From assembly GCA_002731275.1 (NCBI GenBank), contig PCBK01000094.1, forward strand, positions 1-64,000: a stretch of 64,000 nucleotides of DNA, written 5' to 3'. Under the pieces are notes generated by a model. The model had not been told where the DNA came from, ran no database searches, and worked only from the letters and a program-made list of their open reading frames with translations. This stretch comes from Deltaproteobacteria bacterium (lineage in GTDB: Bacteria > Myxococcota_C > UBA6777). The position numbers and the translations under genes were made by a program. Shown here one piece after another: positions 1 through 64,000 of the stretch; positions within the stretch are counted from its first letter, which is position 1, and the number at the start of each line of letters is the position of its first letter.

Positions 1-170
1 CGCAGTTGAGCAGGGGGAGCTGCCGACCGCAAGGGAGGCTGAGGGGGTCCTGTTCTCTCCCTTACATCGCTCCCCTTGTCGACCGAAGCAAAGCGCAGGG
101 GGAGCTGGACGAGCGATAGCTCGGACTGAGGGGGTCTTGTTGCATCGCTCCCCTTGTCGACCAAAGCAAA
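1..170. repeat. Two-copy ~90-bp repeat at window edge
   Basis: Two partly degenerate copies of a unit containing CAGGGGGAGCTG, then a CTGAGGGGGTC segment, then CGCTCCCCTTGTCGACC. The first lies at about 11-100 and the second at about 97-170. The AGGGGGAG and CTCCCCTT parts are near-complementary, so a hairpin is possible. No gene with a ribosome-binding site is visible. The stretch runs directly into a palindromic element (179-251) and the hairpin array (285-800). Confidence 0.55.
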
Positions 171-178
171 ACACGACA

Positions 179-251
179 GCTACGCCGAAGGCGTCAACAG
201 GAGGGGAAAGCAAGCGGAGCGCGCTTGGGGATGCCCATGTATCCCCGATAG
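179..251 (+). repeat. Palindromic element B, copy 1
   Basis: This element has a conserved left part (CGCCGAAGGCGTCAACAGG, then GGGGAAAGCAAG), the bases GCGCTT, a G/C-rich hairpin and a conserved GATAG end. The hairpin here is GGGGAT...ATCCCC. Related copies occur at 10188-10265 (inverted), 10581-10646 and, split by a group II intron, at 12164-12205 and 14134-14164. The hairpin arms differ between copies but remain paired. Confidence 0.75.
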
Positions 252-284
252 ATATGCCAAGCGGAGCGCGGCAGTCAGTAAGGG

Positions 285-800
285 CAAGTGGCAACTTGCC
301 CGACAAAACGGCAGTCAGTAAGTGGCAACTTGCCCGACAAAACGCCAGTCAGTAAGTGGCAACTTGCCCGACAAAACGCCAGTCAGTAAAGTGGCAACTT
401 GCCCGACAAAACGCCAGTCAGTAAAGTGGCAACTTGCCCGACAAAACGTCAGTCAGCAAGTGGAAACTTGCCCGACAAAACGCCAGTCAGTAAGTGGCAA
501 CTTGCCCGACAAAACGCCAGTCAGTAAGTGGCAACTTGCCCGACAAAACGCCAGTCAGTAAGGGCAAGTGGAAACTTGCCCGACAAAGCGGCAGTCAGTA
601 AGTGGCAACTTGCCCGACAAAACGCCAGTCAGTAAGGGCAAGTGGCAACTTGCCCGACAAAACGGCAGTCAGTAAGGGTAAGTGGCAACTTGCCCGACAA
701 AACGGCAGTCAGTAAGGGTAAGTGGCAACTTGCCCGACAAAACGTCAGTCAGTAAGGGCAAGTGGCAACTTGCCTGACAAAGCGTCAGTCAGGGGCAAGA
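285..800 (+). repeat. Tandem array of 14 hairpin repeats (element A)
   Basis: Fourteen consecutive units of about 33-40 bp, each containing a core like AAGTGGCAACTTGCCCGACAA followed by ACGCCAGTCAGT. Full units contain GGGCAAGTGGCAACTTGCCC, a perfect 8-bp stem with a GGCA loop; shorter units have lost the 5' GGGC of the stem. There are no unique spacers, so it is not a CRISPR array. It lies directly downstream of the lipoprotein gene that ends at 813. Two further copies are at 14191-14237 and an isolated inverted copy is at 58018-58037. Confidence 0.9.
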
Positions 801-812
801 TGGATAGTGTGG

Positions 813-1679
813 TTACTGGAGGGGATATTTGGTGAGGAAGCCATCTTTACCGGCGGTATGGCATCCAGTACAGATGCTTGCGGCTTGTCCTTGTCCTGCG
901 GCGACGGGGTTGGCACCACTTGTGGTGCTGAGGACTTCGTACCAGTACCAGTTTGCGACCCCTGCGGAGGGTTGCGTTTTGACCATCACAGCCCAACCAC
1001 GAAGGACATTGGAGGCACTGTACAATTCTTTGACAGACACGGAGTTTAGGGGATGATTGCTACTGCCACCAGCCAATGAACTGTCCAACGTGTTATTGAT
1101 AAAGACTCTCGCGTTGGCCGAGTGGACAGGTGTGGAAGCGTGAATACTCGATTCTTTCTTCCAGCCTTTGTAATGGCCGGCTTTCAACCAATTAAACATC
1201 CCGGTCTTATCGATAGGAGGAACAGGAGGTACGTCGGGGACATTCTCTGCGACCTTCTCAGAGGGCTGTTCGGGGACGCGATCGGCGATAGGCTCATTCG
1301 TCTTCTCAGGGACGGTCTCGGTCTTCTCGGGGACAGTCTCGGTCTTCTCGGGAACAGTCTCAGTCTTCTCAGGAATGGTCTCGACACCACCATCGGTGAC
1401 AGGTTCTTTGGTGGGTTCGGGCATGGGTTTTTCACCATGCGTCATCTCTTTGTTTTCATCGACAATCACCTCACCTCCGGACGCATCCTTATTGGTAGAG
1501 GCATCGTTCCCACCAGCGGTATCGGCATTGGCTTGTTCTTTGACCTCGTTATCGGAGGTCCCACCATCGTTGTTTGTCGTCTTCTCTTGTGTGGTCTCTT
1601 GGTCAGGGCCCGAACCACAGGCGATAAACGAACTCATCGAAAAACACAGGACACATACGATCCAAAACACATGACGCAT
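813..1679 (-). CDS. P460-like c-type haem lipoprotein
   Basis: A predicted lipoprotein of 288 aa. The N-terminal signal ends in a lipobox (SFIAC). A long acidic linker follows, with the heptad PEKTETV repeated three times (about residues 105-130), probably spacing the domain away from the membrane. The C-terminal 120 residues resemble the cytochrome P460 / haem-binding domain: an AGHYKGWKKE start, a VFINNTL segment and a final CTGCH motif that would attach one haem c. The ATG at 1679 has AGGAG upstream and is preferred over the GTG one codon earlier. A periplasmic electron-transfer or oxidase role is inference; the substrate cannot be read. It is transcribed toward the hairpin array. Confidence 0.7.
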   Translation of the reverse strand: MRHVFWIVCVLCFSMSSFIACGSGPDQETTQEKTTNNDGGTSDNEVKEQANADTAGGNDASTNKDASGGEVIVDENKEMTHGEKPMPEPTKEPVTDGGVETIPEKTETVPEKTETVPEKTETVPEKTNEPIADRVPEQPSEKVAENVPDVPPVPPIDKTGMFNWLKAGHYKGWKKESSIHASTPVHSANARVFINNTLDSSLAGGSSNHPLNSVSVKELYSASNVLRGWAVMVKTQPSAGVANWYWYEVLSTTSGANPVAAGQGQAASICTGCHTAGKDGFLTKYPLQ

Positions 1680-1891
1680 CACAATCTTCTCCTTACTATT
1701 GATATTCCGGACAGCTCCACAAAGTGTATCACAACATAGCTCTTATAGAGACGTGTGTCACGATGTATCGTTACACTTTGTATGGAAGATGATGGTCACA
1801 AAGAGCACAAAAGAGCGTTGATGTACATGGGTATCTGGTATATTCTGTGTCCGTCCACAAAGAAGAAGAGCTCACACAAAGGGATGTCACG

Positions 1892-3388
1892 ATGTCAGAA
1901 CTCTACGCATTCTCCGTCACCTCAGTCCAAGACAAGGTCATCGAAGTAGATGCCTTTCAGGTCCATCCAGATGCCGGTGGTTTTGCGCCCACCAAGAATT
2001 TCGCGCTACAGATCCTCTACACCCCAATCCACGACTGGACAGACGTGTGCAAAGATGGACAAGGCGGACCACTCGACAACGACTTCTCACAGGACGACTT
2101 TTACAAAGACGATTACATTCGGCTGGTCTGTCACGACTACATCGAGAAGGTCGAGATCACCAACCGCGAAGGCGACAGCGCACACTACATCATCACACTC
2201 ACAGATCCCATGTGGGGACAACACCTCGCGCCGGGGATGAGTTGGGATTCAGCTTGCTACAACAGAGGACGTGACCTACCCCGCCCCAAAAAAAAGAAGA
2301 AAGAAGTCTTTGGACCACGTAAACGCATCGTCCGTTGGCCCGAAAAAGGCCTCCGCAACATCGACGAAGACGTCTTCGAGAATGCCACAAACCTCAAGCT
2401 CCTCGATCTGTCCAAAAACCACCTACAAGCACTCCCCCACTCCTTCGGGAATATGAGCAAACTCGAAGAGCTCAACTTACGTGACAATGTACTTCGTACC
2501 CTCCCAGAGTCATTTGGCGACCTACAGGCCCTCAAAAGACTCGAATTACGTGGCAACCAATTCGAATCCCTCCCAGACTCCTTTGGCCAACTCACAGCGC
2601 TCGAAGAACTCTACCTCGCCGAATATGACCCCCTTCCAGAACAACTCCCCGAATCCTTCTCGGCGCTCACAAACCTCCGCATCCTCACAATGCGCGGAAG
2701 TGGACTCAATCGCCTCCCCAAAGCATTCAGACGCCTACAAGCGCTGGAGATCCTCCATACCCGACTTGAATACGAATATGGCCTTGAGGGCTTCTACGAG
2801 ATCTGTCACATCCCAAGCCTCCGCATCCTTGAGATCGGAAATGCTACAACCATCCCCAGAGAGATCGGTCACCTCATCAACCTCGAAACGCTTATCCTGT
2901 CGAGCTCCTCACTCAAAAAACTCCCGGAGACCTTTGGTAAGCTCACAAAACTCAAAGAACTCGACCTTTACAACAATCAACTGAGACAATTCCACGAATG
3001 TCTGCGACCACTCGCCCCCAACCTTCAAAAGCTCAACCTGAATAGCAATGAGATCCCTTCGCTCCCCGAGTGGATCGGCGAATACACACAGCTCAAAGAG
3101 TTCCTGTTTGAACGCAACCACATCACCAGCATCCCCGAGAGCATCGGTCAACTCACTCAACTCGAACGACTCAATCTCTCCTGCTCTCCCATTACAGACA
3201 TCCCCGAAAGTATCGGACAGCTCACACAGCTCAAAGAACTCAATCTCAATCAATGCCAGATCACCCGGCTACCAGAGAGTATCAAGCAACTCACCCAACT
3301 CGAACGACTCCATCTTTATGACAACCCGTTGACAAGCGACATTCAATCTTTTCGGGACGCGCTCCCCAACACAAACATCTGGCTGTAA
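1892..3388 (+). CDS. Leucine-rich repeat protein
   Basis: A 498-aa protein. About 150 N-terminal residues have no recognised domain and contain a basic KKKKKE stretch near residue 150. About fourteen LRRs of roughly 23 residues follow, of the bacterial/plant type with the consensus LxxLPESFGQLTxLxxLxL. No signal peptide is seen, so it is probably cytoplasmic and used for protein binding. The ATG at 1892 has AAAGGGA upstream; an upstream in-frame start at 1847 lacks such a site. The gene is followed 12 bp later by the ankyrin/pentapeptide gene, whose ribosome-binding site overlaps this stop, so the two are probably co-transcribed. The partner protein is unknown. Confidence 0.85.
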   Translation: MSELYAFSVTSVQDKVIEVDAFQVHPDAGGFAPTKNFALQILYTPIHDWTDVCKDGQGGPLDNDFSQDDFYKDDYIRLVCHDYIEKVEITNREGDSAHYIITLTDPMWGQHLAPGMSWDSACYNRGRDLPRPKKKKKEVFGPRKRIVRWPEKGLRNIDEDVFENATNLKLLDLSKNHLQALPHSFGNMSKLEELNLRDNVLRTLPESFGDLQALKRLELRGNQFESLPDSFGQLTALEELYLAEYDPLPEQLPESFSALTNLRILTMRGSGLNRLPKAFRRLQALEILHTRLEYEYGLEGFYEICHIPSLRILEIGNATTIPREIGHLINLETLILSSSSLKKLPETFGKLTKLKELDLYNNQLRQFHECLRPLAPNLQKLNLNSNEIPSLPEWIGEYTQLKEFLFERNHITSIPESIGQLTQLERLNLSCSPITDIPESIGQLTQLKELNLNQCQITRLPESIKQLTQLERLHLYDNPLTSDIQSFRDALPNTNIWL

Positions 3389-3400
3389 AGGATATCACCC

Positions 3401-4954
3401 ATGAATCTATATCTAGAAGACAGTTGGGAGCGCAAACAGACACTCCTGCAAGCCATCCAATCAAATGACCTCGCGCACATCAAAGAAGTGGTGGAGCAAG
3501 CGCCTGCATTCATCGACGCTCGCTATATCAAGGGTGACACCCCCCTGCTCATGGCTTGCGAAACAGGTAACGAAGCGCTCGTCCATTATCTCGTCGAAGC
3601 AGGCGCCGATCTCGAAGCCGAGAACAATTATCACCGCACACCACTGCTCATGGCCATCGAACACAAACACACAGACATCGCGCTGTATCTCATCGAACAA
3701 GGTGCCAACGTCCATCACACAGAGACCAACGACATCTCCCCTCTCTTCGAGGTGTTTAGCAAGTTCTCCGAAGACGAAGTGCGTTTTACCTTGGCAGAAG
3801 CACTGCTCGCACATGGCGCTGACATCGATGTCGACACACGTTACAACATTACGGTCCTCTGTGACGCATGCAATTACTCCCCAAACGCAGACACTGTACG
3901 TTTCGCGCTCTCAAAGGGCGCCGACACATCCATGCCCAACAGCGACGGGCTGACACCACTGATGCAAGCCGCGAAATACGGGAATCTCGTCGAGATGGCG
4001 TTGTTGTTAGATGCAGGCGCAGACACAGAGCAGCGTTCAAGGACGCCCACGAAGCCAGGTTGGTCGACATCACGAAGTGACCAGGGGATGACCGCGTTGA
4101 TGTGGGCCGCCAAAGAGAAACAAGACTGGACTGCGTATATGCTCCTTCGGCGTGGTGCCAATCCCAACACACAAGTCCGTCATGATTGCGAACAGGTCGA
4201 GCTTGCGAATAAGGATATCTTGGGACAAACAGCCCTTCATTTTGCTATCAAAGCAGACGCCAAGAAGATCGTCCAATCACTACTCGATGCAGGTGCAGAT
4301 GTGGATATCGCCGATGACAATGGCATCACACCCAAGCAATTGCTCGCAGACCATCCGACCACACAAACAGAAGAAGCAACGATTGATCAAGCCTTTTCAT
4401 GGCAAATGGCCCGTGACAATGCACCTCCCACAGAGGAAGAGTGGGCAGCGCTTGTCGAGAATCACAAGATCTTCCTCGCACAAAAAGAACCCTACGGATA
4501 CTGGAGTACACTCGAAGTCTCTGGTTTACCCCTCGCGGTATTTAACAACAGTCAAACCCCACAAGAGATAAGAGAGAAACAAGCGACCTTGCGCTTTGGC
4601 AATCTGAGCAGCGGGTTCCCCAAAGAGGTTGACTGGACATACGCCAACATGGTGGGATTGTGGGCCGAAGGTGTCGACTTTCAGGGCGCTATGTTGCAAA
4701 AGGGGAAGTTTGTCGATTCATACTTCAGAGAGGCGAACTTTGAAGGCGCTGACCTCACACAAGCCGATCTTTCTCGTTCGGATATGAGAGGCGCCAACCT
4801 CAAAAACGCGATCCTCAAACGCACAGACTTTGAAAACTGTGACCTAACAGGAGCTGACTTTACAGGGGCCGTTTTGGACGGCATCAAGCTCAAAGGCGCG
4901 ACTCTCGATCAGACCAAAGGACTCTTCGAGGCGCTCGGCATTCCATCAAATTGA
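3401..4954 (+). CDS. Ankyrin-repeat and pentapeptide-repeat fusion protein
   Basis: A 517-aa protein with no signal peptide. Residues of about 20-330 form roughly eight ankyrin repeats (GDTPLLMACETGNEALVHYL and similar). About 90 residues without a recognised domain follow. Residues of about 425-500 are pentapeptide repeats (ANFEGADLTQADLSRSDMRG), which fold as a right-handed beta helix. Both modules bind proteins, and pentapeptide proteins can also mimic DNA. The AAAGGA ribosome-binding site overlaps the preceding LRR stop codon, so the LRR and ankyrin proteins are probably made together and may work together. No enzyme domain is seen. Confidence 0.85.
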   Translation: MNLYLEDSWERKQTLLQAIQSNDLAHIKEVVEQAPAFIDARYIKGDTPLLMACETGNEALVHYLVEAGADLEAENNYHRTPLLMAIEHKHTDIALYLIEQGANVHHTETNDISPLFEVFSKFSEDEVRFTLAEALLAHGADIDVDTRYNITVLCDACNYSPNADTVRFALSKGADTSMPNSDGLTPLMQAAKYGNLVEMALLLDAGADTEQRSRTPTKPGWSTSRSDQGMTALMWAAKEKQDWTAYMLLRRGANPNTQVRHDCEQVELANKDILGQTALHFAIKADAKKIVQSLLDAGADVDIADDNGITPKQLLADHPTTQTEEATIDQAFSWQMARDNAPPTEEEWAALVENHKIFLAQKEPYGYWSTLEVSGLPLAVFNNSQTPQEIREKQATLRFGNLSSGFPKEVDWTYANMVGLWAEGVDFQGAMLQKGKFVDSYFREANFEGADLTQADLSRSDMRGANLKNAILKRTDFENCDLTGADFTGAVLDGIKLKGATLDQTKGLFEALGIPSN

Positions 4955-5032
4955 AGTGGGAAAAGATGTAGGAAACGGGTGTGAAGAGAGAGGATGATGA
5001 GAGGGATATTTTGGTGGGGGGAGGTGCAGTGA

Positions 5033-5401
5033 TTAGAAGCAGAATTTCTTCCATTTGAGTTTGCAGGTCAAGGGTTTGATGACCTTGATGGTGCCTCTTT
5101 TTGCACACATATCAGCAGCGTATTTTGTGCAGATCCTGAGGTGTCTTGTGCAGGACTTGCTCGCCTTGATGCAGTATTTTTTCCCAAGGATCTTTTTCTT
5201 CTTGGTGCATTTGAGTGAGTACTTTGTGCAGACTCGTGTGTGTTTTTTGCACTTGGCGCCAGGGCGGAATTTTGTGCAAGATTTCTTCGTTTCGGTTTTG
5301 CAAGAGATCTTCGGTTTGACTTTGAGACAGACTTTGGCCTCTGCTTGTGTGGTGAATCCAAATCCGACGATCGCGATGAGGGCAAACAAGATTTTCTTCA
5401 T
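5033..5401 (-). CDS. Small secreted cysteine/lysine-rich protein
   Basis: A 122-aa protein with a standard signal peptide (MKKILFALIAIVGFGF, cleavage after AEA). The mature part is very basic and carries about fifteen cysteines spaced in CTK, CAK and CKK motifs, suggesting a disulfide-stabilised or metal-binding secreted protein. The ATG at 5401 has GGAGA nine bases upstream; longer in-frame extensions lack a site. I do not recognise the family. Two other short, basic, secreted proteins occur in the window (18246-18665 and 58101-58679), similar in size and charge but without an obvious shared motif. Confidence 0.7.
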   Translation of the reverse strand: MKKILFALIAIVGFGFTTQAEAKVCLKVKPKISCKTETKKSCTKFRPGAKCKKHTRVCTKYSLKCTKKKKILGKKYCIKASKSCTRHLRICTKYAADMCAKRGTIKVIKPLTCKLKWKKFCF

Positions 5402-5808
5402 AACTGTTTCTCCTTGACTCGTGATGCTCGATGAGCACCGTTGAAATGAATGATGGTTATCTCTTTCGCCCAAAGCCTCCTGGCCTTTTTGGCGTCTTGC
5501 CCTACCCATAATGCAAATGACAGACCAGCCCAAACAAACAATTCAAGATCAAATAAATCATACACATACAAAAAGTCTCTCTCATTCGTTCTCAACGATC
5601 CTTGAAAACTTTCATCAAAACATCTCAACGATCCTTGAATGCTGAGGCGATTGTGGGGGTTTTTGTATGGACTTTCCTGTACATTCGTCTATCTTGTGGC
5701 GAACAGGCCTTGAAACATGTAAGCTCGTTGCCTATGATCTTGCTATCAATGTTCGTCTCCTACAGAGGCCCGCGTTATGGGGACGACCCAACACAAAGGA
5801 ATGTACCG
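5402..5808. other. Divergent intergenic region, 407 bp
   Basis: Non-coding stretch between the small secreted protein (minus strand) and lolA (plus strand). It should hold both promoters. The only feature I can support is a pair of 17-bp direct repeats at 5590-5606 and 5623-5639 (separate entry). Short open frames here lack ribosome-binding sites. Confidence 0.5.
5590..5639. promoter_or_regulatory. Pair of 17-bp direct repeats upstream of lolA
   Basis: TCTCAACGATCCTTGAA occurs identically at 5590-5606 and 5623-5639, 33 bp apart, or about three helical turns. Same-face spacing in a divergent promoter region is typical of a regulator binding site. No regulator is identified. Confidence 0.4.
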
Positions 5809-6546
5809 ATGCGCTCATCACAATCGACGAGACACCATCTACTTCATATACTTACACGTTCACTCTGTGCTCTCGCGCTCCTCTTGTCCTTTGGGGTCGC
5901 GACACAAGATGCGCAGGCCGCCAACAAGCTCACCCTCGACAAAGTCATCGACGGCATCCAGGCCTTTTACAAGAACACACAAGATCTGCGCACAGACTTT
6001 CGTCAGATCTTCTCTCCTGCGCGTTTCAGCCGCAAACAAAAGGAGAAGGGTCGTTTCTTTTACCGCAAACCATCGATGATGCGCTTTCAGTACACAGCGC
6101 CAGAGCGCAAGGACTTCATTTATAATGGTAGCACCTTGTGGATGTACTATCCCGACGACGCAGAGGTCAAAATCAAGAAGGGAATCAAGCGCTCTGAGTT
6201 GGGCGTGGCCTTTCAATTCTTGTGGGGCAGTGGCAATCTCAAGAAGTCCTTCAAGGTCAAGCGTCTGCCCTCCTGTCGTTTTTCCCTTGGCAAGCGTAAA
6301 TTCAACTACAAGCAAGCCGGTCAGGTGTGTCTGCGTTTGATCCCAAGAAAACCACAGTCGATGTTCAAGACGTTGTACTTTGGTGTCTCCAAAAAGGACT
6401 TCCGCGTTCAGCAGATCCTGTATGTCGACAACGCCAGGAACTGCAATCACTTTATCCTCGGCCAAATCAAGACCAACAAAAAGCTCCCCGCGCGGATCTT
6501 CAAGTTCGACATCCCTAAAGGCACCGAAGTCATCAAACTCCCCTAA
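5809..6546 (+). CDS. lolA: Outer-membrane lipoprotein carrier LolA
   Basis: Periplasmic chaperone that takes lipoproteins from the inner-membrane LolCDE complex to the outer membrane. The protein is 245 aa, with a signal peptide ending in AQA at about residue 40. The mature part has family hallmarks: TDFRQIF near the start, GRFFYRKPSMMRFQY, and the DGxxLW-type segment YNGSTLWMYYPDD. Two cysteines, in SCRF and VCLR, are unusual for LolA. The ATG at 5809 has AAAGGA eight bases upstream; a longer in-frame extension to 5602 has none. The thioredoxin-like lipoprotein gene follows and a terminator sits at 7241, so the two probably form one unit. Confidence 0.8.
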   Translation: MRSSQSTRHHLLHILTRSLCALALLLSFGVATQDAQAANKLTLDKVIDGIQAFYKNTQDLRTDFRQIFSPARFSRKQKEKGRFFYRKPSMMRFQYTAPERKDFIYNGSTLWMYYPDDAEVKIKKGIKRSELGVAFQFLWGSGNLKKSFKVKRLPSCRFSLGKRKFNYKQAGQVCLRLIPRKPQSMFKTLYFGVSKKDFRVQQILYVDNARNCNHFILGQIKTNKKLPARIFKFDIPKGTEVIKLP

Positions 6547-6624
6547 GCGCAGCAAGACAGCAGCTTCATTTGACATCATTCGCGCCGGGTTGGTTCGCCC
6601 TCCCCCACATGAAAGGTCCTTTTG

Positions 6625-7191
6625 ATGAACAGTTCACTCACGCTCTGTAGACAATGGTTGTTGGGTTGTGTCGCTTTGATGACGTTGGGATTGATGGGTT
6701 GTCCAAAGCAGGTGAAGGTCGGCGCACAAGACGCCAAGACCCCGCTGTATCAAATGACCCTTCAAGACTTGAATGGGAAAGATTTTCCACTACGAGAATT
6801 ACAGGGCAAGGTCACGATTATCGACTTCTTTGCGAGCCACTGTAACGACTGTTTGCAGATCATCCCACAGCTTCAGAGGTTGCACAACACATACAAGGAC
6901 AAGGACTTCAATGTTTTGGGGATCGCTCTGGAGAAGAAGGGTCTACCGCTCACGACGTTCATCGAGTTCTTTGCCAAGAAGGCGCCTTTGGAGTATCCGA
7001 TCGTGTTGGCGAACAAGGCGCTGTATCAAGGCAAGACGGAGCTGGGTCGGATCATCCGCGTCCCCCAGTATAAGGTGCTCGACAAGTGCGGGAGTGTACG
7101 TCACACCCACATGAAGATCTTGCCCTTCAAGACGTTGGAAATGGAAGTCAAAAAGCTGCTCGCCGAACAAAAAACCTGCCCAACTCCGTAA
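6625..7191 (+). CDS. TlpA/ResA-like thioredoxin lipoprotein
   Basis: A 188-aa lipoprotein (lipobox LGLMGC, Cys26) with a thioredoxin-like redoxin domain. The active-site motif is HCNDC (Cys73 and Cys76) in [16 protein letters not shown], the usual position for TlpA/ResA proteins. These act on thiols in the periplasm, for example in cytochrome c maturation or disulfide reduction. The specific partner is not known here. GAAAGG lies eight bases before the ATG at 6625; the TTG one codon upstream is less likely. It follows lolA by 78 bp, and an intrinsic terminator follows at 7241-7270. Confidence 0.8.
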
Positions 7192-7240
7192 TCTTACGAC
7201 AACACATCCACACAAAAGAGAGAAAAGACTATCGAAGGAG

Positions 7241-7270
7241 GTCTTCACGGGGTATGATGAAGACTTTTTT
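7241..7270 (+). terminator. Intrinsic terminator between the thioredoxin gene and queC
   Basis: Perfect 7-bp stem GTCTTCA/TGAAGAC with a 10-nt loop, followed by six T. It lies 50 bp after the thioredoxin gene stop and about 80 bp before queC. An upstream AAGAC at about 7226-7230 could pair with GTCTT at 7241-7245 and compete with the terminator stem, so attenuation of queC is possible but not shown. Confidence 0.6.
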
Positions 7271-7351
7271 GACGCGTCGAAGTATCGTGCGCGGGACTGG
7301 AGAGCTGCTGGTCCAATCAAAGAAAGTCCTCATGTGAACGGAGAAAAGAGC

Positions 7352-9400
7352 ATGTCAGAGAGCCGAAAAGCGGTTGTATTGTTGAGTGGTGGTTTGGATT
7401 CGACGACCTGTTTGGCGATGGCCAAGGACCAGGGTTTTGAAGTCTACGCGTTGAGCTTTCAGTACGGTCAACGTCACTCCCATGAGCTTGACTGTGCCAA
7501 ACGTATCGCGCAAGAGATGGGCGTCAAGAAACACCACATCGCCCAAATCCATCTCGACGCATTTGGAGGTTCGGCGCTCACAGACAGCAGCATCGAAGTC
7601 CCCAAAGAACGACCTCTTGAGGACATGGAGAAAGAGATCCCGGTCACGTATGTCCCCGCACGAAACACCATCTTCCTCTCCTTTGCACTCGCGTGGGCTG
7701 AAGTACTTGAGGCTTCTGACATCTTCATAGGTGTAAATGCCCTCGACTACAGCGTTGGTGGGGATTCGTTTGTCTTTATCAAGGATGAACATGACGAACT
7801 CCACCATGTGCCAATACGAGAATTCGTAGAGGACTTTCCACGCGGACGTTACAAAACACTCTCGATCAACCGCAAAACTTGGCAGCCGGAGTGGAAGAAA
7901 GTCAAAGCGAAACTTCGACATCGTGTAGGTGAGAAGAGGTGCTACCGAGTCCACCTGGAACGTGGTGACTCGATCGAGATTACAGAAGACCACTCTCTCT
8001 TTACGATCGATGAACGTTACCAGCTCACTCCAATCAAGGGAGAGGATATCGACCCGGGTATACCTTTAATTGTCCCCATGACGCTTGAAGAAGCACACCC
8101 CGAAAAAGATCTTGAATACCTGGATCTGAGAGGGCTCGTAGGCTTCGTGAATGCTCCTCTCACCAAAACCATGGCACGCGAAGAAGATGGGTTTGTTTAC
8201 CACCGAAGCCTCGCGCTTCCTTTGCAATTCCCTATCACAGACGACTTCCTCTACGCGACAGGTTTGTGGCTCGCAGAAGGCCACATAACGAAAAGCGGAC
8301 AACCACACTTCTCCAACACCCTCCCCGAAGCACGTGAAAGAGTCCGAAGAGCTTTTGCTCCGTACGATGGAACCATCAAAGTAAAAGAGAATGGTGTAGA
8401 CTATTTAGTCCAAGGTGGGAAACTGCTAGGTTCTTTGTTGCTCTTTATAGGTTTTACAGGCAAAGCGATTGATGGAGATAAACAACTCCCTCGCTGGTTT
8501 TGGCAACTCTCCAGACAACAAAAAGAGACCTTCCTTGCGGGGTTTTGGGATGGGGATGGAAGTCGTGTCCACAACGGTACAGCAACCTGCGCCCAAAAAT
8601 CGTCGGACTTGCTACACGAACTTGTATATGCCTTCCGTTCTTTGGGAGCATACCCCACATACAAACCAATGAAACGCCAAAGCGGACATGTTATGAGAAT
8701 GTGTTCAGCCAGCGACTTCAAGATCCTCGCAGAGCTTCCCCTCAACGACATAGCCAAAAAAGAAACGGCTGAAAAAGCAGCACAAGTCAAGAGCCGTGAC
8801 AAAGCAAAAGGACTGTGGAAGTCAGAAGCCTTGTGGAAACTCATTCAAGAGGCGGAGAAGCCTGCAGGCCTTGCAACAGAACTTTACAATAGGCTCGGGA
8901 AATACGACAATTCCGTAAGAGGCCAAAGGTGGCATAAATTGCGAGACATCGAACTTGGTTATCTGATGGATACTCCACTCGGTTTTCAGATGGTGACAGC
9001 CATTGAGGAGATCCAAGAAGAATACATGTACGATCTATCCGTACAAGGAAACGAAAACTTTTATGCCAATGGCATCCTTGCTCACAACAGCGGATACCCT
9101 GACTGTAGACCCGAATACATCGAGGCTTATGAAAAGATGGCCAACTTGGCGACCAAGAACGCGACCCAAGATGGATTGACGTTGCGCATTCACACGCCGT
9201 TGATTCAGATGACGAAGGGTGAGATTGTCAAGACAGGATTGGCGTTAGGTGTTGATTACAGCATCACGAGTACATGTTACGACCCAGATGAAGATGGCCG
9301 CGCTTGTGGTGAGTGTGATGCATGTCTTCTGCGTATCAAAGGGTTCCGCGAGAATGAGCAGGACGATCCAGCTCCGTACCAAAAGAAGACACAAGGGTAA
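7352..9400 (+). CDS. queC: 7-cyano-7-deazaguanine synthase QueC, interrupted by an intein
   Basis: Converts 7-carboxy-7-deazaguanine to preQ0 using ATP and ammonia, a step toward queuosine. The N-extein carries the PP-loop [10 protein letters not shown]. The C-extein starts at GYPDCRPEY and ends with the zinc-binding cysteines of [21 protein letters not shown] 446-residue intein (7751-9088) splits the conserved block ALDYSGYPDCR. After splicing, the protein would be 133 + 103 = 236 aa, normal for QueC. GGAGA lies seven bases before the ATG at 7352; the GTG at 7334 is unlikely. queE follows 8 bp downstream, so the two are one operon. queD and queF are not in the window. Confidence 0.93.
7751..9088 (+). 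mobile_element. Intein with LAGLIDADG (DOD) homing endonuclease in QueC
   Basis: In-frame 446-residue insertion. Block A is SVGGDSFVF with Ser rather than Cys as residue 1. Block B contains the TxxH motif ITEDHSLF. Two endonuclease motifs are [12 protein letters not shown] (intein residue about 167) and [11 protein letters not shown] (about 261). The C-terminal splicing block has YMYDLSV, then NGILAHN, with penultimate His and terminal Asn. The first C-extein residue is Ser (9089-9091), supplying the +1 nucleophile. All residues needed for protein splicing are present, and both endonuclease motifs retain an acidic residue, so it looks active. The insertion point lies inside a highly conserved QueC substrate-binding motif. 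Confidence 0.93.
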
Positions 9401-9408
9401 TCGATCAG

Positions 9409-10053
9409 ATGGCGTACACAGTCAAAGAGCTCTTTTACACACTCCAGGGAGAAGGCGCACAAGCAGGCAGAGCCGCAGTCTTTTGTCGGTTCGCAGGTTG
9501 TAATCTCTGGACAGGTCGCGAAGAAGACAGACACAAGGCAGTCTGTACATTTTGTGATACGGACTTTATTGGGACAGATGGACCGGGAGGTGGCAAATTT
9601 AAGGACGCAGCTGCGCTGGCAGATGCGATCGCCGCGTGCTGGCCTGGACCTCGCGAAGGACTCCCACTCGCTCCCTATGTCGTCTGTACAGGCGGTGAAC
9701 CACTGCTTCAGGTGGATGAAGCGTTGATCGACGCTCTTCATGCACGTCACTTCGAGATCGCCGTTGAGACCAACGGTACACAACAAGCCCCTTCGGGACT
9801 CGATTGGATCTGTGTCAGCCCCAAATCCAACGCTGAGGTCATCCTCACAACAGGCCATGAGCTGAAACTCGTCTACCCTCAAACAGATGCTCCCCCCGAA
9901 CAATTCGTGGACATGGACTTCCAACACTTCTTCATACAGCCCATGGATGGTCCCCACGTCAACGAATACACACAACAAGCCATTCAATACTGTATGGCCC
10001 ACCCCCAATGGCGTCTCAGCCTCCAAACACACAAAATCACTGGTATCCCATAA
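9409..10053 (+). CDS. queE: 7-carboxy-7-deazaguanine synthase QueE
   Basis: Radical SAM enzyme that turns 6-carboxy-tetrahydropterin into 7-carboxy-7-deazaguanine, the substrate for QueC. The protein is 214 aa. The iron-sulfur motif is the CX14CX2C form (Cys31, Cys46, Cys49) found in a subset of QueE proteins, not the classical CX3CX2C. Other hallmarks are YTLQGEGAQAG at the N terminus, the SAM-binding CTGGEPLLQ, and AVETNGT. The ATG lies 8 bp after the queC stop. The protein ends just before a repeat-filled intergenic region. Confidence 0.93.
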   Translation: MAYTVKELFYTLQGEGAQAGRAAVFCRFAGCNLWTGREEDRHKAVCTFCDTDFIGTDGPGGGKFKDAAALADAIAACWPGPREGLPLAPYVVCTGGEPLLQVDEALIDALHARHFEIAVETNGTQQAPSGLDWICVSPKSNAEVILTTGHELKLVYPQTDAPPEQFVDMDFQHFFIQPMDGPHVNEYTQQAIQYCMAHPQWRLSLQTHKITGIP

Positions 10054-10076
10054 CAGACTTACGGTTGGGCAAGCTG

Positions 10077-10187
10077 CGACCGCCCTTACTGCCGCGCTTC
10101 GCTTGCCCTTGCTGCCGCGCTTCGCTTGCCCTTGCGACTGCCGCGCTTCGCTTGCCCTTGCGACTGCCGCGCTTCGCTTGCCCTTGG
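10077..10187 (-). repeat. 26-bp tandem repeat array, about four units
   Basis: On the plus strand the unit is CTGCCGCGCTTCGCTTGCCC followed by TTGCGA, repeated about four times with small deletions. Read on the minus strand it directly follows the GATAG end of the inverted B element. It resembles the short link between element B and element A at 252-290, so it is probably a differently expanded form of the same module. Confidence 0.75.
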
Positions 10188-10265
10188 CTATCGGGGACCG
10201 GAGGCGGTCCCCAAGCGCGGCTTATCAGCCTTGCTTTCCCCTCCCGTTGACACCTTCGGCGTGGC
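10188..10265 (-). repeat. Palindromic element B, copy 2 (inverted)
   Basis: Minus-strand copy of element B. Its hairpin, GGGGACCG...CGGTCCCC, has an 8-bp stem and differs from copy 1 while remaining fully paired. The flanks (GCGCTT side and GATAG side, plus GGGGAAAGCAAG) match the other copies. It shares about 28 identical bases (AAGCAAGGCTGATAAGCCGC and onward) with copy 3 in the opposite orientation. Confidence 0.75.
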
Positions 10266-10580
10266 TGCCACGCTTTGCTTGCCGGGCTGCAATGCGTCAG
10301 CTCTCGCTTGCGCGAGTGCTGCGCGTTTTGTGCTTGACCGTCGCAAGGCGACGCTCTCGCGGTGCGCCTCGTGATGTCCATCACGAAGGAGGCGTTAGAG
10401 GGAAATGATTGGGATGTGAACACACTCGCACAAAGTGCGAGCTATACCTTTGGTTTTACGGAAAGGACAGGTTACACAGTTATCCTCGGCTATCGCCTCG
10501 GGCTTGAAGAAGCAATACCGACCACTGCGTGTAAAGAAGAATTTGGAGTGTCCCTGAAGCACTAGAAACAGGAGCGAAGC

Positions 10581-10646
10581 GACTCAACAGAGGGGGAAAG
10601 CAAGGCTGATAAGCCGCGCTTGGGGGGCATTCATGTCCCCCGATAG
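10581..10646 (+). repeat. Palindromic element B, copy 3
   Basis: Plus-strand copy with the hairpin GGGGGGCAT-TC-ATGTCCCCC, nine base pairs including one G-T pair. The conserved GGGGAAAGCAAG and GATAG flanks are present. Together with copy 2 it forms a 460-bp inverted pair. Confidence 0.75.
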
Positions 10647-10728
10647 CAAAAGTCTGCCTCTACTCATCCTCCTCTCCGAAAAACACACCTCATCGTACAT
10701 AGATGCAAACCATCAGACCATAAAAGAC

Positions 10729-11976
10729 TTATGGTTGAGGTTTGTGAAGCTGTCCCATAAACAAGATCGTATTTGAACGGACGTGGCGAATCATCAACAA
10801 GAAGGGTCGATTAAATGTCACGACAGTCGGGAGACTGGCAGCTGACTTTGTCATCACGACTGCGGTTGCGGCGGCTGCTTCGCTTCCCTCTTCGTTGACT
10901 TCGAGGAATGCCTTGTGAACGACAGCGGAGATATAAAGCTGTTTGGCGTCCTTTTTGTTGATCCCACCAAAGTCTGCCTGCCCCGCCTTGAAGGCAATGG
11001 ACATTCCCATATCGGACAACACTTTCCCCATCGAAAATGCCGACGTCATCTTGAAGCGTGGCAACGAGAGCTGCACTTTGGTCTTGTACATCTTTTGTTC
11101 CCATGCGGCGAGCTGTTTAGCGTGTAGGAGCTTGCTCGCGTCCGCCAACTTCACACCTTTTTTGGGCAAAAACAAGAGCATATCGAAGGCTTTCCCCTTG
11201 TAAGGCAAAGACACCAATCGATGACCATCAATATCGGCGGTGCGGAACTTACGATTCGCAAACATCATGGGAACATTTTGCTTCTCGCCATTCTCCATCG
11301 TAAAGGGTTTGGTCGACGTATTGCTCTTGTCGAACTTATTCTCCCAATTCCCTTTGAAGTAGATAGCGTTGGTCAGCACGAGCTTGGTCGCATTTTGGAG
11401 GACGTTGGGTTTCAACAACTCTTTGATCTTGTTTTGTGTTTGTGATTCGACCCAGGCATTGATGGTATGTCGCGCGGATTCAGCTTGTTTGGCAAAGTCG
11501 AGGAGCCGCAGAGGTGCGTTGTAAAACTTGGTCATCTTGCTCTGGAAAGATGTTTCGATAGTGTACCCCTTTTGGGCCCAAAGTCGGTTGGCGACATCCA
11601 AACGGATAGCGCTGCCTTTGTTATGTCGAAGATATTCTCTCATCGAATGAATCGATGCGTTGTAATCTTTATCTTTTGCCACCTGTCGGAGCACTTTCTT
11701 CATGGCCTCCGCAGTCTCTCCTCGTGCACCAGCGGCCGTCATACTCAACGCAACGGACAAACTGTATGGAGAAAAAAAGACATTCTTTGGCGCGTTGTTG
11801 AGCTGCTGAAAGAGCGCGAGACCAAACTCATTGTTGCTATCAGAGGCGGGTTTGACGGGATATTTCGGCACAAACGGAGCATTCTTGACACATCCGACGA
11901 GCGCAAAACTCATACACCCAATCAAAAACAGACAAAACGCGAAGGACTTGGTAAACGAACGAACACTTGGTTCCAT
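10729..11976 (-). CDS. Lipoprotein serpin (serine protease inhibitor)
   Basis: A 415-aa serpin with a lipoprotein signal (lipobox LVGC, about Cys29), so it is probably anchored in the envelope. The serpin fold is clear: SPYSLSVALSMTAAGARGET near residue 70, VLTNAIYFKGNWENKF near 200, and FNRPFLLMIRH with GQLHKP at the end. The reactive-loop hinge, EEGSEAAAATAVV, has the small residues typical of inhibitory serpins, so it should trap a protease. Counting from the hinge, P1 falls near Ser-Ala in MTKSAAS, with Lys and Met close by, so target specificity is uncertain. GGAG lies upstream of the ATG at 11976. The likely role is protection against exogenous or own extracellular proteases. Confidence 0.93.
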   Translation of the reverse strand: MEPSVRSFTKSFAFCLFLIGCMSFALVGCVKNAPFVPKYPVKPASDSNNEFGLALFQQLNNAPKNVFFSPYSLSVALSMTAAGARGETAEAMKKVLRQVAKDKDYNASIHSMREYLRHNKGSAIRLDVANRLWAQKGYTIETSFQSKMTKFYNAPLRLLDFAKQAESARHTINAWVESQTQNKIKELLKPNVLQNATKLVLTNAIYFKGNWENKFDKSNTSTKPFTMENGEKQNVPMMFANRKFRTADIDGHRLVSLPYKGKAFDMLLFLPKKGVKLADASKLLHAKQLAAWEQKMYKTKVQLSLPRFKMTSAFSMGKVLSDMGMSIAFKAGQADFGGINKKDAKQLYISAVVHKAFLEVNEEGSEAAAATAVVMTKSAASLPTVVTFNRPFLLMIRHVRSNTILFMGQLHKPQP

Positions 11977-12163
11977 TGGAATCTCCTTTGTTACAGCGAT
12001 ATGCTACAAACACTGTCGCATCATCCAAACGAAACACACACGCATTTGATCTTTTTTTTCTTTTTCCATCCCCCAGATCCTCGATTGCTCCGCAATACAA
12101 GCGTCACGAAAAAACCACAAGCAAGAGACAAGAGACAACCCACTCCCCAACATCACATCAAGC

Positions 12164-12205
12164 TATACGCCGAAGGCGTCAACAGGAGGGGAAGGCAAGC
12201 AAAGC
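12164..12205 (+). repeat. Element B, copy 4, left half (split by intron)
   Basis: Contains CGCCGAAGGCGTCAACAGG and GGGGAAGGCAAG, the conserved left part of element B. The matching hairpin and GATAG end lie 1.9 kb away at 14134-14164, on the other side of the group II intron. Joining the two halves rebuilds a normal B element. Confidence 0.75.
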
Positions 12206-14133
12206 ATCGGGATAGGAGGGGGCTTCACAGCCCCGCCCCTCCCACACCACCGTACATACGGGGCCGTATACGGCGGTTCAACAGGATTGAGTATTTCTTT
12301 TGTATAACCTGAACAGACCGGCCTTATCGAAGTAAGCGTTTCGAATTGCGGGCGAGATCACAAGACTCATTCTCCAAGCACCTTTCCCCGAGTAAGACAA
12401 TCTTTTGGCTTTTCCATGCGAAAATCCTCCTTTTCGCAGTCCTCGGTATCTTGCGCTTTGGGTTTTCCATTGTGTCCACATCACACTTCTTATTCTCCTC
12501 CGTATCCACGAGTCCACCATCGGAAGCATGTTATTCACTTCTGTGAATCCGAAGTATCCGAACCATCCTCTCAAGTACGTTGATAACTCGCTGATGAGTT
12601 CTTCGATCCTGATACTCCGGTTCTTCCGGGTTATCTGGCGAACTTTATCCTTGAGGCGGGAGATGGATTCTTCTGAGATGATTCGTTTTATCAGGGGGTT
12701 ACCCCTTTTTTTTTTTGATAAAAGAGAATCCCAGGAGACTTCGTTCGGTTGCTTTGGCCACCGCACTTTTATCCTGATTTATCCGGAGTTTGAGCTTGCG
12801 TTGAAGGAATTGCTCGATACTTCGCATCACCCTGTGTCCAGCACGAGGGCTCCTGACAAAAATCATGAAGTCGTCTGCATATCGACAAAATCGGAGCTTC
12901 CTCTGTTCCAACTCTTTATCCAACTCATCAAGGATAATGTTCGAGAGTAACGGCGATAGAGGCCCGCCTTGTGGCATTCCCTCTTGTCTCGTTTTCCCTT
13001 GTTCTCCTTTGGCGGCCCCGGAGTTTAGGAGCTGCCGGATGATTCTAAGGACTCGTTTATCTCGAACTCTCTTTGCGATTCTTCCCATGAGAATGTCATG
13101 GTTTACTTTGTCGAAGAACTTCTCCAGGTCGATGTCGACGATGATATCGTATCCCTCTTCGATGTTCTTCTGAGCTGACTCTACGGCCTGGTGGGCCGAA
13201 CGTCCGGGACGAAAACCGTAGCTATTCTCTGAAAAGGTTGGATCCCATTTGTTTTGGAGCACTTGCAAGATCGCCTGTTGTATCACCCGGTCTTTTACCG
13301 TTGGGATGCCCAATTGTCGCACCCCACCTTTCGGTTTTGGGATTGTGACCCGGCGTACTGGAGAGAACTTGTATTGTCCGGTCAACATTTGGTCTCGTAT
13401 TTCAGGCCAGTGCTCTTGAAAGAATCCCTCCAGTTCGTCAGTTTTCACACCGTCGATTCCAGGTTTTCCTTTGTTTTGCACAACCTTTTTCAATGCTTCT
13501 TTGATATTGTCGTTGTGGCAGATCTCCTCCATGGTATGTTCGTGAAATACCAGGTTTTCGGTACTTTGCTTCGTCATGTCAGTGATGATCCCATTCTGGC
13601 GACCTTGGTCTTCAGTGGTAGAACTCGGGTGACCCGCGTTTTGTTTTCGATCACGTTTATCCATGAGAATTCAACTCCTATTCACCTTTCCTATTGTTCG
13701 GGCCTTCGGTCTGGTGAGTCCTCCGGCTTTTTTTTTTTTTCACCGGCTCATTTCCAAGACCTACTATGCCTTCTGCTGACTTCTACGCTGCGTTCGAGCG
13801 ACCTCTCGGTAACTCCAGTCCTTGGGCTGCTTCATTTAGCGACTGTCCCGGACAACAGGGCAGATCTCCCAGAGTAAGCATGTTTACTTTCACCGCATCC
13901 CCGCCGGATGTACCGACGAAATCTAGATGGATAGAGGACTTCGTGGTTACGCGCACACTCGTCCCATTTCGCCGGCCTCAAATCCGATTTCTGTACGTCG
14001 GGTCGCGGTTTTGCTAGTGGCTTCCTTCAGACGCCGCCTCGCGGTGGCCGCCCTTGCCGTTCGCTAGTACTTCACCTCCATCTGGTTGTACAGAGGACTT
14101 TCACCTCCGAGTAAACATGCGTGTCTGGCACAC
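12206..14133 (-). mobile_element. Group IIC intron
   Basis: A complete intron of 1928 bp on the minus strand. The 5' end reads GTGTGCCAGACACGC, then GGAGGTGAAAGTCC, typical of group IIC domain I. It encodes a reverse transcriptase/maturase. The 3' part has a domain V hairpin (GAACCGCCGTATACGG, then GTATGTACGGTGG, about 12242-12278, with a CGC triad) and a domain VI hairpin ending in CTCCTATCCCGAT at 12206. The upstream exon ends in the 8-bp hairpin GGGGATGTGGGGACATCCCC plus AGGCGC. Insertion just after a stem-loop is the known preference of IIC introns. Here the stem-loop belongs to repeat element B. Confidence 0.9.
12278..13664 (-). pseudogene. ltrA: Group II intron reverse transcriptase/maturase, frameshifted at A11
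   Basis: Intron-encoded protein that would reverse-transcribe and help splice the host intron. The first frame (12699-13664) carries RT domains 0-7, including YGFRPGRSAHQA, GMPQGGPLSPLLSN and the catalytic CRYADD. The second frame (12278-12766) carries the maturase/thumb region, with YLRGWFGYFGF and IRRRIRSVMWTQWK. The break is in a run of 11 A residues (T at 12706-12716): LLGFSFIKKKK continues in the other frame as KKKRGNP. Joined, it is about 450 aa, normal for IIC proteins, which lack an HNH endonuclease domain. AGGAG lies before the ATG at 13664. It could be a real inactivating shift, a homopolymer sequencing error, or slippage-dependent expression. Confidence 0.88.
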
Positions 14134-14237
14134 GCGCCTGGGGATGTCCCCACATCCCCGATAGCCAGGGCAAGCAGAGCGCGCCAGCCAGGGCAAGTGG
14201 CAACTTGCCCGACCCTCCGCAAGTGGCAACTTGCCCA
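14134..14237. repeat. Element B, copy 4 right half, and two A hairpins
   Basis: 14134-14164 holds the stem-loop and GATAG end of element B copy 4. After a CAAGCAGAGCGCGCCAG linker, two element A copies follow at 14191-14210 (full hairpin GGGCAAGTGGCAACTTGCCC) and 14219-14237. The order B, linker, A is the same as at 179-330. The remaining 14238-14454 stretch, up to the kinase gene stop, shows no feature. Confidence 0.75.
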
Positions 14238-14454
14238 AGCAGAGACTGACAGCGTGCCATGAGAGTCGCCATCAAAAAGAGTGCTTGGATATGAACACAT
14301 CGGTTGAGCCGTGTGATGTGATAGATGATGAACCAAAGGTTGAGGTGCCAGAGAACGCCCACGAGATTACCCACTCTACAGATGTTTGTACACCATAAGA
14401 GCAACATGTCTGTGTGTTGTGAGGGAAGTGTTTGAGAGAGGATGGAGGGAGAGC

Positions 14455-15984
14455 TCAACCCCAGGGTCTGGCAGCGAGGTTTGTGCTGCTATAGGAAGAG
14501 ATGCCTTCTTCTTTGGGCCATGTAAACTGGAAGGTGCTGCCGAGGCCTTTGTGTGAGCGGACGGAGATCTCTCCACCATGAAGCTCCACAATGCGACGTG
14601 CGATCGCGAGCCCAACGCCTGCCCCTCTTGCTTCATCAGAAGGATAAAGTGTCTTAAACATCTCAAAGATTCTTTGGTGTTGGACTTTGTCGATACCAGG
14701 ACCGTTATCCGCGACAGAGAAGACGACAAAGCCATGCTCCTCCCACAGGCGTATGGTCAAAACAATGTTGTCGCTGTTGTTGTGGTGCTTAACGGCGTTG
14801 TTGATCAGGTTAAGCAGCACCTTCTTTAACGGCGTGAGATAGGTTTTGAGAAAGGGCAGCTCGATTTCGAGGCGCAGCTCTCCACTCTCAGGAAAGGATG
14901 CCCATTCGAGCAGATCGTGCAGCAGTTGATGAACATCGACTTCGCTTAACGCTCCCTTCTCTTGGACATCCCGTGCGTAGTTGAGGAACTCATCGAGCAA
15001 CCAACGCATACGCTTTGCGCGCTTTCGCACCATCTCCAACTGTACACGACAGTCTTCCGTGTCATTAGCCTGTAACGACTCTACCGCGAAGTGTGCATGT
15101 GTCTCAATCGCGACCAAAGGCGTCTTCAGATCGTGTGAGGCTGCTGATGCAAATTGAGAGAGTTCTTCATTTGAACGTGTCAATGAGTGATTGAGGATAC
15201 TCAAGCGTTCATTTTCCAGACGGACACTTGGATCTTGTAGACTCACGATGATGATCTGCTCACCAGTCACTGGATCGGGCAACAGCTTGGCTTGTAGGGA
15301 GTATATCGCTGGCCCTCTACGTGTAAGCACCTCAAAATCGGAGACAAAGCCCTCTGCTTTGTTGAGCCCATCGAGCACTCTTTGCTCATCCGTATCGTCA
15401 CAAAAATAATCACGTAGGCTGCGAACATCCCCAAAGATCTTGTGTGTCAGCGCATTGGCAGTAAGGATCGCACCGTTGAGTGTGTGGATCGCCATACAAA
15501 TAGGCGCATAACGTGCAGCGTCTGCGTTGCGCAAGACGGATGGATCGATCGCATCTTGGGCGACTGGCCGCGCCTCCACCAAAAAACCAACCCGATCGTC
15601 TGGAAAAAGATACTGACCCACCAACATCTCGATCAACGTAGGTTGTCCTTTTGGATACAATGTACGCAACGAACGAATCTTCTCCCCCGCCATAACCCGC
15701 TCGTGTAAATGGATAAATGTCTGCTCTGCAGTGTCGGACATTCGGAGGGGTCGATTGACGAGTTCCTCAAGAGAGTCCGCCCTCCAGATCTCCAACGCAG
15801 CCTCATTGGCCCAGACAATACGTCTCTTGTCGGCGTCTGTAATCCATATCGCGGTCTGTAGCTCTTTCCAGGCGCTCAGCTCTGGAGCATCGAGTGGTTT
15901 ATAACGAAACATTCGACTTGGGGCCTTTCGAACAATATCTGTATCCATCCAATCACTCACACTTGTACGGTATGAAGCTTCCAA
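14455..15984 (-). CDS. PAS-domain sensor histidine kinase (soluble)
   Basis: A 509-aa histidine kinase without clear membrane segments, so probably cytoplasmic. Residues of about 40-150 form a PAS domain (WITDADKRRIVWANEAALEI). A second PAS-like region lies at about 165-270. HisKA has the phospho-acceptor histidine in AASHDLKTPL, near residue 285. The ATPase domain has LINNAVKHHNN (N box), VADNGPGID (G1) and GAGVGLAIA (G2). No receiver domain or regulator gene is adjacent, so it is an orphan. The start is uncertain: the TTG at 15984 has no obvious site, and the ATG at 15948 is an alternative. The gene order toward oxyR suggests no operon (318-bp gap). Confidence 0.85.
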   Translation of the reverse strand: MEASYRTSVSDWMDTDIVRKAPSRMFRYKPLDAPELSAWKELQTAIWITDADKRRIVWANEAALEIWRADSLEELVNRPLRMSDTAEQTFIHLHERVMAGEKIRSLRTLYPKGQPTLIEMLVGQYLFPDDRVGFLVEARPVAQDAIDPSVLRNADAARYAPICMAIHTLNGAILTANALTHKIFGDVRSLRDYFCDDTDEQRVLDGLNKAEGFVSDFEVLTRRGPAIYSLQAKLLPDPVTGEQIIIVSLQDPSVRLENERLSILNHSLTRSNEELSQFASAASHDLKTPLVAIETHAHFAVESLQANDTEDCRVQLEMVRKRAKRMRWLLDEFLNYARDVQEKGALSEVDVHQLLHDLLEWASFPESGELRLEIELPFLKTYLTPLKKVLLNLINNAVKHHNNSDNIVLTIRLWEEHGFVVFSVADNGPGIDKVQHQRIFEMFKTLYPSDEARGAGVGLAIARRIVELHGGEISVRSHKGLGSTFQFTWPKEEGISSYSSTNLAARPWG

Positions 15985-16302
15985 TCATCGCGGCACACTC
16001 TTTTGATGCTCTTTCCAAGCAGAAAGGTTTCATTTGCGGCAGAGAAAACTTCAAAAAATCTTACAAACCATCACCACAAGATCTGTACACACATCGAACA
16101 AATCTTCCTCACCCATCCGATGCAACAGCACAAGAACATGTTTCCACACGAAGATCAAGAAAGTGAAACAAAAGCAATGCAATAGCGATGCTCCGTCCCC
16201 CGTCATTAGCAACGCAGAGCGCAGCGCACAAAAGTCTCATCTGTACGTCATTGGTTCTGGGCTTGTGGAGAGAATGAGCACATTGAGAGGAGAGAGAAGA
16301 GC
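15985..16302. other. Intergenic gap of 318 bp
   Basis: Lies between oxyR (upstream on the minus strand) and the histidine kinase. I see no open frame with a ribosome-binding site, no repeat and no strong terminator. It should hold the kinase promoter. Confidence 0.4.
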
Positions 16303-17220
16303 CTACAAAGATATACGCATATGCTGTTGCAGTGTACGAGCGATGTCTTGAAAGGTCGCCTCTCGGGCCGCACCTTTGCGCCAACAAAGAATGAGTGTAC
16401 GAAGCGCACTATTCGACGAGATAGGACGCAAGTGAAGGCGCCCACGTCTGTTCTCCACCTCTATCGCCATCGAAGGCAAGAGCGTAATTCCCGTTCCTCC
16501 TGCGACCATTTGACAGAGCGTCGAGAGACTGGTCGCCCGAAAGCTCATCTCCTCGATCCCCGCACGACTACACAGCTCCCAAGCTTGGTCACGAAAACAA
16601 TGACCGTCCTCGAGCAACAGGATTCGCTCTTCAAACAACGTGTTCATCTCGATGGGTTCATCTGAGTCTGCGAGAGGATGGTCGATCGACGTCGCGAGGA
16701 CAAATGAATCGTAAGAGAGGATCTCATAGGGGACATCGCCAATGTCAGCTTCCAGCGCCATGATCGCGACGTCAAGCTCTCCATCTCGAAGCTGTCGAAG
16801 GAGAACTTCCGTCTTGTTCTCCGTCCAAAGCCACTGCAATTTGGGGTAGTGTTCACGTAAGACAGGATCGATATCAGGGAGCAAATAGGGACCAATGGTA
16901 GGAATGACACCGATCCCCATTTTGCCGTGGAAAGGATCACACAGACAAGTCGCTGCGTCGAGGAGGTCATCGACCTCGACCAGGATCTTTCGCGCCTTGT
17001 CGATGATCTCTTGCCCCGCTGTTGTCGGCCATGTCCCTTTGCGACTGCGCTCAAAGATTTTGATCTTCAAAACCTTTTCAGCTTCGGCGATTTGGGCACT
17101 CAGAGAAGGTTGCGCGACCATACAGCGCTCTGCCGCGCGACGAAAGTGTCTCTCCTCTGCGACCGCCACGATGTATTGCAGTTGACGAAGTGTGATGGGA
17201 TGTGCCGAGAATCTCTTCAT
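16303..17220 (-). CDS. oxyR: Hydrogen-peroxide regulator OxyR (LysR family)
   Basis: A 305-aa LysR-type regulator. The N-terminal winged helix-turn-helix contains FRRAAERCMVAQPSLSAQI. The effector domain carries the OxyR redox pair in EDGHCFRDQAWELC (Cys208 and Cys217, nine residues apart like Cys199/Cys208 of E. coli). Peroxide oxidises these to a disulfide and switches DNA binding. No catalase or peroxiredoxin gene is adjacent in this window, so its targets lie elsewhere. The gene is monocistronic as far as can be seen. The downstream side is the 318-bp gap; the upstream side is the pair of structured elements. Confidence 0.92.
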   Translation of the reverse strand: MKRFSAHPITLRQLQYIVAVAEERHFRRAAERCMVAQPSLSAQIAEAEKVLKIKIFERSRKGTWPTTAGQEIIDKARKILVEVDDLLDAATCLCDPFHGKMGIGVIPTIGPYLLPDIDPVLREHYPKLQWLWTENKTEVLLRQLRDGELDVAIMALEADIGDVPYEILSYDSFVLATSIDHPLADSDEPIEMNTLFEERILLLEDGHCFRDQAWELCSRAGIEEMSFRATSLSTLCQMVAGGTGITLLPSMAIEVENRRGRLHLRPISSNSALRTLILCWRKGAAREATFQDIARTLQQHMRISL

Positions 17221-17344
17221 GGGTATGGCGCTCCAGGAAAAAGCTCAAGAGAGTGTGGGAATGTTTGGACGTGATAGGGGCAGGATGTGTTGGCTAGGTA
17301 GAAAGGAGAGTTGGGGAGCGCTTCGTGTTTGGGGGTGGTGATGT

Positions 17345-17559
17345 GATTTCCTGACATCTCTTGGGACATGGAAGGCTCACAGGTTTGCGCCACCGGTAGT
17401 GCTTCAGGCCGGACAGCAAACCAGGCTATCCTGGTTGCGCCAGCTGCTGTCCGGCCTGAAGCACTACCGGTGGCTGGCAAACCCAGAATAGCTTTCCTTG
17501 TGAACCTTTGTTGGCTTAGATTACCCGAACGACGCTGCATCGTTCAAAAGTCGAAATCT
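17345..17559. repeat. 215-bp structured element, copy 1 (covarying long hairpin)
   Basis: A 28-bp perfect stem is formed by 17390-17417 (starting CCACCGGTAGTGCTTC) and 17446-17473. It encloses a loop containing a smaller hairpin, AACCAGG-CTAT-CCTGGTT. Below it, GGTTTGC (17382-17388) pairs with GCAAACC (17477-17483), and GGAAGGC pairs with GCTTTCC. A third hairpin, GAACGA/TCGTTC, lies near 17527-17545. The element has the same length as the copy at 17646-17860 and near-identical flanks, while the main stem sequence differs. The strand of action is unknown, and it could work as DNA or RNA. Confidence 0.85.
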
Positions 17560-17645
17560 CGATCAATCACCAGACCAAAAAGGTGTACCGTGCAAACACG
17601 AAGTCGCACTCTCCAAAGAAACAAGCATTTGTGTGAGATGGAGTG

Positions 17646-17860
17646 GATTTCCTGACATCTCTTGGGACATGGAAGGCTCACAGGTTTGCGCCTCCAGGTA
17701 GGTCCCGTCAAGGACTGCAAACCGGGCTATCCTGGTTGCGCCAGCTGCAGTCCTTGACGGGACCTACCTGGAGGCTGGCAAACCCAGAATAGCTTTCCTT
17801 GTGAACCATTGTTGGCTTAGTCTACCCGAGCGACGCAACATCGCTCAAAAGTCGAAATCT
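17646..17860. repeat. 215-bp structured element, copy 2 (covarying long hairpin)
   Basis: Same layout as copy 1. The 28-bp perfect stem is 17691-17718 (starting CCTCCAGGTAGGTCCC) with 17747-17774. In an ungapped alignment, 15 of the 28 stem positions differ from copy 1, yet every base pairs. The first 46 bases are identical to copy 1. The small 3' hairpin changes from GAACGA/TCGTTC to GAGCGA/TCGCTC, another compensated change, and the loop hairpin changes one A-T pair to G-T. The start-to-start spacing of the copies is 301 bp. Confidence 0.85.
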
Positions 17861-18059
17861 GACCAACTCTATCTCTTGATGTTCTTTCGGCACGTTCGCC
17901 CAAAAAACGATCTCACAAACACAAGATGAAGGGAATGTAACAGAGCACAGACCATAGATCAAGTATAATCTGACACTGAACAAAAAAAACCCCAAATCTC
18001 CTTACAACCACCTCACACATACTGAACAAAAAATCGCCATTCAGCGCTCCATACACAAC

Positions 18060-18095
18060 AAAAAAAACCCTGCTTCACCTCCCGATGAAGCAGGG
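18060..18095 (-). terminator. Intrinsic terminator of the basic secreted protein gene
   Basis: Perfect 10-bp stem CCCTGCTTCA/TGAAGCAGGG with an 8-nt loop, followed on the minus strand by eight T. It lies about 150 bp downstream of the 18246-18665 gene and probably ends its transcript. Confidence 0.8.
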
Positions 18096-18245
18096 ACACT
18101 TTGAAGGGCAGTTGAGAGAAGATGCGTTGTAGGATTTCAACCGACCCGGAGGAGAATCGCCGGCTCTGTAATGGTCGACAGAGCCATCCTCACCAGCGCA
18201 CGACAAGTTTGTCTGTGTCGTCTCTGGAGAGCTTGTGTGTGATGC

Positions 18246-18665
18246 TTAGCGCATCATACGTCTGGCTTGACGCTTTGCCTTGCGGAGCGCTCGTGGCCTC
18301 GCTTGACGAAGCAGTTTGTTGTAAAGCATTCTGTAGTTCCGTTGAAACACGACCCGGGACATGATGCGTCCACGGTGTCGCAGCAAGATACGTTTGGAGT
18401 TGCGCTTCGCACGTTGCCACGCGGTCAGGTGGATGCTTCGTTTCATCTTGCGCATGATCTTGTTGTATTGAATGGAGACCAAATTGTTGTAATGTCTCGC
18501 GTTTCGGAACTTGTTGTGTACGTGTCTCTTTTGAGAGACATGGACAGAGCGATGTTTTGTGTGTTTCCAACTGCGGTGATTTCGGGGACTTGCCTGTGCA
18601 GCCACAGGGAGCGCAAACATTGTCGCCAACAAACCAGCAATGAGCATTTTCTTTTTTGTAAACAT
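18246..18665 (-). CDS. Small secreted arginine/histidine-rich protein
   Basis: A 139-aa protein with a signal peptide (KKKMLIAGLLATMFALP, cleavage after AQA). The mature chain is extremely basic, rich in Arg, His and Lys, with no cysteine. The His-rich start (SWKHTKHRSVHVSQKRH) could bind metal; the rest could bind polyanions such as LPS or DNA. The family is not recognised. GGAGG lies six bases before the ATG at 18665, a strong site; longer extensions are unsupported. A terminator follows at 18060-18095. A consensus CRP-type site lies about 275 bp upstream. Confidence 0.7.
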   Translation of the reverse strand: MFTKKKMLIAGLLATMFALPVAAQASPRNHRSWKHTKHRSVHVSQKRHVHNKFRNARHYNNLVSIQYNKIMRKMKRSIHLTAWQRAKRNSKRILLRHRGRIMSRVVFQRNYRMLYNKLLRQARPRALRKAKRQARRMMR

Positions 18666-19068
18666 AATCGCCTCCATGGGATTGTTTGGGTGATGGACCA
18701 AAGAACTCCTTGTCGTTTGGTCTTTGTGCCCGGATGAGAACTTCCTTGTCTTCATCCGCCGTCGCCCCGTGATAGAGCAAACAACGTACCAACGATCCAA
18801 GAAGACCTTTATCCAGATCTCTACCCCAATACGCATTTCCCTTGTGATTTCAACGCCTTCAAAGATGAAAAGAGGTCCCCTCAAATGACCCCACAGAAGC
18901 CCTCTACTCCACACCCCAGCGCGGACAATTTGTCACGCTGTGATCTACATCACACCGATTTAGAGGGCTCTTCCACCAATCGTGGACAAACACAACTCCA
19001 CTCCCCCATCCCCTTGTCGTAAACAACCTTGATCCCTTGTCCGCCATCTCACACAACACGCACAACGC
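18666..19068. other. Intergenic region of about 400 bp
   Basis: Lies between the ychF terminator and the basic secreted protein. It holds one CRP-like palindrome (18939-18954). No other gene or RNA is recognised. Confidence 0.45.
18939..18954. promoter_or_regulatory. CRP/FNR-family operator (consensus CRP palindrome)
   Basis: TGTGATCTACATCACA exactly matches the CRP half-sites TGTGA-N6-TCACA. The only gene transcribed away from it is the basic secreted protein, whose start is about 275 bp downstream, so the promoter would have to lie well upstream of that start. This is a chance-level risk for a single site; no regulator is encoded nearby. Confidence 0.35.
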
Positions 19069-19095
19069 AAAAAGGCCGGACACCAAGGCCCGACC
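19069..19095 (-). terminator. Intrinsic terminator of ychF
   Basis: On the minus strand GGTCGG pairs with CCGGCC (one G-U pair) and is followed by five T. It lies 53 bp after the ychF stop. Confidence 0.65.
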
Positions 19096-19147
19096 TTACG
19101 AAAAACGCGATGCGATGCTCGCGTACTTACCTGACGGAGAGCACTGT

Positions 19148-20239
19148 TTATACGTTGAAGCGGAAGTGGATGACATCACCATCTGCGACGACGTACTCTT
19201 TCCCTTCGAGACGTGCGCGACCTGCTTCTTTGGCGCCCTGCTCTCCTTTATATGTCATGAAGTCTTCAAAGGAGATGACCTCTGCGCGGATAAATCCACG
19301 TTCAAAGTCCGTGTGGATGACGCTCGCGGCTTTCGGTGCTTTTGCGCCGATGGGGATCGTCCAAGCGCGGACCTCTTTCTTGCCCGCTGTAAAGTAGCTC
19401 TGCAAACCAAGCAGTCGATAGCCAGCACGAATCACGCGATCCAGTCCGGGCTCTTCCAGACCTGCTTCTTCCAGAAACTCGACCTTATCCTCGTCATCCA
19501 ACTCAGCGATCTCGGACTCCAACGCCGCACAAACAGGCACGATCACTGAACCCTCTGCCTCTGCGTGGGCCTTGAGCTTGCTGTAGTGTTCGTTGTCCAC
19601 TTCGCCAATGTCTTCGAGGTTTGCGATGTACATCGTGGGTTTCATCGTCAACAAGTGTAGGGACTTGAGCTCTTGCAACTCGTGCTCTTGCAGCTCCAAT
19701 GAGCGGACAGTCTGGCCTTCATCAAGCGCCTCGACGACGCGCTCAAACAACACCTTCTGCTCTTTGGCACCTTTGACGTTGGCCTTGATGTTACGGGACA
19801 CACGTGTGATCGCTTTTTGCAGCGTCTCGATGTCTGCGAGCGCCAGCTCTGTGTCGATCACCTCGACGTCACGCAGAGGATCAACGCTCCCTGAGACGTG
19901 AACGATGTCATCGTTGTCAAAGCAACGCACCACGTGTGCGATGGCGTCTGTCTCGCGGATGTTGGCCAAAAACTTGTTGCCCAACCCTTCTCCCTTCGAC
20001 GCGCCTGCAACCAGACCTGCGATGTCCACAAACTCCATCACCGCAGGGAGAATCTTCTCTGGGTTGACGATGTCAGCGAGCTTCTGAAGTCGAGGCTCCG
20101 GCACCTTCACGATACCAACGTTGGGCTCGATCGTGCAAAATGGATAGTTCGCAGATTCGATACCTGCTGCCGTCAAGGCATTAAAAAGAGTCGATTTTCC
20201 AACGTTGGGCAAGCCAACAATTCCACATTTAAAACCCAT
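19148..20239 (-). CDS. ychF: Ribosome-associated GTPase/ATPase YchF
   Basis: Universally conserved Obg-family P-loop NTPase (Ola1 in eukaryotes), which binds ATP and associates with ribosomes, with roles in stress responses. The protein is 363 aa, the standard length. The Walker [18 protein letters not shown] is at the N terminus. [19 protein letters not shown] is the G3/switch region. The C-terminal TGS-like domain ends in the typical [15 protein letters not shown]. The start MGFKCGIVG at 20239 matches family length; a longer in-frame extension does not. The stop is followed by a terminator at 19069. It is a stand-alone gene. Confidence 0.97.
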
Positions 20240-20497
20240 CTTTCTCTTCCTTCTGAGCAATGTTGTTCGTACATCACATGACACCACCCCCGTTTGAAGA
20301 TGTGCCACGATCTGTTGGATGCTCTTGTTAACCAAAAAGAAGCGCAAAAGCAACCCCTCTCTCTCATAGACCATCAGATTTGTCCTCCCACTCCACACCC
20401 ACTGGTCTTTATTGTCAACATATTGTATACAAAGACCCCCAAAGACTTCCTATTGTATCTATTTTGGGAACGAACGAACGAAACACAGGAGCACGAA

Positions 20498-21424
20498 GTG
20501 GATCGGCTGACCAATATGGAGGCATTTGTACGTGTGGTAGAGGCCAAGAGTTTCAGCGAAGCCGCGAGACAATGGGGTCGTTCAAAGGCGGTCGTGAGCA
20601 AATATGTAACCGCCCTCGAAGATCATCTCAACGTCACACTGCTCCATCGGACGACGCGAATCCTGCGCCTAACAGACGCAGGAGAAGTCTACTATCATCG
20701 ATGTTTGGCGTTCCTGGAAGAGCTCTCGACGCTGGAATCCTCCCTCCGAGATGAATACATCACCCCAAAGGGGACGCTACGTATCTCGATGCCACCGGAG
20801 CTTGCGTTGCGATACAGGACATTGCTCTTGACCGACTTCCACGAGCGTTTCCCGGCACTGTCACTCGACCTGTTGTTGACCCACAAGCTCCTCGACATCG
20901 CAGAAGAAGGCATCGACATCGCCTTGCGTTTGACAGAGCCAAGAGATCCATCCCTGCACACCAGACATGTCCTCTCACTGCCGTTTAAGCTCGTAGCGTC
21001 CCCTGCGTACTTGGAGGCACACGGCACACCGATAAGGCCTTCGGAGCTCGAAGCGCACGCGTGTTTACTGGACCCCAACATGCGTGATCTTGGGCGCTGG
21101 CGATTTAAGGGGAAGAGTGGACAGCGAGAGATCGTAGATGTCTCAGGTCCGTACAGGGCGGACAACGGGCAGATCTTACAGGAGCTTGTCAAAGAAGGTC
21201 ATGGGATCGCCCTGTTGCCGGATTATATGGTACACGAATCGTTGGAGGCAGGTCGGCTGGTGTCGTTGTTTGAGGATCGGGTGGCGATGGACCGCGCGTT
21301 GTATCTGGTGTATCCCAAAAAGCGACACACCCCCGGACGCACGAGAGCATTTGTGGATTATGTCGTGGAAGCGCTGCGCAAAGAGGAGAGCAATTCATCG
21401 GCCTCTTCGTCGCGACCGAGCTGA
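20498..21424 (+). CDS. LysR-family transcriptional regulator
   Basis: A 308-aa LysR protein. The helix-turn-helix is at residues of about 5-65 (FSEAARQWGRSKAVVSKYV, LLHRTTR), and the periplasmic-binding-like effector domain begins near residue 95 (GTLRISMPPEL). It resembles the DmlR/AaeR-type group, whose ligands are often organic acids or aromatics; the ligand here is unknown. AGGAG lies six bases before the GTG at 20498, so GTG is chosen over the ATG at 20516. No divergent partner gene is present: ychF is divergent but has its own housekeeping role. The 3' end overlaps the convergent TPR gene by 67 bp. Confidence 0.85.
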   Translation: MDRLTNMEAFVRVVEAKSFSEAARQWGRSKAVVSKYVTALEDHLNVTLLHRTTRILRLTDAGEVYYHRCLAFLEELSTLESSLRDEYITPKGTLRISMPPELALRYRTLLLTDFHERFPALSLDLLLTHKLLDIAEEGIDIALRLTEPRDPSLHTRHVLSLPFKLVASPAYLEAHGTPIRPSELEAHACLLDPNMRDLGRWRFKGKSGQREIVDVSGPYRADNGQILQELVKEGHGIALLPDYMVHESLEAGRLVSLFEDRVAMDRALYLVYPKKRHTPGRTRAFVDYVVEALRKEESNSSASSSRPS

Positions 21425-22419
21425 CGAAAGAGCATCGCGAGATCTTGTGTGATCTGCTCGATGATCGTGTCTGGCTGACCAAGTTTGCCTGCGAGAGCGA
21501 GGGATTGGCGCAGGTGGTCTTCGGCCTCCTCAAGCTTACCAGCCTCCACACAGTGCTCCCCAAGTAACCATGAGACCTCGAAGATTCCAGGCTGATAATG
21601 GGTCTGTTGGAACAATTGGAGCGCGTTGTGCCACGCGGTCTCAGCAGCACCAGCGTCGTCATTTTCATCGTAGAGGATCCCGAGCAAACGACAGGCATTT
21701 CCGAGCCCTCTGGCGTCTTGTGCGGTTTGGTACATGGGCAACGCCTTCTGGTATGCGTCTTCGGCCTCGGACAATTTGCCTTGCATCTGCAACAACTTTC
21801 CAAGCTCGACGTGCGTGTTAGCCGTCGCGATCGGAGCCTCCTCATCGGCGAACAATTCGAGGGCTTGTTGCAAACTCTTCTCGGCCTCTTCGTGGCGTGC
21901 CATCATGGTTAACAAGTTTCCATATTCGAGGTAGACCTGCCCGAGTGAGACGCCACCGTGTGCTTCGCTGGCTTTGATCGCTTCGAGGAAGTTCTCCTCA
22001 GCGCGATCGTAGTGACCAAGGCGGAGAAACAGCAGCGCCTTGTCTCCATAAAGCCGACCGAGCATATCGTGAAGCTCGCGCTCCTCGATCACCTTCGTCG
22101 CCTGGTGGAGGGCAAGCTCTGCCTCATCGAGACGATTTTGAATGCGCAACAAGCGGCTATGAGAGAGCTGCGCGGTGGCTTCATGATCTGATTCGAGCAG
22201 CGCAGTGAGCGCACACAGCCGCTCTGACAGGTCCATCGCCAATTGTAACTCTTGACTGATCCCAATGCGTTCTGCAAGCGCGAGCGCCATCAACAGCGTC
22301 TTGTCCTCTCTCATCTCGGGATGCGCATCGAGGTAGGCTTCGAGGCTCTCTTGCTCTGTTGAGTGGTCGATGAGATCTTTGATGTGACGGGTGACCGCTT
22401 CCAATAATTCCTGGTTCAT
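21358..22419 (-). CDS. TPR-repeat protein
   Basis: A 353-aa protein built of tetratricopeptide repeats from about residue 95 to the end (AEENFLEAIKASEAHGG, AEKSLQQALELFADEEA, AEDAYQKALPMYQTAQDARG), seven or more units of 34-42 residues. No signal peptide or membrane segment is seen, so it is a cytoplasmic scaffold. The N-terminal 90 residues are helical without a known domain. Its last 67 bp overlap the end of the convergent LysR gene. The cysteine-cluster gene lies 70 bp upstream on the same strand, so the two may be co-transcribed. Its partner is unknown. Confidence 0.8.
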   Translation of the reverse strand: MNQELLEAVTRHIKDLIDHSTEQESLEAYLDAHPEMREDKTLLMALALAERIGISQELQLAMDLSERLCALTALLESDHEATAQLSHSRLLRIQNRLDEAELALHQATKVIEERELHDMLGRLYGDKALLFLRLGHYDRAEENFLEAIKASEAHGGVSLGQVYLEYGNLLTMMARHEEAEKSLQQALELFADEEAPIATANTHVELGKLLQMQGKLSEAEDAYQKALPMYQTAQDARGLGNACRLLGILYDENDDAGAAETAWHNALQLFQQTHYQPGIFEVSWLLGEHCVEAGKLEEAEDHLRQSLALAGKLGQPDTIIEQITQDLAMLFRQLGRDEEADELLSSLRSASTT

Positions 22420-22488
22420 GGGCTGCCTTTCTGTGGTGGTTGAAAGATATTCGATTCTGAGAAGACTTTGTGGAGATGAATGGTTGGC

Positions 22489-23589
22489 TCAGGTAGGTTC
22501 GATAAGAATGCGCAATTGGTGCAATCCGATCAAAAATGCTTCCTCCACCTCGATCTCTTGTTCATCGTACAAACGCTGAAGTGTCTCTTGCACAGTCTCT
22601 TCCGCTGAGAAGGCCTGGATCAGGTCTTCGACCTCTTTGGGCAACAGCACGGGATCATACCGGCTATACGCAACAAACAGAGATAACTCGTCGTTCATTT
22701 GTTGAATGGTGAGTTCGGGATGGGGGATGAGGAATTGTGGGAGTGTGGGGGATGTCACCTTGTTGTAAAGGTGAGCGAGCTGTGGGAGTGTTTCATCCAA
22801 CTCCTCTTGCATGATATTGTCGAAGTCCTGCTTTGTCAAGGCACACGCAGCGTCGTAACACGCGCGGTAAAACGCTTCCTCTTTACCAGCCCACTCTCCC
22901 CATATCTTCGAATACTCATCGTCAGGCATCGGGCGCTCTTCGAGTACGTGGATGGCGAGCCTCGTCACCTTCTTCTTTTTCCCCTCAAGCGCCCATGAGA
23001 ACGAAGGACATACACTCTTCGCGAGATGGTATGAGAGTTTGGTTTCGAGTGTCCACATCCAGGTCTGCATCCTCTTCCACAATGTTCTCCCATCCTCGCC
23101 CGCTTCGTGTTTACAGAAAAAGAATGAGCAGTCGGAGTCGCGGAATTTCCAGATGGAGCAATTGTTTTGTGGTGTTTGAAAGAAAGGACAGAGTAGCTGT
23201 GATGAGCGACCAAAGCTCGACTGTTGCGACGCCTGTAACAACAGTAGCTGTTTATTCGAGGGCCTCACCCATTGTGGATGGACACCGATGCGAAGTGCGA
23301 TGTAGTCCTTCACCCTGCGCTGGCCTTCGGCAAACAGAGGGCGCTCGTCACTGAGTAGCCCGCCAATCAAGTAGTTGGGGATAGATGGTTGGAAGGTACA
23401 GCACTTGAGATCGGGTTGGAAAAACCCTTGCCTGTCGGCCTGTTCTTTGGACAACTGTGCGCCCTCGGGCAAACACATCGCGCAGCTGTCACAGGTCGCT
23501 TTGCGTTCGGGGATCGCAGGTCTCCAGAACACCTCGGGTAACCATTGGCGGTAGATCTCGGGCAACATATCGAGCACAACTTCGGACAT
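22489..23589 (-). CDS. Cysteine-cluster protein (YkgJ-like), function unknown
   Basis: A 366-aa soluble protein with a cysteine cluster in the first 70 residues (CDSCAMC, then LKCCTFQPSIPNYLIGGLL) and further Cys in QLLCPFF, NNCSIW and DCSFFFCKHE. This pattern is typical of proteins that coordinate zinc or an iron-sulfur centre and resembles the YkgJ cysteine-cluster group, but the match is weak. The C-terminal half is acidic and helical. GGAGGA precedes the ATG at 23589; an in-frame ATG at 23676 has a poorer site. It lies upstream of the TPR gene on the same strand. The function is unknown. Confidence 0.6.
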   Translation of the reverse strand: MSEVVLDMLPEIYRQWLPEVFWRPAIPERKATCDSCAMCLPEGAQLSKEQADRQGFFQPDLKCCTFQPSIPNYLIGGLLSDERPLFAEGQRRVKDYIALRIGVHPQWVRPSNKQLLLLQASQQSSFGRSSQLLCPFFQTPQNNCSIWKFRDSDCSFFFCKHEAGEDGRTLWKRMQTWMWTLETKLSYHLAKSVCPSFSWALEGKKKKVTRLAIHVLEERPMPDDEYSKIWGEWAGKEEAFYRACYDAACALTKQDFDNIMQEELDETLPQLAHLYNKVTSPTLPQFLIPHPELTIQQMNDELSLFVAYSRYDPVLLPKEVEDLIQAFSAEETVQETLQRLYDEQEIEVEEAFLIGLHQLRILIEPT

Positions 23590-23731
23590 ACCATCCTCCA
23601 CTTTGTAGGGTACAACACGTATCGATTGTGGGATGCTCCAAAAAAACTGTAACATGATATGTTGAACGGCAGACATTTTCCAGGTGAGGTCGTCGCAGGA
23701 AACAACACATCAAACGAAAGGTTTTAGTCCG

Positions 23732-24040
23732 ATGAAAGAAATCATGGAGCACGTGAAGTTTGGAATCATTGAGCCGAGTATCTTCATCATCGCGGTGGAC
23801 GTCGATGATACACAACGAGCGCAGTCGATCTCGGACTACATTCAGCAGGATCTTCACGGTGTGCAGCGCGGTGAGTCGACCTTTGAGGTGAACTTCAACG
23901 ACAATGATTACAGTTGGGAGCAGATCTTTCGCGCGTTGAAAGAGCGCATGGATCTCAACGAAGACGTCGTGTATCTGTGGGATATGTCGCGTCCACGTGG
24001 AAAAACACACCGCGCCCTCTTCCGCACACAGATCGGTTAA
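23732..24040 (+). CDS. Hypothetical 102-aa protein
   Basis: A short acidic soluble protein. It contains a beta-strand-like IEPSIFIIAVDVDDTQRAQ segment and a helical C-terminal part ending in a conserved-looking DMSRPRGKTHRAL. No domain is recognised. AAAGG lies about ten bases before the ATG at 23732; the ATG at 23744 is an alternative. It is divergent from the cysteine-cluster gene, and the MFS transporter starts 100 bp downstream on the same strand. Codon use looks like its neighbours, so it is probably real. Confidence 0.5.
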   Translation: MKEIMEHVKFGIIEPSIFIIAVDVDDTQRAQSISDYIQQDLHGVQRGESTFEVNFNDNDYSWEQIFRALKERMDLNEDVVYLWDMSRPRGKTHRALFRTQIG

Positions 24041-24140
24041 GCTGCTGCGAGGAAAAAGCGGCTGGTTGGCCTCAAAAGTCATCCCCATCGCGCTTGGTGT
24101 TGTCGTTCAGATAGACTTGTGATATGTCCTCGCCCACATT

Positions 24141-25430
24141 GTGTGCGCGTCCATGTTGGAGCGCACTCCTCACCACAGCGGGGCGACCTTGAACTACAAA
24201 GAACTACTCAAAGTATACCCACGGTATCTGGGTTTTGGCTTCCTTCATACTTTCTTTTCGAGCATCGGGCAGACCTTTTTGATCGCGTTGTTCATCCCTT
24301 CGCTACGTGAGGCGTTCTCACAGACGGCGACTGCGATGGGCTCATACTACGGAATGCTCACGATGATGAGCGCGGGGTTGCTCTTCTTTACAGGACCACT
24401 GATCGACCGCGTGAATTTACGTCTTTACAGTGCAAGTGTCGGGCTGACAGTCGCGACGGGTTGTTTCTTGTTGGTCTTTGCGCCATCTTTTTGGCTCGCG
24501 TTGGTCGGGTTATTTTTGGTGCGACATGGTGGTCAGGCGCTGATGGGACATACAGCGTTCACATCGATGACGCGGTACTTTACACTGATGCGAGGGAAGG
24601 CGTTGGGGATCACGGGGTTGGGGATCGCGTGTGGTGAAGCCATTCTCCCCGTCACGATCGCCTTATCCATCACACACCTGGGGTGGCGGACATCCTATAT
24701 ATTGCTCGCGTTGAGCTGTTTATTGCTCTTCTTGCCACTATCGTTGTTCCTGGTCAATCGCAACGATGACATCCAGTATCCGGATGCGAGTCAGGACAAA
24801 GACACTCCCCAAGAGGCCTCGACGGAGGAGCTCAACTGGGGCAGAAAGCAACTCTTGTTGCATCCGTACTTTTGGTTGATCTTGCCCTTGACCTTGATGC
24901 CTCCCTTTTTGGGGACGGGGTATTTCTTCTTCCAAAAAGAGATCGCGAAGGCCAAGGGGTGGAGCGCGACGCTCTTCGCCAGTTGTTTTTTGGCCTATGG
25001 TCTCTCGGCGGCCATGACGTCCTTTTTGAGCGGTCCGTGGGTCGATCGACTTGGCGCCAAACGCATGCTCCCCTTCACACTATTCCCTATGATGCTCGGT
25101 GTATGGGCCTTAATCGGCATCGACAGCATCCTCGGTGGGTATCTGTTTATGTTCTTTTTGGGTGTGTCTTTTGGTTCGACAGGTAACGCCAGAAATGCGA
25201 TGTGGGCGGAAGTCTACGGAAGAAAACATCTCGGTTCGATCAAGAGTTTTGCGAGCATGGTGATGGTCTTCTCGACTGCGCTCGCGCCTCCACTAGGAGG
25301 TTGGTTGTTGGACAAAGGGTACAGCATGTCCTCGATCTTGTGGGGAACGATCGCGTTGACCGCGGGCGCCACGCTCCTCGCATTCTTCGCCAAAACCCCC
25401 ACCTTCCCCAAAACGCCTCAACACTTGTAA
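24141..25430 (+). CDS. MFS transporter
   Basis: Major facilitator with about twelve membrane segments and a charged loop between TM6 and TM7 (about residues 205-235, NRNDDIQYPDASQDKDT). GPLIDRVNLR is the loop 2-3 signature and GPWVDRLGAKR the equivalent in the second half. It resembles oxalate/formate- or monocarboxylate-type members, with unknown substrate. The start is uncertain: the GTG at 24141 gives 429 aa, and the ATG at 24153 is an alternative; TM1 begins near residue 30. It is convergent with the UxxC selenoprotein gene, with only 14 bp between their ends. Confidence 0.8.
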   Translation: MCASMLERTPHHSGATLNYKELLKVYPRYLGFGFLHTFFSSIGQTFLIALFIPSLREAFSQTATAMGSYYGMLTMMSAGLLFFTGPLIDRVNLRLYSASVGLTVATGCFLLVFAPSFWLALVGLFLVRHGGQALMGHTAFTSMTRYFTLMRGKALGITGLGIACGEAILPVTIALSITHLGWRTSYILLALSCLLLFLPLSLFLVNRNDDIQYPDASQDKDTPQEASTEELNWGRKQLLLHPYFWLILPLTLMPPFLGTGYFFFQKEIAKAKGWSATLFASCFLAYGLSAAMTSFLSGPWVDRLGAKRMLPFTLFPMMLGVWALIGIDSILGGYLFMFFLGVSFGSTGNARNAMWAEVYGRKHLGSIKSFASMVMVFSTALAPPLGGWLLDKGYSMSSILWGTIALTAGATLLAFFAKTPTFPKTPQHL

Positions 25431-25444
25431 GACAAGCCCCATCT

Positions 25445-26377
25445 TCACTTTACATTCAAAATCATTTGTTTGATGGCGTCGTAGACATTCTGGTCTGAGA
25501 GATTGGTATCGACAGTCCCACCATATGGCAGGTAGTGGACCAATTTACCTTGGGAGTCGTAGATGTAGAAGTCATCTTTGCCACCAAAGTGTTGCTTCCA
25601 CGCCTGTACATCGCTGCGATCTTGGAGGAGCGGGAATGAGCAGCGATCAGTGAGTTGTTTTTGATCGGACGCAGAGTTTGCGGAGACGTCATTGACGACG
25701 ACAAATTTTACCTTTGCTTTTTGGAGCTGAAGTTCGACGCGCATTTTTTCGAGAAGCCCAGCCTGGGCTTGACAGAAACTTCACCAACCGGACAAAAAGA
25801 CAAGGACCGTCACATATCCAACGAATGCCTTGAGGTTGTATGTCTTTTTGTATCCACAGCTCTTTGGTTGAAAGTCCTCAAGCAGCCAGTTCGGCGCTGT
25901 ACTACCAGGACATTGTGAGGGTCTGTACTTGCACAGCTCCTCAGGTGGAAACTCCGTGACCACGTTCTCAGGTGGTCCAGAGGCGACGACATCAGGATAG
26001 GGACCTTTGACGCCGACACATGGAGAGGTCGAACCACCATCGCTGACATCTGCGATCAGCTCCGTGCCTGCATCTGCGAGGTCATCGACAGGATTGGGTT
26101 CTTCAGGTTTGGGTTCTTTTGTGGGCTCAACGGCCACTTCTTTGGTGCCTTGTTCTTTTGCAGGCTCCTTACCAACAGGAGCTTCGCTGACTTGTTCTTT
26201 GAGCTGTTCGGAGCTGACCTCCGTCTGAACGCTCTCGGCGCCAGGCTCAGTTTGGGTCCCCTCGGCCTTCTTGGTGGTCGAACAACCTTCAAAGGAGAAG
26301 ACGACGAGGAGGAACAATCCAAGCAAAAGAAACACACCAAAGGACAGTGGACGACGACGATTGTCTTGCTTTGTCAT
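25445..26377 (-). CDS. Predicted selenoprotein: UxxC thioredoxin-like lipoprotein
   Basis: One gene of 311 codons containing an in-frame TGA (25781-25783). The protein is a lipoprotein (lipobox FEGC) with an acidic Glu/Pro/Lys linker (TKEPKPEEPNP) and a C-terminal redoxin domain. The TGA falls at residue 199 in LSGW-U-SFCQAQAG, exactly where thioredoxin-like proteins have the first Cys of CxxC, with Cys202 as the second. The reading frame stays open with good redoxin sequence for 112 more codons (VKFVVVNDVSANS, FYIYDSQGKLVHYLPYGG). A SECIS-like hairpin follows the TGA (25754-25770). GGAG precedes the ATG at 26377. The alternative is a nonsense mutation splitting the gene. Confidence 0.8.
25754..25770 (-). 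promoter_or_regulatory. Bacterial SECIS-like hairpin
   Basis: On the mRNA strand AAGCCCAGGCTGGGCTT forms a 7-bp stem with a GGC loop, beginning 10 nt after the UGA. Bacterial SECIS elements sit about 10-11 nt after UGA and carry a G at the start of a small apical loop, and both are met here. It would recruit SelB with Sec-tRNA. Confidence 0.65.
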
Positions 26378-26437
26378 ATCCGCTCCTTTGGAAAAGAAAA
26401 GTATCGTATTGTGGACCTATGCTTTCGGCGTGGTGTC

Positions 26438-27730
26438 TCACATCAAACCGAACAATTTGGGAAGCCAGAGGGAGATGCCGGGGATGTACGTGACGAGCAA
26501 CAAGACCACAAAGAGCACGACATACATCGGGATGAGATAACGAATCACGCGATTCATAGGGACATCTGCGACACTACAGCCGATAAACAGTGCGCTCCCA
26601 ACAGGTGGCGTACAGATCCCAATACACAGGTTAAATACCATGATCATACCAAAGTGTACGGGGTCGATACCGATTTTCTTCATGATGGGCAAGAAGATCG
26701 GCGTAAAGATCAACACAGCCGGCGTCAAATCCATAAACGTGCCAATCACCAACAAGAAGATGTTGACGAAGAGCAAGACGAGCAGCGGCTGGTCCGAGAA
26801 TTGCCCCAACACAGACGACACGAAGGCCGGGACATTTGCGCTGGCCATCACCCAGGACATCCCCATCGAGGTGCCCACCAGAAACAACACGATGCAGGTC
26901 GTGATGGCCGACTCGCGAAAGATCGAGGGGAGCTGAGAGAAGGTGATCTCCTTGTACAAAAGCGCGAGCACGAGACTGTAAATGACGGCGATCGCAGAAG
27001 CCTCTGTCGCCGTAAAGATCCCACCAACAATCCCACCTATCACGACGACAATCAGCGCGAGTGAAGGGAGCGCCGCGACGATCTTCTGTGTGCTCCCTTC
27101 GCGGACAGAGGTGCCTTTGATGCCAAGACGTGATGCGAGCCAAATGGTCGGGAGCATCAACCCAACACCCATCAACAACCCCGGAAGATACCCCGCGACA
27201 AACAAGGCCGCGACAGACGTCCCGCCACTGACCAGAGAGTACAAGATTAAGACACCAGAGGGTGGGATCAACAAGCCTGACGGACACGAAGCGATATTCA
27301 CAGAGGCCGCAAATGCGGGGTCATACCCCTCCTCTTTTTGGATCGGCGCCATGATCCCACCGACCGCCGCAGCCGCAGAGACAGCCGAACCTGAGATCGC
27401 CCCAAACAACATATTCGCGAAGATATTGATATGAGACAACGAGCCCGGCAACCAGCCGACAAAGACATTCGCGAAGTCGACCAACCTCTTGGCGATCCCC
27501 CCGCGATTCATGATGTTGCCGGCCAGGATAAAGAATGGGACGGCGAGCAGACCAAAACTGTTGAGCCCTGTCATCGCCTTTTGCGCGATGATATCGGCCG
27601 AGGTCGCCATCGAAAAATTGACCGTAAGAGCCGCGAAGGTCGCCAGTCCAATCGAGAAGGAGATCGGCACACCCAACGCCAAAAAGACGAAGAAGACCAA
27701 AAAGAGCGTCATGATGACAGTCGTATCCAT
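26438..27730 (-). CDS. dctM: TRAP transporter large permease DctM
   Basis: The 430-aa large membrane subunit of a tripartite ATP-independent periplasmic transporter, with about twelve membrane segments. Family hallmarks include the N-terminal GVPISFSIGLA, the NIMNRGGIAKRLV segment, and GVLILYSLVSGGTSVAALFVAG. It uses a sodium or proton gradient to import a substrate, often a dicarboxylate or sugar acid, delivered by a DctP binding protein. GGAGGG lies before the ATG at 27730. It starts one base after the dctQ stop. No dctP gene is in the window, so the substrate cannot be inferred. Confidence 0.93.
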   Translation of the reverse strand: MDTTVIMTLFLVFFVFLALGVPISFSIGLATFAALTVNFSMATSADIIAQKAMTGLNSFGLLAVPFFILAGNIMNRGGIAKRLVDFANVFVGWLPGSLSHINIFANMLFGAISGSAVSAAAAVGGIMAPIQKEEGYDPAFAASVNIASCPSGLLIPPSGVLILYSLVSGGTSVAALFVAGYLPGLLMGVGLMLPTIWLASRLGIKGTSVREGSTQKIVAALPSLALIVVVIGGIVGGIFTATEASAIAVIYSLVLALLYKEITFSQLPSIFRESAITTCIVLFLVGTSMGMSWVMASANVPAFVSSVLGQFSDQPLLVLLFVNIFLLVIGTFMDLTPAVLIFTPIFLPIMKKIGIDPVHFGMIMVFNLCIGICTPPVGSALFIGCSVADVPMNRVIRYLIPMYVVLFVVLLLVTYIPGISLWLPKLFGLM

Positions 27731-27731
27731 C

Positions 27732-28211
27732 TCAACCCTCCTGTGGTGTCAAAAAGAACTGCAGCGAAAACAAAGAGAAGCACACACCGCCGACAGGAAC
27801 GACCAGATATACGATCCCCATCGAGATCCCAAGTGCGGGTGTCTTTTGTGACAATCGAAAGGCATTTTGCACGAGATGTAGGCCACCAAAGGTCAACAAC
27901 ACGCCAAAGAATGTCGTACACAGGTAGATCAACTTCTCAAGCCGCGCGCGCATCGTGTCGGAGAGCTGTTGGTGTACGATATCGATCGCGATGTGCTTCT
28001 TCTCGGCCCATGTGAGCGCACTACCAAGTACACCTAACCACATCAATAACAACCGACCGAGTTCTTCTGTCACGGTGCTCGGGCTGTTCAAGATGTAACG
28101 CGAAATCACCTGCCACGTAATCACCAACAACAGGACAAAAAAGATCGACGGCACGAGGATATCCAAAAACTTCTTTGCGCCGGAAAAGACACGCTGCAAC
28201 ACACTCTCCAT
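27732..28211 (-). CDS. dctQ: TRAP transporter small permease DctQ
   Basis: A 159-aa small membrane subunit with four membrane segments. ITWQVISRYILNSPSTVTEE is the conserved DctQ segment, followed by LLLMWLGVLGSALTWAEKKH. It partners with DctM. GGAG lies six bases before the ATG at 28211, and dctM begins one base after its stop, indicating translational coupling. The upstream region, 28212-28806, has no binding-protein gene, which is unusual because dctP normally begins these operons. Confidence 0.9.
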   Translation of the reverse strand: MESVLQRVFSGAKKFLDILVPSIFFVLLLVITWQVISRYILNSPSTVTEELGRLLLMWLGVLGSALTWAEKKHIAIDIVHQQLSDTMRARLEKLIYLCTTFFGVLLTFGGLHLVQNAFRLSQKTPALGISMGIVYLVVPVGGVCFSLFSLQFFLTPQEG

Positions 28212-28488
28212 CACACACTCCTTTGGAGCTTATAAGGCCAGTCCAAGGACGAACAACAGGTGGAAACGCCTCAACACGATTTGATGTAAGCCTGGAGTGT
28301 AGAAGGCTCTCTGCGATTTGGCAACTCCACCCTCTCACAAAGCATCCTCACTGCTGCGAAAAAAACGCAAGGCAAACGGCTTCATAGAGACGAGGTGTCA
28401 ACTATTTTGACGACAGGGAATAGGATCTTGGGTGTGCTTGTTTCGATCTGGTGAACAGGTTGATCCCGTTGTGAAGACAGCGGGTAGG

Positions 28489-28654
28489 ACAACAACCAGG
28501 CGATGACCACGGAGGTCATGGCCGATGATTGTTGTACGGTTTGTGTTCCGCAAACCAGAAACGCCACGTTTGGTCGTGCATGGCGTACACGCGTTTCAAA
28601 TTCTCATGATTGAAGAGGCTCAGATCATCGTTACAGATCTGGGCCTTTTTTTTT
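28489..28654 (+). ncRNA. Candidate structured small RNA with intrinsic terminator
   Basis: A row of helices ends in a strong terminator. ACAACAA (28489-28495) pairs with TTGTTGT (28529-28535), enclosing ATGACC/GGTCAT. Next are GGTTTG/CAAACC (28538-28556) and ACGCCA/TGGCGT (28561-28586). The terminator has GGCTCAGATC paired to GATCTGGGCC (28617-28645) and then nine T. No plus-strand protein gene can use this terminator, since the genes on both sides are on the minus strand. The 5' end is not defined; it could begin anywhere from about 28400. No known RNA family is recognised, and no strong promoter was found. Confidence 0.5.
28617..28654 (+). terminator. Strong intrinsic terminator on the plus strand
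   Basis: A 10-bp stem, GGCTCAGATC/GATCTGGGCC, with one G-U pair and a 9-nt loop, followed by TTTTTTTTT. It has no plus-strand coding gene upstream for many kilobases. Confidence 0.8.
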
Positions 28655-28806
28655 GGGTAGGATGTCTGGAAGAAACGCGCTCTTATCTCTGCAACAGAAG
28701 TGATTCTCTCGTAAGATAAGCATACAGGTACGACACTATGTATTCCCCGTAGGGTCGGGCCTTGTGTCCGACCATTGTGTCGTATCTTTTTCACAGGAGG
28801 GGTCGT

Positions 28807-29817
28807 CTAGAGCAATCGACCAGTGGGGTCTTCGGAGAAAGATTGTAGCACACCGATGTAGTTGGCACGTTCAAATGCCGCGGGGTTAGCGACGTTTTTG
28901 TGACTCATGCTGCCTTGCATTTGACGAATCGATTCGTACTCACGCTCTTGCATCCACTGTGTGATCTCCCCGACAATCTCGTTGATACGTCCCAATCCAT
29001 TGCGAAGCAATTCGGAAGCCATCATGCTGACCTTTGCGCCCGCCATCATCGACTTGAGCACATCCTGATAAGAATGAACACCTGACGTGATCGCGATGTC
29101 AGCGTCAATCTGGTCGACCAGGATGGAAGTCCAGCGCAGCGGCAGTCGTAGCTCATGTGCGTCGCTCAAGACGAGGTTGGGGGTGACTTCGAGCTGTTCG
29201 AGATCAAAGTCCGGTTGGTAAAAGCGATTGAACAACACCAGCGCCTGTGCACCGTGCTGTGAGAGCTGTGCAGCCATATGGGGGATCGAGCTAAAGAATG
29301 GATGCAGCTTGATCGCGATGGGGATCTTCACGTGTGCTCTCAGTCCATCCACAAGCTCGATGTACTGTTGCTCAACAGACACACCTCTGGTGTTGACGTC
29401 GGTGGGGATGTGATAGATGTTCAGCTCGATCGCGTCAGCGCCAGCCTCTTCAAACCACGTCGCGTACTCCGTCCAACCGCCAGGCGTCACACAATTCAGG
29501 CTACCGATGACAGGGATATCGAGGCTCTTTTTGGCGTTCTCAAGCAAGTGGAGATAGGCATCTGGTCCCATCTGAAAATCAACATGTGGCCAAAAAGAGT
29601 CGTATTCACCGACACTGTCGCTGCCCATCTCGATGGTGTGTGCGAGCAACTGAGACTCCCACTGCATCTGCTCTTCAAACAAGGAGAACATCACGACAGC
29701 CGGCGCGCCAGCGTCTTCGAGACGTTTAAGCCGGTCAAGAGAATAAGACAGCGGCGATGCAGACGGGACGATCGGATGTTTCAGCTCCAAACCCATATAT
29801 GTTGTACGCAAATCCAT
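28807..29817 (-). CDS. Dihydroorotate dehydrogenase-like protein
   Basis: A 336-aa FMN-type TIM-barrel protein related to PyrD. It begins [20 protein letters not shown], has [14 protein letters not shown] and [11 protein letters not shown], and ends the barrel with [20 protein letters not shown]. This subfamily is commonly encoded next to nifJ and its true substrate is not established; it should not be called a pyrimidine enzyme without data. AGGAG lies before the ATG at 29817. An in-frame ATG at 29832 would overlap the nifJ stop but has no better site. It is the second gene of the nifJ operon, 11 bp downstream. Confidence 0.85.
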
Positions 29818-29828
29818 TGATACACTCC

Positions 29829-32800
29829 TCATGTTGTGGTGTTGAAGCCAGGGACATCTTCATTGGCGAGCTGTTGGTAATGTTCCCACTGGATGTGGAT
29901 GTCTTCTTGCGCGGCCTTCAGCAACTGATTGGCAGTGTCGGGGTCGGCCTGCGCGAGCATACGGTAGCGAAGTTCGTTGTACAGATACTCCTTGAGCGGT
30001 CGTTTGGGGGCCTTCGAGTCGAGATGAAGGGGATGCTCTCCCTTCTCGATCAGACGAGGATCGTATCGGTACAGCAAGCGGTAGCCGGTCTCGACTGCGA
30101 GCCTTTGTTGCTCGATAGATTTCTTCATGTCGATCCCATGAGCGATACAGGGGCTATATGCGAGGAGCAAAGAGGGTCCAGGAAAGGACTCAGCTTCTCG
30201 GAAGGCGCGCAGTGTTTGTTTTTCATCTGCGCCCATCACGACACTCGCGACGTAGATCGACTGGTAGCTCATCGCGAGCAGACCGAGATCTTTCTTGGGT
30301 GTTCTCTTCCCACCTGCCGCAAACTTCGCGACAGCACCAAGCGGTGTCGCCTTTGAAGCCTGCCCACCTGTGTTGGAGTACACTTCAGTGTCGAGGACGA
30401 GCACATTCACATCGAGTCCAGAGGCGAGCACATGGTCCAGACCACCATATCCAATATCAAACGCCCAGCCATCTCCACCGACGATCCAAACATCGCGGCG
30501 AACGAGTACATCGGCCAGGGAGGCGAGGTCACGCGCCGCCAGCGAGTCCACAGCGGCCAACTGCTGGCGCAATGTCGCGATACGTTCGCGCTGCTGTGCG
30601 AGCTGTAAGTCGTCGCTTTGTTCGGCGTTAAGGATCGCATCGACGAGCCCTTCACCGACATCGAACGCGAGGGAGGTCAAGAGTTTGCGTGCGTAAGCGT
30701 GCTGCTTATCGATCGCCAGACGCATCCCCAGACCAAACTCCGCGTTGTCTTCGAACAGTGAGTTGCTCCACGCCGGCCCTCGTCCTTCAGCATTTTGGGA
30801 CCAGGGTGTTGTGGGGAGGTTCCCACCGTAAATACTCGAACAACCAGTGGCGTTGGCGATCACAGAGCGATCTCCGTAGAGCTGGCTGAGGAGCTTGAGA
30901 TAGGGTGTCTCGCCACATCCAGCGCACGCACCAGAGAATTCAAACAGCGGCTGTTTGAGTTGGACATCCTTGACCTTGTTGAGCTGAAGAGGCTCTTCTA
31001 CGGGGACCTCTGGGAGTGTAAGGAAGAAGTCCCAATCCTCTTGACCACGCGCTCTCTCTTCGCGGTGTGGTGCCATATTGAGGGCTTTGCGACGCACCTG
31101 TGACTTATCCTTGACGGGGCAGATCTCGACACACAAACGACAGCCCGTGCAGTCTTCCGTGGAGACTTGCAGGGTGTAACGTTGGTCTTTGTGTTCACGC
31201 CAACGAGCTGGCGCGGTCTTGAAGCTCTCTGGAGCGCCTTCGAGGGTCGAAGGTTCGCATCGTTTGGCGCGGATGACGGAGTGAGGACAGATCATCACAC
31301 ACTTACCACATTGGATACAGAGGTCTTCTTCCCAGACAGGGACCTCAAGGGCGAGATTGCGCTTCTCCCATTGTGTGGTCGCGGTCGGGAACGTCCCATC
31401 CATAGGCATCGCGCTGACAGGAAGCCGGTCGCCGTGCCCTGCGATCATCTCGGCTGTCACTTCGCGGACAAATGTCGGCGCGTTAGCTGGAACCGTCTCA
31501 CGCAACATGATGTTTGAGGAGACTGTCGTCGGAATGTCGACCTCAGAGAGGCGCTCGATCGCTGCGTCGACGGCTTTTTCGTTCATCTTGACGACAAATC
31601 GACCACGCTTTCCGTAGGTTTTGTGAATGGCTTCTTTGATCAGCGTGCGGGCCTGGTCGTGAGGGATGATCTCACTCAAATAGAAGAAGCAGGCCTGCAT
31701 AATTGTATTGATACGTGTCCCAAGGGAGAGTTCGCGTGCGAGGGTGTATGCGTCGATCACGAACAAACGCAGCTCTTTCTCGTGGATTTGTTCTTGGAGC
31801 GTACGAGGTAAAGCATGCCATGCCTCCATCCCTGTATATGGGCAGTTGAGCAGGACACTCGCGCCGTGAGCGGCTTGTTCGAGGACGGGATATTTTTCCA
31901 GAAAGCCAAATTGGTGGATACCGACGAAATTGGCCGTCTCGATCAGATAGGTGCTGTGGATAGGTTCTGTCCCAAAGCGGAGGTGGGAGATCGTACGCGC
32001 CCCCGACTTTTTGGAGTCATAGACAAAGTACCCTTGGACGTGCAGGTCCGTGGCCTCACCGATGATCTTGATGCTGTTTTTGTTGGCCCCGACAGTCCCA
32101 TCAGCACCGAGTCCCCAGAAGACAGCCCGCTGTGTATCATTGGAGGCGGTCGAGAAATCCGCTCTCCAGGGGAGACTTCTCTGTGAGACATCATCGACGA
32201 TCCCGACACTAAAGTGACGTGTAGGTTGCGCCTCGCGAAGCTCCTCAAGGATCCCTTTGACCATCGCAGGGGTGTACTCTTTGGAGCCGAGTCCGTAGCG
32301 TCCACCGGTGATCGTCGGGATCGTGTCAAAGGGAGCCTGTTGGGTCTGCACACCTTCGTGGATGGCAGCACAGACCGCTTGATACAGAGGCTCTCCCATC
32401 GCTCCCGGCTCTTTTGTGCGATCGAGTACTGCGATCGCTTTGGTCGAGGCAGGCAACGCCTTCAGGAAGTGCGACAAAGAGAAAGGTTGAAACAGACGCA
32501 CCTTGACCAACCCAACACGCTCACCTTGGGCAGCCAGGAAGCGAGTGGTCTCTTCGGCGGTTTCTGCGCCTGACCCCATCTGCACGATCAGTCGCTCTGC
32601 GTCTTGGGCACCGACATAGTCGAAGAGTTGATACTCTCGTCCGGTCAATGACGCAAAGGTCTGCATACAGGATTGTACGATCTCAGGTGTTTGTTCATAA
32701 ATGAGGTTGGTGGCTTCGCGACTTTGGAAGAACACGTCGGGGTTTTGCGCGGTCCCTCTCAGGACAGGATGTTCGGGGGAGAGAGCGCGTTGTCTGTGTG

Positions 32801-33404
32801 CGAGGATATCGTCGTGTTGGATCATCCCGAGGATATGTTCATCGTGGATCAGCTTGATCTTGGAGACCTCGTGGGAGGTGCGAAAACCATCGAAGATATG
32901 CAAAAAAGGGATACGAGAGCGGAGAGTCGCAGCCTGCGCGATAAGGGCCATATCGTGGACCTCTTGCACACTATTAGAGAAGAGCATTCCCCAACCAGCC
33001 GAGCGCGTCGCCATGACATCGCTGTGATCGCCAAAAATAGAGAGCGCATGTGTGGCGACAGAGCGCGCTGCGATGTGGAACACAGCAGGGGTCAACTCGC
33101 CGGCGATCTTGAACATATTGGGGAGCATCAACAACAAGCCCTGACTCGCCGTGAATGTCGTCGTGAGGGCACCAGCTTGTAGCGCACCGTGGACGGCTCC
33201 AGCGGCTCCACCTTCGCTCTGCATCTCTTGGATCTGTGGCACCCCGCCCCACACATTTGTCATCCCTTGGGAGGACCACGTATCCGCAAGCTCTCCCATA
33301 GGAGATGAAGGCGTGATTGGATAAATCGCGATCACTTCGTTGGTCTTAAAAGCAACCCTCGCGGCAGCTTCATTACCATCCATCACGGCAAAGTCTTTGC
33401 CCAT
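29829..33404 (-). CDS. nifJ: Pyruvate:ferredoxin (flavodoxin) oxidoreductase
   Basis: A single-chain enzyme of 1191 aa that oxidises pyruvate with CoA to acetyl-CoA and CO2, passing electrons to ferredoxin or flavodoxin. The N-terminal domain has [17 protein letters not shown]. Two 4Fe-4S motifs, [11 protein letters not shown] and [11 protein letters not shown], lie near residues 690-760. The thiamine-diphosphate domain has [31 protein letters not shown] and [14 protein letters not shown]. The protein is oxygen-sensitive. GGAG precedes the ATG at 33404. A good FNR-like site lies 117 bp upstream, consistent with expression under low oxygen. The PyrD-like gene follows in the operon. Confidence 0.97.
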
Positions 33405-33784
33405 TTTTCGCTCCTGCACATACGGCCACAGAGAGAAGAAAATCTATCTCTCAAGTCGCCTGGAAGGTATCAACATCATATCTCACTTACGTGATACTAA
33501 AGGGGTCCAGAAAATTGTCGTTGATGTGTGTCAAGCCACCTGCGCCCTCATGTCAAACGACATGGAAGTCAAAAAAGTCATTATCAACAACAGCATTCAT
33601 AAACAAAAAAGAAATATTTACCTATTCTACCTTGGTGAAGAATGTGCTATATTTCAGCCCGAAGAAGAACCGGTAAAAAAGCACATCGTGTACGAGCTCG
33701 GCATACAAGCGCTCGATCTCCGTGTGAAACGACGGAAAACACACGACATTGTTCCCCATGCTCTCAAAGATATAAGAGGTTCCC
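33405..33784. other. Divergent promoter region, 380 bp
   Basis: Non-coding region between nifJ (minus strand) and the membrane histidine kinase (plus strand). It contains one FNR-like palindrome (33521-33534). No other feature is supported. Confidence 0.5.
33521..33534. promoter_or_regulatory. FNR-like operator upstream of nifJ
   Basis: TTGATGTGTGTCAA matches TTGAT-N4-ATCAA except for one base in the second half. It is centred about 120 bp upstream of the nifJ start. FNR-type proteins control anaerobic genes, and nifJ is a logical target. No fnr gene is in the window. Confidence 0.4.
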
Positions 33785-35104
33785 ATGTTCCTGACCCAAT
33801 GGTTCACAGCCTTTTTGCTATGGTTTGTGCCCGAATCCCTCAGAGAAAAGGGCTCCGGTACAGAGCGACAGGCGAAGCTGCTTGTCGGCTTCTCGGCCTT
33901 TCTCGCGCTCTCGGGGATCCCTTTCGCGTTCGACGCGTTTAACAGCCAGCACAACATCACCGCAGGTACGCTTTTACTTGGAGGCGCAGCGCTCGTCGGT
34001 GCGCAGCCATTTGTGCTCAAGTATTGGGGTTCACTCAAGCTCTCAGGGCACATGATGATGGGAGCACTCTTCGCCATCCTGATCGGCCTCGCGTCCATCT
34101 CAACGGGGATGATCTCCACCTCAATGATGTGGGCCGCCCCAACCCCTCTGATCGCGGTGTTGTTGATGGGAAATGGTCCGGGGTTCTTTTGGACCGTCAT
34201 GGTCTCGTTGCTCTACACGACGTTTTACGCACTTGAGATCAACAATATCAAGTTTGTCCCGATGAACTCCAACGAAAGTATCCACTTCGACTGGTACATC
34301 TCTCTCGTCGGTCTCTCGGCGCTTGTGTATATCCTCTCACGCCTCTACGAACAATCCAGACGTGAGGCGCTCGATGAGCTCGCAGAGGCCAACAAAGCCA
34401 AGAGTTTTTACCTCGCCAACATGAGTCACGAGATCCGCACACCACTCAACGCCATCATCGGCTACTCCGAGCTTATGCTTGAAGACGCTGAGGAGTATGA
34501 GATCCCCACACTGCAAGAAGATCTCAACAAAGTTCACATCTCTGGAAAGAACTTACTCACACTGATCAACGACGTGCTCGACCTCTCGAAGATCGAAGCG
34601 GGCAAGATGGAGGTCTTCCTGGAGGACATCGAGATCAACCAGCTTGTCGAGGAGATCGAAGTCACGACGCACCCCCTCGCGCAAAAAAACAACAACACCC
34701 TCCAGATCGATGTGCAAACTGAACGCTCAAAATACCGCGCCGATCGAAGCAAGCTCAGACAGAGTCTGCTCAACCTCCTCTCCAACGCCTGTAAATTTAC
34801 CGAAGAAGGTGCTGTCACGCTCACTATCTCCGAGAAGAAAAAGAATGGAAAAGAGTGGTTCTCCTTCCTCGTCCAGGACACGGGCATTGGGATGAGTGAC
34901 GAGCAATGTGCGAAAGTCTTCACGGAGTACACACAAGCCGACAAACAGACCCAAAAAGATTACGGAGGTACAGGCCTCGGCCTGCCCATCAGTAAAGGGT
35001 TTTGCGAGCTCATGGGCGGAGATATCACCGTCACGAGTATGTCCGGACAAGGCACAACCTTTGAGATGCTGCTCCCCCTTGAGATCCAAGAACAGCAACA
35101 CTGA
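33785..35104 (+). CDS. Membrane-bound sensor histidine kinase
   Basis: A 439-aa kinase. The first 200 residues hold about six membrane segments with short loops and no large periplasmic domain, so the signal is probably sensed in or near the membrane. A coiled linker follows, then HisKA with the phospho-acceptor His in ANMSHEIRTPLNAII (about residue 219) and the ATPase domain (NLLSNACKFTEEG, VQDTGIGM, GGTGLGLPIS). No receiver is fused. AGAGG lies seven bases before the ATG. The Cus sensor gene starts 196 bp downstream; no response regulator is directly next to this kinase, so its partner is unknown. Confidence 0.88.
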   Translation: MFLTQWFTAFLLWFVPESLREKGSGTERQAKLLVGFSAFLALSGIPFAFDAFNSQHNITAGTLLLGGAALVGAQPFVLKYWGSLKLSGHMMMGALFAILIGLASISTGMISTSMMWAAPTPLIAVLLMGNGPGFFWTVMVSLLYTTFYALEINNIKFVPMNSNESIHFDWYISLVGLSALVYILSRLYEQSRREALDELAEANKAKSFYLANMSHEIRTPLNAIIGYSELMLEDAEEYEIPTLQEDLNKVHISGKNLLTLINDVLDLSKIEAGKMEVFLEDIEINQLVEEIEVTTHPLAQKNNNTLQIDVQTERSKYRADRSKLRQSLLNLLSNACKFTEEGAVTLTISEKKKNGKEWFSFLVQDTGIGMSDEQCAKVFTEYTQADKQTQKDYGGTGLGLPISKGFCELMGGDITVTSMSGQGTTFEMLLPLEIQEQQH

Positions 35105-35300
35105 TCGAGCCCTGCGACCTGCTCTTTTCAATTCTGAAAAAGAACCTCCCCACTTTCCCACCTGTGAAAAACACACGTACCAACCCCCACAATACAACAA
35201 GGTGTATAAGCCCATTTTTCTCTTATGATTCTTCTGCAAAGTAAGCCCTTTCGTGATGAGGTCTACTTCTTGCTAAGCAGATTCGTCGAAGGAGAGACCA

Positions 35301-37490
35301 TTGATACAGAGCAGATTACAGAGCAAGTTGTTTTTGATGATGATGGCGCTCGCGATCATCCCACTGCTGGTGTTTGTCGGCCTGACCGAATACACTCAGC
35401 GACAGGTCTTGCTACAAACCGCCCAACAAAACCTGCGCGCCCTTGCACGCTTTCAATCCCTACAATTCGACGAGTTTTTGCGCGAGAAGAAACAACTGCT
35501 ACACGCCCTCTCCGCCAAGGACATCGCGCTCACAAAACAGCTCAATCAGGCCCCCCCCAACCGCGCCTCCCTGCGCTCCTTGCTGCAACAAAAACAAACA
35601 CGTGGAAAACTCAGCGCCATTGGCTTCTTTAGACACAATGGACGACGTATTGTCAGCACAGGTACGACTCTCCCTCACAAGCTCGCACCGCTGACACAGA
35701 GAGGCCCACACATCCTCGGAGTGGTACACTTCTCGAAAGCCTCAGAGACCATCTTGCGCATGGCCATCCCCTGGCGAGATCGCCGCGAACCACGCACACC
35801 CGAGACATTTCTGGTCGTGGATTTTCCTTTCTCACTACATGTACGCTTCCTCCAAGAGAAACGCGCCCCCGCCTTCAAAGTGAATATTACGCTGCTCGAC
35901 CAACAACAACGCGTCGTTTGCGGCTCCATCGCGCTCTCACACACACGACATCTGTTTGGCAAAACACACACACTCCCCTCTCCTTTCCAAACCCCACACA
36001 CAGGTACAGCGCTCCTCCCACAGCGCTACAAAAACCAAAGGGGCATCATGTCTCTCGGTATGCTCATCCCTCTGCAAGAGACCCACTGGAAACTCCTCGT
36101 CGAACTCTCCGAGGAACACGCGCTCGCTTCGTTGTATACGTTGCGACGCCACAGCCTCATCTTGATCTTTGGGGTGATGTGCTTTCTCATCTTGATGGTC
36201 GGATTGTTTTCCAGACAGGTCGTCCAGCCCCTCAGACAGCTCCTCGCCGCCACACAGGCGTTCGCCAGAGGTCAATTTGACGCCACGCTCCCCACACCTC
36301 CACATGACGAGGTAGGCGCGTTGATCCACGCCTTTGAACAGATGAGAACAGAGCTTCGTTCCTACTACACAGAGCTCGAAGAAAAAGTCGAGCACCGCAC
36401 CCACAAACTCGTAGAAGCACAGCGCTTCTCGGAGCTGCTCTTTCAAGCGATCCCAGACGTCATTCTCGTGACAGACAAAGCCTTGCGCGTTGTCAAAGCC
36501 AACAAAAAAGCGTTTGAGCTGTTTGGAGAAGATATCATCGGGCGCTACTGCTACCACCTCTTCGAAGGTGAGGGGACAGAGCACACACAATGTATTGCCC
36601 ACCAAGTCCTCACAAAGGGACAACCCATCTCCGTTGAGGACGATGTGCCCCACCCACAACTCGGTGAACTCTTTTACAAGGATTTTTACCCAATACACAA
36701 CCAACACGGAGAGATGATTGGCGTCCTTGAGTCAGCCAAGATCATCACACAGCGCAAGATGATGATGTCTCAGATCATCCACAGAGAAAAGATCGCGGCG
36801 GTCGGCTTAATGGCGTCAGGTGTCGCACATGAAATCGGCAACCCCCTCGCCTCGATCTCCGCACTCGTACAACGTTTACAGCGAAAAGGGAAAGACTCTC
36901 CTTTTTCGCAAACATACGATGAGCTGTACGAGCGGTGTCATTATATCAGCGGCATCCTCGAAACACTTAGCCATTATGCGCGAAAAGAACCCCTCCAAGC
37001 CTCACCACTCGACCTGCACAAGGAGGCCGAACGTGCGATGGCCCTTGTCCGCTTCGACAAACGGCTGCGCCGTGTCCAACTGGACGTCGCCATCCAACAG
37101 ACACTGCCGCTGTTGTGGGGCAAAGACGGGACGCTCTCTCAAGTCTTCACCAACCTGCTGATCAACGCGCTCGACGCCACCGAAGACGTTACCTCTCCAC
37201 AGATCGAGCTGAAAGCCTGGCCAACACGAGACGGACTGCGCTTCTCAGTTCGAGACAATGGACACGGTTTTCAAGAGCAGGACAAAGACAAACTCTTCGA
37301 ACCCTTCTTTACGACCAAAGAGGCGAACAAAGGGACAGGTTTAGGGCTTGCGATCTGTAAGCAGATCATCGAAGATCTTGGTGGCACAATTGAGGTCAAA
37401 CACGCCGCGCCCCAAGGCGCAATATTCGAAGTCTCTCTCCCTCTGAGACAGGCTCCCATCCACACCACACAGCCAGAGGACACACAATGA
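35301..37490 (+). CDS. Sensor histidine kinase of the Cus operon (HAMP-PAS)
   Basis: A 729-aa kinase. TM1 is at about residues 10-30, then a roughly 250-residue periplasmic sensor domain, TM2 at about 284-305 and HAMP at about 306-358. PAS lies at about 375-480, with a cysteine pair (CYHLFEGEGTEHTQC) that could bind metal or haem. The NtrB/AtoS-type kinase core has SGVAHEIGNPLASI near residue 509 and a C-terminal ATPase with GTGLGLAICKQI. GGAG lies six bases before a TTG start at 35301; TTG is chosen because of this site. The regulator gene overlaps its stop by 4 bp. It probably senses periplasmic copper or silver. Confidence 0.88.
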   Translation: MIQSRLQSKLFLMMMALAIIPLLVFVGLTEYTQRQVLLQTAQQNLRALARFQSLQFDEFLREKKQLLHALSAKDIALTKQLNQAPPNRASLRSLLQQKQTRGKLSAIGFFRHNGRRIVSTGTTLPHKLAPLTQRGPHILGVVHFSKASETILRMAIPWRDRREPRTPETFLVVDFPFSLHVRFLQEKRAPAFKVNITLLDQQQRVVCGSIALSHTRHLFGKTHTLPSPFQTPHTGTALLPQRYKNQRGIMSLGMLIPLQETHWKLLVELSEEHALASLYTLRRHSLILIFGVMCFLILMVGLFSRQVVQPLRQLLAATQAFARGQFDATLPTPPHDEVGALIHAFEQMRTELRSYYTELEEKVEHRTHKLVEAQRFSELLFQAIPDVILVTDKALRVVKANKKAFELFGEDIIGRYCYHLFEGEGTEHTQCIAHQVLTKGQPISVEDDVPHPQLGELFYKDFYPIHNQHGEMIGVLESAKIITQRKMMMSQIIHREKIAAVGLMASGVAHEIGNPLASISALVQRLQRKGKDSPFSQTYDELYERCHYISGILETLSHYARKEPLQASPLDLHKEAERAMALVRFDKRLRRVQLDVAIQQTLPLLWGKDGTLSQVFTNLLINALDATEDVTSPQIELKAWPTRDGLRFSVRDNGHGFQEQDKDKLFEPFFTTKEANKGTGLGLAICKQIIEDLGGTIEVKHAAPQGAIFEVSLPLRQAPIHTTQPEDTQ

Positions 37491-38836
37491 CACCCCCTCA
37501 CATGAAGATCCTCGTTGTCGAGGATGAGATCATCCTGCAGCGTGAGTTCGTCGAATTCTTAGATGAACTGGGTTACGACGCCGAGGGTGTCTCAGAGGGA
37601 CAGGTTGCGCTTCAGCGTCTCCAGACGGAGACTTGGGACATGCTCCTCCTCGATATCGCGCTGCCAGACATCAGCGGCATCGATATCCTCAAGGAGGTCG
37701 CCCTCCTCTCACCAGACACCATCTCACTGGTGATGACGGCCTTCGCAAGCCTCGACACAGCCATCGAAGCGCTACGCTGGGGTGCCTACGATTATCTCAA
37801 AAAACCCATGAACTTCGACGAGCTCAAGCTGCGCATCCAGAAGCTGCGCAGCTACAGAGAGATCACGCTCGAAAACCAAGCGCTCAAACGGCTCGTCCAC
37901 ACACAAGAGCCGACCTCTTCGCTGCTCGGTGAGAGTGCCGTCATGCAGACGGTGTTCTCCGAGCTTACGCTCTTGAGAGAGACCAACGCAAATGTCCTGA
38001 TCTCCGGTGAAAGTGGTGTCGGCAAAGAGTTGGTCGCCAGGGCGCTCCACCAACAGAGTCCAAACAAGGACAAACCCTTTATCCCCATCAACATCAGCGC
38101 GATCCCCGAGAGTATGTTAGAGAATCAACTCTTTGGGCATCAAAAAGGTGCATTCACAGGAGCAGAACAAGACCAGATGGGGATCTTTGAGGCGGCACAA
38201 GGTGGGACGGTCTTTCTCGATGAGATTGGTGAGCTGCCTCTCTCCCTTCAGCCTCGACTCCTCCGTGTGATCGAGCAAAAAGAGATCTTCCCTCTCGGCG
38301 CGCAAGCCCCTAAGACGTTAACATTCAGGCTTCTCGTCGCGACCAACAGGGATCTTCAGCAGATGGTCGAGGAAGGCACCTTCCGACAAGACCTCTACTA
38401 CCGTCTCAACGTCTTTCACATCGAAGTCCCCCCCTTGCGCACGAGACGAGAAGATATCCCCATACTCGTGCAACACTTTGTCAAGGAGTTTGCGCACACA
38501 CTCAACAAGCCACTGCTGGGCTTTACACAAGAGGCTATGCACACGCTCCTCGCGGCGGAGTGGAGAGGAAACGTCCGAGAACTTCGTAACGTCATCGAGC
38601 GGGCCGCGATCCTCGCACACGATCCCTGGATCGGCCCGGCGCTGCTCCCCGCATCTCTACAAAACAAACCCTCCTCTCTCCGTCTACAAGATGTCTTGGA
38701 CGAAGCCGAAAAACATCACCTGCACACAGTCCTCCAGCTCACAGAGGGCAACAAAGAACAAGCCGCGAAGCTCCTCGGTATAGGGCTCACGACCCTCTAT
38801 AGAAAGCTCGAAAAGAGCGAAAGTTCATCATCATGA
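37487..38836 (+). CDS. NtrC-family sigma-54 response regulator
   Basis: A 449-aa regulator. The receiver domain has VVEDE (residues 10-14) and the phospho-acceptor Asp in [10 protein letters not shown] near residue 58. The AAA+ domain has Walker [15 protein letters not shown], the sigma-54 contact loop GAFTGAE and Walker [11 protein letters not shown]. The Fis-type helix-turn-helix is [20 protein letters not shown]. It should activate sigma-54 promoters after phosphorylation by the preceding kinase. The ATG overlaps the kinase stop; an ATG at 37502 is an alternative. I found no sigma-54 promoter motif in the 196-bp gap upstream of the operon, which is odd. Confidence 0.95.
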
Positions 38837-41259
38837 GACAGTTTTTCACTTCCTTTTTGCGTCGACATTGGCTCACCCTCCTCTTGCTCTCAATTGCGTT
38901 TGGGGGTGGCCTCTATGCAGGTCGCACAAAAGCACCAACAGTCGCCCCCATACATCGTCATGCCACCCACAGCGCGCCGAAAAAAAAGACCATCTGGACT
39001 TGCTCCATGCATCCACAGATCCGCATGCCCAAGAAAGGCAAGTGCCCCATCTGTTTCATGGATCTTATCCCACTCGCAGATGATGACGCAAAACAGCAAA
39101 GTGCCCGCCGCATCACCCTCTCTAAAACAAGCGCGACACTCGCACAGGTGCGCACAAGCCTCGTCGAACGACGCCCTGTCGTGATGGATGTCGACATGCT
39201 CGGGCGCGTCGCCTACGACGAGACACGAGTCAAGTCGATCACCGCATGGGTGCCCGGACGTCTCGAACGCCTGTTCGTTGACTACACGGGGGTTAAGGTC
39301 CGCAAAGGCGATCACCTCGTGCGTATTTACAGCCCCAAACTGCTCTCCTCTCAACAAGAGTTGCTACAGGCGTACAAAGGTTACCAGCTCGCGCGCAAGC
39401 AAAAGCGCGGCGCGCTCGCACAAAGCATGGCACAGCAAGCACTGCGTTCAGCACAACGCAAGTTGGAGCTCCTTGGACTCAAAGGCTGGCAACTGCAACG
39501 TATCCTCACCCGCAAAAAGCCTTCTGTACGTACCAATATCTACGCACCAATGGGCGGCATCGTGATCCAAAAACGCGCGACAGAAGGCATGTACGTCAAG
39601 ACAGGTAGTGTCATCTACACCATCGCCGATCTTTCACAGGTCTGGATCCGCTTTGACGCCTACGAACGTGACTTACCCTGGCTTCACATTGGTCAAGAGG
39701 TCAGCTTCCAAACACAGGCCACACCCGGACAGACCTTCGAAGGTAAGATCGTCTACATCGATCCCATGCTCGATCCAAAAACACGGACAGTCGGTGTCCG
39801 TGTCAATGCCAAGAACCCCAAAGGGCTGCTCAAACCAGGGATGTTTGTCAGAGGACATGTACACGTCTCACTCGACCAACACGGTGGTGCAAGACAAACC
39901 AAAAGAGAAGGGAAGTGGGTCTGTCCGATGCACCCGGAGGTTATCAGTAAGACGCGTACGAGATGCCGTATTTGTGGGATGTCCCTTGAGCGCATCAAGT
40001 CGCCCAAAGACACCTCCAACAAAGATCCCCTCGTCATCCCTGCGAGCGCACCTCTGCTGACAGGCAAACGCGCGATCGTTTACGTCGCGCTCCCCAACAC
40101 AAAGCGACCAACATACGAAGGCCGCGAGATCACACTCGGACCACGAGCTGGTGCGTATTACACTGTCCTCAAAGGCCTCAAAGAGGGAGAAAGAGTCGTC
40201 CAACACGGCGCATTCCAACTCGACAGCGAGCTGCAACTGCGTGGCAAACACAGCATGATGAATCCACCCCCCAAAAAACGCCACACACACACACCCCCCA
40301 AACGCATCAAGCTGCCAAAACAAGCACTCAAGCGGCTCAAGCCACTCTACACAGCCTACTTTACCCTGCAACGTGCGCTCGCAGATGACAAACCCAAACG
40401 AGCCCACAAAGCGTACAAACAACTCGGTGCCTTCCTGCGCCGACCTCTCACACTCCATGCACGTACACAAAAGACATGGCAAAAGCTGCGCGTCGGACTC
40501 TACGACGCGTTCAAAAAAGGCAACACACACACAACACTCGCCCCACAACGTGCCGCGTTCGAAGACATCTCCAAGCAGGTTATCCAGCTCGAACAACGCT
40601 TCGGTCACGCAGGCAAAAAAGAGCACTTTCTCGCATATTGTCCGATGGCCTTCAACAACCGGGGCGCTTACTGGCTACAAGATCAAAAAGACCTCCTCAA
40701 CCCCTACTTTGGGCACAGTATGCTCCGCTGTGGCGAGATCAAACGCACATTTGTCGGTCGCGCACGAGAACCTGTCGACCCTCCAGTGACCTTTCTCAAG
40801 CGATTAACGCCTATATACGGAGCATATCTTCGCTTACAAGATCATCTCTTCAAGGACAAATGGGAGGAGAGTCGGCGCGACGTCACCGCCATCAAAAAGG
40901 CGCTCAAGCCTTCGATATACAGGAGACTTCCAAAGCGGCTTCGTAAGCGGTGGCGTACACTCAAACGTTCACTGACACAACACACGAAGCGCGCGGGCAA
41001 GAGCAAAGATATCGAGGCACTTCGCGTACACTTCGAAGACCTCTCCAAAGACATGTTACAGCTCGCCTATATCTTCGGGCATGTCTACACCAAACCGCTT
41101 TACGAGGCGTATTGTCCGATGGCCTTCAACAACCGCGGCGCGGCGTGGCTGCAAGATCAGGACAAGCGGGTCCACAACGCTTATTTTGGTGCAAAGATGG
41201 CATATTGTGGCTCGATTCGACGTGAATTTGCCCCAAGAAGCAAGCGGGTGAAGCGATGA
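38833..41259 (+). CDS. cusB: CusB-like RND efflux adaptor with four metal-binding modules
   Basis: The periplasmic adaptor (808 aa) linking CusA to the outer-membrane channel. It has an N-terminal membrane anchor and a heavy-metal-binding domain (WTCSMHPQIRMPKKGKCPIC). The HlyD-type adaptor follows at about residues 100-350. A second heavy-metal-binding domain (WVCPMHPEVISKTRTRCRIC) lies near residue 361. Two DUF3347-like domains at about 500-640 and 655-802 both contain YCPMAFNNRGA and a closing Cys. The usual CusB is about 400 aa, so this one is doubled by extra metal-binding modules. The ATG overlaps the regulator stop, and the cusA ATG overlaps its own stop. Confidence 0.92.
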   Translation: MRQFFTSFLRRHWLTLLLLSIAFGGGLYAGRTKAPTVAPIHRHATHSAPKKKTIWTCSMHPQIRMPKKGKCPICFMDLIPLADDDAKQQSARRITLSKTSATLAQVRTSLVERRPVVMDVDMLGRVAYDETRVKSITAWVPGRLERLFVDYTGVKVRKGDHLVRIYSPKLLSSQQELLQAYKGYQLARKQKRGALAQSMAQQALRSAQRKLELLGLKGWQLQRILTRKKPSVRTNIYAPMGGIVIQKRATEGMYVKTGSVIYTIADLSQVWIRFDAYERDLPWLHIGQEVSFQTQATPGQTFEGKIVYIDPMLDPKTRTVGVRVNAKNPKGLLKPGMFVRGHVHVSLDQHGGARQTKREGKWVCPMHPEVISKTRTRCRICGMSLERIKSPKDTSNKDPLVIPASAPLLTGKRAIVYVALPNTKRPTYEGREITLGPRAGAYYTVLKGLKEGERVVQHGAFQLDSELQLRGKHSMMNPPPKKRHTHTPPKRIKLPKQALKRLKPLYTAYFTLQRALADDKPKRAHKAYKQLGAFLRRPLTLHARTQKTWQKLRVGLYDAFKKGNTHTTLAPQRAAFEDISKQVIQLEQRFGHAGKKEHFLAYCPMAFNNRGAYWLQDQKDLLNPYFGHSMLRCGEIKRTFVGRAREPVDPPVTFLKRLTPIYGAYLRLQDHLFKDKWEESRRDVTAIKKALKPSIYRRLPKRLRKRWRTLKRSLTQHTKRAGKSKDIEALRVHFEDLSKDMLQLAYIFGHVYTKPLYEAYCPMAFNNRGAAWLQDQDKRVHNAYFGAKMAYCGSIRREFAPRSKRVKR

Positions 41260-44200
41260 AGGAGACACCACAACAGATGGGTTGGCTCGACACCGCACTG
41301 CGCTTTTGCCTGCACAACAAGCTCGTCGTCTTGCTAGGTTGTTTGCTCTTGATCGGTTGGGGTGTACTTGTCGCGCCCTTTGATTGGTCCCTAGGTGGGC
41401 TCCCACGCGATCCTGTCGCAGTCGACGCGATCCCTGACCTTGGAGAGAACCAACAGATCGTCTTCACACGTTGGCCCGGCCGCTCTCCAAGAGACATCGA
41501 AGACCAGATCACCTACCCTCTCACGACTGCACTGCTAGGACTTCCGTCACTCAAGAGTGTACGCAGCTATTCGTATTTTGGGTTCTCAACGGTGTACTTG
41601 ATCTTCAAGGAGGGCGTGAATTTTTACGACGCCCGTTCGAGGATCTTGGAGAAGCTCAACAGTCTGCCCTCCAACACACTGCCCAAAGGCGCTCGTCCTT
41701 CGCTGGGTCCAGACGCGACGGCGCTTGGTCAGATCTTTTGGTACACTTTGGAGGGTCGCGACAAGAAGGGAAAGGTCGCACCTGGATGGGATCGATATGA
41801 GCTGCGCAAATTGCAGGATTGGTATGTACGATACGCCCTTCAGTCCGCGCCGGGCGTCGCAGAGGTCGCCTCGATTGGTGGCTTCGTCTCCGAATACCAG
41901 ATCGACGTCCAGCCCGATAAATTGCGTTTTTACGGGCTCTCCTTACAACAACTCTACCAAGCCATTCGACAGGCCAATCAGGAGATCGGCGCGAGGACGA
42001 TCGAGATCAACCGCGTCGAATACGTGATCAGGGCGAGAGGCTACCTGAAAAAGCTCAGCGACATCGAATCGATCGTCATCAAAGCCCAAAAAGGCACACC
42101 GATCACAGTCAAAGACGTCGCGACTGTCAGGCTGGGCCCCGCGCCGAGACGGGGCGCCCTCGATAAAGACGGTGCAGAGGTCGTCGGTGGCGTCGTCGTC
42201 GCACGTTACGGCGCCAACCCCCTCGAAGTCATCAAACAAGTCAAAGCCAAGATCAAAGAATTGTCTCACGGGCTCCCCTCTCGTCGACTTAAAGATGGTC
42301 GCATCTCCAAGGTGACGATTGTCCCATTCTACGATCGAACGGACCTGATCAAGGAGACACTCGCGACCCTGGAGGAGGCCATTACCCTCGAACTCCTCGT
42401 CACGCTCCTCGTCGTCCTCGCGATGTTGATGCAACTGCGAAGCGCTCTCGTGATCGCGGGAACACTCCCCATCGCGGTGTTGCTGTGTTTTATCGCGATG
42501 AAATACGGCGGCGTCGACGCCAACATCGTCGCTCTCTCGGGGATCGCGATCGCCATTGGGACGATGGTTGATATGGGGATCGTGCTCAGTGAAAACATCA
42601 TCCAACATCTGCACAAACAGACCGATGAAGAGTCGACAACAGACGTGATCTTTCGCGCGACCTCTGAGGTCGCGCCAGCAGTCGTGACAGCCGTCCTCAC
42701 GACTGTTATTAGCTTCTTGCCAGTGTTTACCATGCAAGCCTCAGAAGGCAAGCTGTTCCGGCCTCTCGCGTACACAAAGACCTTCGCGCTGCTCGCAGCG
42801 CTGTTCATCTCCCTCTTTGTCCTCCCTATCCTCGCGCAGCTGCTCCTCCCAAAACGCAGAAGTCGTGTGCCAGGTGCCCTGCTCGGTGTGTCCCTCTTGG
42901 TCCTGGAGCGTCTACTTAGCGTATTCGGCATATGGGCCGATTGGGGACAGACACTGCACATCCTTTTGTTGCTCGCCGCATGCGTGAGTCTCCTCCACGC
43001 AGCGCTGGTCTTTTTTCTTGGCGCGTGGATACAGCGCCTGCTTACACATCTCCTCAACGCGACAGCGCTTGTCTCAGCGCTCTATCTGTTGTCCGTCCGC
43101 TGGCTCCCCCTTGGGGCTGAACATGGGATGATAAAAAACATCCTCTTCGTCGCCTTTCTTGTAGGTGGTCTGCTCGGAATATTCGTACTCTTTCGCTGGT
43201 GCTATGCGTCCCTTTTGCGTTTCTTTTTGCGCCACAAGGTGTTGTTTCTCAGCGCCCCTCTGCTGCTGCTTTTGTGTGGCGGTTCGATTTGGCTGGGCTT
43301 TGAGCGTGTCTTCTCATGGGTTCCAGCGCTCACGTCTTCTGTGGGATGGTCTACAAAGAGCGTCAAGGCGACAACCGGCTGGAAAACGATGAAGAAGACC
43401 TTTCCAGGGCTCAAAAAGGAGTTTATGCCATCACTCAACGAGGGCTCCTTTTTGTTTATGCCGACGACGATGCCTCATGCTTCGATAGGAGAGGCGTTGC
43501 GTGTGCTCAAGACGCTGGACAAGTCGATTCGTTCCATCCCAGAAGTCTCGATGGCTGTTGGCAAGATAGGACGAGCTGGAAGTGCGCTCGATCCGGCGCC
43601 CATTTCGATGATTGAGACGATCATCCACTACAAACCCAAATACAGACGAGACAAGAACGGCAAGCAGATCAGACAATGGCGCCCTCATATCCGTTCAGTA
43701 AGGGATATATGGCAGGAGATCGTCAAGGCCACAAAACTACCGGGCACAACGAGCGCTCCGTTTTTGCAGCCGATCGAGGCGAGGTTGGTGATGTTACAGA
43801 GTGGGATGCGCGCACCGATGGGCATCAAGATCAAGGGACCTGACCTTCAAACGATCGAGAAGGTCGCTCTTCAGCTCGAAGCCCTGCTCAAGAAAGTCCC
43901 CCAAATCGCGCCCGCCACGGTTCTCGCTGATCGTGTCGTCGGAAAACCCTATCTCGAATTTGACATCGATCGCAAGGCCATAGCCCGTTATGGTCTACGT
44001 CTCGCACAAGTCCAACAAGAGATCCAGATGGCCATTGGTGGTAAGACCGTGACGACGACGATTGAGGGTCGTGAACGAACCTCCGTTGTCGTGCGCTATC
44101 CACGAGAGCTTCGAACGGATCTACACGCCCTCAAGAAGATCATGGTCGCGACCCCAAAGGGCATTCACATCCCCCTGTTTCAGCTCGCATCCCTTCGGTA

Positions 44201-45062
44201 TGTCCGAGGACCACAGATGCTCAAGAGCGAAGATACTTTTTTGATCGCCTATGTCGTCTTCGACAAAAAGAATGCGTACGGAGCCGGCGAAGCAGTCGAG
44301 GCTGCACGAAAGTATCTCTTGCAGAAACAACAAAGTGGAGAGTTCGTGTTACCAGCAGGTGTGAGCTATCGATTTTCGGGGACGTATGAAAACCAGATCA
44401 GAGCGGAGAAACGGTTGGCGCTGGTGTTACCATTGGCGTTGTTCTTGATCGGCTTGATTTTGTATCTGCAGTTTCGTTCGTTGTGGACGACCTCATTTAT
44501 CTTTGCGGGTGTGTTGGTCGCGTGGGCAGGTGGTTTCTTGATGTTGTGGTGTTACGCACAGCCTTGGTTTTTGGATATGAATGTCTCAGGTGTTTCACTT
44601 CGAGAGATCTTTCATGTTAGAGCGTTCGATCTGTCCGTCGCGATCTGGGTCGGGTTCATCGCGTTGTTTGGGATCGCGACGGATGATGGTGTGGTGATGG
44701 CGACCTATCTCGATCAATCCTTCGAAGAGGCCCAACCCGACTCCATCGAAGAGATCCGTACGCAGGTCGTGGAAGCAGGTCAGCGGCGTGTCCGCCCCTG
44801 TTTGATGACGACGGCGACGACCCTGCTCGCCTTGCTGCCGATCCTGACCTCTTCAGGACGTGGTGCAGACATTATGCTACCGATGGCGCTGCCTTCTTTT
44901 GGTGGGATGGCGATCGAGCTGTTGACTCTCTTTGTCGTCCCGGTCTTGTATTGTTGGCGCAAAGAAGCACACTGGAAACACACACAGTCGCCACCATGGT
45001 GGCGACGCTTTTTGGACGCGCTCACGACAGCTCCTTCAACCCAACAGGACACCACGAGATGA
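41256..45062 (+). CDS. cusA: CusA/CzcA heavy-metal efflux RND pump
   Basis: A proton-driven inner-membrane pump (1268 aa) that exports monovalent copper or silver through the CusABC complex. Family signatures are SVRSYSYFGFSTVYLIF, AIAIGTMVDMGIVLSENI and the second-half GIATDDGVVMATY. Methionines sit in EFMPSLNEGSFLFMPTT and PISMIETIIHYKP, in line with CusA metal-relay positions. It is about 220 residues longer than E. coli CusA. The extra part, at about residues 530-660, holds three to four additional membrane segments between TM6 and the second porter domain. Starts and stops overlap by ATGA on both sides. Confidence 0.95.
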   Translation: MKETPQQMGWLDTALRFCLHNKLVVLLGCLLLIGWGVLVAPFDWSLGGLPRDPVAVDAIPDLGENQQIVFTRWPGRSPRDIEDQITYPLTTALLGLPSLKSVRSYSYFGFSTVYLIFKEGVNFYDARSRILEKLNSLPSNTLPKGARPSLGPDATALGQIFWYTLEGRDKKGKVAPGWDRYELRKLQDWYVRYALQSAPGVAEVASIGGFVSEYQIDVQPDKLRFYGLSLQQLYQAIRQANQEIGARTIEINRVEYVIRARGYLKKLSDIESIVIKAQKGTPITVKDVATVRLGPAPRRGALDKDGAEVVGGVVVARYGANPLEVIKQVKAKIKELSHGLPSRRLKDGRISKVTIVPFYDRTDLIKETLATLEEAITLELLVTLLVVLAMLMQLRSALVIAGTLPIAVLLCFIAMKYGGVDANIVALSGIAIAIGTMVDMGIVLSENIIQHLHKQTDEESTTDVIFRATSEVAPAVVTAVLTTVISFLPVFTMQASEGKLFRPLAYTKTFALLAALFISLFVLPILAQLLLPKRRSRVPGALLGVSLLVLERLLSVFGIWADWGQTLHILLLLAACVSLLHAALVFFLGAWIQRLLTHLLNATALVSALYLLSVRWLPLGAEHGMIKNILFVAFLVGGLLGIFVLFRWCYASLLRFFLRHKVLFLSAPLLLLLCGGSIWLGFERVFSWVPALTSSVGWSTKSVKATTGWKTMKKTFPGLKKEFMPSLNEGSFLFMPTTMPHASIGEALRVLKTLDKSIRSIPEVSMAVGKIGRAGSALDPAPISMIETIIHYKPKYRRDKNGKQIRQWRPHIRSVRDIWQEIVKATKLPGTTSAPFLQPIEARLVMLQSGMRAPMGIKIKGPDLQTIEKVALQLEALLKKVPQIAPATVLADRVVGKPYLEFDIDRKAIARYGLRLAQVQQEIQMAIGGKTVTTTIEGRERTSVVVRYPRELRTDLHALKKIMVATPKGIHIPLFQLASLRYVRGPQMLKSEDTFLIAYVVFDKKNAYGAGEAVEAARKYLLQKQQSGEFVLPAGVSYRFSGTYENQIRAEKRLALVLPLALFLIGLILYLQFRSLWTTSFIFAGVLVAWAGGFLMLWCYAQPWFLDMNVSGVSLREIFHVRAFDLSVAIWVGFIALFGIATDDGVVMATYLDQSFEEAQPDSIEEIRTQVVEAGQRRVRPCLMTTATTLLALLPILTSSGRGADIMLPMALPSFGGMAIELLTLFVVPVLYCWRKEAHWKHTQSPPWWRRFLDALTTAPSTQQDTTR

Positions 45063-46417
45063 ACACGCAACAACATCACTGCATCAGACGTCTAATCAAC
45101 AGGTTCATCGCACCTTTTGGTGTGGCGTGTGTCTTCTTTTCGATGTCTCTTGCAGTCGCAGCTACAAGTAAGAAACAAACACTGCCACAGTGGCCATCCT
45201 ACCAGCAGAAAAAGAGTCTCAATGCGCTGCTCAGCTATGCACACACGCACAACCCAAGCCTCCTGCGACTGAAAAAGATGCTCGCCGTGTACAAACACAA
45301 AGAGCAACAGGTCGCGGCATGGCCCGATCCAATGCTCGGGGTCAAGGGGACAAACTTCCCTATGCCCTCGTTCGATCCAACACAGACAGCGATGAGCGGG
45401 ATCACATACTCTGTCTCACAACGCTTTCCTATCTCCGGTCGATTGTCCCTGCAAAAAACCCTCGCCTCTTACAACACAGCGCTTGTCAAAGCAGCGATGA
45501 GAGAAAAAGAGCACTGGCTCTCCTTCGCCCTTCACGAAGCCCTCCACAATCTGCGAGACTTACGTCAGGCGCTCACGATCGAACACCAACTCTACCATCT
45601 GACAGAACAAGCCGCGTCTGTCGCGCGCACCAAGTACACTGTCAACCGCGCACCACAACAACATGTCTTTCAGGCCCAAACAGCGCTCTCATCGATACGC
45701 GAACGCATGGTCATCCTGTTGTCCAAGGCACAGATCTGGCAGCACAAACTCTCGCGTGTGCTCGGTCATACCAAGACAACCTTCTACGCACTGCCTCCTG
45801 CGCCGCAATTCAAGACGCTGCTGACAGAGACACAAGTCCTCACACGCGCACACAAACAACGTGGGCAGATTCAACGTCTTCACATCCTCTCAAAACAAGC
45901 GAAACAACTGCTCGCCCTCTCCAAAGCTCGTTACTGGCCTGATCTAACGGTGGAGCTCTCTGTCAGACAACGTTTTCGGAATCCTGTCGATACAGGTGCC
46001 CCCTTTATCTCCTTGGGTCTAAAGCTCCCCATTCCCACGCTGGGAAATAGCGGCAGAGAGGGGCTGAGTAAGGAGGCTATGGCACGTCATCAGTGGGCCC
46101 AAAAACGCATCCAAGAGCTTCACACAAGCTACCGAACACAGGCCGCGATCCTGCGTACACGTATCGCCCTGTACAAGAAGCAGCTCGACATCGCGACAAA
46201 ACACACCCTACCACTCGCGAGACAAACGTATCGCGCAACACTTCAACAATACCAAGTCGACAAGAGCGACTTTCTCACGTTACTCTCGAACCTTCAAACG
46301 ATGTATATTGAGATCCGCAAGATCCAAAAATTACGCACAAAGCGATATATCGCCCTCGAACGCCTTCATGCACTCGCAGGAGATCTATCATTGACTCACA
46401 AAAGGAGAACCAAATGA
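45059..46417 (+). CDS. cusC: TolC-family outer-membrane efflux protein (CusC)
   Basis: A 452-aa outer-membrane channel subunit. The signal peptide ends in AVAA near residue 36. The long helical repeats are typical of TolC proteins: ISYSVSQRFPISGRLSLQKTLA in the first half and SLGLKLPIPTLGNSGREGLSKEA in the second. It completes the CusABC tripartite pump. The ATG at 45059 overlaps the cusA stop; a longer in-frame extension runs into cusA. The 3' end overlaps the DUF3347-like lipoprotein gene by 4 bp. Confidence 0.9.
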   Translation: MNTQQHHCIRRLINRFIAPFGVACVFFSMSLAVAATSKKQTLPQWPSYQQKKSLNALLSYAHTHNPSLLRLKKMLAVYKHKEQQVAAWPDPMLGVKGTNFPMPSFDPTQTAMSGITYSVSQRFPISGRLSLQKTLASYNTALVKAAMREKEHWLSFALHEALHNLRDLRQALTIEHQLYHLTEQAASVARTKYTVNRAPQQHVFQAQTALSSIRERMVILLSKAQIWQHKLSRVLGHTKTTFYALPPAPQFKTLLTETQVLTRAHKQRGQIQRLHILSKQAKQLLALSKARYWPDLTVELSVRQRFRNPVDTGAPFISLGLKLPIPTLGNSGREGLSKEAMARHQWAQKRIQELHTSYRTQAAILRTRIALYKKQLDIATKHTLPLARQTYRATLQQYQVDKSDFLTLLSNLQTMYIEIRKIQKLRTKRYIALERLHALAGDLSLTHKRRTK

Positions 46418-46977
46418 ACCGAAATGTACTCACAATGGCACTCGTCTGTCTCTTCACCCTGACAGGTTGTCCCCAAAAAAACAAAGGACATGATCACAAG
46501 GGACACGACCACAAAGGACATAAACACAAAACCCGCTCAACACCACGCAAGGCCGCAAAGCCAGCAACACGTGCAAAAGCGCCCAAACAAGATCTCACAA
46601 GTCAGTATGAAGTGGTCCGCAAAGCCCTCGCAGCAGATGACCTCAAGGCGACACTCGCAGGTGCAAAAGCGCTCGGAGCATGGGCCGCCACAATGAAAAC
46701 ATCACCACAAGCAAAGACCTACACAGAGATCGCCGCAGCCGCAAAGAAGCTCGCTGCAACTAAGGACTTCGCGGCTGCACGGCTCGCCTTTGGCGACCTC
46801 TCCAAACACACCATCACGCTGCTCACTGCGACAAAACAAACCAAAGGCCTCACAGCATACTCATGCCCTATGGCCAAAGGATATAAGAAGTGGTTGCAAG
46901 CAGACAATGATATGGCCAACCCATACATGGGCAAAAGAATGCTTAAGTGTGGTGGCAAGACAACCCTCATCCCCTAG
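46414..46977 (+). CDS. His-rich lipoprotein with a DUF3347-like domain
   Basis: A 187-aa lipoprotein (lipobox TLTGC). A His-rich stretch, GHDHKGHDHKGHKHK, follows, likely binding metal. A DUF3347-like domain ends in AYSCPMAKGYKKWLQ and PYMGKRMLKCGG, matching the two domains at the end of the CusB-like protein. It is the last gene of the Cus operon and starts within the cusC stop. A periplasmic copper/silver chaperone or buffer is the likely role, by inference from the operon and motifs. Confidence 0.85.
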   Translation: MNRNVLTMALVCLFTLTGCPQKNKGHDHKGHDHKGHKHKTRSTPRKAAKPATRAKAPKQDLTSQYEVVRKALAADDLKATLAGAKALGAWAATMKTSPQAKTYTEIAAAAKKLAATKDFAAARLAFGDLSKHTITLLTATKQTKGLTAYSCPMAKGYKKWLQADNDMANPYMGKRMLKCGGKTTLIP

Positions 46978-47008
46978 CAGACTTCACTCTACACCCTCGC
47001 CTTTTTCA

Positions 47009-47079
47009 CCAACACCCCCTTCTTTTTGGACATCCGGGATATCCCAGCCCACATCAAACTCAAAGAAAAAGGAGCTTGA
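47009..47079 (+). pseudogene. Remnant of a SET-protein gene, internally deleted
   Basis: 47009-47052 closely matches the start region of the SET-domain gene (around 49660-49704, CCTTCTTTT...GGACATxCGGGAxATC), and 47059-47079 is identical to its last 21 coding bases (CTCAAAGAAAAAGGAGCTTG plus A). About 630 bases between are missing. It appears to be a decayed duplicate of the gene 2.5 kb away. Confidence 0.65.
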
Positions 47080-47133
47080 TATTGGAGAATACTGGGAAGT
47101 GGGTAAAGGTTTAGGCTTTTCCAGGAGAAAGCT

Positions 47134-47634
47134 TTACTTGTCTTCGGCGAATTTGACTTCGTGCCTACCGAGATCCTGGGTCATCTTTGTATCTGACGTA
47201 AACTTGATTGGGATGCTCAAAATGTCTTCGTGTTCTATCGCGTTTCGAGTTGTGTTTCCGTTATAAGCGATGATGGTCAGTTCGACCTCCCAGTTTTTTT
47301 TCTGTCGAAATCGTTCGAGAACAGGCTCCGGAATGCCATACATTTGAAAAGTGAGTGTGTTTATGAGGACAAGAGTGCATTCATCTGTTTGTTTTGTTGA
47401 AAATGCAAAGTGACCACCATACTTTTCAACTTTCACATACATCCCTTTGATAGATCGGCTGTTTGGGAATTTGTTTGGATCTTTCATGAAAAAGATGTTG
47501 TTTGAAGTTTTTCTGTACAGGCAGAGGGATGCATTGACAGGAATCATGAGATCCCCAAATCGGTGCCCATCTGTTGTGGGACCAGGACAACCAGTGCATA
47601 GAAGGCACATAAGCAAAGTCATGATTTTGTACAT
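47134..47634 (-). CDS. Hypothetical lipoprotein
   Basis: A 166-aa lipoprotein (lipobox LLCTGC, then PGPTTDG). The mature part looks like a single all-beta domain (MYVKVEKYGGHFAFST, WEVELTIIAYNGNTTRN). No family is recognised. GGAG lies before the ATG at 47634. The gene is flanked by convergent Cus operon remnants on one side and is divergent from the beta-helix lipoprotein. Confidence 0.7.
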   Translation of the reverse strand: MYKIMTLLMCLLCTGCPGPTTDGHRFGDLMIPVNASLCLYRKTSNNIFFMKDPNKFPNSRSIKGMYVKVEKYGGHFAFSTKQTDECTLVLINTLTFQMYGIPEPVLERFRQKKNWEVELTIIAYNGNTTRNAIEHEDILSIPIKFTSDTKMTQDLGRHEVKFAEDK

Positions 47635-47852
47635 GAGAAGACTCCATTAATTACATGAGTGGGCTGGTATGGAGAGAATGTTTGCAGCACCTGAGTTGAT
47701 GGTCAAGTTGATTTGGTAGCTTTTGTTATGGCAAGTCATATGCTCCCACACAAGTATTTTCGCCAAGAACATCCCCCTCCCTGTTGCCACAACCCTACCT
47801 TCTCGATTACAAAGAAAGAAGAAAGTCCACTCCAACGCAAAGGATTGTATCC

Positions 47853-49448
47853 ATGACGCGACTTCTTCTCCCTGCTTCATTTATCGCGCTGTTTTGTTTA
47901 CTGTTGATGCCCGGCTGCCCCGGAGGTATCTCCAGTGAGTTCTTCCTCAATGAGTCCACCAAAGAACAACCCAGCGCAGACACAAACACACCTGACGCCG
48001 CAACCCAAGAACAAACCCCACCCGATACACCGACACAAAAAGACACCGCAAACGAACCCACACAACAGCCAGACGAACCCTCAACACCAGAGGAGCCTTC
48101 CTCAACGCCAGAGGAGCCGACATCAACACCAGAGGAATCCTCTTCAACGCCAGAGGAGCCTGTGGCAGAAGTCGCACCAGAACCCCAACCTGAACCCACG
48201 CCGGAAAAAGAACCGCCAGTCAATCGATGTTCACAAGTCAAACCTCCTGTCGCGACAGGACAGACACTGACACTCTCACCAGGACAGACCCTACTCTCGG
48301 TCCTCAAACAGGCCAGTGACGGCGATCAGATTGAGGTCAAACAAGGCACGTATCCCTACGAAAAAATCACGGGTATCACGTTCAAAAAACACGTCATCAT
48401 CAAGGCCGCGAAGGGTGCGACAGTGACATTCGAAGGAATGGACTGGCAAAATTGCGCCTACATCGCCTTTGAAGACATCCGTATTCGCAAAAAGACCATC
48501 GGATTCAGGGACTGCAAAAACATCTGGTTTTACAAAGTCGATATCGACTTGGGGACAGCCTCTCAATCTGGATTGGCTGTCGTCGGGAGCGGCAAAACAA
48601 CCTCCTGCGCAGAGCTAGATGTCCATCACTCTCGGATCAGTGGAGGACAACGGACGATCTTTATCCGCACAAACTTCAACGTCGACAATGTCTGGTGCCA
48701 CAACATCCGCTTTAGCTACAACACACTCGAATGCGGCACAAACAATTGCTTCCAATTTTCGGGCGTCCGAGACGCACAGATCCACAACAACGACATCAAG
48801 ACCATCGGCGGTGGTGTCGGTGTCCTCCTCGCAGGAGCGACCCGAATCGACATCCGACGCAACACCATCAAAGGCGACAAGAGCAAAAAGTTCGGCTACG
48901 GGATGAACATCGCGACGCCAGGGAAAGAGTGGGACAACTTCAACAATGTGAAGTACATGATCAGCAGCGACGTCACTGTTGCCAACAACCTGATCACAGA
49001 GTGGAGTGGCCACGGCATCGCGCTCAACGGTACAAAGAAGATCTATATCTACAACAACACGATCTTCGACAACAAATACAACTCCATTCAATTTGTCCGT
49101 CGCACTCCGCACGATAAGGCCGGAAATGTCATCCTCACAGGCAACACACAGATTAGCCTGTGGAACAATATTATGAACAAAGTCGTCCTCGCGTCCGGTG
49201 AATCACGCCCCACACTCGAATCCAACAACCTCGTCAAGACGAGCGGTGGCGCAGGCAAAAACCTGATCAAGGCGGACCCGATGTTCGTCGGTGGTGGTGA
49301 TTACAGTTTGATGTCTGGCAGCCCCGCGATTGACAAAGGGCTCGTCAACAAGGACACACCCAAGCTCGATCTGTACAACACTCCACGAGACAGCAAGCCA
49401 GACATAGGCGCGATCGAGGCAGGTAGCCAACCTGCGACCTGCCCCTGA
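47853..49448 (+). CDS. Lipoprotein with right-handed beta-helix domain
   Basis: A 531-aa lipoprotein (lipobox LMPGC). A low-complexity linker at about residues 30-125 carries STPEEP-type repeats. The remainder is a parallel beta helix: repeated turns with Asn-rich ladders (LECGTNNCFQF, IHNNDIKTIGG, VANNLITEWSGHG, YIYNNTIFDNKYN), as in pectate-lyase-like and carbohydrate-active proteins. No catalytic residues can be assigned confidently, so it may bind or cleave a polysaccharide at the cell surface. The ATG at 47853 has AAGGA upstream; a longer extension is unsupported. Confidence 0.82.
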   Translation: MTRLLLPASFIALFCLLLMPGCPGGISSEFFLNESTKEQPSADTNTPDAATQEQTPPDTPTQKDTANEPTQQPDEPSTPEEPSSTPEEPTSTPEESSSTPEEPVAEVAPEPQPEPTPEKEPPVNRCSQVKPPVATGQTLTLSPGQTLLSVLKQASDGDQIEVKQGTYPYEKITGITFKKHVIIKAAKGATVTFEGMDWQNCAYIAFEDIRIRKKTIGFRDCKNIWFYKVDIDLGTASQSGLAVVGSGKTTSCAELDVHHSRISGGQRTIFIRTNFNVDNVWCHNIRFSYNTLECGTNNCFQFSGVRDAQIHNNDIKTIGGGVGVLLAGATRIDIRRNTIKGDKSKKFGYGMNIATPGKEWDNFNNVKYMISSDVTVANNLITEWSGHGIALNGTKKIYIYNNTIFDNKYNSIQFVRRTPHDKAGNVILTGNTQISLWNNIMNKVVLASGESRPTLESNNLVKTSGGAGKNLIKADPMFVGGGDYSLMSGSPAIDKGLVNKDTPKLDLYNTPRDSKPDIGAIEAGSQPATCP

Positions 49449-49501
49449 TAGCCCTCCCTCACCTCCCTCCACAATACGATCCACACAACAGGAGTCCACA
49501 A

Positions 49502-50350
49502 GTGAAGAACGACACACCACAAGAGTTCCACGCAGATGAAGCACAACGAGCGCTCGATCAAATGGACGAGTTTATGGTCTTTTTGCAACAAGAGATCGAA
49601 AAAGAGGGCAAAAAGCTCCAACACATGAAAGACAATCGACAGCGTTGGCGTGAAGACCACCCAACCCCCCCTTCTTTTGTGGACATTCGGGACATCTCAG
49701 CCTATATCCAAGCACACAACAACCCATATATCCGCTTAGAGACGCATCCAGAAAAAGGTCGCATCCTCAAGGCAAACAAGTCCTTTGACGAAGGAGAGGT
49801 GCTCTTCGTCGAGGACGCTGTCGTGTTCGCCTCTGATAAAGCGTATGCTCTGCTCAAAGACGAACTGGACGTGTTGTTTGAAGCCTGGATCGTGGTCCAC
49901 GCGATGGGACAAGCAGACACCCAACTGGAGGAGGTGATCTTTGATCTGGCAAACGTCCACGAGGACAGGAATACAGACGTCGCTTCGATCGTCGAATCTC
50001 TACGAGAGAGAGGTATTGTCGCGGATGAGAGGCGTTCGGCGCTCGAAGTCGCGCAATTGATGGGGATCTGTCAGACCAACGCCTTCGAGTTCATCGAAGG
50101 AGAGGACACCAAAAGAGGCTTGTTCCCGCTCTCGGCGATGTTATCCCATAGTTGCGTCCCAAACGCAGTCTATGCATTTGAAGGAGAGACACTCTTCATG
50201 CACGCACTTGCACCCATCGAGGCAGGAGACGAGATCGCGAGCAGCTACATCAAACAGCATATGACGATGGAGGATCGTCAAAAAGAATTGTTGAGTCGAT
50301 ATGGCTTTGTTTGTCGATGCGAAGCCTGCCTCAAAGAAAAAGGAGCTTGA
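49502..50350 (+). CDS. SET-domain protein (SMYD-like arrangement)
   Basis: A 282-aa protein with a coiled-coil N terminus (about residues 10-45). A split SET domain follows, starting with LETHPEKGRILKANKSFDEGE and containing the signature LSHSCVPNAVYAF. A post-SET cysteine cluster, CRCEAC, closes the protein and would bind zinc with the SET cysteine. SET enzymes transfer methyl groups from S-adenosylmethionine to protein lysines; the target in this organism is unknown. GGAG lies seven bases before the GTG at 49502. Such proteins are much more common in eukaryotes, so horizontal origin is possible. A decayed partial copy lies at 47009-47079. Confidence 0.85.
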   Translation: MKNDTPQEFHADEAQRALDQMDEFMVFLQQEIEKEGKKLQHMKDNRQRWREDHPTPPSFVDIRDISAYIQAHNNPYIRLETHPEKGRILKANKSFDEGEVLFVEDAVVFASDKAYALLKDELDVLFEAWIVVHAMGQADTQLEEVIFDLANVHEDRNTDVASIVESLRERGIVADERRSALEVAQLMGICQTNAFEFIEGEDTKRGLFPLSAMLSHSCVPNAVYAFEGETLFMHALAPIEAGDEIASSYIKQHMTMEDRQKELLSRYGFVCRCEACLKEKGA

Positions 50351-50607
50351 GAAGCGAAGCGATTTGTTTGTGTCAAAATCGTAAGGTCGGCAAAGTCGCT
50401 CTGCACCATGTCCAACATCCACACACAATGACTGTCCAATATCGAGACACGAGACACCTCCCGCCCCACCCAAAAACGACGAAAACAATACAAAACAGAC
50501 ACATACAGACAACTCCTGTGTAGGAACGCCACATGCAGTAGGGGGCGAGTGTCCGGGCAACACCCCCTGACGAAACAAATACACAAACACTACACTGGAG
50601 ATCACTC

Positions 50608-51741
50608 ATGAAAACATTTACTTTGACAAAACGCTTTGCCACCACAATTCTCTTCGTCCTTCTCGCCGTATCCAACCTCACAGGCTGCGCCATGATTGGC
50701 GGTGAACCAGCGCAGGAGTTGGAGTGGGATAGAGACCAAGCCGATCAAGAATACATCGCATCCGCAAAAAACCTCGACACCTACCAAATCAAACCCCTTC
50801 ACAAAGACGCCTACGTCATGATTGTCGGACTCGGACAAAACAAAAAGACCGATAGCTTTGGTAACCCATCCGGAACGAGACCCCGCAATGAGCTCTACAT
50901 CTTCAATACATACAACGAGACATCCACCTTCATCGCTGAGCTTGGAGACAAAGTGAATGACGCCAAACAAACAGCAAAGATCTCACCAGATCGCCGCTGG
51001 ATCGCATTCACTGCAAACTGCGGCGATGACACACCACAACCCACTGTCCCCACAGAATGTATCTGGCTGAGCAGCGTAGATGGAAAATACATCCGCAAGG
51101 TCGGTGGCCCTACAACCTTAAAAGGAACACGCAAAAACGACAAGATCAATATCAAGATCAGAAGCTGGTTCCCAAACAACGACGGTGTCGTCCTTCAGGT
51201 ATACGGAACAGTCTACGACAACAACCTGAAAGCGACACACGTATCCCAAGTCACAGCTTACCGTTTCGAAGCAAGCGAGACGCAAAGCCTCTCACCAAAA
51301 GGTTGCAAATGGACTGACCTCATCGGCCAAAACAAATCTGACTTATTCCTTCAAGTGACAGACTGCTCGAAACAAGAGCAAAATGGATTTTACAAAGTTC
51401 CCGCATCTGACCCCCAATTCTACAAATTGAGCGCAGACAAAGACATCATCGACGCGGCTGTCGCGGCTGATGGGAGGACATTTTACATCGCTCACGACGA
51501 CAACAAATACGTCACCATTAGCAAGTTCGAGAATGGCTCCTTCAAACCGGTCTTCCACTTCAACAAAGACGAAGGCAAGAGAGCGCTGACCTCCTTCACA
51601 CTCTCCACAGATGGCAAAGACCTGATGATCACGGCATACGAAAAAGAACATGACAAGAGCTTGTTTATCCGCGCCAACATCAAAGTCGAAGAAGATGTAA
51701 GACGCTACCGATTCCCAGGACACCTCGTCCACATCCGTTAA
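50608..51741 (+). CDS. Lipoprotein with propeller-like repeats
   Basis: A 377-aa lipoprotein (lipobox LTGC, about Cys27). The mature chain has repeated beta-sheet blades resembling TolB/WD40-like propellers (SPDRRWIAFTANCGDD, DGRTFYIAHDDNKYVTISKF, LSTDGKDLMITAYEKEHD). No enzyme motif is seen. A protein-binding role in the periplasm or at the outer membrane is inferred. GGAG lies seven bases before the ATG. The gene stands between the SET gene and the LRR gene with modest gaps. Confidence 0.75.
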   Translation: MKTFTLTKRFATTILFVLLAVSNLTGCAMIGGEPAQELEWDRDQADQEYIASAKNLDTYQIKPLHKDAYVMIVGLGQNKKTDSFGNPSGTRPRNELYIFNTYNETSTFIAELGDKVNDAKQTAKISPDRRWIAFTANCGDDTPQPTVPTECIWLSSVDGKYIRKVGGPTTLKGTRKNDKINIKIRSWFPNNDGVVLQVYGTVYDNNLKATHVSQVTAYRFEASETQSLSPKGCKWTDLIGQNKSDLFLQVTDCSKQEQNGFYKVPASDPQFYKLSADKDIIDAAVAADGRTFYIAHDDNKYVTISKFENGSFKPVFHFNKDEGKRALTSFTLSTDGKDLMITAYEKEHDKSLFIRANIKVEEDVRRYRFPGHLVHIR

Positions 51742-51863
51742 TCACCTCCTCCAAGACTCCCCCTCCAAAAACCTCCCCTCACACGTAGTTGATCTCTCAC
51801 GCAGACCGGATATACTCACAGACGAAGCCCGGATCAAAGCTCTCCTCACACAGGTCAACACAC

Positions 51864-53354
51864 GTGAACGACCCCACAACACAACAAACCCTCGCCACAC
51901 TACGCACCTGCTTGTCTCAAACGCCTTCCAAAGAGATCTTCGAGTCGATCTGTACAACACTCGATCAATGCGCATCTTCAGACCAGTATGAGACAGCGTT
52001 CAGATACACAGAAGACCACATCAAGACGTGGCCTGCTTCACTCCGAACACGAGACCTTTGGAGATATTGGCCAACATGCCCACATGGCACACCTGCACCT
52101 TCCACTCCACTCTTACGTCACTTCGTCTACCCATCATACATCCAGCTATCCAAAATCAAAGAAGAAAACGCCCTCACACCGCTTGATGATGAAGGACTTC
52201 GCATCCTGATGGCGTCCAATGCACTCGAATGCATCACACACTTCACCTTTGAAAGTCAGCCCTTTCTATCCGCCAAAAGTATCGATTACATCGTAGGCTC
52301 CCCTCATGCCCCAAAGATACAGTTCCTCTCTCTACATGATAGCGATCTGAACGAAGAAGCTGCAACTCCCTTCGCCAATACGAAGAGGCTCAGCGCTCTC
52401 AGACACCTCGACCTTGGTCTCACGCACCCTCCAAAAAAGCGTCCAGAGCATGAGCCCTATTATCACGATGAATCACTCGGTACAACAGGCGCACAAGCAC
52501 TCGCGACAAGCCAACACCTCACTTCGCTGCGCACATTGAATCTGTCCGGACAATCCATCGGCGCGAAAGGTGTTCTCGCACTCGCCCAAGCCCCTCTCCT
52601 CCAAAACCTCGAATCAATCGACCTCAGCCACAACGACATCGCAGGCTTAAGCAACCTCTTCACACGAAATAACATCGACGAATCTGGTCGCAAAAAGGGC
52701 GTTCGGGGATTTTTACAGAGCAGCATCGAACAGCTCATGGGGCCCAACAACATCACGACAAACGGCGCCAACATACTTGCTCGTTCCCCTCATACATCCA
52801 ACCTCAAGAGACTGCGACTCGCTGACAACGCCATCGGAGACGAAGGCGTCATCGCCCTCGCACATTCTCCCTACCTCACAAGACTCAACCACCTCGACCT
52901 CGACAACAATCAATTTGGCGACCTCGGATTACAAGCCCTCTCCAAAGGCAACCAACACCACCTGCACACACTCATCCTCAGCAATAACAAACTGACAGAT
53001 CGCAGCCTCCACGCGCTTACATCATCGGATTCAGTGTTGACACAGCTCACACACCTCGACCTCTCCTGGAATACAAACATCACGTCAGAGGGGCTCGAAC
53101 ACATCGCCCGCTGCGAGCATTTTTCCGGACTCGACGTCCTTGACCTCACAGGGATCCCATTGAAAGGATATGTCGGACATGTTTTGCTCGGCTTCTCTCC
53201 ATTCCTCAAACCTTCTATAAGGCGCGAGCATCTCAACGCTTTGGATGAGGATATCTTGCGACAAGAGGCCCTCAAAAGACACATCCCCATCCCAAAACAC
53301 ACAGAACGTGATACTCTACTCGATGTAATTCTCTCTGCCAACAAACACATATAG
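51864..53354 (+). CDS. Leucine-rich repeat protein (RI-like)
   Basis: A 496-aa soluble protein. The C-terminal 300 residues are ribonuclease-inhibitor-type LRRs of about 24-28 residues (LRTLNLSGQSIGAKGVLALAQ, LESIDLSHNDIAGLS, LNHLDLDNNQFGDLGLQALS). This differs from the LPESFGQL type of the 1892-3388 protein. The N-terminal 170 residues are helical with no known domain. The start is uncertain: the GTG at 51864 has an AGG-containing site, whereas the TTG at 51789 has none. The next gene starts 8 bp after the stop, indicating an operon with the TPR protein. Confidence 0.8.
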   Translation: MNDPTTQQTLATLRTCLSQTPSKEIFESICTTLDQCASSDQYETAFRYTEDHIKTWPASLRTRDLWRYWPTCPHGTPAPSTPLLRHFVYPSYIQLSKIKEENALTPLDDEGLRILMASNALECITHFTFESQPFLSAKSIDYIVGSPHAPKIQFLSLHDSDLNEEAATPFANTKRLSALRHLDLGLTHPPKKRPEHEPYYHDESLGTTGAQALATSQHLTSLRTLNLSGQSIGAKGVLALAQAPLLQNLESIDLSHNDIAGLSNLFTRNNIDESGRKKGVRGFLQSSIEQLMGPNNITTNGANILARSPHTSNLKRLRLADNAIGDEGVIALAHSPYLTRLNHLDLDNNQFGDLGLQALSKGNQHHLHTLILSNNKLTDRSLHALTSSDSVLTQLTHLDLSWNTNITSEGLEHIARCEHFSGLDVLDLTGIPLKGYVGHVLLGFSPFLKPSIRREHLNALDEDILRQEALKRHIPIPKHTERDTLLDVILSANKHI

Positions 53355-53362
53355 AGGAAGAC

Positions 53363-55342
53363 ATGGCCAAAAAAGGCAAAAAGAAAAAGAAGTCCCCACG
53401 CATGCTCAAAAAAAAGATGCCTCCCAACATCAAACAGATGCTCGAAGAGTACGTCCGACAAGAGCGCTTTGACGTCGTCAAAAATATCGCCCGCAGACTC
53501 GCCGAACGATATCCCCATGTCCCCGACCTCTACCGCTTTATGTACATCGCCGGGCAAGAAACTTACGACCTGCCCATGATGCTTGAGAGTTCGTACAAGT
53601 GGCGAGAAACCTCACCACAAACAGCCGATGCACAGCTCATGTATGGGATGACGTGCTCCAACTGTGGCTTCGTCTTTACGGCCAGAGACGTCTTCGCCTC
53701 CGTGCAAAACAAACAACTCCCCGAACACTACCAGGTCGTCGTCAGCGACTATCTCGCGATGTTTGACGCAGAGCTGCCAGCCTTCCGTGCACAATATCCA
53801 TTTGGTGACGATGAGCACTTCGAGCAGTGGTCTCTCGCGCTCGAACAGAGTAAAATCCTCGCCAACATCCGCTCCCTCGACAAAGCTCTTGAGGTCGCAC
53901 AGGCGCTCAAAGAAGAGATCCCCACATACGCCGACATTTACAACCACATCGCGACCATCCACTGGCTCAAAGGCGACTTCGCCAAAGCCACGGAGTACGT
54001 CTCCCACATTATCGAACACATCGACAAAGAAGACATCTTTGCCCTCGCAAGCCTCGTCCACTACGCGTGCTGTCAAGGTGATATGGAGCAGGCCAAACAA
54101 TGGGCAGATCTCCTTCGCCCGCTTCCCCCCACAGAACCCGAACAGCACATGAAGAAAGCCGAGACCTTTAGCCTGCTCGGTGACGCCGAGCAGGTGATGG
54201 AGATCTTTAAGGCGTACCAACAAGACGAAGGTGAACAACCTGTTGCAGAGCTTTATCACTTCGCGGGGATTGCGTCTTTGATGCTCGGTCATGAAGAAGA
54301 TGGGATGCAGTATTTGCAGCGCGCGACAGAGCTCGATCCTGCCCATGTGATCGCTCGACAAAACCTGGAGAACCTCCAGCTCCCAGAAGAGGAGCGTTCA
54401 GCACCTTGGTCTCACTCCGCGACCTTCTGGTTACCAGAGCCTCTCTTTCACGATCTGGAGCAATTTACGGACGACCTGGGCCTCGACACGGATGTCCCCG
54501 CAGCGCTCGACACACTGCGCGCCGCTCACCCTGATGTAGAGGTCGCCTACGACAACCTGCTGACACACTGTGGACCATCTGGTTACATCCTCGCGATCCC
54601 AATCGCCTTTATGCTCGAAGATCGCAAGAAGATCGACACGATCAAAGCATTCGCGGAAGGCCAACGTGGTGAAGCTCGTATCCGACAACAGGTCTTGCAG
54701 CTGCTCTGTATCCTCGGTGAATATCCCCACGGTTCATTTGTCCAGATGTGGCGGCTTGGTGAGCAGATCCCTGTGTTGCTCTTTGGGGCGACGATCGATG
54801 CCAACATTCAACGAAACCCCGATGTCTCCAACCGCACGAGAGATGTTGTCCTTCGTGGACTCGAAGCCATGAAGAAAGAAGACTTTGAGGCCGCCGAAAA
54901 ACTCTTCCGCAAAGCACACAAACAAGCACCTGATGAACCCTCCATCGTCAACAATCTGTGTGGAGCCCTCCGTAGCCTCGGACGCGAAGAGGAAGGTATG
55001 GAGATGTTTCGGCAGCTGATGGAGGCGCAACCAGACTACCCCTCAGGTCGCTGTATTATGGCGACAATGTCGGCATCTGAAGGCAAATTTAAAGAGGCGC
55101 AAGAATGGTTGCGTCCTTTGCACGACCTGACAGAGTGGCATCCATCGGAGTTCTCGACATTTTGCCACGCAAACTGTACGTTCTACCACAAGCAAGAAGA
55201 GACCCAAAAGGCCGAGGTGTGGTTCGATCTCTGGAAGCGGATGTTGCCGGACGATCCAGGTCTTCACCAGTGGAAGATCGAGTTTGGCAAGCTCTCCGAG
55301 ATGATGGAAGAAGGCTCTCTCCCTGGACAACTCGTCCTTTAA
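53363..55342 (+). CDS. TPR-repeat protein
   Basis: A 659-aa protein. The N-terminal 25 residues are strongly basic (KKGKKKKKSPRMLKKK), suggesting nucleic-acid, ribosome or membrane-surface binding. The rest is TPR-like helical repeats (YNHIATIHWLKGDFAKATEY, YHFAGIASLMLGHEEDGMQY, AEKLFRKAHKQAPDEPSIVN). No signal peptide is seen. GAGGAAG lies before the ATG, 8 bp after the LRR stop, so the two genes are co-transcribed and may form a complex. The function is unknown. Confidence 0.82.
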   Translation: MAKKGKKKKKSPRMLKKKMPPNIKQMLEEYVRQERFDVVKNIARRLAERYPHVPDLYRFMYIAGQETYDLPMMLESSYKWRETSPQTADAQLMYGMTCSNCGFVFTARDVFASVQNKQLPEHYQVVVSDYLAMFDAELPAFRAQYPFGDDEHFEQWSLALEQSKILANIRSLDKALEVAQALKEEIPTYADIYNHIATIHWLKGDFAKATEYVSHIIEHIDKEDIFALASLVHYACCQGDMEQAKQWADLLRPLPPTEPEQHMKKAETFSLLGDAEQVMEIFKAYQQDEGEQPVAELYHFAGIASLMLGHEEDGMQYLQRATELDPAHVIARQNLENLQLPEEERSAPWSHSATFWLPEPLFHDLEQFTDDLGLDTDVPAALDTLRAAHPDVEVAYDNLLTHCGPSGYILAIPIAFMLEDRKKIDTIKAFAEGQRGEARIRQQVLQLLCILGEYPHGSFVQMWRLGEQIPVLLFGATIDANIQRNPDVSNRTRDVVLRGLEAMKKEDFEAAEKLFRKAHKQAPDEPSIVNNLCGALRSLGREEEGMEMFRQLMEAQPDYPSGRCIMATMSASEGKFKEAQEWLRPLHDLTEWHPSEFSTFCHANCTFYHKQEETQKAEVWFDLWKRMLPDDPGLHQWKIEFGKLSEMMEEGSLPGQLVL

Positions 55343-55393
55343 GAGTCTTAGCTCCATCGACATGAGACAAGTGGAATAGAAAGGGAGAACTTG

Positions 55394-56998
55394 ATGAGAG
55401 AGGTGTTCAGGGCACATCGACGCCCTTTGCTGTTGCTTACGTTGTTGGGTGTCGTGCATATGTGGATCTATCGCCTCAATGCAGTCGATGACTCCTATAT
55501 CTTTTATCGGTATGGTCGCTCTCTTGTGGAAGGTTTTGGGCTCACCTTTAATCCTGGACAATACGTCGAAGGATACACCAGCCCACTGTGGGTCTTTGTC
55601 AGCGCATGTGTGCATCTCTTTCCCCTTCAGGATCCCCACCCGCTCATGCAGCTCATCGGCGGGTGGTGCGCGCTTGTCTCTGTCTATCTGATGTACGCGG
55701 TGGGTCGTGTCTTGTTTCGCGAACAATACGCCAGTTGGTCACTGCTCCCTCCTCTTCTGTTGCTGAGTTCACCGGGCTGGGCGAGTTATGCGATGTCTGG
55801 GATGGAGACCTCCCTCTACGTTTGCTTGCTCTCTGGAGCCCTGCTGAGTTTACTACAAAGGGGCGTCGGCTGGCGCTTTGGGGCCTGGATGGGCATCGCA
55901 GCGCTGTGTCGGCCTGAGACACCTTATGTGCTCGGGATGATGTTGCTCTTGGGCTGGGCATGGACGTACAAACGAGGAGAGGAGAATGCCCCCACTTGGT
56001 CCTGGACAGGTGCGTTGGTCTCTATCGCGATCGTTTCGGCAGCATGGGGAGGGTGGATCATTTTCCGCTTCGCTTATTACGGGGAGTGGTTGCCCAATAC
56101 CTACTTCGCAAAGTCCCTTCCTTTCGGGCTGGGCATAAGGCTCGGGTTGGGGTACGCGATACGTTACATGTACGCCACGTACTTCTTCTCACTTATCTGT
56201 CTCGGCTTGCTCCTGCTTCTGCGTCGCTGGCGACTTTGTATGCTCGGCCTGTGTTGGCTCCTATGTTGTCTCCCGACAGTCCGCCTGGGTGGCGACTGGA
56301 TGCCTTTTCATCGCTTCTTTCTCCACTATGCCCCCTTCGAAGTTGCCCTCTGGAGCGTGACCTTGTGGGCTCTTTACGACACACTCAAGCTCGAACAATT
56401 TATCAAGCCTGTCGTTTTGGTCACAGGTATACTCGTATTGCTACCGAGCACACACATTCTTCCAACGTTTGAGCGCGCAGAAGACATCAACGACAATGGC
56501 GTCGCGATACGCACTCTCTACCGTTCGATAGGGACGTTCTTGCGAACCCAACCCAACACCCGAAAAGTTGCGGTATTGGATTGTGGGGCGATCCCATACT
56601 TCGCTCGTGTACCGGTCATCGACCTCGCAGGACTTACAGACGCCACGATCGGAAAAGCGCCTGGGATCTTTCATAAAAAGCAGTACGATCCGATGTACGT
56701 TCTCTCTCAAAAGCCCGACTGGATCTTGCTTCACACCCATGGCCCCACGATGCCCACCAAGCCCCAATCAACGATGAATGTCCGTCTTCCAGGTGGCAAA
56801 ACATTGGTGCTCAAGCTCAATGGGAAGCCCTTCTTACCACCTCACCTGATGTTCGCGACAGAACGTATCCTTTATCTGCACCCTCACTTTCAATCATCTT
56901 ACACACACGCAAAGAGTGTCGTCATCCGCCGCGCAGGCCAACGTACCACCTACGCACAACATCTCTTTCGCCGCAACTCCAGGAGAAGCCCGCGATGA
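55394..56998 (+). CDS. Polytopic membrane protein, GT-C glycosyltransferase-like
   Basis: A 534-aa membrane protein with about ten or more segments. The first extracytoplasmic loop has VDDSYIFYRYGRSLVEGFG and PGQYVEGYTSPLW. The DD motif plus EGYT(N/S)xLW pattern is shared with GT-C family lipid-linked sugar transferases (such as arabinosyl- and mannosyltransferases). The C-terminal 140 residues are a soluble periplasmic domain. A cell-surface glycan role is inferred. GGAG lies before the ATG at 55394, one codon after a TTG. The quinone oxidoreductase ATG overlaps its stop. Confidence 0.72.
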   Translation: MREVFRAHRRPLLLLTLLGVVHMWIYRLNAVDDSYIFYRYGRSLVEGFGLTFNPGQYVEGYTSPLWVFVSACVHLFPLQDPHPLMQLIGGWCALVSVYLMYAVGRVLFREQYASWSLLPPLLLLSSPGWASYAMSGMETSLYVCLLSGALLSLLQRGVGWRFGAWMGIAALCRPETPYVLGMMLLLGWAWTYKRGEENAPTWSWTGALVSIAIVSAAWGGWIIFRFAYYGEWLPNTYFAKSLPFGLGIRLGLGYAIRYMYATYFFSLICLGLLLLLRRWRLCMLGLCWLLCCLPTVRLGGDWMPFHRFFLHYAPFEVALWSVTLWALYDTLKLEQFIKPVVLVTGILVLLPSTHILPTFERAEDINDNGVAIRTLYRSIGTFLRTQPNTRKVAVLDCGAIPYFARVPVIDLAGLTDATIGKAPGIFHKKQYDPMYVLSQKPDWILLHTHGPTMPTKPQSTMNVRLPGGKTLVLKLNGKPFLPPHLMFATERILYLHPHFQSSYTHAKSVVIRRAGQRTTYAQHLFRRNSRRSPR

Positions 56999-57990
56999 AA
57001 GCCATCCTTATCAACGATGATCAGAGCCTCACATGGGGCGAGACTGCCTCGCTAACACCAGGTCCACGTGAAGTCCTGGTCAAAACAAAAGCCACGGCGC
57101 TCAATCGCGCCGACCTTCTCCAACGCAAGGGACTCTACCCACCTCCTCCAGGCGCGAGTGAGATCATGGGCCTCGAAGCCGCCGGCGAAGTCGTCGCTTG
57201 TGGCGAAGACGTCCAACATCTACGTGTAGGCGACGCCGTCTGTGCTCTGCTCGAAGGTGGTGGATATGCCGAATACTTCGTGAGAGATGAGCGACTCGTG
57301 TTGCCCAAACCAGAAGGTTTAACGTGGGAAGAGACCGCCGCCATCCCTGAAGTCTTTTACACGGCCTATCTCAACCTCAAGATCGAAGGCAAACTCTCAC
57401 CAAATGAACGTGTCCTCGTCCACGCAGGCGCCTCTGGAGTCGGGACCGCCGCGATCCAGCTGTGTAAGGCTTGGGGCAATCCCGTCCTCACAACCGCCAG
57501 CCAACATAAACTCGAACACCTCACCCCGCTCGGCGCAACGCAAACCTTCGATCGGCGACAAGAAGGACTCTTCGACGCGATCAAACAGTACACCACACAG
57601 CTCCCTCTTCAAGATGATGAAGAAGCCAAAGGTGTCGATGTCATCCTCGATCCAGTTGGCGCAAAGTACCTCGACAACAATCTTCGTTTGTTGCGAAAAA
57701 GAGGACGTCTTGTGTTGATTGGTTTACTCGGTGGAGCCAAAGCTGAGCTCAATTTGGGGCTGTGTCTGAGGAAGCGATTGCGCGTGGTAGGTTCAGTCTT
57801 GAGGGCACGATCGTTTGAGGAAAAATATGTCATCACTGAGAGCCTGAAGCGAGACATCTGGCATCTGTTTTCTGATAAGACACTCAAACCGATCGTCTAC
57901 AAAACCTTCCCCATCGAGGAAGCCGAAGCCGCACATACGTTGATGGCTTCAAACGAAAACATTGGCAAAATTGTCCTCTCTTTTCCATAA
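56995..57990 (+). CDS. NAD(P)H:quinone oxidoreductase, zinc-independent MDR family
   Basis: A 331-aa medium-chain reductase of the quinone-oxidoreductase (PIG3/QOR) type. The N-terminal GroES-like domain contains ATALNRADLLQRKGLYPPPP, distinctive for PIG3-like enzymes. The Rossmann fold has the NADPH loop AGASGVGTAAIQL. Catalytic zinc ligands are absent, as expected. It probably reduces quinones or enoyl-type carbonyls with NADPH in the cytoplasm. The ATG overlaps the stop of the GT-C-like gene by 4 bp. An inverted element A hairpin lies 28 bp after the stop and may serve as the transcript end. Confidence 0.93.
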   Translation: MKAILINDDQSLTWGETASLTPGPREVLVKTKATALNRADLLQRKGLYPPPPGASEIMGLEAAGEVVACGEDVQHLRVGDAVCALLEGGGYAEYFVRDERLVLPKPEGLTWEETAAIPEVFYTAYLNLKIEGKLSPNERVLVHAGASGVGTAAIQLCKAWGNPVLTTASQHKLEHLTPLGATQTFDRRQEGLFDAIKQYTTQLPLQDDEEAKGVDVILDPVGAKYLDNNLRLLRKRGRLVLIGLLGGAKAELNLGLCLRKRLRVVGSVLRARSFEEKYVITESLKRDIWHLFSDKTLKPIVYKTFPIEEAEAAHTLMASNENIGKIVLSFP

Positions 57991-58017
57991 CTGCTGATAT
58001 ATGGGACCATTTTCATT

Positions 58018-58037
58018 GGGCAAGTTGCCACTTGCCC
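58018..58037 (-). repeat. Isolated element A hairpin
   Basis: GGGCAAGTTGCCACTTGCCC is the reverse complement of the array unit at 285-800, and the following CTGACTGGCTGC matches its linker. It is a single copy directly after the quinone oxidoreductase gene. It has no T run, so intrinsic termination is not obvious. Confidence 0.8.
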
Positions 58038-58100
58038 CTGACTGGCTGCTGGTATCGTTAAGGCACAAAAGCGATGGTTCCCCCTCTACCTGACAGTGCC

Positions 58101-58679
58101 CTATTGTTTCGCGATACTTTTTTGAATCATCTTTCGATGTTTTTGGATCCTCTTTCTGCGCAAGGTCATCGTCTTGCGCAGTGTGTAACGAATCTCCTTC
58201 TTGAAAGCCTTGGGGAGTCTCTTCCTCTTGAGCAACCTCTTCAACATAGGGATGTAGCAAGGGTGACGATGTTCATTTGCGGAGCTGACGATAAGACGGG
58301 CACGGCTTAGACTTTTTCGCAAAACACGCTTCATCCCCTTCGTCTTCAACAATGAACAAAACACAGGGCGTCTTTTTGCATCTCGACAACGTGTAATGGC
58401 ACATAGGGCATTTGTCACAGGCTCCTTAGCAAAACGCTTCTTCGCAAAGCTCGCTATGACAAAAAAGGAGAGCTTCTTCATCACTCTTTGGTGGCCACAA
58501 AAAGGTTGGGTAAGCTGCTTGTTGGAGATACTGACACAAGACTTCAGCGCTTTGTGGAGCGCGACCTTCCCCTGCAAAGACTGGAGCGTCACAGGTGCAG
58601 CATCAGCCCCCGAGACGGGCAACATAACAAATAAGGCAAGCAAAGAGGCAAAAGACAGGGCGGACTTCTGAAAGGACAT
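58101..58679 (-). CDS. Small secreted basic protein
   Basis: A 192-aa protein with a signal peptide (SALSFASLLALFVMLPVSG, cleavage after ADA). The mature chain is strongly basic (KRLLKRKRLPKAFKKEIR, LRKTMTLRRKRIQKHRK) and has seven cysteines. The family is not recognised. GGAG lies eight bases before the ATG at 58679. It is the third small basic secreted protein in the window, with 5033-5401 and 18246-18665. It lies downstream of the propeller lipoprotein on the same strand, 146 bp away. Confidence 0.65.
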   Translation of the reverse strand: MSFQKSALSFASLLALFVMLPVSGADAAPVTLQSLQGKVALHKALKSCVSISNKQLTQPFCGHQRVMKKLSFFVIASFAKKRFAKEPVTNALCAITRCRDAKRRPVFCSLLKTKGMKRVLRKSLSRARLIVSSANEHRHPCYIPMLKRLLKRKRLPKAFKKEIRYTLRKTMTLRRKRIQKHRKMIQKSIAKQ

Positions 58680-58825
58680 TGTGTATTCTCCTAAGAGCAT
58701 TGGAAGAAAGTCTTCGTCATACCACGTGACAAGAGAGTTGTCACACTCCTCCCCATAGGAGACATTGACACAGAATTTCGCTGCATAGATTTACATGCCT
58801 CCCCAAGAAACAAGTCTCTCACTAC

Positions 58826-60430
58826 CTACTTACGAAAACATTTGAAACCTTGAATGCGTTGCCCACCAAGTTGAAGAGAACGTAAACGCTTGCCTGTCGT
58901 CGCATCAAAGATGTACACAGCTGCATTTTTTGAATGGGGCGCAGCGATCAACAATTCATTTTTGCTGGTCACATCCAACCCCATGATCCAACCATCGTGT
59001 CCTTGTAGTTTGAGAGCTTTCTTTGTTGAAGTCGACGCGCTTGTAAACACGGAGACATGATCAGACGAATGGCTAGCAGTGTATAATATCCCACCAAAGC
59101 TCGCCATACGCGAATCATTGAAGCGTCCCTGATATGTTTTGCTTGGATTGTTCAATGAGATATCTTGCAAAATGTTGTACTCCGCGACACGCCCCATTGT
59201 ACGGAAATCTCCAGAGTAGTCATCCATCACCAAAACCTTGCAACCACTTGAAGTGACAGCACGACAGGCTTTCACTGCAGTTTGTGTACGACCATCTCGC
59301 AGAGAGATCTGCACAACCCCTCCACTTCGGTCACATACGTAAACATGCTCTCCAATCCAACCAAGTGATGCATCATATCCAGAAGACAATGTGCTCCCCA
59401 CTCGTATCCTTGTCCCACAAAGTTTCCCAGAGTCCAAACCAAACAACCCAATCGAACGATCAAACATCAACGCGACACAATAACCCGACTCCTTTGTGAT
59501 CGATGGACACTGCTGCAACAAGGTCGGACTTTTTGAAGGCTTAGGCTTCAGGACCGTTGTGTATTTACCGATGTAGAAGTGCGTGGACTCATAGCATCCA
59601 CGAAATGACGAGAGTGACAACCTCGTCAATTTTTCAACGACCTCTACGAGCTTTGTCGCACGTACGGAGGGCCATTGGTACGCAAACATCTCCGACCATT
59701 GATTGCGCTTGGTGTACGTGTATGTCTCAACCTTCGTCCCCTGTGGGACATCTGCCGTCTGATCGTAATAACCTGATAGGATCACCTTTTGAAGTTGCGT
59801 TCCGGGCGATACAGTCACCTTCCAGTGGACAGGCTCATACGAAGTCAACACCAACACCTGCGGACCTTTGCGATCCAGGTGAACAAATCCATTTCCAACG
59901 GGATGTTGACGGGCTCCTCTGCCACTTGTCGTTTGGTACACCCCCACAATATGAAGCTCAGCGCCCCCTTCCTCAGGTGGAATCTCATACTTTGTAAAAA
60001 TACTCTTGCACGCCTGTTCATGGGACGAGCCTTTGGTCGTTGTCAGTTGCCCTGCTTCTGGTACAACCCCCAACGCAGCACATTGGGGGCCACTCTTCGT
60101 CGAAGGGGGTGTTTGTGTTGGAGGTGTTTTCGGTGGTGTCTTAGGTGGCGTTTGTGTTGGAGGTGCCTTTGGGGGCGTCTGTGTCGGCGGTGCCTTTGGA
60201 GGGGTCTGTCCGGGCGTGGTGTTAGGAGGTGTCTGTGGTGATGTCGATGTGTTGGAGCCTGTCGATGGTGGTGCCTCTCGTGGTGTGGGTGTCGCTTTCG
60301 ACGTATCCGAATCGTTATCCTTCCAAACAGGAACGCCATCACTCGTGATAGGCGCAGGCACCTCAGCACAGCCAACAAAAAAGAGAGCCATCACAAAGAC
60401 GAATCCTAACTGGTAACAGGTTTTGTACAT
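58826..60430 (-). CDS. Lipoprotein with Pro/Thr-rich linker and propeller-like domain
   Basis: A 534-aa lipoprotein (lipobox FFVGC, about Cys21). A proline/threonine linker at about residues 50-120 repeats PPTQTPPKA units. The C-terminal 350 residues have beta-propeller-like blades (IGLFGLDSGKLCGTRIRVG, VYIFDATTGKRLRSLQLGG) with many paired cysteines, suggesting disulfides outside the cytoplasm. A surface binding role is inferred. The ATG at 60430 has AGGT upstream; longer extensions lack a site. It ends about 147 bp before the basic secreted protein gene. Confidence 0.75.
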   Translation of the reverse strand: MYKTCYQLGFVFVMALFFVGCAEVPAPITSDGVPVWKDNDSDTSKATPTPREAPPSTGSNTSTSPQTPPNTTPGQTPPKAPPTQTPPKAPPTQTPPKTPPKTPPTQTPPSTKSGPQCAALGVVPEAGQLTTTKGSSHEQACKSIFTKYEIPPEEGGAELHIVGVYQTTSGRGARQHPVGNGFVHLDRKGPQVLVLTSYEPVHWKVTVSPGTQLQKVILSGYYDQTADVPQGTKVETYTYTKRNQWSEMFAYQWPSVRATKLVEVVEKLTRLSLSSFRGCYESTHFYIGKYTTVLKPKPSKSPTLLQQCPSITKESGYCVALMFDRSIGLFGLDSGKLCGTRIRVGSTLSSGYDASLGWIGEHVYVCDRSGGVVQISLRDGRTQTAVKACRAVTSSGCKVLVMDDYSGDFRTMGRVAEYNILQDISLNNPSKTYQGRFNDSRMASFGGILYTASHSSDHVSVFTSASTSTKKALKLQGHDGWIMGLDVTSKNELLIAAPHSKNAAVYIFDATTGKRLRSLQLGGQRIQGFKCFRK

Positions 60431-60872
60431 CGTAGACCTCGTACATGATCGTGTGAATTGACATCCAAACATCTCACACGCGAATCACCATAGCGCTCGC
60501 TTCCTGCAAGCATCCGCAAACAAAGAAATCGTACAGTTTCTATTATCACCATTACAACTCATCTTGTTGCGTAGGAAAATGCCATACTCCTTCCCGCCTT
60601 AGAGTCCCAAACAAAAAAATATCTCCTACTCAACCACGATTGTCCCCTGAATGAGGCGACTCCAAGAAAAAAACACATGGAGGAGAGTTGATGGAACCTC
60701 AGCAAGGAATAGAGAAATGCAATAGCCTTCCCTCTCTGCATTCGCAAAGCATCACAAACGAGTCTTCAAAACGAACCTTGGGGCTCTCGAAATCTTCATA
60801 ACAAGCGTCGTTCTCTTGTGCTCAATACTCCAAGTCTAGCTTGGGGGTGTTGCCAATAGCAACGGAGCTATT
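60431..60872. other. Intergenic region, 442 bp
   Basis: Lies between the propeller lipoprotein and the 42-bp array. No open frame with a ribosome-binding site, no terminator and no RNA is recognised. It should contain the promoter of the minus-strand lipoprotein. Confidence 0.4.
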
Positions 60873-61208
60873 GAAGATCAGCCCCGAACGAAAAAGTCGC
60901 GAGTTTGGAGCGCTGAAGATCGGTCCCGAACGAAAAAGTCGCGAGTTTGGAGCGCTGAAGATCGGCCCCGAACGAAAAAGTCACGAGTTTGTAGCGTTTA
61001 AGATCGGCCCCGAACGAAAAAGTCGCGAGTTTGGAGCGCTGAAGATCGGCCCCGGACGAAAAGGTCGCCATCTTCAAGTCAAACGGATCGACCAAAAGTG
61101 AAAAGGTCGCCATCTTCAAGTCGAAAGGATCGACCAAAAGTGAAAAGGTCGCCATCTTCAAGTCGAAAGGATCGACCAAAAGTGAAAAGGTCGCCATCTT
61201 CAACTCCA
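60873..61208. repeat. 42-bp tandem repeat, eight units of two subtypes
   Basis: Eight units of exactly 42 bp. The first four and a half are of the type GATCGGCCCCGAACGAAAAA followed by GTCGCGAGTTTGG; the last three are of the type GATCGACCAAAAGTGAAAAG followed by GTCGCCATCTTCAAG. The two types align with each other. The unit length is 14 codons and stays open on both strands, but no start with a ribosome-binding site precedes it, so a protein is not supported. It lies downstream of the 61271-63277 gene. Confidence 0.85.
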
Positions 61209-61270
61209 GCGGAGCACTCTTCGGCGATAAGGTTATGCGCCTCAGCAAAAGAATGGGGGGATTTGACTGT

Positions 61271-63277
61271 TCAAGAGGCCTCCTCTTCCCCCTCGCCAAA
61301 GTAGGAAGCGATCCTCTGTTTTGCCCAGTGGATAACGGAGAAGACAGATCTCCCGCTCTTTGTGACACGTTCGCAAGCTTCATAAAACACAGGTAGATCC
61401 TGTTTGAGGGGTTTTTTGAAGGCGAGCACAACAAACACAGCAAAGTTTTGTCTACGATTGTTTTTGTCTGTGTTGAGTTCGTGCCAAAAGACGAGCGCCT
61501 GCTCAAAGTAGTCGCGATCAACAGGATGCCACTCCTCTCCATCAGGCATGGGAAAAAATGCTAGATTCTCGAACAATTCGGGCGTCAGAGGATGTTCTGC
61601 ACGTATCTTTCGAAGCAGTTCCCATTCTTTTTCCGTGACAGGCACTTCAAGACCCTCAGTATCTTTTTCGTCTTCGTCCCAAACATCGTCACCAGATTGA
61701 CTTCCGAAAAATACCGAATCTGTGGGATGAACCTTATTGATCAAATCCATGTAAGAGATACAACCCCCATACTCCCTTCCGACCTTGGCAAACACTCGAA
61801 ACGCTCTATCAACATCCAAGGTTCCTTCACGAAACTGCATACGCAGATGTGGCAAAACAGGTCGATAGAGTTGCGAATCGTTCCAAAACAGCGGCTCTAG
61901 CTCTGGATCCTCAAGAGACTCCAACAACCAGGTTTTTTGGGCTTCAACGTCCTCTCCAAACCTCTCGGCCAAAAGACCAAAGCCCCACTGTTTCAATGAC
62001 TTCGTGTCTGATTCTAGCGCCCGCCAAGCAAACGCTTCTCTCTCCTCATCAGGGAGTGTTTTCAGGCAGCTTGTGATTCTGTCAGAAATACAATCCCAAG
62101 GCGCAGGGAATCCGTCCAAGAATGCCTGCTTCACTTGTGAAAGCAGCGCGGGGTGCGCAGGCGCATGTTCCGCAAAAAGATAACCCAACTTATCCTTGAT
62201 GTGGTGATACTTGTCTTTCTCTTTTGGATTTTCGAGTAGGAAAGTGAGGACAGGTGTGAGCTCGCGTTCTTTTGGCCAAAAGAGCGCAAAGGCATCACAA
62301 AGCGCACGCATAGGCATACTCACTTCTTGATTGCTGGCTTCCATAAGAACAGGCCACAAGAGATCACAACATGCATCTCTCTTCGCAACAGGAAGCGCGT
62401 CGACCCATTCGTCCCAAAAGCCATTTAGATAGAAATATCCATCTCCCGCAAGCTTCTCCCAACGTCTCCACAAACGAAGAAAACGTTCGTGTCCATCATC
62501 CGATGCAAACAACCACGGTCCCCACCATGCTCCCTTCTGGGCGTGTTCGGGGGCGCGCAACCGAGCCTCAGCGACCTCAGCAGCCAAAAACGGTGGAAGC
62601 TGCGCCAAGATCTCTTCGATCCCTTCTCGCACATCAGGGTCAAGCTCCCAAAGGGATAACTTTGGTGTACTGAGGAGCTCGGCGAGCTCGAAACAAAGAT
62701 GCACGTCTGTTTTCCTTTGTACATCGAAGAGCCGTGGGGTAGGGTCTTCAAAAAACACTCCAGCCCACCAAGGGACGTCCTCAACGACACCCCATCGAGC
62801 AGCCGCCTTTTCACGAACAGTGGGGACAGGATCGTAAACAAGTTCCTGCAAGAAAGGCCGAAATGGTAGATGTTCAGTGGTCAGAGATTCGGCAAGGAAT
62901 CTCCGAACGGATGAGTCTTTGTGGTTTGCCAATGACTCCAAGCAAGAAACATCCGCGTTGGGATGTTTACACAGCTCAACAAGATTCAACACCATGACCT
63001 TGCCGTGAGAATCATCTCTTCTGTATCGAGAGAAGAGACTCTCTTTGTGAAGCAAACTCTTCAGCATGGACGTGTCCAAGATGGACGCAGCAGCTCCAGC
63101 AAGGAAAAGATAGGCATCCAGGCAATTTTGCTCATAGTAATAGAGCTTCTCTTCAAAGCTTTCATTATACAAATAGATATCATCTGGAATATCGAGCTGA
63201 TAAAGTCGGTTGGTTTGCGCAAGTAGTTCTTTGATCTCTTCGGAGGAAAACCATCCAACACGTGGTAAAGTTATCAT
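61271..63277 (-). CDS. HEAT-like repeat protein
   Basis: A 668-aa soluble helical protein. Residues of about 95-190 look like HEAT/PBS repeats (DSSVRRFLAESLTTEHLPFR, VPTVREKAAARWGVVED). No catalytic motif is seen. A tract of Asp/Glu (DDVWDEDEKDTEGLE) lies near residue 535. GGGTG lies before the ATG at 63277. It starts 14 bp after the stop of the upstream gene on the same strand, and both have similar composition (Trp-rich helical), so they form an operon. The function is unknown. Confidence 0.65.
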   Translation of the reverse strand: MITLPRVGWFSSEEIKELLAQTNRLYQLDIPDDIYLYNESFEEKLYYYEQNCLDAYLFLAGAAASILDTSMLKSLLHKESLFSRYRRDDSHGKVMVLNLVELCKHPNADVSCLESLANHKDSSVRRFLAESLTTEHLPFRPFLQELVYDPVPTVREKAAARWGVVEDVPWWAGVFFEDPTPRLFDVQRKTDVHLCFELAELLSTPKLSLWELDPDVREGIEEILAQLPPFLAAEVAEARLRAPEHAQKGAWWGPWLFASDDGHERFLRLWRRWEKLAGDGYFYLNGFWDEWVDALPVAKRDACCDLLWPVLMEASNQEVSMPMRALCDAFALFWPKERELTPVLTFLLENPKEKDKYHHIKDKLGYLFAEHAPAHPALLSQVKQAFLDGFPAPWDCISDRITSCLKTLPDEEREAFAWRALESDTKSLKQWGFGLLAERFGEDVEAQKTWLLESLEDPELEPLFWNDSQLYRPVLPHLRMQFREGTLDVDRAFRVFAKVGREYGGCISYMDLINKVHPTDSVFFGSQSGDDVWDEDEKDTEGLEVPVTEKEWELLRKIRAEHPLTPELFENLAFFPMPDGEEWHPVDRDYFEQALVFWHELNTDKNNRRQNFAVFVVLAFKKPLKQDLPVFYEACERVTKSGRSVFSVIHWAKQRIASYFGEGEEEAS

Positions 63278-63291
63278 TCGTTTTTCACCCT

Positions 63292-63999
63292 TTACGAATT
63301 GGTCTTTGCTTCAAAATACCGTTCCGAGATACTGGCAAGATGTTGCCAACCTCCGGGGTAATCTTGTGAACGTGCTTGTGAGAGTGCTTCTTCAATGCGA
63401 GACAGATCCACGTCGTCTCTTTCAAACACTTTGAGCACGTACGCGATCGAGCTGCTTCCGAGGATCTGCTCTACTTGTGGCTTGGGGTGCTTGAGCAAAA
63501 AATCAACGAGAGGTTGAAGAGGGGCATCGCTTGGCCAAGCGATGCCCACAGCCTCTGCGAGCCTTGTGAGAATGGACCCATAATCGTCGAATCCGGCCTC
63601 GTATGGACGTAAGTATTGAATCCACTCCTGACAGATCGATAGATTGGTCTCTTTGGGGAACGCCTGGAGCACTTCCGCCAGCTTACCAGACTGAAACCAG
63701 ATCACAAAAGAGTCTTCAGCATTGGCCCTTCGGGTCGCCTCATCGTAGAACTCTCTTGCGCCAGAAGGGGTCGCCAACCACCACTTACTCATCCACGGAT
63801 AGAAGCGCCAATGAATGTCTACGCGAAAGAAGACCTTGACGACCTCAGCCGAGAGTTCTGGTGGCAATGTATCCATCATCTCGGCGAATTCATCTTTACG
63901 TCTCTCGAATTTCTTGTAAGTTAGAGACAACATTTCTTTCAAAGGCGCGAAGAGAGGGATGACCTCTTGTTGGCGTTCAGGAGGGACACGAGGGATTGG
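63292..63999 (-). CDS. Helical protein, 5' end beyond window
   Basis: At least 235 aa. The reading frame is open through the window edge (it includes PIPRVPPERQQEVIPLFAP before an internal TTG at 63942), so the true start lies outside. The visible part is helical, Trp- and Glu-rich (HWRFYPWMSKWWLATPSGA, LEEALSQARSQDY-like), with no known domain. It is followed by the HEAT-like gene 14 bp later, so the two are probably co-transcribed. The function is unknown. Confidence 0.6.
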   Translation of the reverse strand, partial: PIPRVPPERQQEVIPLFAPLKEMLSLTYKKFERRKDEFAEMMDTLPPELSAEVVKVFFRVDIHWRFYPWMSKWWLATPSGAREFYDEATRRANAEDSFVIWFQSGKLAEVLQAFPKETNLSICQEWIQYLRPYEAGFDDYGSILTRLAEAVGIAWPSDAPLQPLVDFLLKHPKPQVEQILGSSSIAYVLKVFERDDVDLSRIEEALSQARSQDYPGGWQHLASISERYFEAKTNS

Positions 64000-64000
64000 A

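Follow-up and report, generated by a model that had tools for sequence, protein, structure and literature searches.

The QueC protein encoded in the 64,000-nucleotide stretch of DNA analysed here (the window) carries what its sequence identifies, far beyond chance, as an in-frame Ser1 LAGLIDADG intein. Very probably, this element (termed W) is an ordinary class 1 intein whose homing endonuclease is likely to be active. Inteins at exactly the same bond of QueC were found in four other contigs (L016, L019, L020 and L043). Inteins of this kind are well known; the host and the site appear to be new. QueC had been flagged beforehand as an unfamiliar intein host, and text searches agree: no QueC intein was found in the portions of the open-licence literature that they covered, a survey of mycobacteriophage inteins contains no QueC term (PMC5050341), and the word ‘intein’ is absent from the main text of a QueC-family study published in 2026 (PMC13329287). 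The preliminary description had also proposed a search for further inteins at this position. In the literature searched the site kept its novelty; with four further contigs, W is not singular.

Anatomy of the intein

The forward-strand frame at 7334-9400 is open over 688 codons in the order QueC, insert, QueC (Table 1). The insert had been placed at 7751-9088, and a codon-by-codon reading of Ser1, Asn and Ser+1 finds these limits exact to the base, with the terminal Asn codon at 9086-9088 and the Ser+1 codon at 9089-9091. The serine at residue 1 and the His-Asn end followed by Ser can likewise be read directly in the sequence. Pfam matches on the insert alone are Intein_splicing (3.4e-21), LAGLIDADG_3 (2.6e-9) and Hom_end (4.5e-6), and the NCBIfam models intein_Nterm (5.9e-8) and intein_Cterm (1.9e-6) both score above cut-off. 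In bits, the class 1 intein profiles all pass: PF14890 (76.1 versus 35.8), TIGR01445 (33.6 versus 24.5) and TIGR01443 (27.9 versus 15.6). A sequence search of the PDB returned the homing-endonuclease intein PI-PkoII as top match (9.4e-15).

Table 1. Coordinates of the features discussed (window positions unless a contig is named)
Feature	Position	Strand	Evidence
queC N-extein, last residues ...NALDY; GTG 7334 also possible as start	7352..7750	+	Pfam QueC on 12-141 of 7334 frame; GGAG before ATG 7352; B. subtilis QueC 3bl5 4.3e-23
Putative intein W in QueC, 446 aa, Ser1 to His445-Asn446	7751..9088	+	Family profiles; junctions read in sequence
Ser1 codon, block A nucleophile	7751..7753	+	Sequence; TIGR01445 intein_Nterm
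Block B TEDH (TxxH), residues 78-81	7982..7993	+	Sequence; H81 kept in L016 and L081
LAGLIDADG motif 1, residues 168-177	8252..8281	+	Sequence; G171-G177 invariant with L016
LAGLIDADG motif 2, residues 261-270	8531..8560	+	Pfam LAGLIDADG_3 on 259-328
C-terminal block NGILAHN, residues 440-446	9068..9088	+	TIGR01443 intein_Cterm
queC C-extein, Ser+1 SGYPDCR... to stop	9089..9400	+	Open frame, sequence, Pfam
queE, separate gene 8 bp downstream of queC stop	9409..10053	+	TIGR04508 5.1e-107
DpdA, 887 aa, weak DUF6884 match on N-terminal side (locus L061)	contig C36, 12036-14696	-

All four splicing blocks (A, B, F, G) are present. The nucleophile positions 1 and +1 are both serine, block B reads TEDH, the block F aspartate is D428 (in YDLSV), and the C-terminal pair is His445-Asn446. 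The exteins join as ALDY|SGYPDCR, and the spliced form aligns with intein-free QueC across the junction. Class 3 inteins have no nucleophile at position 1 and carry a cysteine in block F; Ser1, and D428 at the block F position, rule out that class here. The whole intein contains three cysteines.

Both endonuclease motifs had been described as intact, and they are: LAEG (174-177) and DGDG (267-270) mark a two-motif LAGLIDADG homing endonuclease (PF14528, 37.6 bits versus 22.5), whose acidic residues, E176 of GLWLAEG and D269 of GFWDGDG, are both retained and presumably catalytic. From these two motifs we infer endonuclease activity, and ‘active-looking’ is a fair label for the element as judged from its sequence. 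An AlphaFold2 model of the intein alone was poor (mean pLDDT 40.3).

Host gene and insertion site

The precursor matches Pfam QueC at 3.4e-77, split over two stretches, and the host profile TIGR00364 at 206 bits versus 150.3. ATG 7352, preceded by GGAG, is the likelier start. The canonical motifs SGGxDS, YxQxHxxE, VPxRN and YPDC are all kept in the host, and its zinc motif, C(x)9CxxCxxC, is one residue longer than the C(x)8CxxCxxC listed in the QueC motif set of PMC13329287. In an AlphaFold2 model of the whole precursor, of modest confidence (mean pLDDT 57.8), the two extein halves jointly superpose on B. subtilis QueC (VIA-align against 3bl5_A: Z 21.7, rmsd 2.5, 183 aligned, model 10..677), and a Foldseek search with the same model matched endonuclease-bearing inteins (2cw7, E 4.6e-13).

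The insertion point lies between Tyr(-1) and Ser and precedes the essential Tyr of YPDC by two residues. In the same block, the Y131A variant of E. coli QueC is inactive (PMC13329287); unspliced QueC should therefore be inactive. That the insert sits in one of the most conserved QueC blocks was also borne out, as SGYPDCR is the best-conserved 7-residue window across 19 QueC rows (four from spliced exteins, the other 15 from intein-free genes, for which 16 loci had been tried and L028 dropped out), although its conservation is inflated by the G[YF]PD[CT] motif with which the rows were pre-filtered.

Genome context

The assembly comprises 10.75 Mb in 200 contigs and is 94.65% complete, with 5.5% contamination. 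It encodes one full QueC; the other PF06508 match is weak and partial (E 1.9e-4, in a 629-codon frame). QueC catalyses the last step, so preQ0 output would hinge on splicing. The short queC-queE spacing reported earlier is confirmed. A further claim, that splicing would gate the whole preQ0 pathway, is not supported: queE is intact and has its own start and reading frame, so that splicing could gate QueC alone. Promoter and terminator scans gave nothing of use.

Tgt (1.1e-167) and QueA (1.6e-128) are encoded in the same genome, and with a single full QueC, loss of splicing should cost the cell its queuosine. Contig C36 additionally encodes a DpdA (NCBIfam, 429.9 bits versus a cut-off of 200). 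Near it, frames at 6707-7663 (+), 4241-6685 (+) and 1756-4281 (-) encode another TGT-like protein (319 aa) and a pair of Hel308-like DEAD helicases. This is a dpd-like DNA 7-deazaguanine locus, whose composition is possibly unusual. Given Tgt, QueA and this locus, the preQ0 that spliced QueC makes should go into tRNA and probably also into DNA.

Several features of the surroundings are recorded here in their own right. A 26-bp tandem repeat of 3.9 copies lies shortly after queE (10088-10186), and its core has no further copy in the window; a 415-aa frame at 10729-11976 (-) looks serpin-like by eye. Four further inteins occur in the same genome (L002, L003 and L005, on contigs C143, C175 and C48), in hosts that we take by motif to be PhoH-like, DnaB (twice) and GyrB. 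One of the DnaB inteins starts with Ala, and the GyrB intein starts with Ser1.

Inteins at the same site elsewhere

The four inteins at the same bond are of several kinds. L016, in an Omnitrophota MAG (JAPLLV010000031), is 488 aa long, has Ser1, a LAGLIDADG endonuclease and an HN|S end, and lies in a queD-queC-queE operon. L019 and L020, from IMG/VR viral contigs, have 320 and 318 aa, begin with Cys1 and are 61% identical to each other; the copy on the L019 contig has an HNH_3 match below the Pfam cut-off, and L020 shows a similar His-rich region by eye. L043, also from an IMG/VR viral contig, has 374 aa, Cys1, LAGLIDADG-like motifs by eye and a Ser-Gln end. The L019 contig also encodes QueD, a queE-like radical SAM protein and a queuine-transglycosylase-like gene (phrog_887), and the L043 contig a QueD-like PTPS. 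W aligns with L016 over its full length (94.7 bits), with L019 and L020 only across the final 32-39 residues, and with L043 over 34 residues of the endonuclease region. As judged from the differing endonuclease types, the site has been invaded separately at least twice, probably three times. In a tree of nine LAGLIDADG inteins, a split that sets W and L016 apart from the rest appeared in 4% of bootstrap trees, which speaks neither for nor against their common descent. As a separate observation, the N-extein stretch PRLPSDTRGGQGLTTNDQ of the L016 QueC (P0002, residues about 78-105) also occurs elsewhere in the same Omnitrophota genome, in some cases within long frames, and this repeat seems to insert into coding sequence.

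These cases emerged from pattern and alignment searches of several collections. The C-terminal junction pattern matched four stretches in genome_contigs (84,980 species by its description), one real (L016) and three by chance; it requires HN plus G[YF]PDCR and misses Gln-type ends such as that of L043, so the bacterial count is a lower bound. In viral_contigs both stretches matched by the same pattern were real. A viral N-junction pattern gave 10 stretches with three QueC inteins, the eight new loci having been read, and a broader viral C-junction pattern gave four stretches, again with three QueC inteins, L051 being a chance match. The bacterial-type N-junction pattern returned no stretches, back-translated patterns found no close relatives of W in genome_contigs or viral_contigs, and across 386 genomes spread over the domain the junction pattern occurred only in W's own genome. 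Whole L019 and L020 precursors used as queries matched only their own contigs. An alignment-based viral scan yielded 22 loci, for all of which the C-junction was read; none was QueC, and 18 of the C-exteins begin with C-x-E-I-x-L-P or C-E-I-x-L-P variants, presumably ribonucleotide reductase.

QueC is present without an intein in all four other genomes of the phylum that were compared. Among 384 Omnitrophota genomes, 337 matched, and G005 alone did so through the intein among the best matches listed. The single listed Omnitrophota frame of about 480 codons (L038 in G018, 484 codons) proved to be a natural QueC-QueE fusion. Phage records matching L020 and L043 numbered 247 and 237, with none covering 80% of the query among the best 60 of each; seven divergent phage QueC genes that were read had 223-353 aa, none of them intein-sized. 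Matches were found in 238 plasmid records, none covering 80% among the best 20. In 10 of 290 genomes spread over the domain there was a relative at E 1e-9 or better, and those that were read include the Ser1 LAGLIDADG inteins L064 and L066. Separately, a ParC/GyrA-like frame of 1626 codons in the same-family genome G003 (L014/L067) seems to hold two inteins.

Proposed mechanism and alternative explanations

Class 1 splicing chemistry is established, and W would be expected to follow it. After translation, the splicing domain would fold between the two QueC halves, and an N-O shift at the Tyr(-1)-Ser1 bond would generate an ester. Ser+1 would then attack the ester, Asn446 would cyclise with help from His445, and the QueC halves would be joined as ...ALDY-SGYPDCR.... 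The embedded endonuclease may cut intein-free queC at the ALDY|SGYPDC codons, whereupon repair would copy the element in. Such an element could persist because its site codes for residues indispensable to QueC, so that imprecise loss would kill the enzyme. Recurrence at the same bond indicates that the position accepts inteins, and the four intein-free relatives are as consistent with a recent gain in this genome as with a loss in theirs. The anatomy, junctions and motifs of W, its absence from those relatives and the same-site recurrence are direct observations; for W we infer splicing, cleavage and homing, and no regulatory role.

It is possible, though on balance doubtful, that the intein still splices but that its endonuclease is dead, homing being lost and inheritance its only route. 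Its absence from the four relatives and the lack of a close allele in genome_contigs would suit such a remnant, but the endonuclease domain is open over its full length and has lost neither acidic residue. Were splicing dead, QueC would be broken, with preQ0 salvaged or the pathway decaying; this is highly improbable, as neither junction nor any splicing block is damaged, no stop codon breaks the frame and queE downstream is intact. An assembly chimera or contaminant contig is barely credible: the contamination value and the 200 contigs would allow for one, but the junctions are exact and in frame at an intein site, the QueC halves are 66-72% identical to those of the same-family genomes G003 and G004, and inteins occupy the same site in other contigs.

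A regulatory intein, whose slow or conditional splicing would make it a switch controlling the supply of preQ0 to tRNA queuosine and to 7-deazaguanine modification of DNA, is very unlikely. The single full QueC and the presence of Tgt, QueA and the DpdA-containing locus would give such a switch something to control, and mycobacterial DnaB inteins are documented cases of conditional splicing (PMC6195587, PMC7360933). The DnaBi1 switch, as described there, is a disulfide of the catalytic cysteine (PMC6195587), and it is inapplicable as such to an intein with Ser1 and Ser+1 nucleophiles and three cysteines in all. In addition, no Rfam element was found in window positions 5000-11000, and the rare, patchy occurrence suits a selfish element. 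Conditional splicing, which the preliminary description said would control queuosine supply, is unsupported in this analysis.

Significance

W adds QueC, a metabolic enzyme that acts in RNA and DNA modification, to the intein hosts; its insertion site is occupied in five contigs, by at least two types of endonuclease. The viral occurrences offer a concrete path along which such elements might enter bacterial queC. A bolder and distinctly unlikely reading is that inteins have repeatedly settled in the YPDC block of queC, as a site common to phages and bacteria, with 7-deazaguanine-DNA phage clusters as vehicles and W possibly making preQ0 supply, and with it tRNA queuosine and DNA marking by DpdA, depend on splicing conditions. 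It draws on the unrelated LAGLIDADG and HNH-like types at the same codons and on a Ser1 relative in a phage transglycosylase-like gene. Since a northern assay for Q34 in E. coli with queC deleted has been published (PMC13329287), precursor splicing and any conditional control could be measured in vivo.

Comparison with known systems

Among structurally characterized inteins, PI-PkoII (PDB 2cw7) and PI-PfuI (1dq3) resemble W in the block order A, B, F, G, the two-motif LAGLIDADG endonuclease and the His-Asn end; W differs in its QueC host and in pairing Ser1 with Ser+1, and the sequence similarity is only weak. L016 shares the insertion point, Ser1, LAGLIDADG and HN|S, but it is longer and 24% identical to W. 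L019, L020 and L043 share the insertion point and differ by Cys1 and by another endonuclease or C-terminus. The inteins at L064 and L066, in hosts that by motif we take to be NDP-sugar epimerases, and the GyrB intein of the same genome are like W in Ser1, LAGLIDADG and a similar block F, yet hosts and sites differ and the matches are partial.

Among the inteins compared, the second-best match to W after L016 (75.9 bits, full length) is that of phage MT835482 (L081:1501-2772), the one phage record matched by W. It shares Ser1, an SVGxDSxVxxKD start and LAGLIDADG, and differs in host protein, site and Thr+1. The N-terminal part of its host matches phage queuine tRNA-ribosyltransferases (phrog_887), which also belong to the 7-deazaguanine pathway. 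As one case rather than a pattern, this second 7-deazaguanine host hints that phage modification clusters may serve as vehicles for such inteins.

What the first reader, a model, noticed from the sequence alone, without database searches (positions are those of the whole stretch)
17345..17860. Twin 215-bp elements with a 28-bp stem that differs in sequence but is perfectly paired in both
Two elements of equal length (17345-17559, 17646-17860) share a 46-base identical start and a nearly identical 86-base end. Their central stems differ at 15 of 28 positions in an ungapped alignment, yet all 28 pairs form in each copy. A second small hairpin also changes by compensated substitution (GAACGA/TCGTTC to GAGCGA/TCGCTC). 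This is stronger evidence for selected or template-copied structure than a plain repeat. Possibilities include a new structured RNA, a single-stranded DNA transposition or replication site, or a hairpin whose arms are rewritten by template switching. No associated enzyme gene is identified.
Basis: seen in the sequence. Interest (0 to 1): 0.85.

Follow-up and report, generated by a model that had tools for sequence, protein, structure and literature searches.

The report
Stray retron RNA genes, variable hairpin
The twin elements are stand-alone copies of the RNA template of a known type of bacterial reverse-transcriptase system (a type XIII retron), whose long hairpin keeps its length and near-perfect pairing while its sequence is replaced between copies, even between near-identical duplicates.

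Summary
The two 215-nt elements, four more copies in the same genome and one in a relative are homologous to the msr-msd RNA of type XIII retrons. In 51 of 56 copies examined from other genomes the element lies just upstream of an RT_XIII gene on the same strand, usually right behind SWIM_XIII. The sense strand is the minus strand of the window.

In the window's genome the msr-msd copies are orphans: six dispersed copies without a retron RT beside them. The two type XIII operons elsewhere in the genome have no room for an msr-msd between SWIM and RT.

The msd stem stays at about 35 bp and almost perfectly paired in 63 copies (50 distinct stems). Duplicates with nearly identical flanks carry largely unrelated stems. 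The few interior mismatches are nearly all A-C in RNA, that is G.T in the DNA product, which suggests selection on the msDNA.

In one relative, 36-nt pieces of the element sit between ~36-bp direct duplications, the size of that genome's CRISPR repeats and spacers.

RT-less msr-msd repeats are known (Nannocystis Nex1), so this is a new variant of a known kind. Transcription, msDNA production and the cause of stem turnover are inferred.

The parts
17345..17559 (-). orphan msr-msd copy C83a (core, sense strand minus)
   Evidence: R3 covariance model 242.9 bits (the copy is in the model); homologues lie between SWIM_XIII and RT_XIII
17646..17860 (-). orphan msr-msd copy C83b (core, sense strand minus)
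   Evidence: R3 242.6 bits (the copy is in the model)
17499..17559 (-). C83a msr part (boundary inferred from the Mx162 lengths in PMC6868368), with small hairpin GAACGA..TCGTTC
   Evidence: structure; lengths from passages; inference
17345..17506 (-). C83a msd part, template of a putative 162-nt msDNA (boundary inferred)
   Evidence: inference
17384..17418 (.). C83a msd stem, one 35-nt arm (30 nt perfect arm plus foot)
17445..17481 (.). C83a msd stem, other arm (2-nt bulge at 17475-17476)
17685..17719 (.). C83b msd stem, one arm
17746..17782 (.). C83b msd stem, other arm
17318..17331 (-). C83a outer inverted repeat, 3' arm in sense (a2-like)
   Evidence: pairs with 17593-17607 in fold
17593..17607 (-). 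C83a outer inverted repeat, 5' arm in sense (a1-like), contains TTCGTG
17634..17644 (-). C83b outer inverted repeat, 3' arm in sense
   Evidence: pairs with 17864-17875 in fold
17864..17875 (-). C83b outer inverted repeat, 5' arm in sense
17934..17962 (-). promoter-like TTGATC-17-TACATT upstream of C83b in sense
   Evidence: weak on its own (p 0.31 free scan, 0.06 at fixed spacing)

Best explanation
The twin elements are orphan msr-msd genes of a type XIII (Mx162-like) retron, read from the minus strand. The inferred mechanism is as follows. The transcript folds into an a1/a2-type outer helix, a small msr hairpin and a long msd hairpin. A type XIII RT encoded elsewhere in the genome copies the msd in trans into an msDNA with a ~35-bp, nearly perfect duplex. 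Duplex length and perfection are under selection; sequence is free or favoured to change, so after each duplication the stem is replaced while the flanks, presumably bound by the RT, stay the same. Shown: homology to the msr-msd of type XIII retrons, their synteny with SWIM_XIII and RT_XIII in other genomes, orphan status here, RT_XIII operons in the same genome, and the stem pattern. Inferred: transcription, use by the RT in trans, msDNA production, and the cause of the stem turnover.
For: A covariance model built from the seven copies known then (R2) hit a genome of another phylum, the only one with a hit among the 381 searched outside the window's family. There the element lies between SWIM_XIII and RT_XIII in a HEAT-SWIM-RT operon. 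A sense-strand model (R3) then hit 69 of 384 genomes, G032 among them. Of 56 copies examined outside G000/G001, 51 have RT_XIII starting within 600 nt downstream on the same strand and 49 have SWIM_XIII within 600 nt upstream. CAGC, the priming motif quoted for Mx162 and Sa163, lies within 16 nt upstream of the core in 53 of 56. The length fits Mx162: 71-nt msr plus 162-nt msd with 8 overlapping makes 225 nt, against a 215-nt core plus about 10 nt. The genome has two type XIII operons whose SWIM-RT gaps of 10 and 35 bp cannot hold an msr-msd. The relative with one copy, G001, has an RT fragment at a contig end that by eye resembles G003's type XIII-like RT. The stem is about 35 bp in 63 copies.
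Against: No retron RT lies next to any copy in this genome: none was found on C135, C142, C4 or C100, and the only RT on C83 is a group II intron RT. The CAGC motif is missing at the expected place in all six copies of the window's genome. A candidate G in AGA at the core start is conserved, and CAGA occurs in C83b, C4 and C100, but this is a guess. G003 has a SWIM-RT pair like that of type XIII but no detectable msr-msd at E up to 10; its assembly is 86% complete. Promoter-like sites are weak one by one. No expression data exist, so dead copies are possible.
Confidence: 0.82

Rival explanations
1. The copies are dead or dying retro-copies: msr-msd sequence was reverse transcribed and inserted at new places, as proposed for Nannocystis Nex1, and has no present function.
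For: Dispersed without RT; priming motif not conserved; precedent quoted in PMC6868368; fragments of the same sequence are inserted at other sites in G001.
Against: All six copies keep every conserved block, the small hairpin covaries, the outer helix has a different sequence in each copy but still pairs, and promoter-like sites lie at a fixed distance from the outer helix (post hoc). Dead copies should accumulate stem mismatches; there are none in 144 cells.
Confidence: 0.15
2. The same orphan retron templates, but the stem changes are written by copying: reverse transcription with snap-back, template switching or hairpin repair makes one arm the copy of the other, so pairing is perfect without selection on it.
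For: Perfect pairing with no G-U or mismatch intermediates in the six copies; duplicates with as little as 1 difference in 114-134 flank positions but 15-18 of 24-29 in the arm; arm relationships do not follow flank relationships (C83b and C135 arms differ at 3 of 24, flanks at 6 of 134; C83a and C135 at 15 of 24 and 1 of 134).
Against: Interior exceptions are nearly all of one kind, A-C in RNA = G.T in msDNA: 14 of 16, none G-U. That points to selection on the DNA product; a pure copying process gives no such strand bias. The 14 are not independent: some are shared by related stems.
Confidence: 0.35
3. A non-autonomous palindromic DNA transposon (MITE or REP-like), unrelated to retrons.
For: Dispersed intergenic copies in no fixed orientation to genes; inverted repeats at the ends.
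Against: Conserved position between SWIM_XIII and RT_XIII in genomes outside the phylum; no direct target duplication around the full G001 copy in the scan; no phage or plasmid hit.
Confidence: 0.03

Closest known systems
Type XIII retrons (PADLOC RT_XIII, SWIM_XIII, HEAT-ARM_XIII/WGR_XIII), probably the Mx162/Sa163 group of myxobacterial retrons
   Same: msr-msd homologous over the whole length, same small hairpin and long msd hairpin, same total length; RT_XIII operons are in the same genome
   Different: In the window's genome the msr-msd is not in the RT operon but in six separate copies; CAGC is not conserved. Identity of this group with Mx162 itself rests on lengths, motif and recall, not on a sequence comparison.
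Retron-Nex1 (Ne160) of Nannocystis exedens, repeated msr-msd without RT (Lampson and Rice 1997, as quoted in PMC6868368; original not seen)
   Same: Several msr-msd repeats without an RT nearby
   Different: The passage seen reports only duplicated repeats without a nearby RT. Here complete copies with different, perfectly paired stems are shown, together with RT operons of the same genome that lack theirs. Nex1 sequences were not compared.
Non-canonical spacer integration by Cas1-Cas2 (recalled: Nivala et al. 2018; not read)
   Same: The G001 pieces show a 36-bp insert flanked by a 36-bp direct duplication
   Different: Here the inserted piece is always the same part of the retron element; that Cas1-Cas2 did it is only inferred from lengths

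Membership tests
type XIII retron msr-msd RNA | sequence and structure homology over the whole msr-msd | tested here: met
   R2, built without G032, hit the G032 operon copy at E 1.4e-25; R3, which includes G032, links all 63 copies
type XIII retron msr-msd RNA | msr 5' of msd, 1-3 small hairpins in msr, one long msd hairpin of 10-50 bp | tested here: met
   sense-strand consensus fold, 46 of 80 pairs with two-sided change; definition from passages of PMC6868368
type XIII retron msr-msd RNA | complementary a1/a2 ends of 8-30 nt | tested here: met
   outer helix predicted in all seven copies, different sequences (single folds, no covariation test)
type XIII retron msr-msd RNA | priming G in TAGC/CAGC/CAGA/GAGC/ACGC at the inner end of a1 | tested here: inconclusive
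   CAGC in 53 of 56 copies outside G000/G001, none at that place in the six window-genome copies; AGA at core start conserved, CAGA in 3 of 6 (reading of the listing)
complete retron cassette | RT gene in the same cassette | tested here: not met
   no retron RT near any of the six copies or the G001 copy: these are stand-alone msr-msd copies, not complete retrons
type XIII retron | RT_XIII with SWIM_XIII and HEAT/WGR_XIII partner | tested here: met
   met for the genome (C95: WGR_XIII-SWIM-RT; C154: SWIM-RT, third gene not scanned), not for the locus
type XIII retron | production of msDNA with 2',5'-branched RNA | not testable with these tools
   needs extraction of nucleic acid

The most novel reading that the evidence does not exclude
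Some type XIII retrons have become a trans-encoded repertoire. One or two RTs serve several dispersed single-RNA genes. Each new copy has its msDNA stem rewritten quickly under a rule of fixed length and DNA-level pairing, as a diversified set of double-stranded DNA baits. The DNA products are common enough that CRISPR adaptation enzymes capture 36-nt pieces and insert them at non-CRISPR sites.
Probability: 0.22. Interest if true: 0.88.

Novelty: new variant of a known kind. Interest (0 to 1): 0.62.

Why it matters
Which features of a retron's DNA hairpin matter is, to my knowledge, still largely open. Natural duplicates with near-identical flanks and unrelated stems, plus mismatches that are nearly all of the kind tolerated in the DNA strand, suggest that the stem is read as a duplex of fixed length without regard to sequence, while something drives the sequence to change. 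That can be tested directly. Separation of msr-msd from RT in nature also suggests that retron templates can work in trans and be multiplied. The 36/36 insertions, if confirmed, would be a genomic record of retron sequence being captured.

Tried and rejected
Rfam at gathering level found only the group II intron of the window. With a permissive threshold the hits were mostly microRNA hairpins far below their cut-offs, that is, any long hairpin. Phage and plasmid collections gave no match. Two viral-contig scans gave none. The arms of the twins had no phage match better than chance: best E 0.2 and 0.6. The group II intron RT at 12.7-13.3 kb as partner was rejected: its own intron RNA domains surround it and it is only 26-27% identical to type XIII RT. 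The plus strand as sense strand, my first assumption, was dropped. An element-like hairpin or model match near the RT genes was searched and not found. Promoters: a free scan was not significant (p 0.08-0.99). A scan at fixed distance from TTYGTG had a combined shuffle p below 5e-5, but the motif was chosen after looking. A first idea that the G001 pieces are in-frame coding repeats was dropped after reading the frames.

Rows dropped: of 92 matches, 63 sense-strand ones were kept; 28 were antisense echoes of the palindrome; one, L132 5645-5772, was a sense copy cut by a contig end. Of the 76 matches listed, those in the 30 returned loci and in the 20 stretches fetched were examined; the rest were not.

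Full report
1. Each folds into a nearly rod-like structure of -117 to -119 kcal/mol, z about -11. A search of the whole genome (10.75 Mb, 200 contigs) found six copies: the twins on C83 and one each on C135, C142, C4 and C100. Across the six, the first 47 bases are identical. The 24-nt variable arms differ in every pair of copies, by 3 to 21 of 24 positions, while 134 flank positions differ by 1 to 11. All 24 variable pairs are Watson-Crick in all six copies (144 of 144 cells, no G-U), and 28 pairs have two-sided changes against 13.5 in shuffles. Arms and flanks tell different histories. C83a and C135 differ at 1 of 134 flank positions but 15 of 24 arm positions. C83b and C135 differ at 6 of 134 and 3 of 24. 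The sequence outside the 215 nt also pairs, with a different sequence in each copy and a shared TTYGTG-like motif.

2. What it is. Phage and plasmid collections, two viral scans and Rfam gave nothing on the element at their thresholds. In the whole held phylum (5 genomes), only the window's genome and G001 have full copies. G001 is GenBank JALTMC01, labelled Myxococcales MAG; the five contigs shown have coverage 1.2-1.9 in their names. A covariance model from the seven copies, run on 386 genomes, hit one genome outside the family, G032 (9.0 Mb, 112 bits); the locus is 72% G+C. There the element lies on the sense strand between a SWIM_XIII gene and an RT_XIII gene, with a HEAT-ARM_XIII gene upstream: a canonical type XIII retron. 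A sense-strand model from eight copies, run on G032 and its relatives (384 genomes), hit 69 genomes. I examined 56 copies from these. RT_XIII starts within 600 nt downstream on the same strand in 51 of 56. SWIM_XIII ends within 600 nt upstream in 49 of 56. The exceptions are contig ends (L103, L132, L133, L142), larger gaps (L139, L140), two extra copies behind the RT in G573 (L131), and one orphan in G560 (L134). CAGC lies within 16 nt before the core in 53 of 56; a retron review names CAGC as the priming motif of Mx162 and Sa163 (PMC6868368, passages seen). The review's lengths for Mx162 (71-nt msr, 162-nt msd, 8 overlapping) give 225 nt, which fits the 215-nt core plus about 10. I therefore file the elements as msr-msd copies of the type XIII retron family. 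That this family is the Mx162/Sa163 group is likely but was not tested by sequence; that the relatives are myxobacteria is inferred from size and G+C.

3. What is unusual in the window's genome. No retron RT lies near any of the six copies. The genome does have two type XIII operons, on C95 (WGR_XIII, SWIM_XIII, RT_XIII) and C154 (SWIM_XIII, RT_XIII; third gene not scanned). In them SWIM and RT are 10 and 35 bp apart, so the msr-msd is not in its usual place, and the model finds none nearby. G001 has one full copy and an RT fragment at a contig end that by eye resembles G003's RT. In G002 and G004 no element was found; their RT matches were located but not typed with PADLOC. G003 has a SWIM gene and an RT 42 bp apart and no detectable element, which my model does not explain unless the 86% complete assembly misses it. 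The most economical reading is that the template left the operon and multiplied in trans. Promoter-like sites sit 7-9 nt before the outer-helix motif in C83b, C135, C142, C100 and G001. One by one they are weak; together they are unlikely by shuffling, but the anchor motif was chosen afterwards.

4. The stem rule is general. Over 63 sense-strand copies the msd stem is about 35 bp (34 to 38 by fold). There are 50 distinct stems. Of 1755 pair cells in these, 14 are A-C and 2 are other mismatches (T-T, T-C) in the interior. Nine T-G and nine C-C cells, which I read as alignment effects at the stem foot, occur in nine related stems. No interior G-U was found. A-C in the RNA is G.T in the complementary DNA, so what is tolerated is what pairs in the msDNA. 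The 14 are not independent, being shared among related stems. Tandem duplicates in five other genomes show the same as the twins: flank differences of 1-4 in about 112-115 positions, arm differences of 8-19 in 29 (G437, G450, G446, G439, G573). So template duplication followed by extensive stem replacement has probably happened several times. Selection for different but paired stems, or a rewriting by copying, could both do it. The A-C bias favours a part for selection on the DNA; the absence of intermediates in the six copies favours copying.

5. Pieces of the element elsewhere. In G001 a 23-nt pattern search found nine places, one of them the full copy. At three of the other eight, a 36-nt piece is flanked by a 36-bp direct duplication of local sequence (35 of 36, 36 of 36 and 29 of 36 matching). 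One has insert 39 and duplication 34, one 32 and 33. The fixed-offset scan found none at C223, C666 and C621; by eye C223 reads S-R-S-R-S and C666 has a broken version. This genome is rich in tandem repeats, and random positions scored as high in 5 and 6 of 300 trials for two of the five sites (C356, C409). The type I-G-like CRISPR array of G001 (type by reading the genes) has 36-bp repeats and 36-40-bp spacers, and G001 has two cas1 genes while the window's genome has only a remnant. Capture by Cas1-Cas2 is my inference from lengths.

6. Literature. In the library searched (listings; PMC6868368, PMC8867640 and PMC12548924: passages only, the last with no occurrence of the terms) I found no description of this stem turnover or of trans-encoded type XIII templates. 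The nearest is the review's sentence on Nex1. Most subscription papers are not in that library, and I did not see the original Mx162 and Nex1 papers.

Noticed in passing
G000:C35:137349-139022 (L050, L082); G001:C709 (L051); G002:C85; G003:C7; G004:C386: A ~720-aa protein with two RT domains is present in all five held genomes of the phylum; in G000 and G001 it reads YLDD and YADD and the G000 one is retron-like by PADLOC. Function unknown; no hairpin RNA found next to it.
   Followed up: partly
L015:9406, L014:12324, L068:1755, L069:245, L070 (G001:C223:19459), L071:4863: 36-nt pieces of the retron element at non-CRISPR sites with ~36-bp flanking direct duplications, the same size as the genome's CRISPR repeat and spacer.
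   Followed up: partly
window 12206-14048 minus: Group II intron with an RT ORF, next to but unrelated to the elements.
   Followed up: partly
G573 L131:5560-8026: One msr-msd between SWIM and RT plus two more copies behind the RT gene, three different stems.
   Followed up: partly
G560 L134:5350-5557: A second case of an orphan copy outside the phylum, with TAGC 6 nt upstream, no SWIM or RT within the 11 kb held.
   Followed up: partly
L014:9352-9480: A 39-bp tandem repeat in G001 that resembles the 36-nt piece on the other strand; may be a decayed array of it or chance.
   Followed up: no
L088 (G000:C79) about 9800-11300: CRISPR array of at least 20 repeats next to a cas1 remnant with an in-frame stop.
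   Followed up: no
window 285-400: Short tandem repeats with units of about 34-40 bp (AAGTGGCAACTTGCCCGACAAAACG...).
   Followed up: no

Follow-up and report, generated by a model that had tools for sequence, protein, structure and literature searches.

The window, as the whole stretch of 64,000 nucleotides analysed here is called, holds at 25445-26377 a reading frame with one internal TGA, and the question raised by this locus is whether that codon ends a gene or is read as selenocysteine (Sec). A sequence-only reading had proposed a probable new selenoprotein, a lipid-anchored thioredoxin, at these coordinates, which were correct; the gene lies on the minus strand, a point that had been left unstated. 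On the sequence comparisons described below, the locus is very probably one gene (26377..25445, minus strand) for a lipid-anchored, exported thioredoxin-fold selenoprotein of a SelP_N-related family.

Reading frame and homologues

Translation with TGA as Sec gave a frame of 310 residues with a single internal TGA in the context LSGW-U-SFCQAQAG, in agreement with the earlier placing of the codon where the first Cys of a CxxC motif would stand (GW-U-SFC). The frame was also open after this TGA as claimed, but 111 sense codons were counted before the stop and not 112. Ordinary ORF calling split the gene, as had been expected, into two pieces of 198 aa (26377..25781) and 99 aa (25744..25445). The features of the locus are listed in Table 1.

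Table 1. Features of the selenoprotein locus and its upstream neighbours, in window coordinates.
Feature	Position	Strand	Basis
Complete selenoprotein gene (310 residues, TGA199 as selenocysteine)	26377..25445	minus	Translation with TGA=U; same layout in L022
Start codon ATG	26377..26375	minus	
Signal peptide and putative lipobox (FEG-C, Cys32)	26377..26282	minus	Sequence; lipobox-like N-termini in 27/34 members; processing presumed
E/P/T/K-rich linker, lipid anchor to redox domain	26281..25934	minus	Translation
SelP_N-like thioredoxin-fold domain	25933..25448	minus	Pfam SelP_N E 1.1e-14; AlphaFold2 model, DsbE/ResA/TlpA fold
Sec codon TGA, codon 199, U of GW-U-SF-C	25783..25781	minus	Homologues at this column: TGA 26/34, Cys 8/34
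Cys202, second (probably resolving) residue of UxxC	25774..25772	minus	Invariant 34/34
SECIS hairpin AAGCCCA-GGC-UGGGCUU	25770..25754	minus	Within published criteria; conserved with compensatory changes
Third cysteine Cys246 (RCSFP), possible extra resolving role	25642..25640	minus	Cys in 16/26 Sec and 6/8 Cys members
K-D-D signature at usual cis-proline place	25579..25571	minus	K and first D 34/34, second D 33/34
Terminal TGA stop	25447..25445	minus	
DctQ and DctM (TRAP transporter), upstream neighbours	28214..26438	minus	Pfam DctM, DctQ; gap ~60 nt

A set of 34 related domains from Myxococcota and from the window's small phylum, the latter sampled by five genomes (G000-G004), was aligned. 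The column of TGA199 held Cys in eight of the 34, the replacement for which the sequence-only reading had advised looking, and TGA in the window copy, in its orthologue L022 and in 24 further homologues. L022 comes from another genus (genome G003), has TGA at the same codon (LLSGWUSFCQAQAG) in an open frame, and is identical to the window protein at 52% of positions overall and 64% over the domain; the two formed their own stand-alone branch with support of 100/99. The second copy in G003, L024, is a Cys paralogue (LAAWCGFCQAQ). Among the named genomes scanned, three MAGs (Myxococcales, Polyangiaceae, and an uncultured proteobacterium) contained a relative with TGA at this codon, and when 377 genomes of the Polyangiaceae MAG's phylum were searched with a profile, about 39 of those listed had matches of at least 120 bits. 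This comparison across relatives establishes, at the level of sequence, the unity of the gene and the recoding of its internal codon, and insertion of Sec at TGA199 is near certain. Many related redoxins were observed in the Myxococcota genomes G062, G154, and G204, with up to eight matches per genome, several of them with one in-frame TGA.

When the Cys/Sec state was placed on the tree, a minimum of five changes was required, at least two of which were forced by well-supported branches, so Sec and Cys appear to have been exchanged more than once. Within the window's phylum, G001, G002, and G004 (three genomes out of five) gave no SelP_N match, although tRNA-Sec was found in two of them, so the gene is dispensable.

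The N-terminus of the window protein consists of RRR, a hydrophobic stretch, and Cys32, and its FEG-C departs from the lipobox consensus (F-E at -3/-2). Under a loose pattern, a lipobox-like start was found in 27 of the 34 members. The earlier remark that an exported Sec protein would be unusual is thereby weakened, as export looks like the rule in this family.

The SECIS hairpin and the selenocysteine machinery

The 17-nt SECIS-like hairpin with a GGC loop, reported by the sequence-only reading 10 nt after the TGA, was borne out; it has a 7-bp stem, a distance of 17 nt from TGA to loop, and an energy of -8.7 kcal/mol for the bare stem. The published model of bacterial SECIS elements has a loop of 3-9 nt, a stem of 4-16 bp, a G among the first two loop nucleotides, a UGA-to-loop spacing of 16-37 nt, and an energy of -7.5 kcal/mol or below (PMC13188914), and the window hairpin lies within all of these limits. 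Compared with 500 synonymous recodings of the window gene alone, the hairpin had a chance probability of p = 0.008. The 91-nt stretch folded whole was not unusual against shuffles (z -0.58), a comparison that was uninformative, and the local hairpin test was used instead. Taken singly, the window sequence is only moderate evidence for a SECIS element.

The comparative evidence, drawn from aligned sequences, is decisive. A hairpin of SECIS type follows the TGA in 26/26 TGA members. In 23 of these the core is CCCAGG(C/T)TGGG, with the loop starting 17 nt after the TGA, and in the remaining three (L028, L044, and L053) the TGA-to-loop spacing is 21-25 nt. Of the 26 Sec genes, 17 passed the threshold of -7.5 kcal/mol for the bare stem, where 0.9 would be expected if synonymous codons were drawn at random, and the remaining nine form this hairpin too, but with a stem too weak to pass. 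At the same threshold, a qualifying hairpin was found in none of the eight Cys genes. The combined p over the Sec genes is about 1e-25, a value overstated because the sequences are related, and the contrast between Sec and Cys members is the better control.

In addition, the outer pairs of the stem covary, with 14 double-changed cells against 5.3 in shuffles and none of 500 shuffles as high, and this signal disappeared when the stem partners were slid by 1-3 positions. Sec members show almost no variation in the codons CAG GCT GGG, which cover the loop and the 3' stem. In Cys members the GCT and GGG positions vary even at the amino-acid level, so retention of A-G behind the active site seems to serve the RNA, at least in part.

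The window's genome (G000; 10.75 Mb in 200 contigs) was searched for the Sec machinery, the first check set by the sequence-only reading, and by sequence comparison all of it was found: selA (550 bits, over the curated cut-off), selB (380 bits), selD (365 bits), and selC as one tRNA-Sec (71.5 bits, anticodon TCA). The selD gene has its own in-frame TGA in CAGUAAKLG (L018:1501-2427), a known Sec position of that enzyme, so G000 encodes at least one further selenoprotein. The tRNA-Sec was not found in G060, the draft MAG that carries the homologue L027. In the mechanism proposed for G000, the hairpin that starts 10 nt past UGA199 would be recognised by SelB and tRNA-Sec, and selenocysteine would be inserted with no stop.

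Family, fold, and probable function

Among Pfam families, SelP_N (PF04592) ranked first for the window protein (E 3.5e-14), with AhpC-TSA and Redoxin behind it; it scored 53.2 bits for the whole protein and 54.8 for the domain against a curated cut-off of 23.2 bits. All 34 domains matched SelP_N, and when the C-terminal half without the active site was searched, SelP_N was the sole Pfam match in each of the five members tested. Elsewhere the match was rare, being found, among 386 genomes mostly across Bacteria, in two genomes of the window's phylum and in one weak TlpA-like protein. By sequence comparison, which also defines the family, its closest described relative is the N-terminal half of animal selenoprotein P, and the relation is specific; it had gone unseen in the sequence-only reading.

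The nearest NCBIfam model, NF053656 (redoxin_TUGYCR), gave the window protein 71.6-74.3 bits against a cut-off of 100. True members in Myxococcota score 113-222 bits and the window family about 60-83, the upper figure being derived from the best E-value. Membership in NF053656 was rejected because of the score below the cut-off and the gap to true members, and in these comparisons the TUGYCR proteins are a separate sister family. The TUGYCR family (L077-L088, near 1500-1960) has a hairpin-like sequence of its own downstream of the TGA (GTAGCCAGTTTGGCTAC), a codon retained in nearly all its members.

No curated NCBIfam model covers the window family at its cut-off, and none of the 119 families in a 2026 catalogue of prokaryotic selenoproteins stands under SelP_N/PF04592 (PMC13188914). 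A literature search found no paper that joins selenoprotein P with myxobacteria, or selenoprotein with Myxococcota and selenocysteine, and none that uses the motif name TUGYCR. The word 'new' in the sequence-only reading needs narrowing, as seleno-redoxins are known and a sister family, NF053656, is already curated. The novelty lies in the bacterial family itself and in its being related specifically to selenoprotein P.

A thioredoxin fold is predicted for the window protein by a confident AlphaFold2 model made from four sequences (pLDDT 84, pTM 0.83), and the solved folds nearest to this model in Foldseek were DsbE, ResA, TlpA, and CcmG. Against solved structures, phmmer with the window protein alone gave nothing useful, and among the 60 profile matches listed there was no selenoprotein P chain. 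Positions invariant in 34/34 members include, in domain numbering, U/C51, C54, Q57, N81, Q104, K119, D120, G129, G139, and Y151. K119-D120-D121 aligned with L-P-N of the plain TlpA-like protein L068, a single comparator, and by this alignment an Asp stands at the expected cis-proline place in all 34.

The product is most likely a lipid-anchored periplasmic seleno-redoxin that would act as a thiol-disulfide or peroxide reductase. The mature protein would hang from a membrane by Cys32 and the long flexible linker, the Sec199 selenolate would attack a disulfide or a peroxide, and Cys202 would resolve the product as a selenenyl-sulfide, which a partner protein would reduce again. The fold and the UxxC motif lean towards thiol-disulfide exchange, though with the cis-proline missing, disulfide exchange of the plain thioredoxin type is not assured.

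The same selenoprotein may instead serve mainly in peroxide reduction, a serious alternative that is quite conceivable. This would fit the invariant K-D replacing the cis-Pro region, the rank of AhpC-TSA and Redoxin as the next Pfam families, and a weak GSHPx similarity in one member, whereas the UxxC motif, the DsbE/ResA/TlpA folds nearest to the model, and the absence of a TxxU or UxxT peroxidase motif speak against it.

The gene neighbourhood offers a further reading of the function. A gene for a fusion of dihaem cytochrome c and rhodanese, a lipoprotein, adjoins 17 of the 34 genes of the family, Sec and Cys forms alike, in most cases as the next gene downstream, and its product is likely a functional partner in Myxococcota; fusions with a YCACPHAES-type motif lie at L024:2002-3132, L027:5564-6619, L028:4988-6604, and L029:2315-3442. 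The selenoprotein could accordingly be placed in one electron chain with this protein, for example in periplasmic turnover of sulfur or selenium compounds, but this is unlikely, as no full-length counterpart was found in the window's genome, and in G003 the intact, single-copy gene lies beside the Cys paralogue and not the Sec orthologue. Such a chain cannot be the role of the window copy without another partner. The TRAP transporter genes next to the window gene are not conserved beside the orthologue, which has a different neighbour in G003, and their adjacency is probably incidental. Since the transporter is unconserved and the cytochrome/rhodanese gene is absent from the genome, neither was used to assign a function to the seleno-redoxin. 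A scan for promoters and terminators gave sites no more frequent than chance, and a phage family search gave no match. The window also contains, at 22489-23676 on the minus strand, a 395-aa ORF with CxxC-like cysteines and no Pfam match.

A decaying Cys redoxin gene with a premature TGA, or a sequencing error, would also leave one internal stop in a family with Cys homologues, among them the sister-genome paralogue L024. Such an origin is highly improbable and is refuted by the conservation of the codon: TGA stands at the same place in 26 genes of many genomes whose frames are otherwise open, L022 included, with none of the further disruption named earlier as the mark of a pseudogene, and the TGA is accompanied by a covarying hairpin absent from Cys members. 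Reassignment of TGA to a sense codon throughout the genome would likewise account for the in-frame TGA, but its probability is negligible and it is refuted: the window gene itself ends at TGA, and the internal TGA is conserved, stands opposite Cys in related proteins, and goes together with a SECIS hairpin.

Significance and comparison with known systems

The reading of the locus as a single selenoprotein gene extends the known selenoproteins by a well-supported family whose genes ordinary annotation cuts in two. The animal selenium carrier gains a bacterial relative open to expression and assay, and the catalytic role of the SelP N-domain thereby becomes approachable without the Sec-rich tail. 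It is possible, as a tentative reading of the sequences, that the animal SelP N-domain arose from the presumed lipid-anchored Sec-redoxin family described here, which occurs in Myxococcota and a small phylum close to them, or that the domain and this family have their closest known bacterial ancestor in common. On the same tentative reading, the function as a selenium carrier would be a later addition that came with the Sec-rich tail. The repeated exchange of Sec and Cys within one family is also a clean natural experiment on the protein cost of a bacterial SECIS element, because the Cys members are without the hairpin and are less constrained at the A-G that follows the active site.

Among bacterial proteins, the UxxC selenoproteins already catalogued comprise a Prx-like thiol:disulfide oxidoreductase, redoxin-family, and TlpA-like proteins, placed under PF00578, PF08534, or cd02966 (PMC13188914). 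These redoxins resemble the window family in being bacterial and of thioredoxin fold, and they differ from it in this listing, with some overlap possible. The TUGYCR proteins (NF053656) are also Myxococcota seleno-redoxins of thioredoxin fold, with Sec at the corresponding site and a hairpin-like repeat downstream, but they have YRDVVVLD where the window family has KDDFYIYD, and they give no SelP_N match. TlpA, ResA, and DsbE (CcmG) share with the window family the predicted fold (Foldseek E 7e-10) and the place of the active site, and are membrane-anchored, periplasmic proteins; the window family differs in Sec for the first Cys, in the invariant Asp at the cis-proline position, and in an identity of only about 20%.

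Animal selenoprotein P (SELENOP, PF04592) is a secreted protein with a UxxC-type Sec site and resembles the window protein in these respects and in the SelP_N match, which includes the half without the active site. The Sec-rich C-terminal tail of selenoprotein P proper is absent from the window protein, which has a single internal TGA and no C-terminal extension, and nothing in the window family points to a role in selenium transport. Compared with its animal relative, the window protein would be a bacterial lipoprotein that contains a single Sec and whose SECIS element, of the bacterial type, lies inside the coding region.
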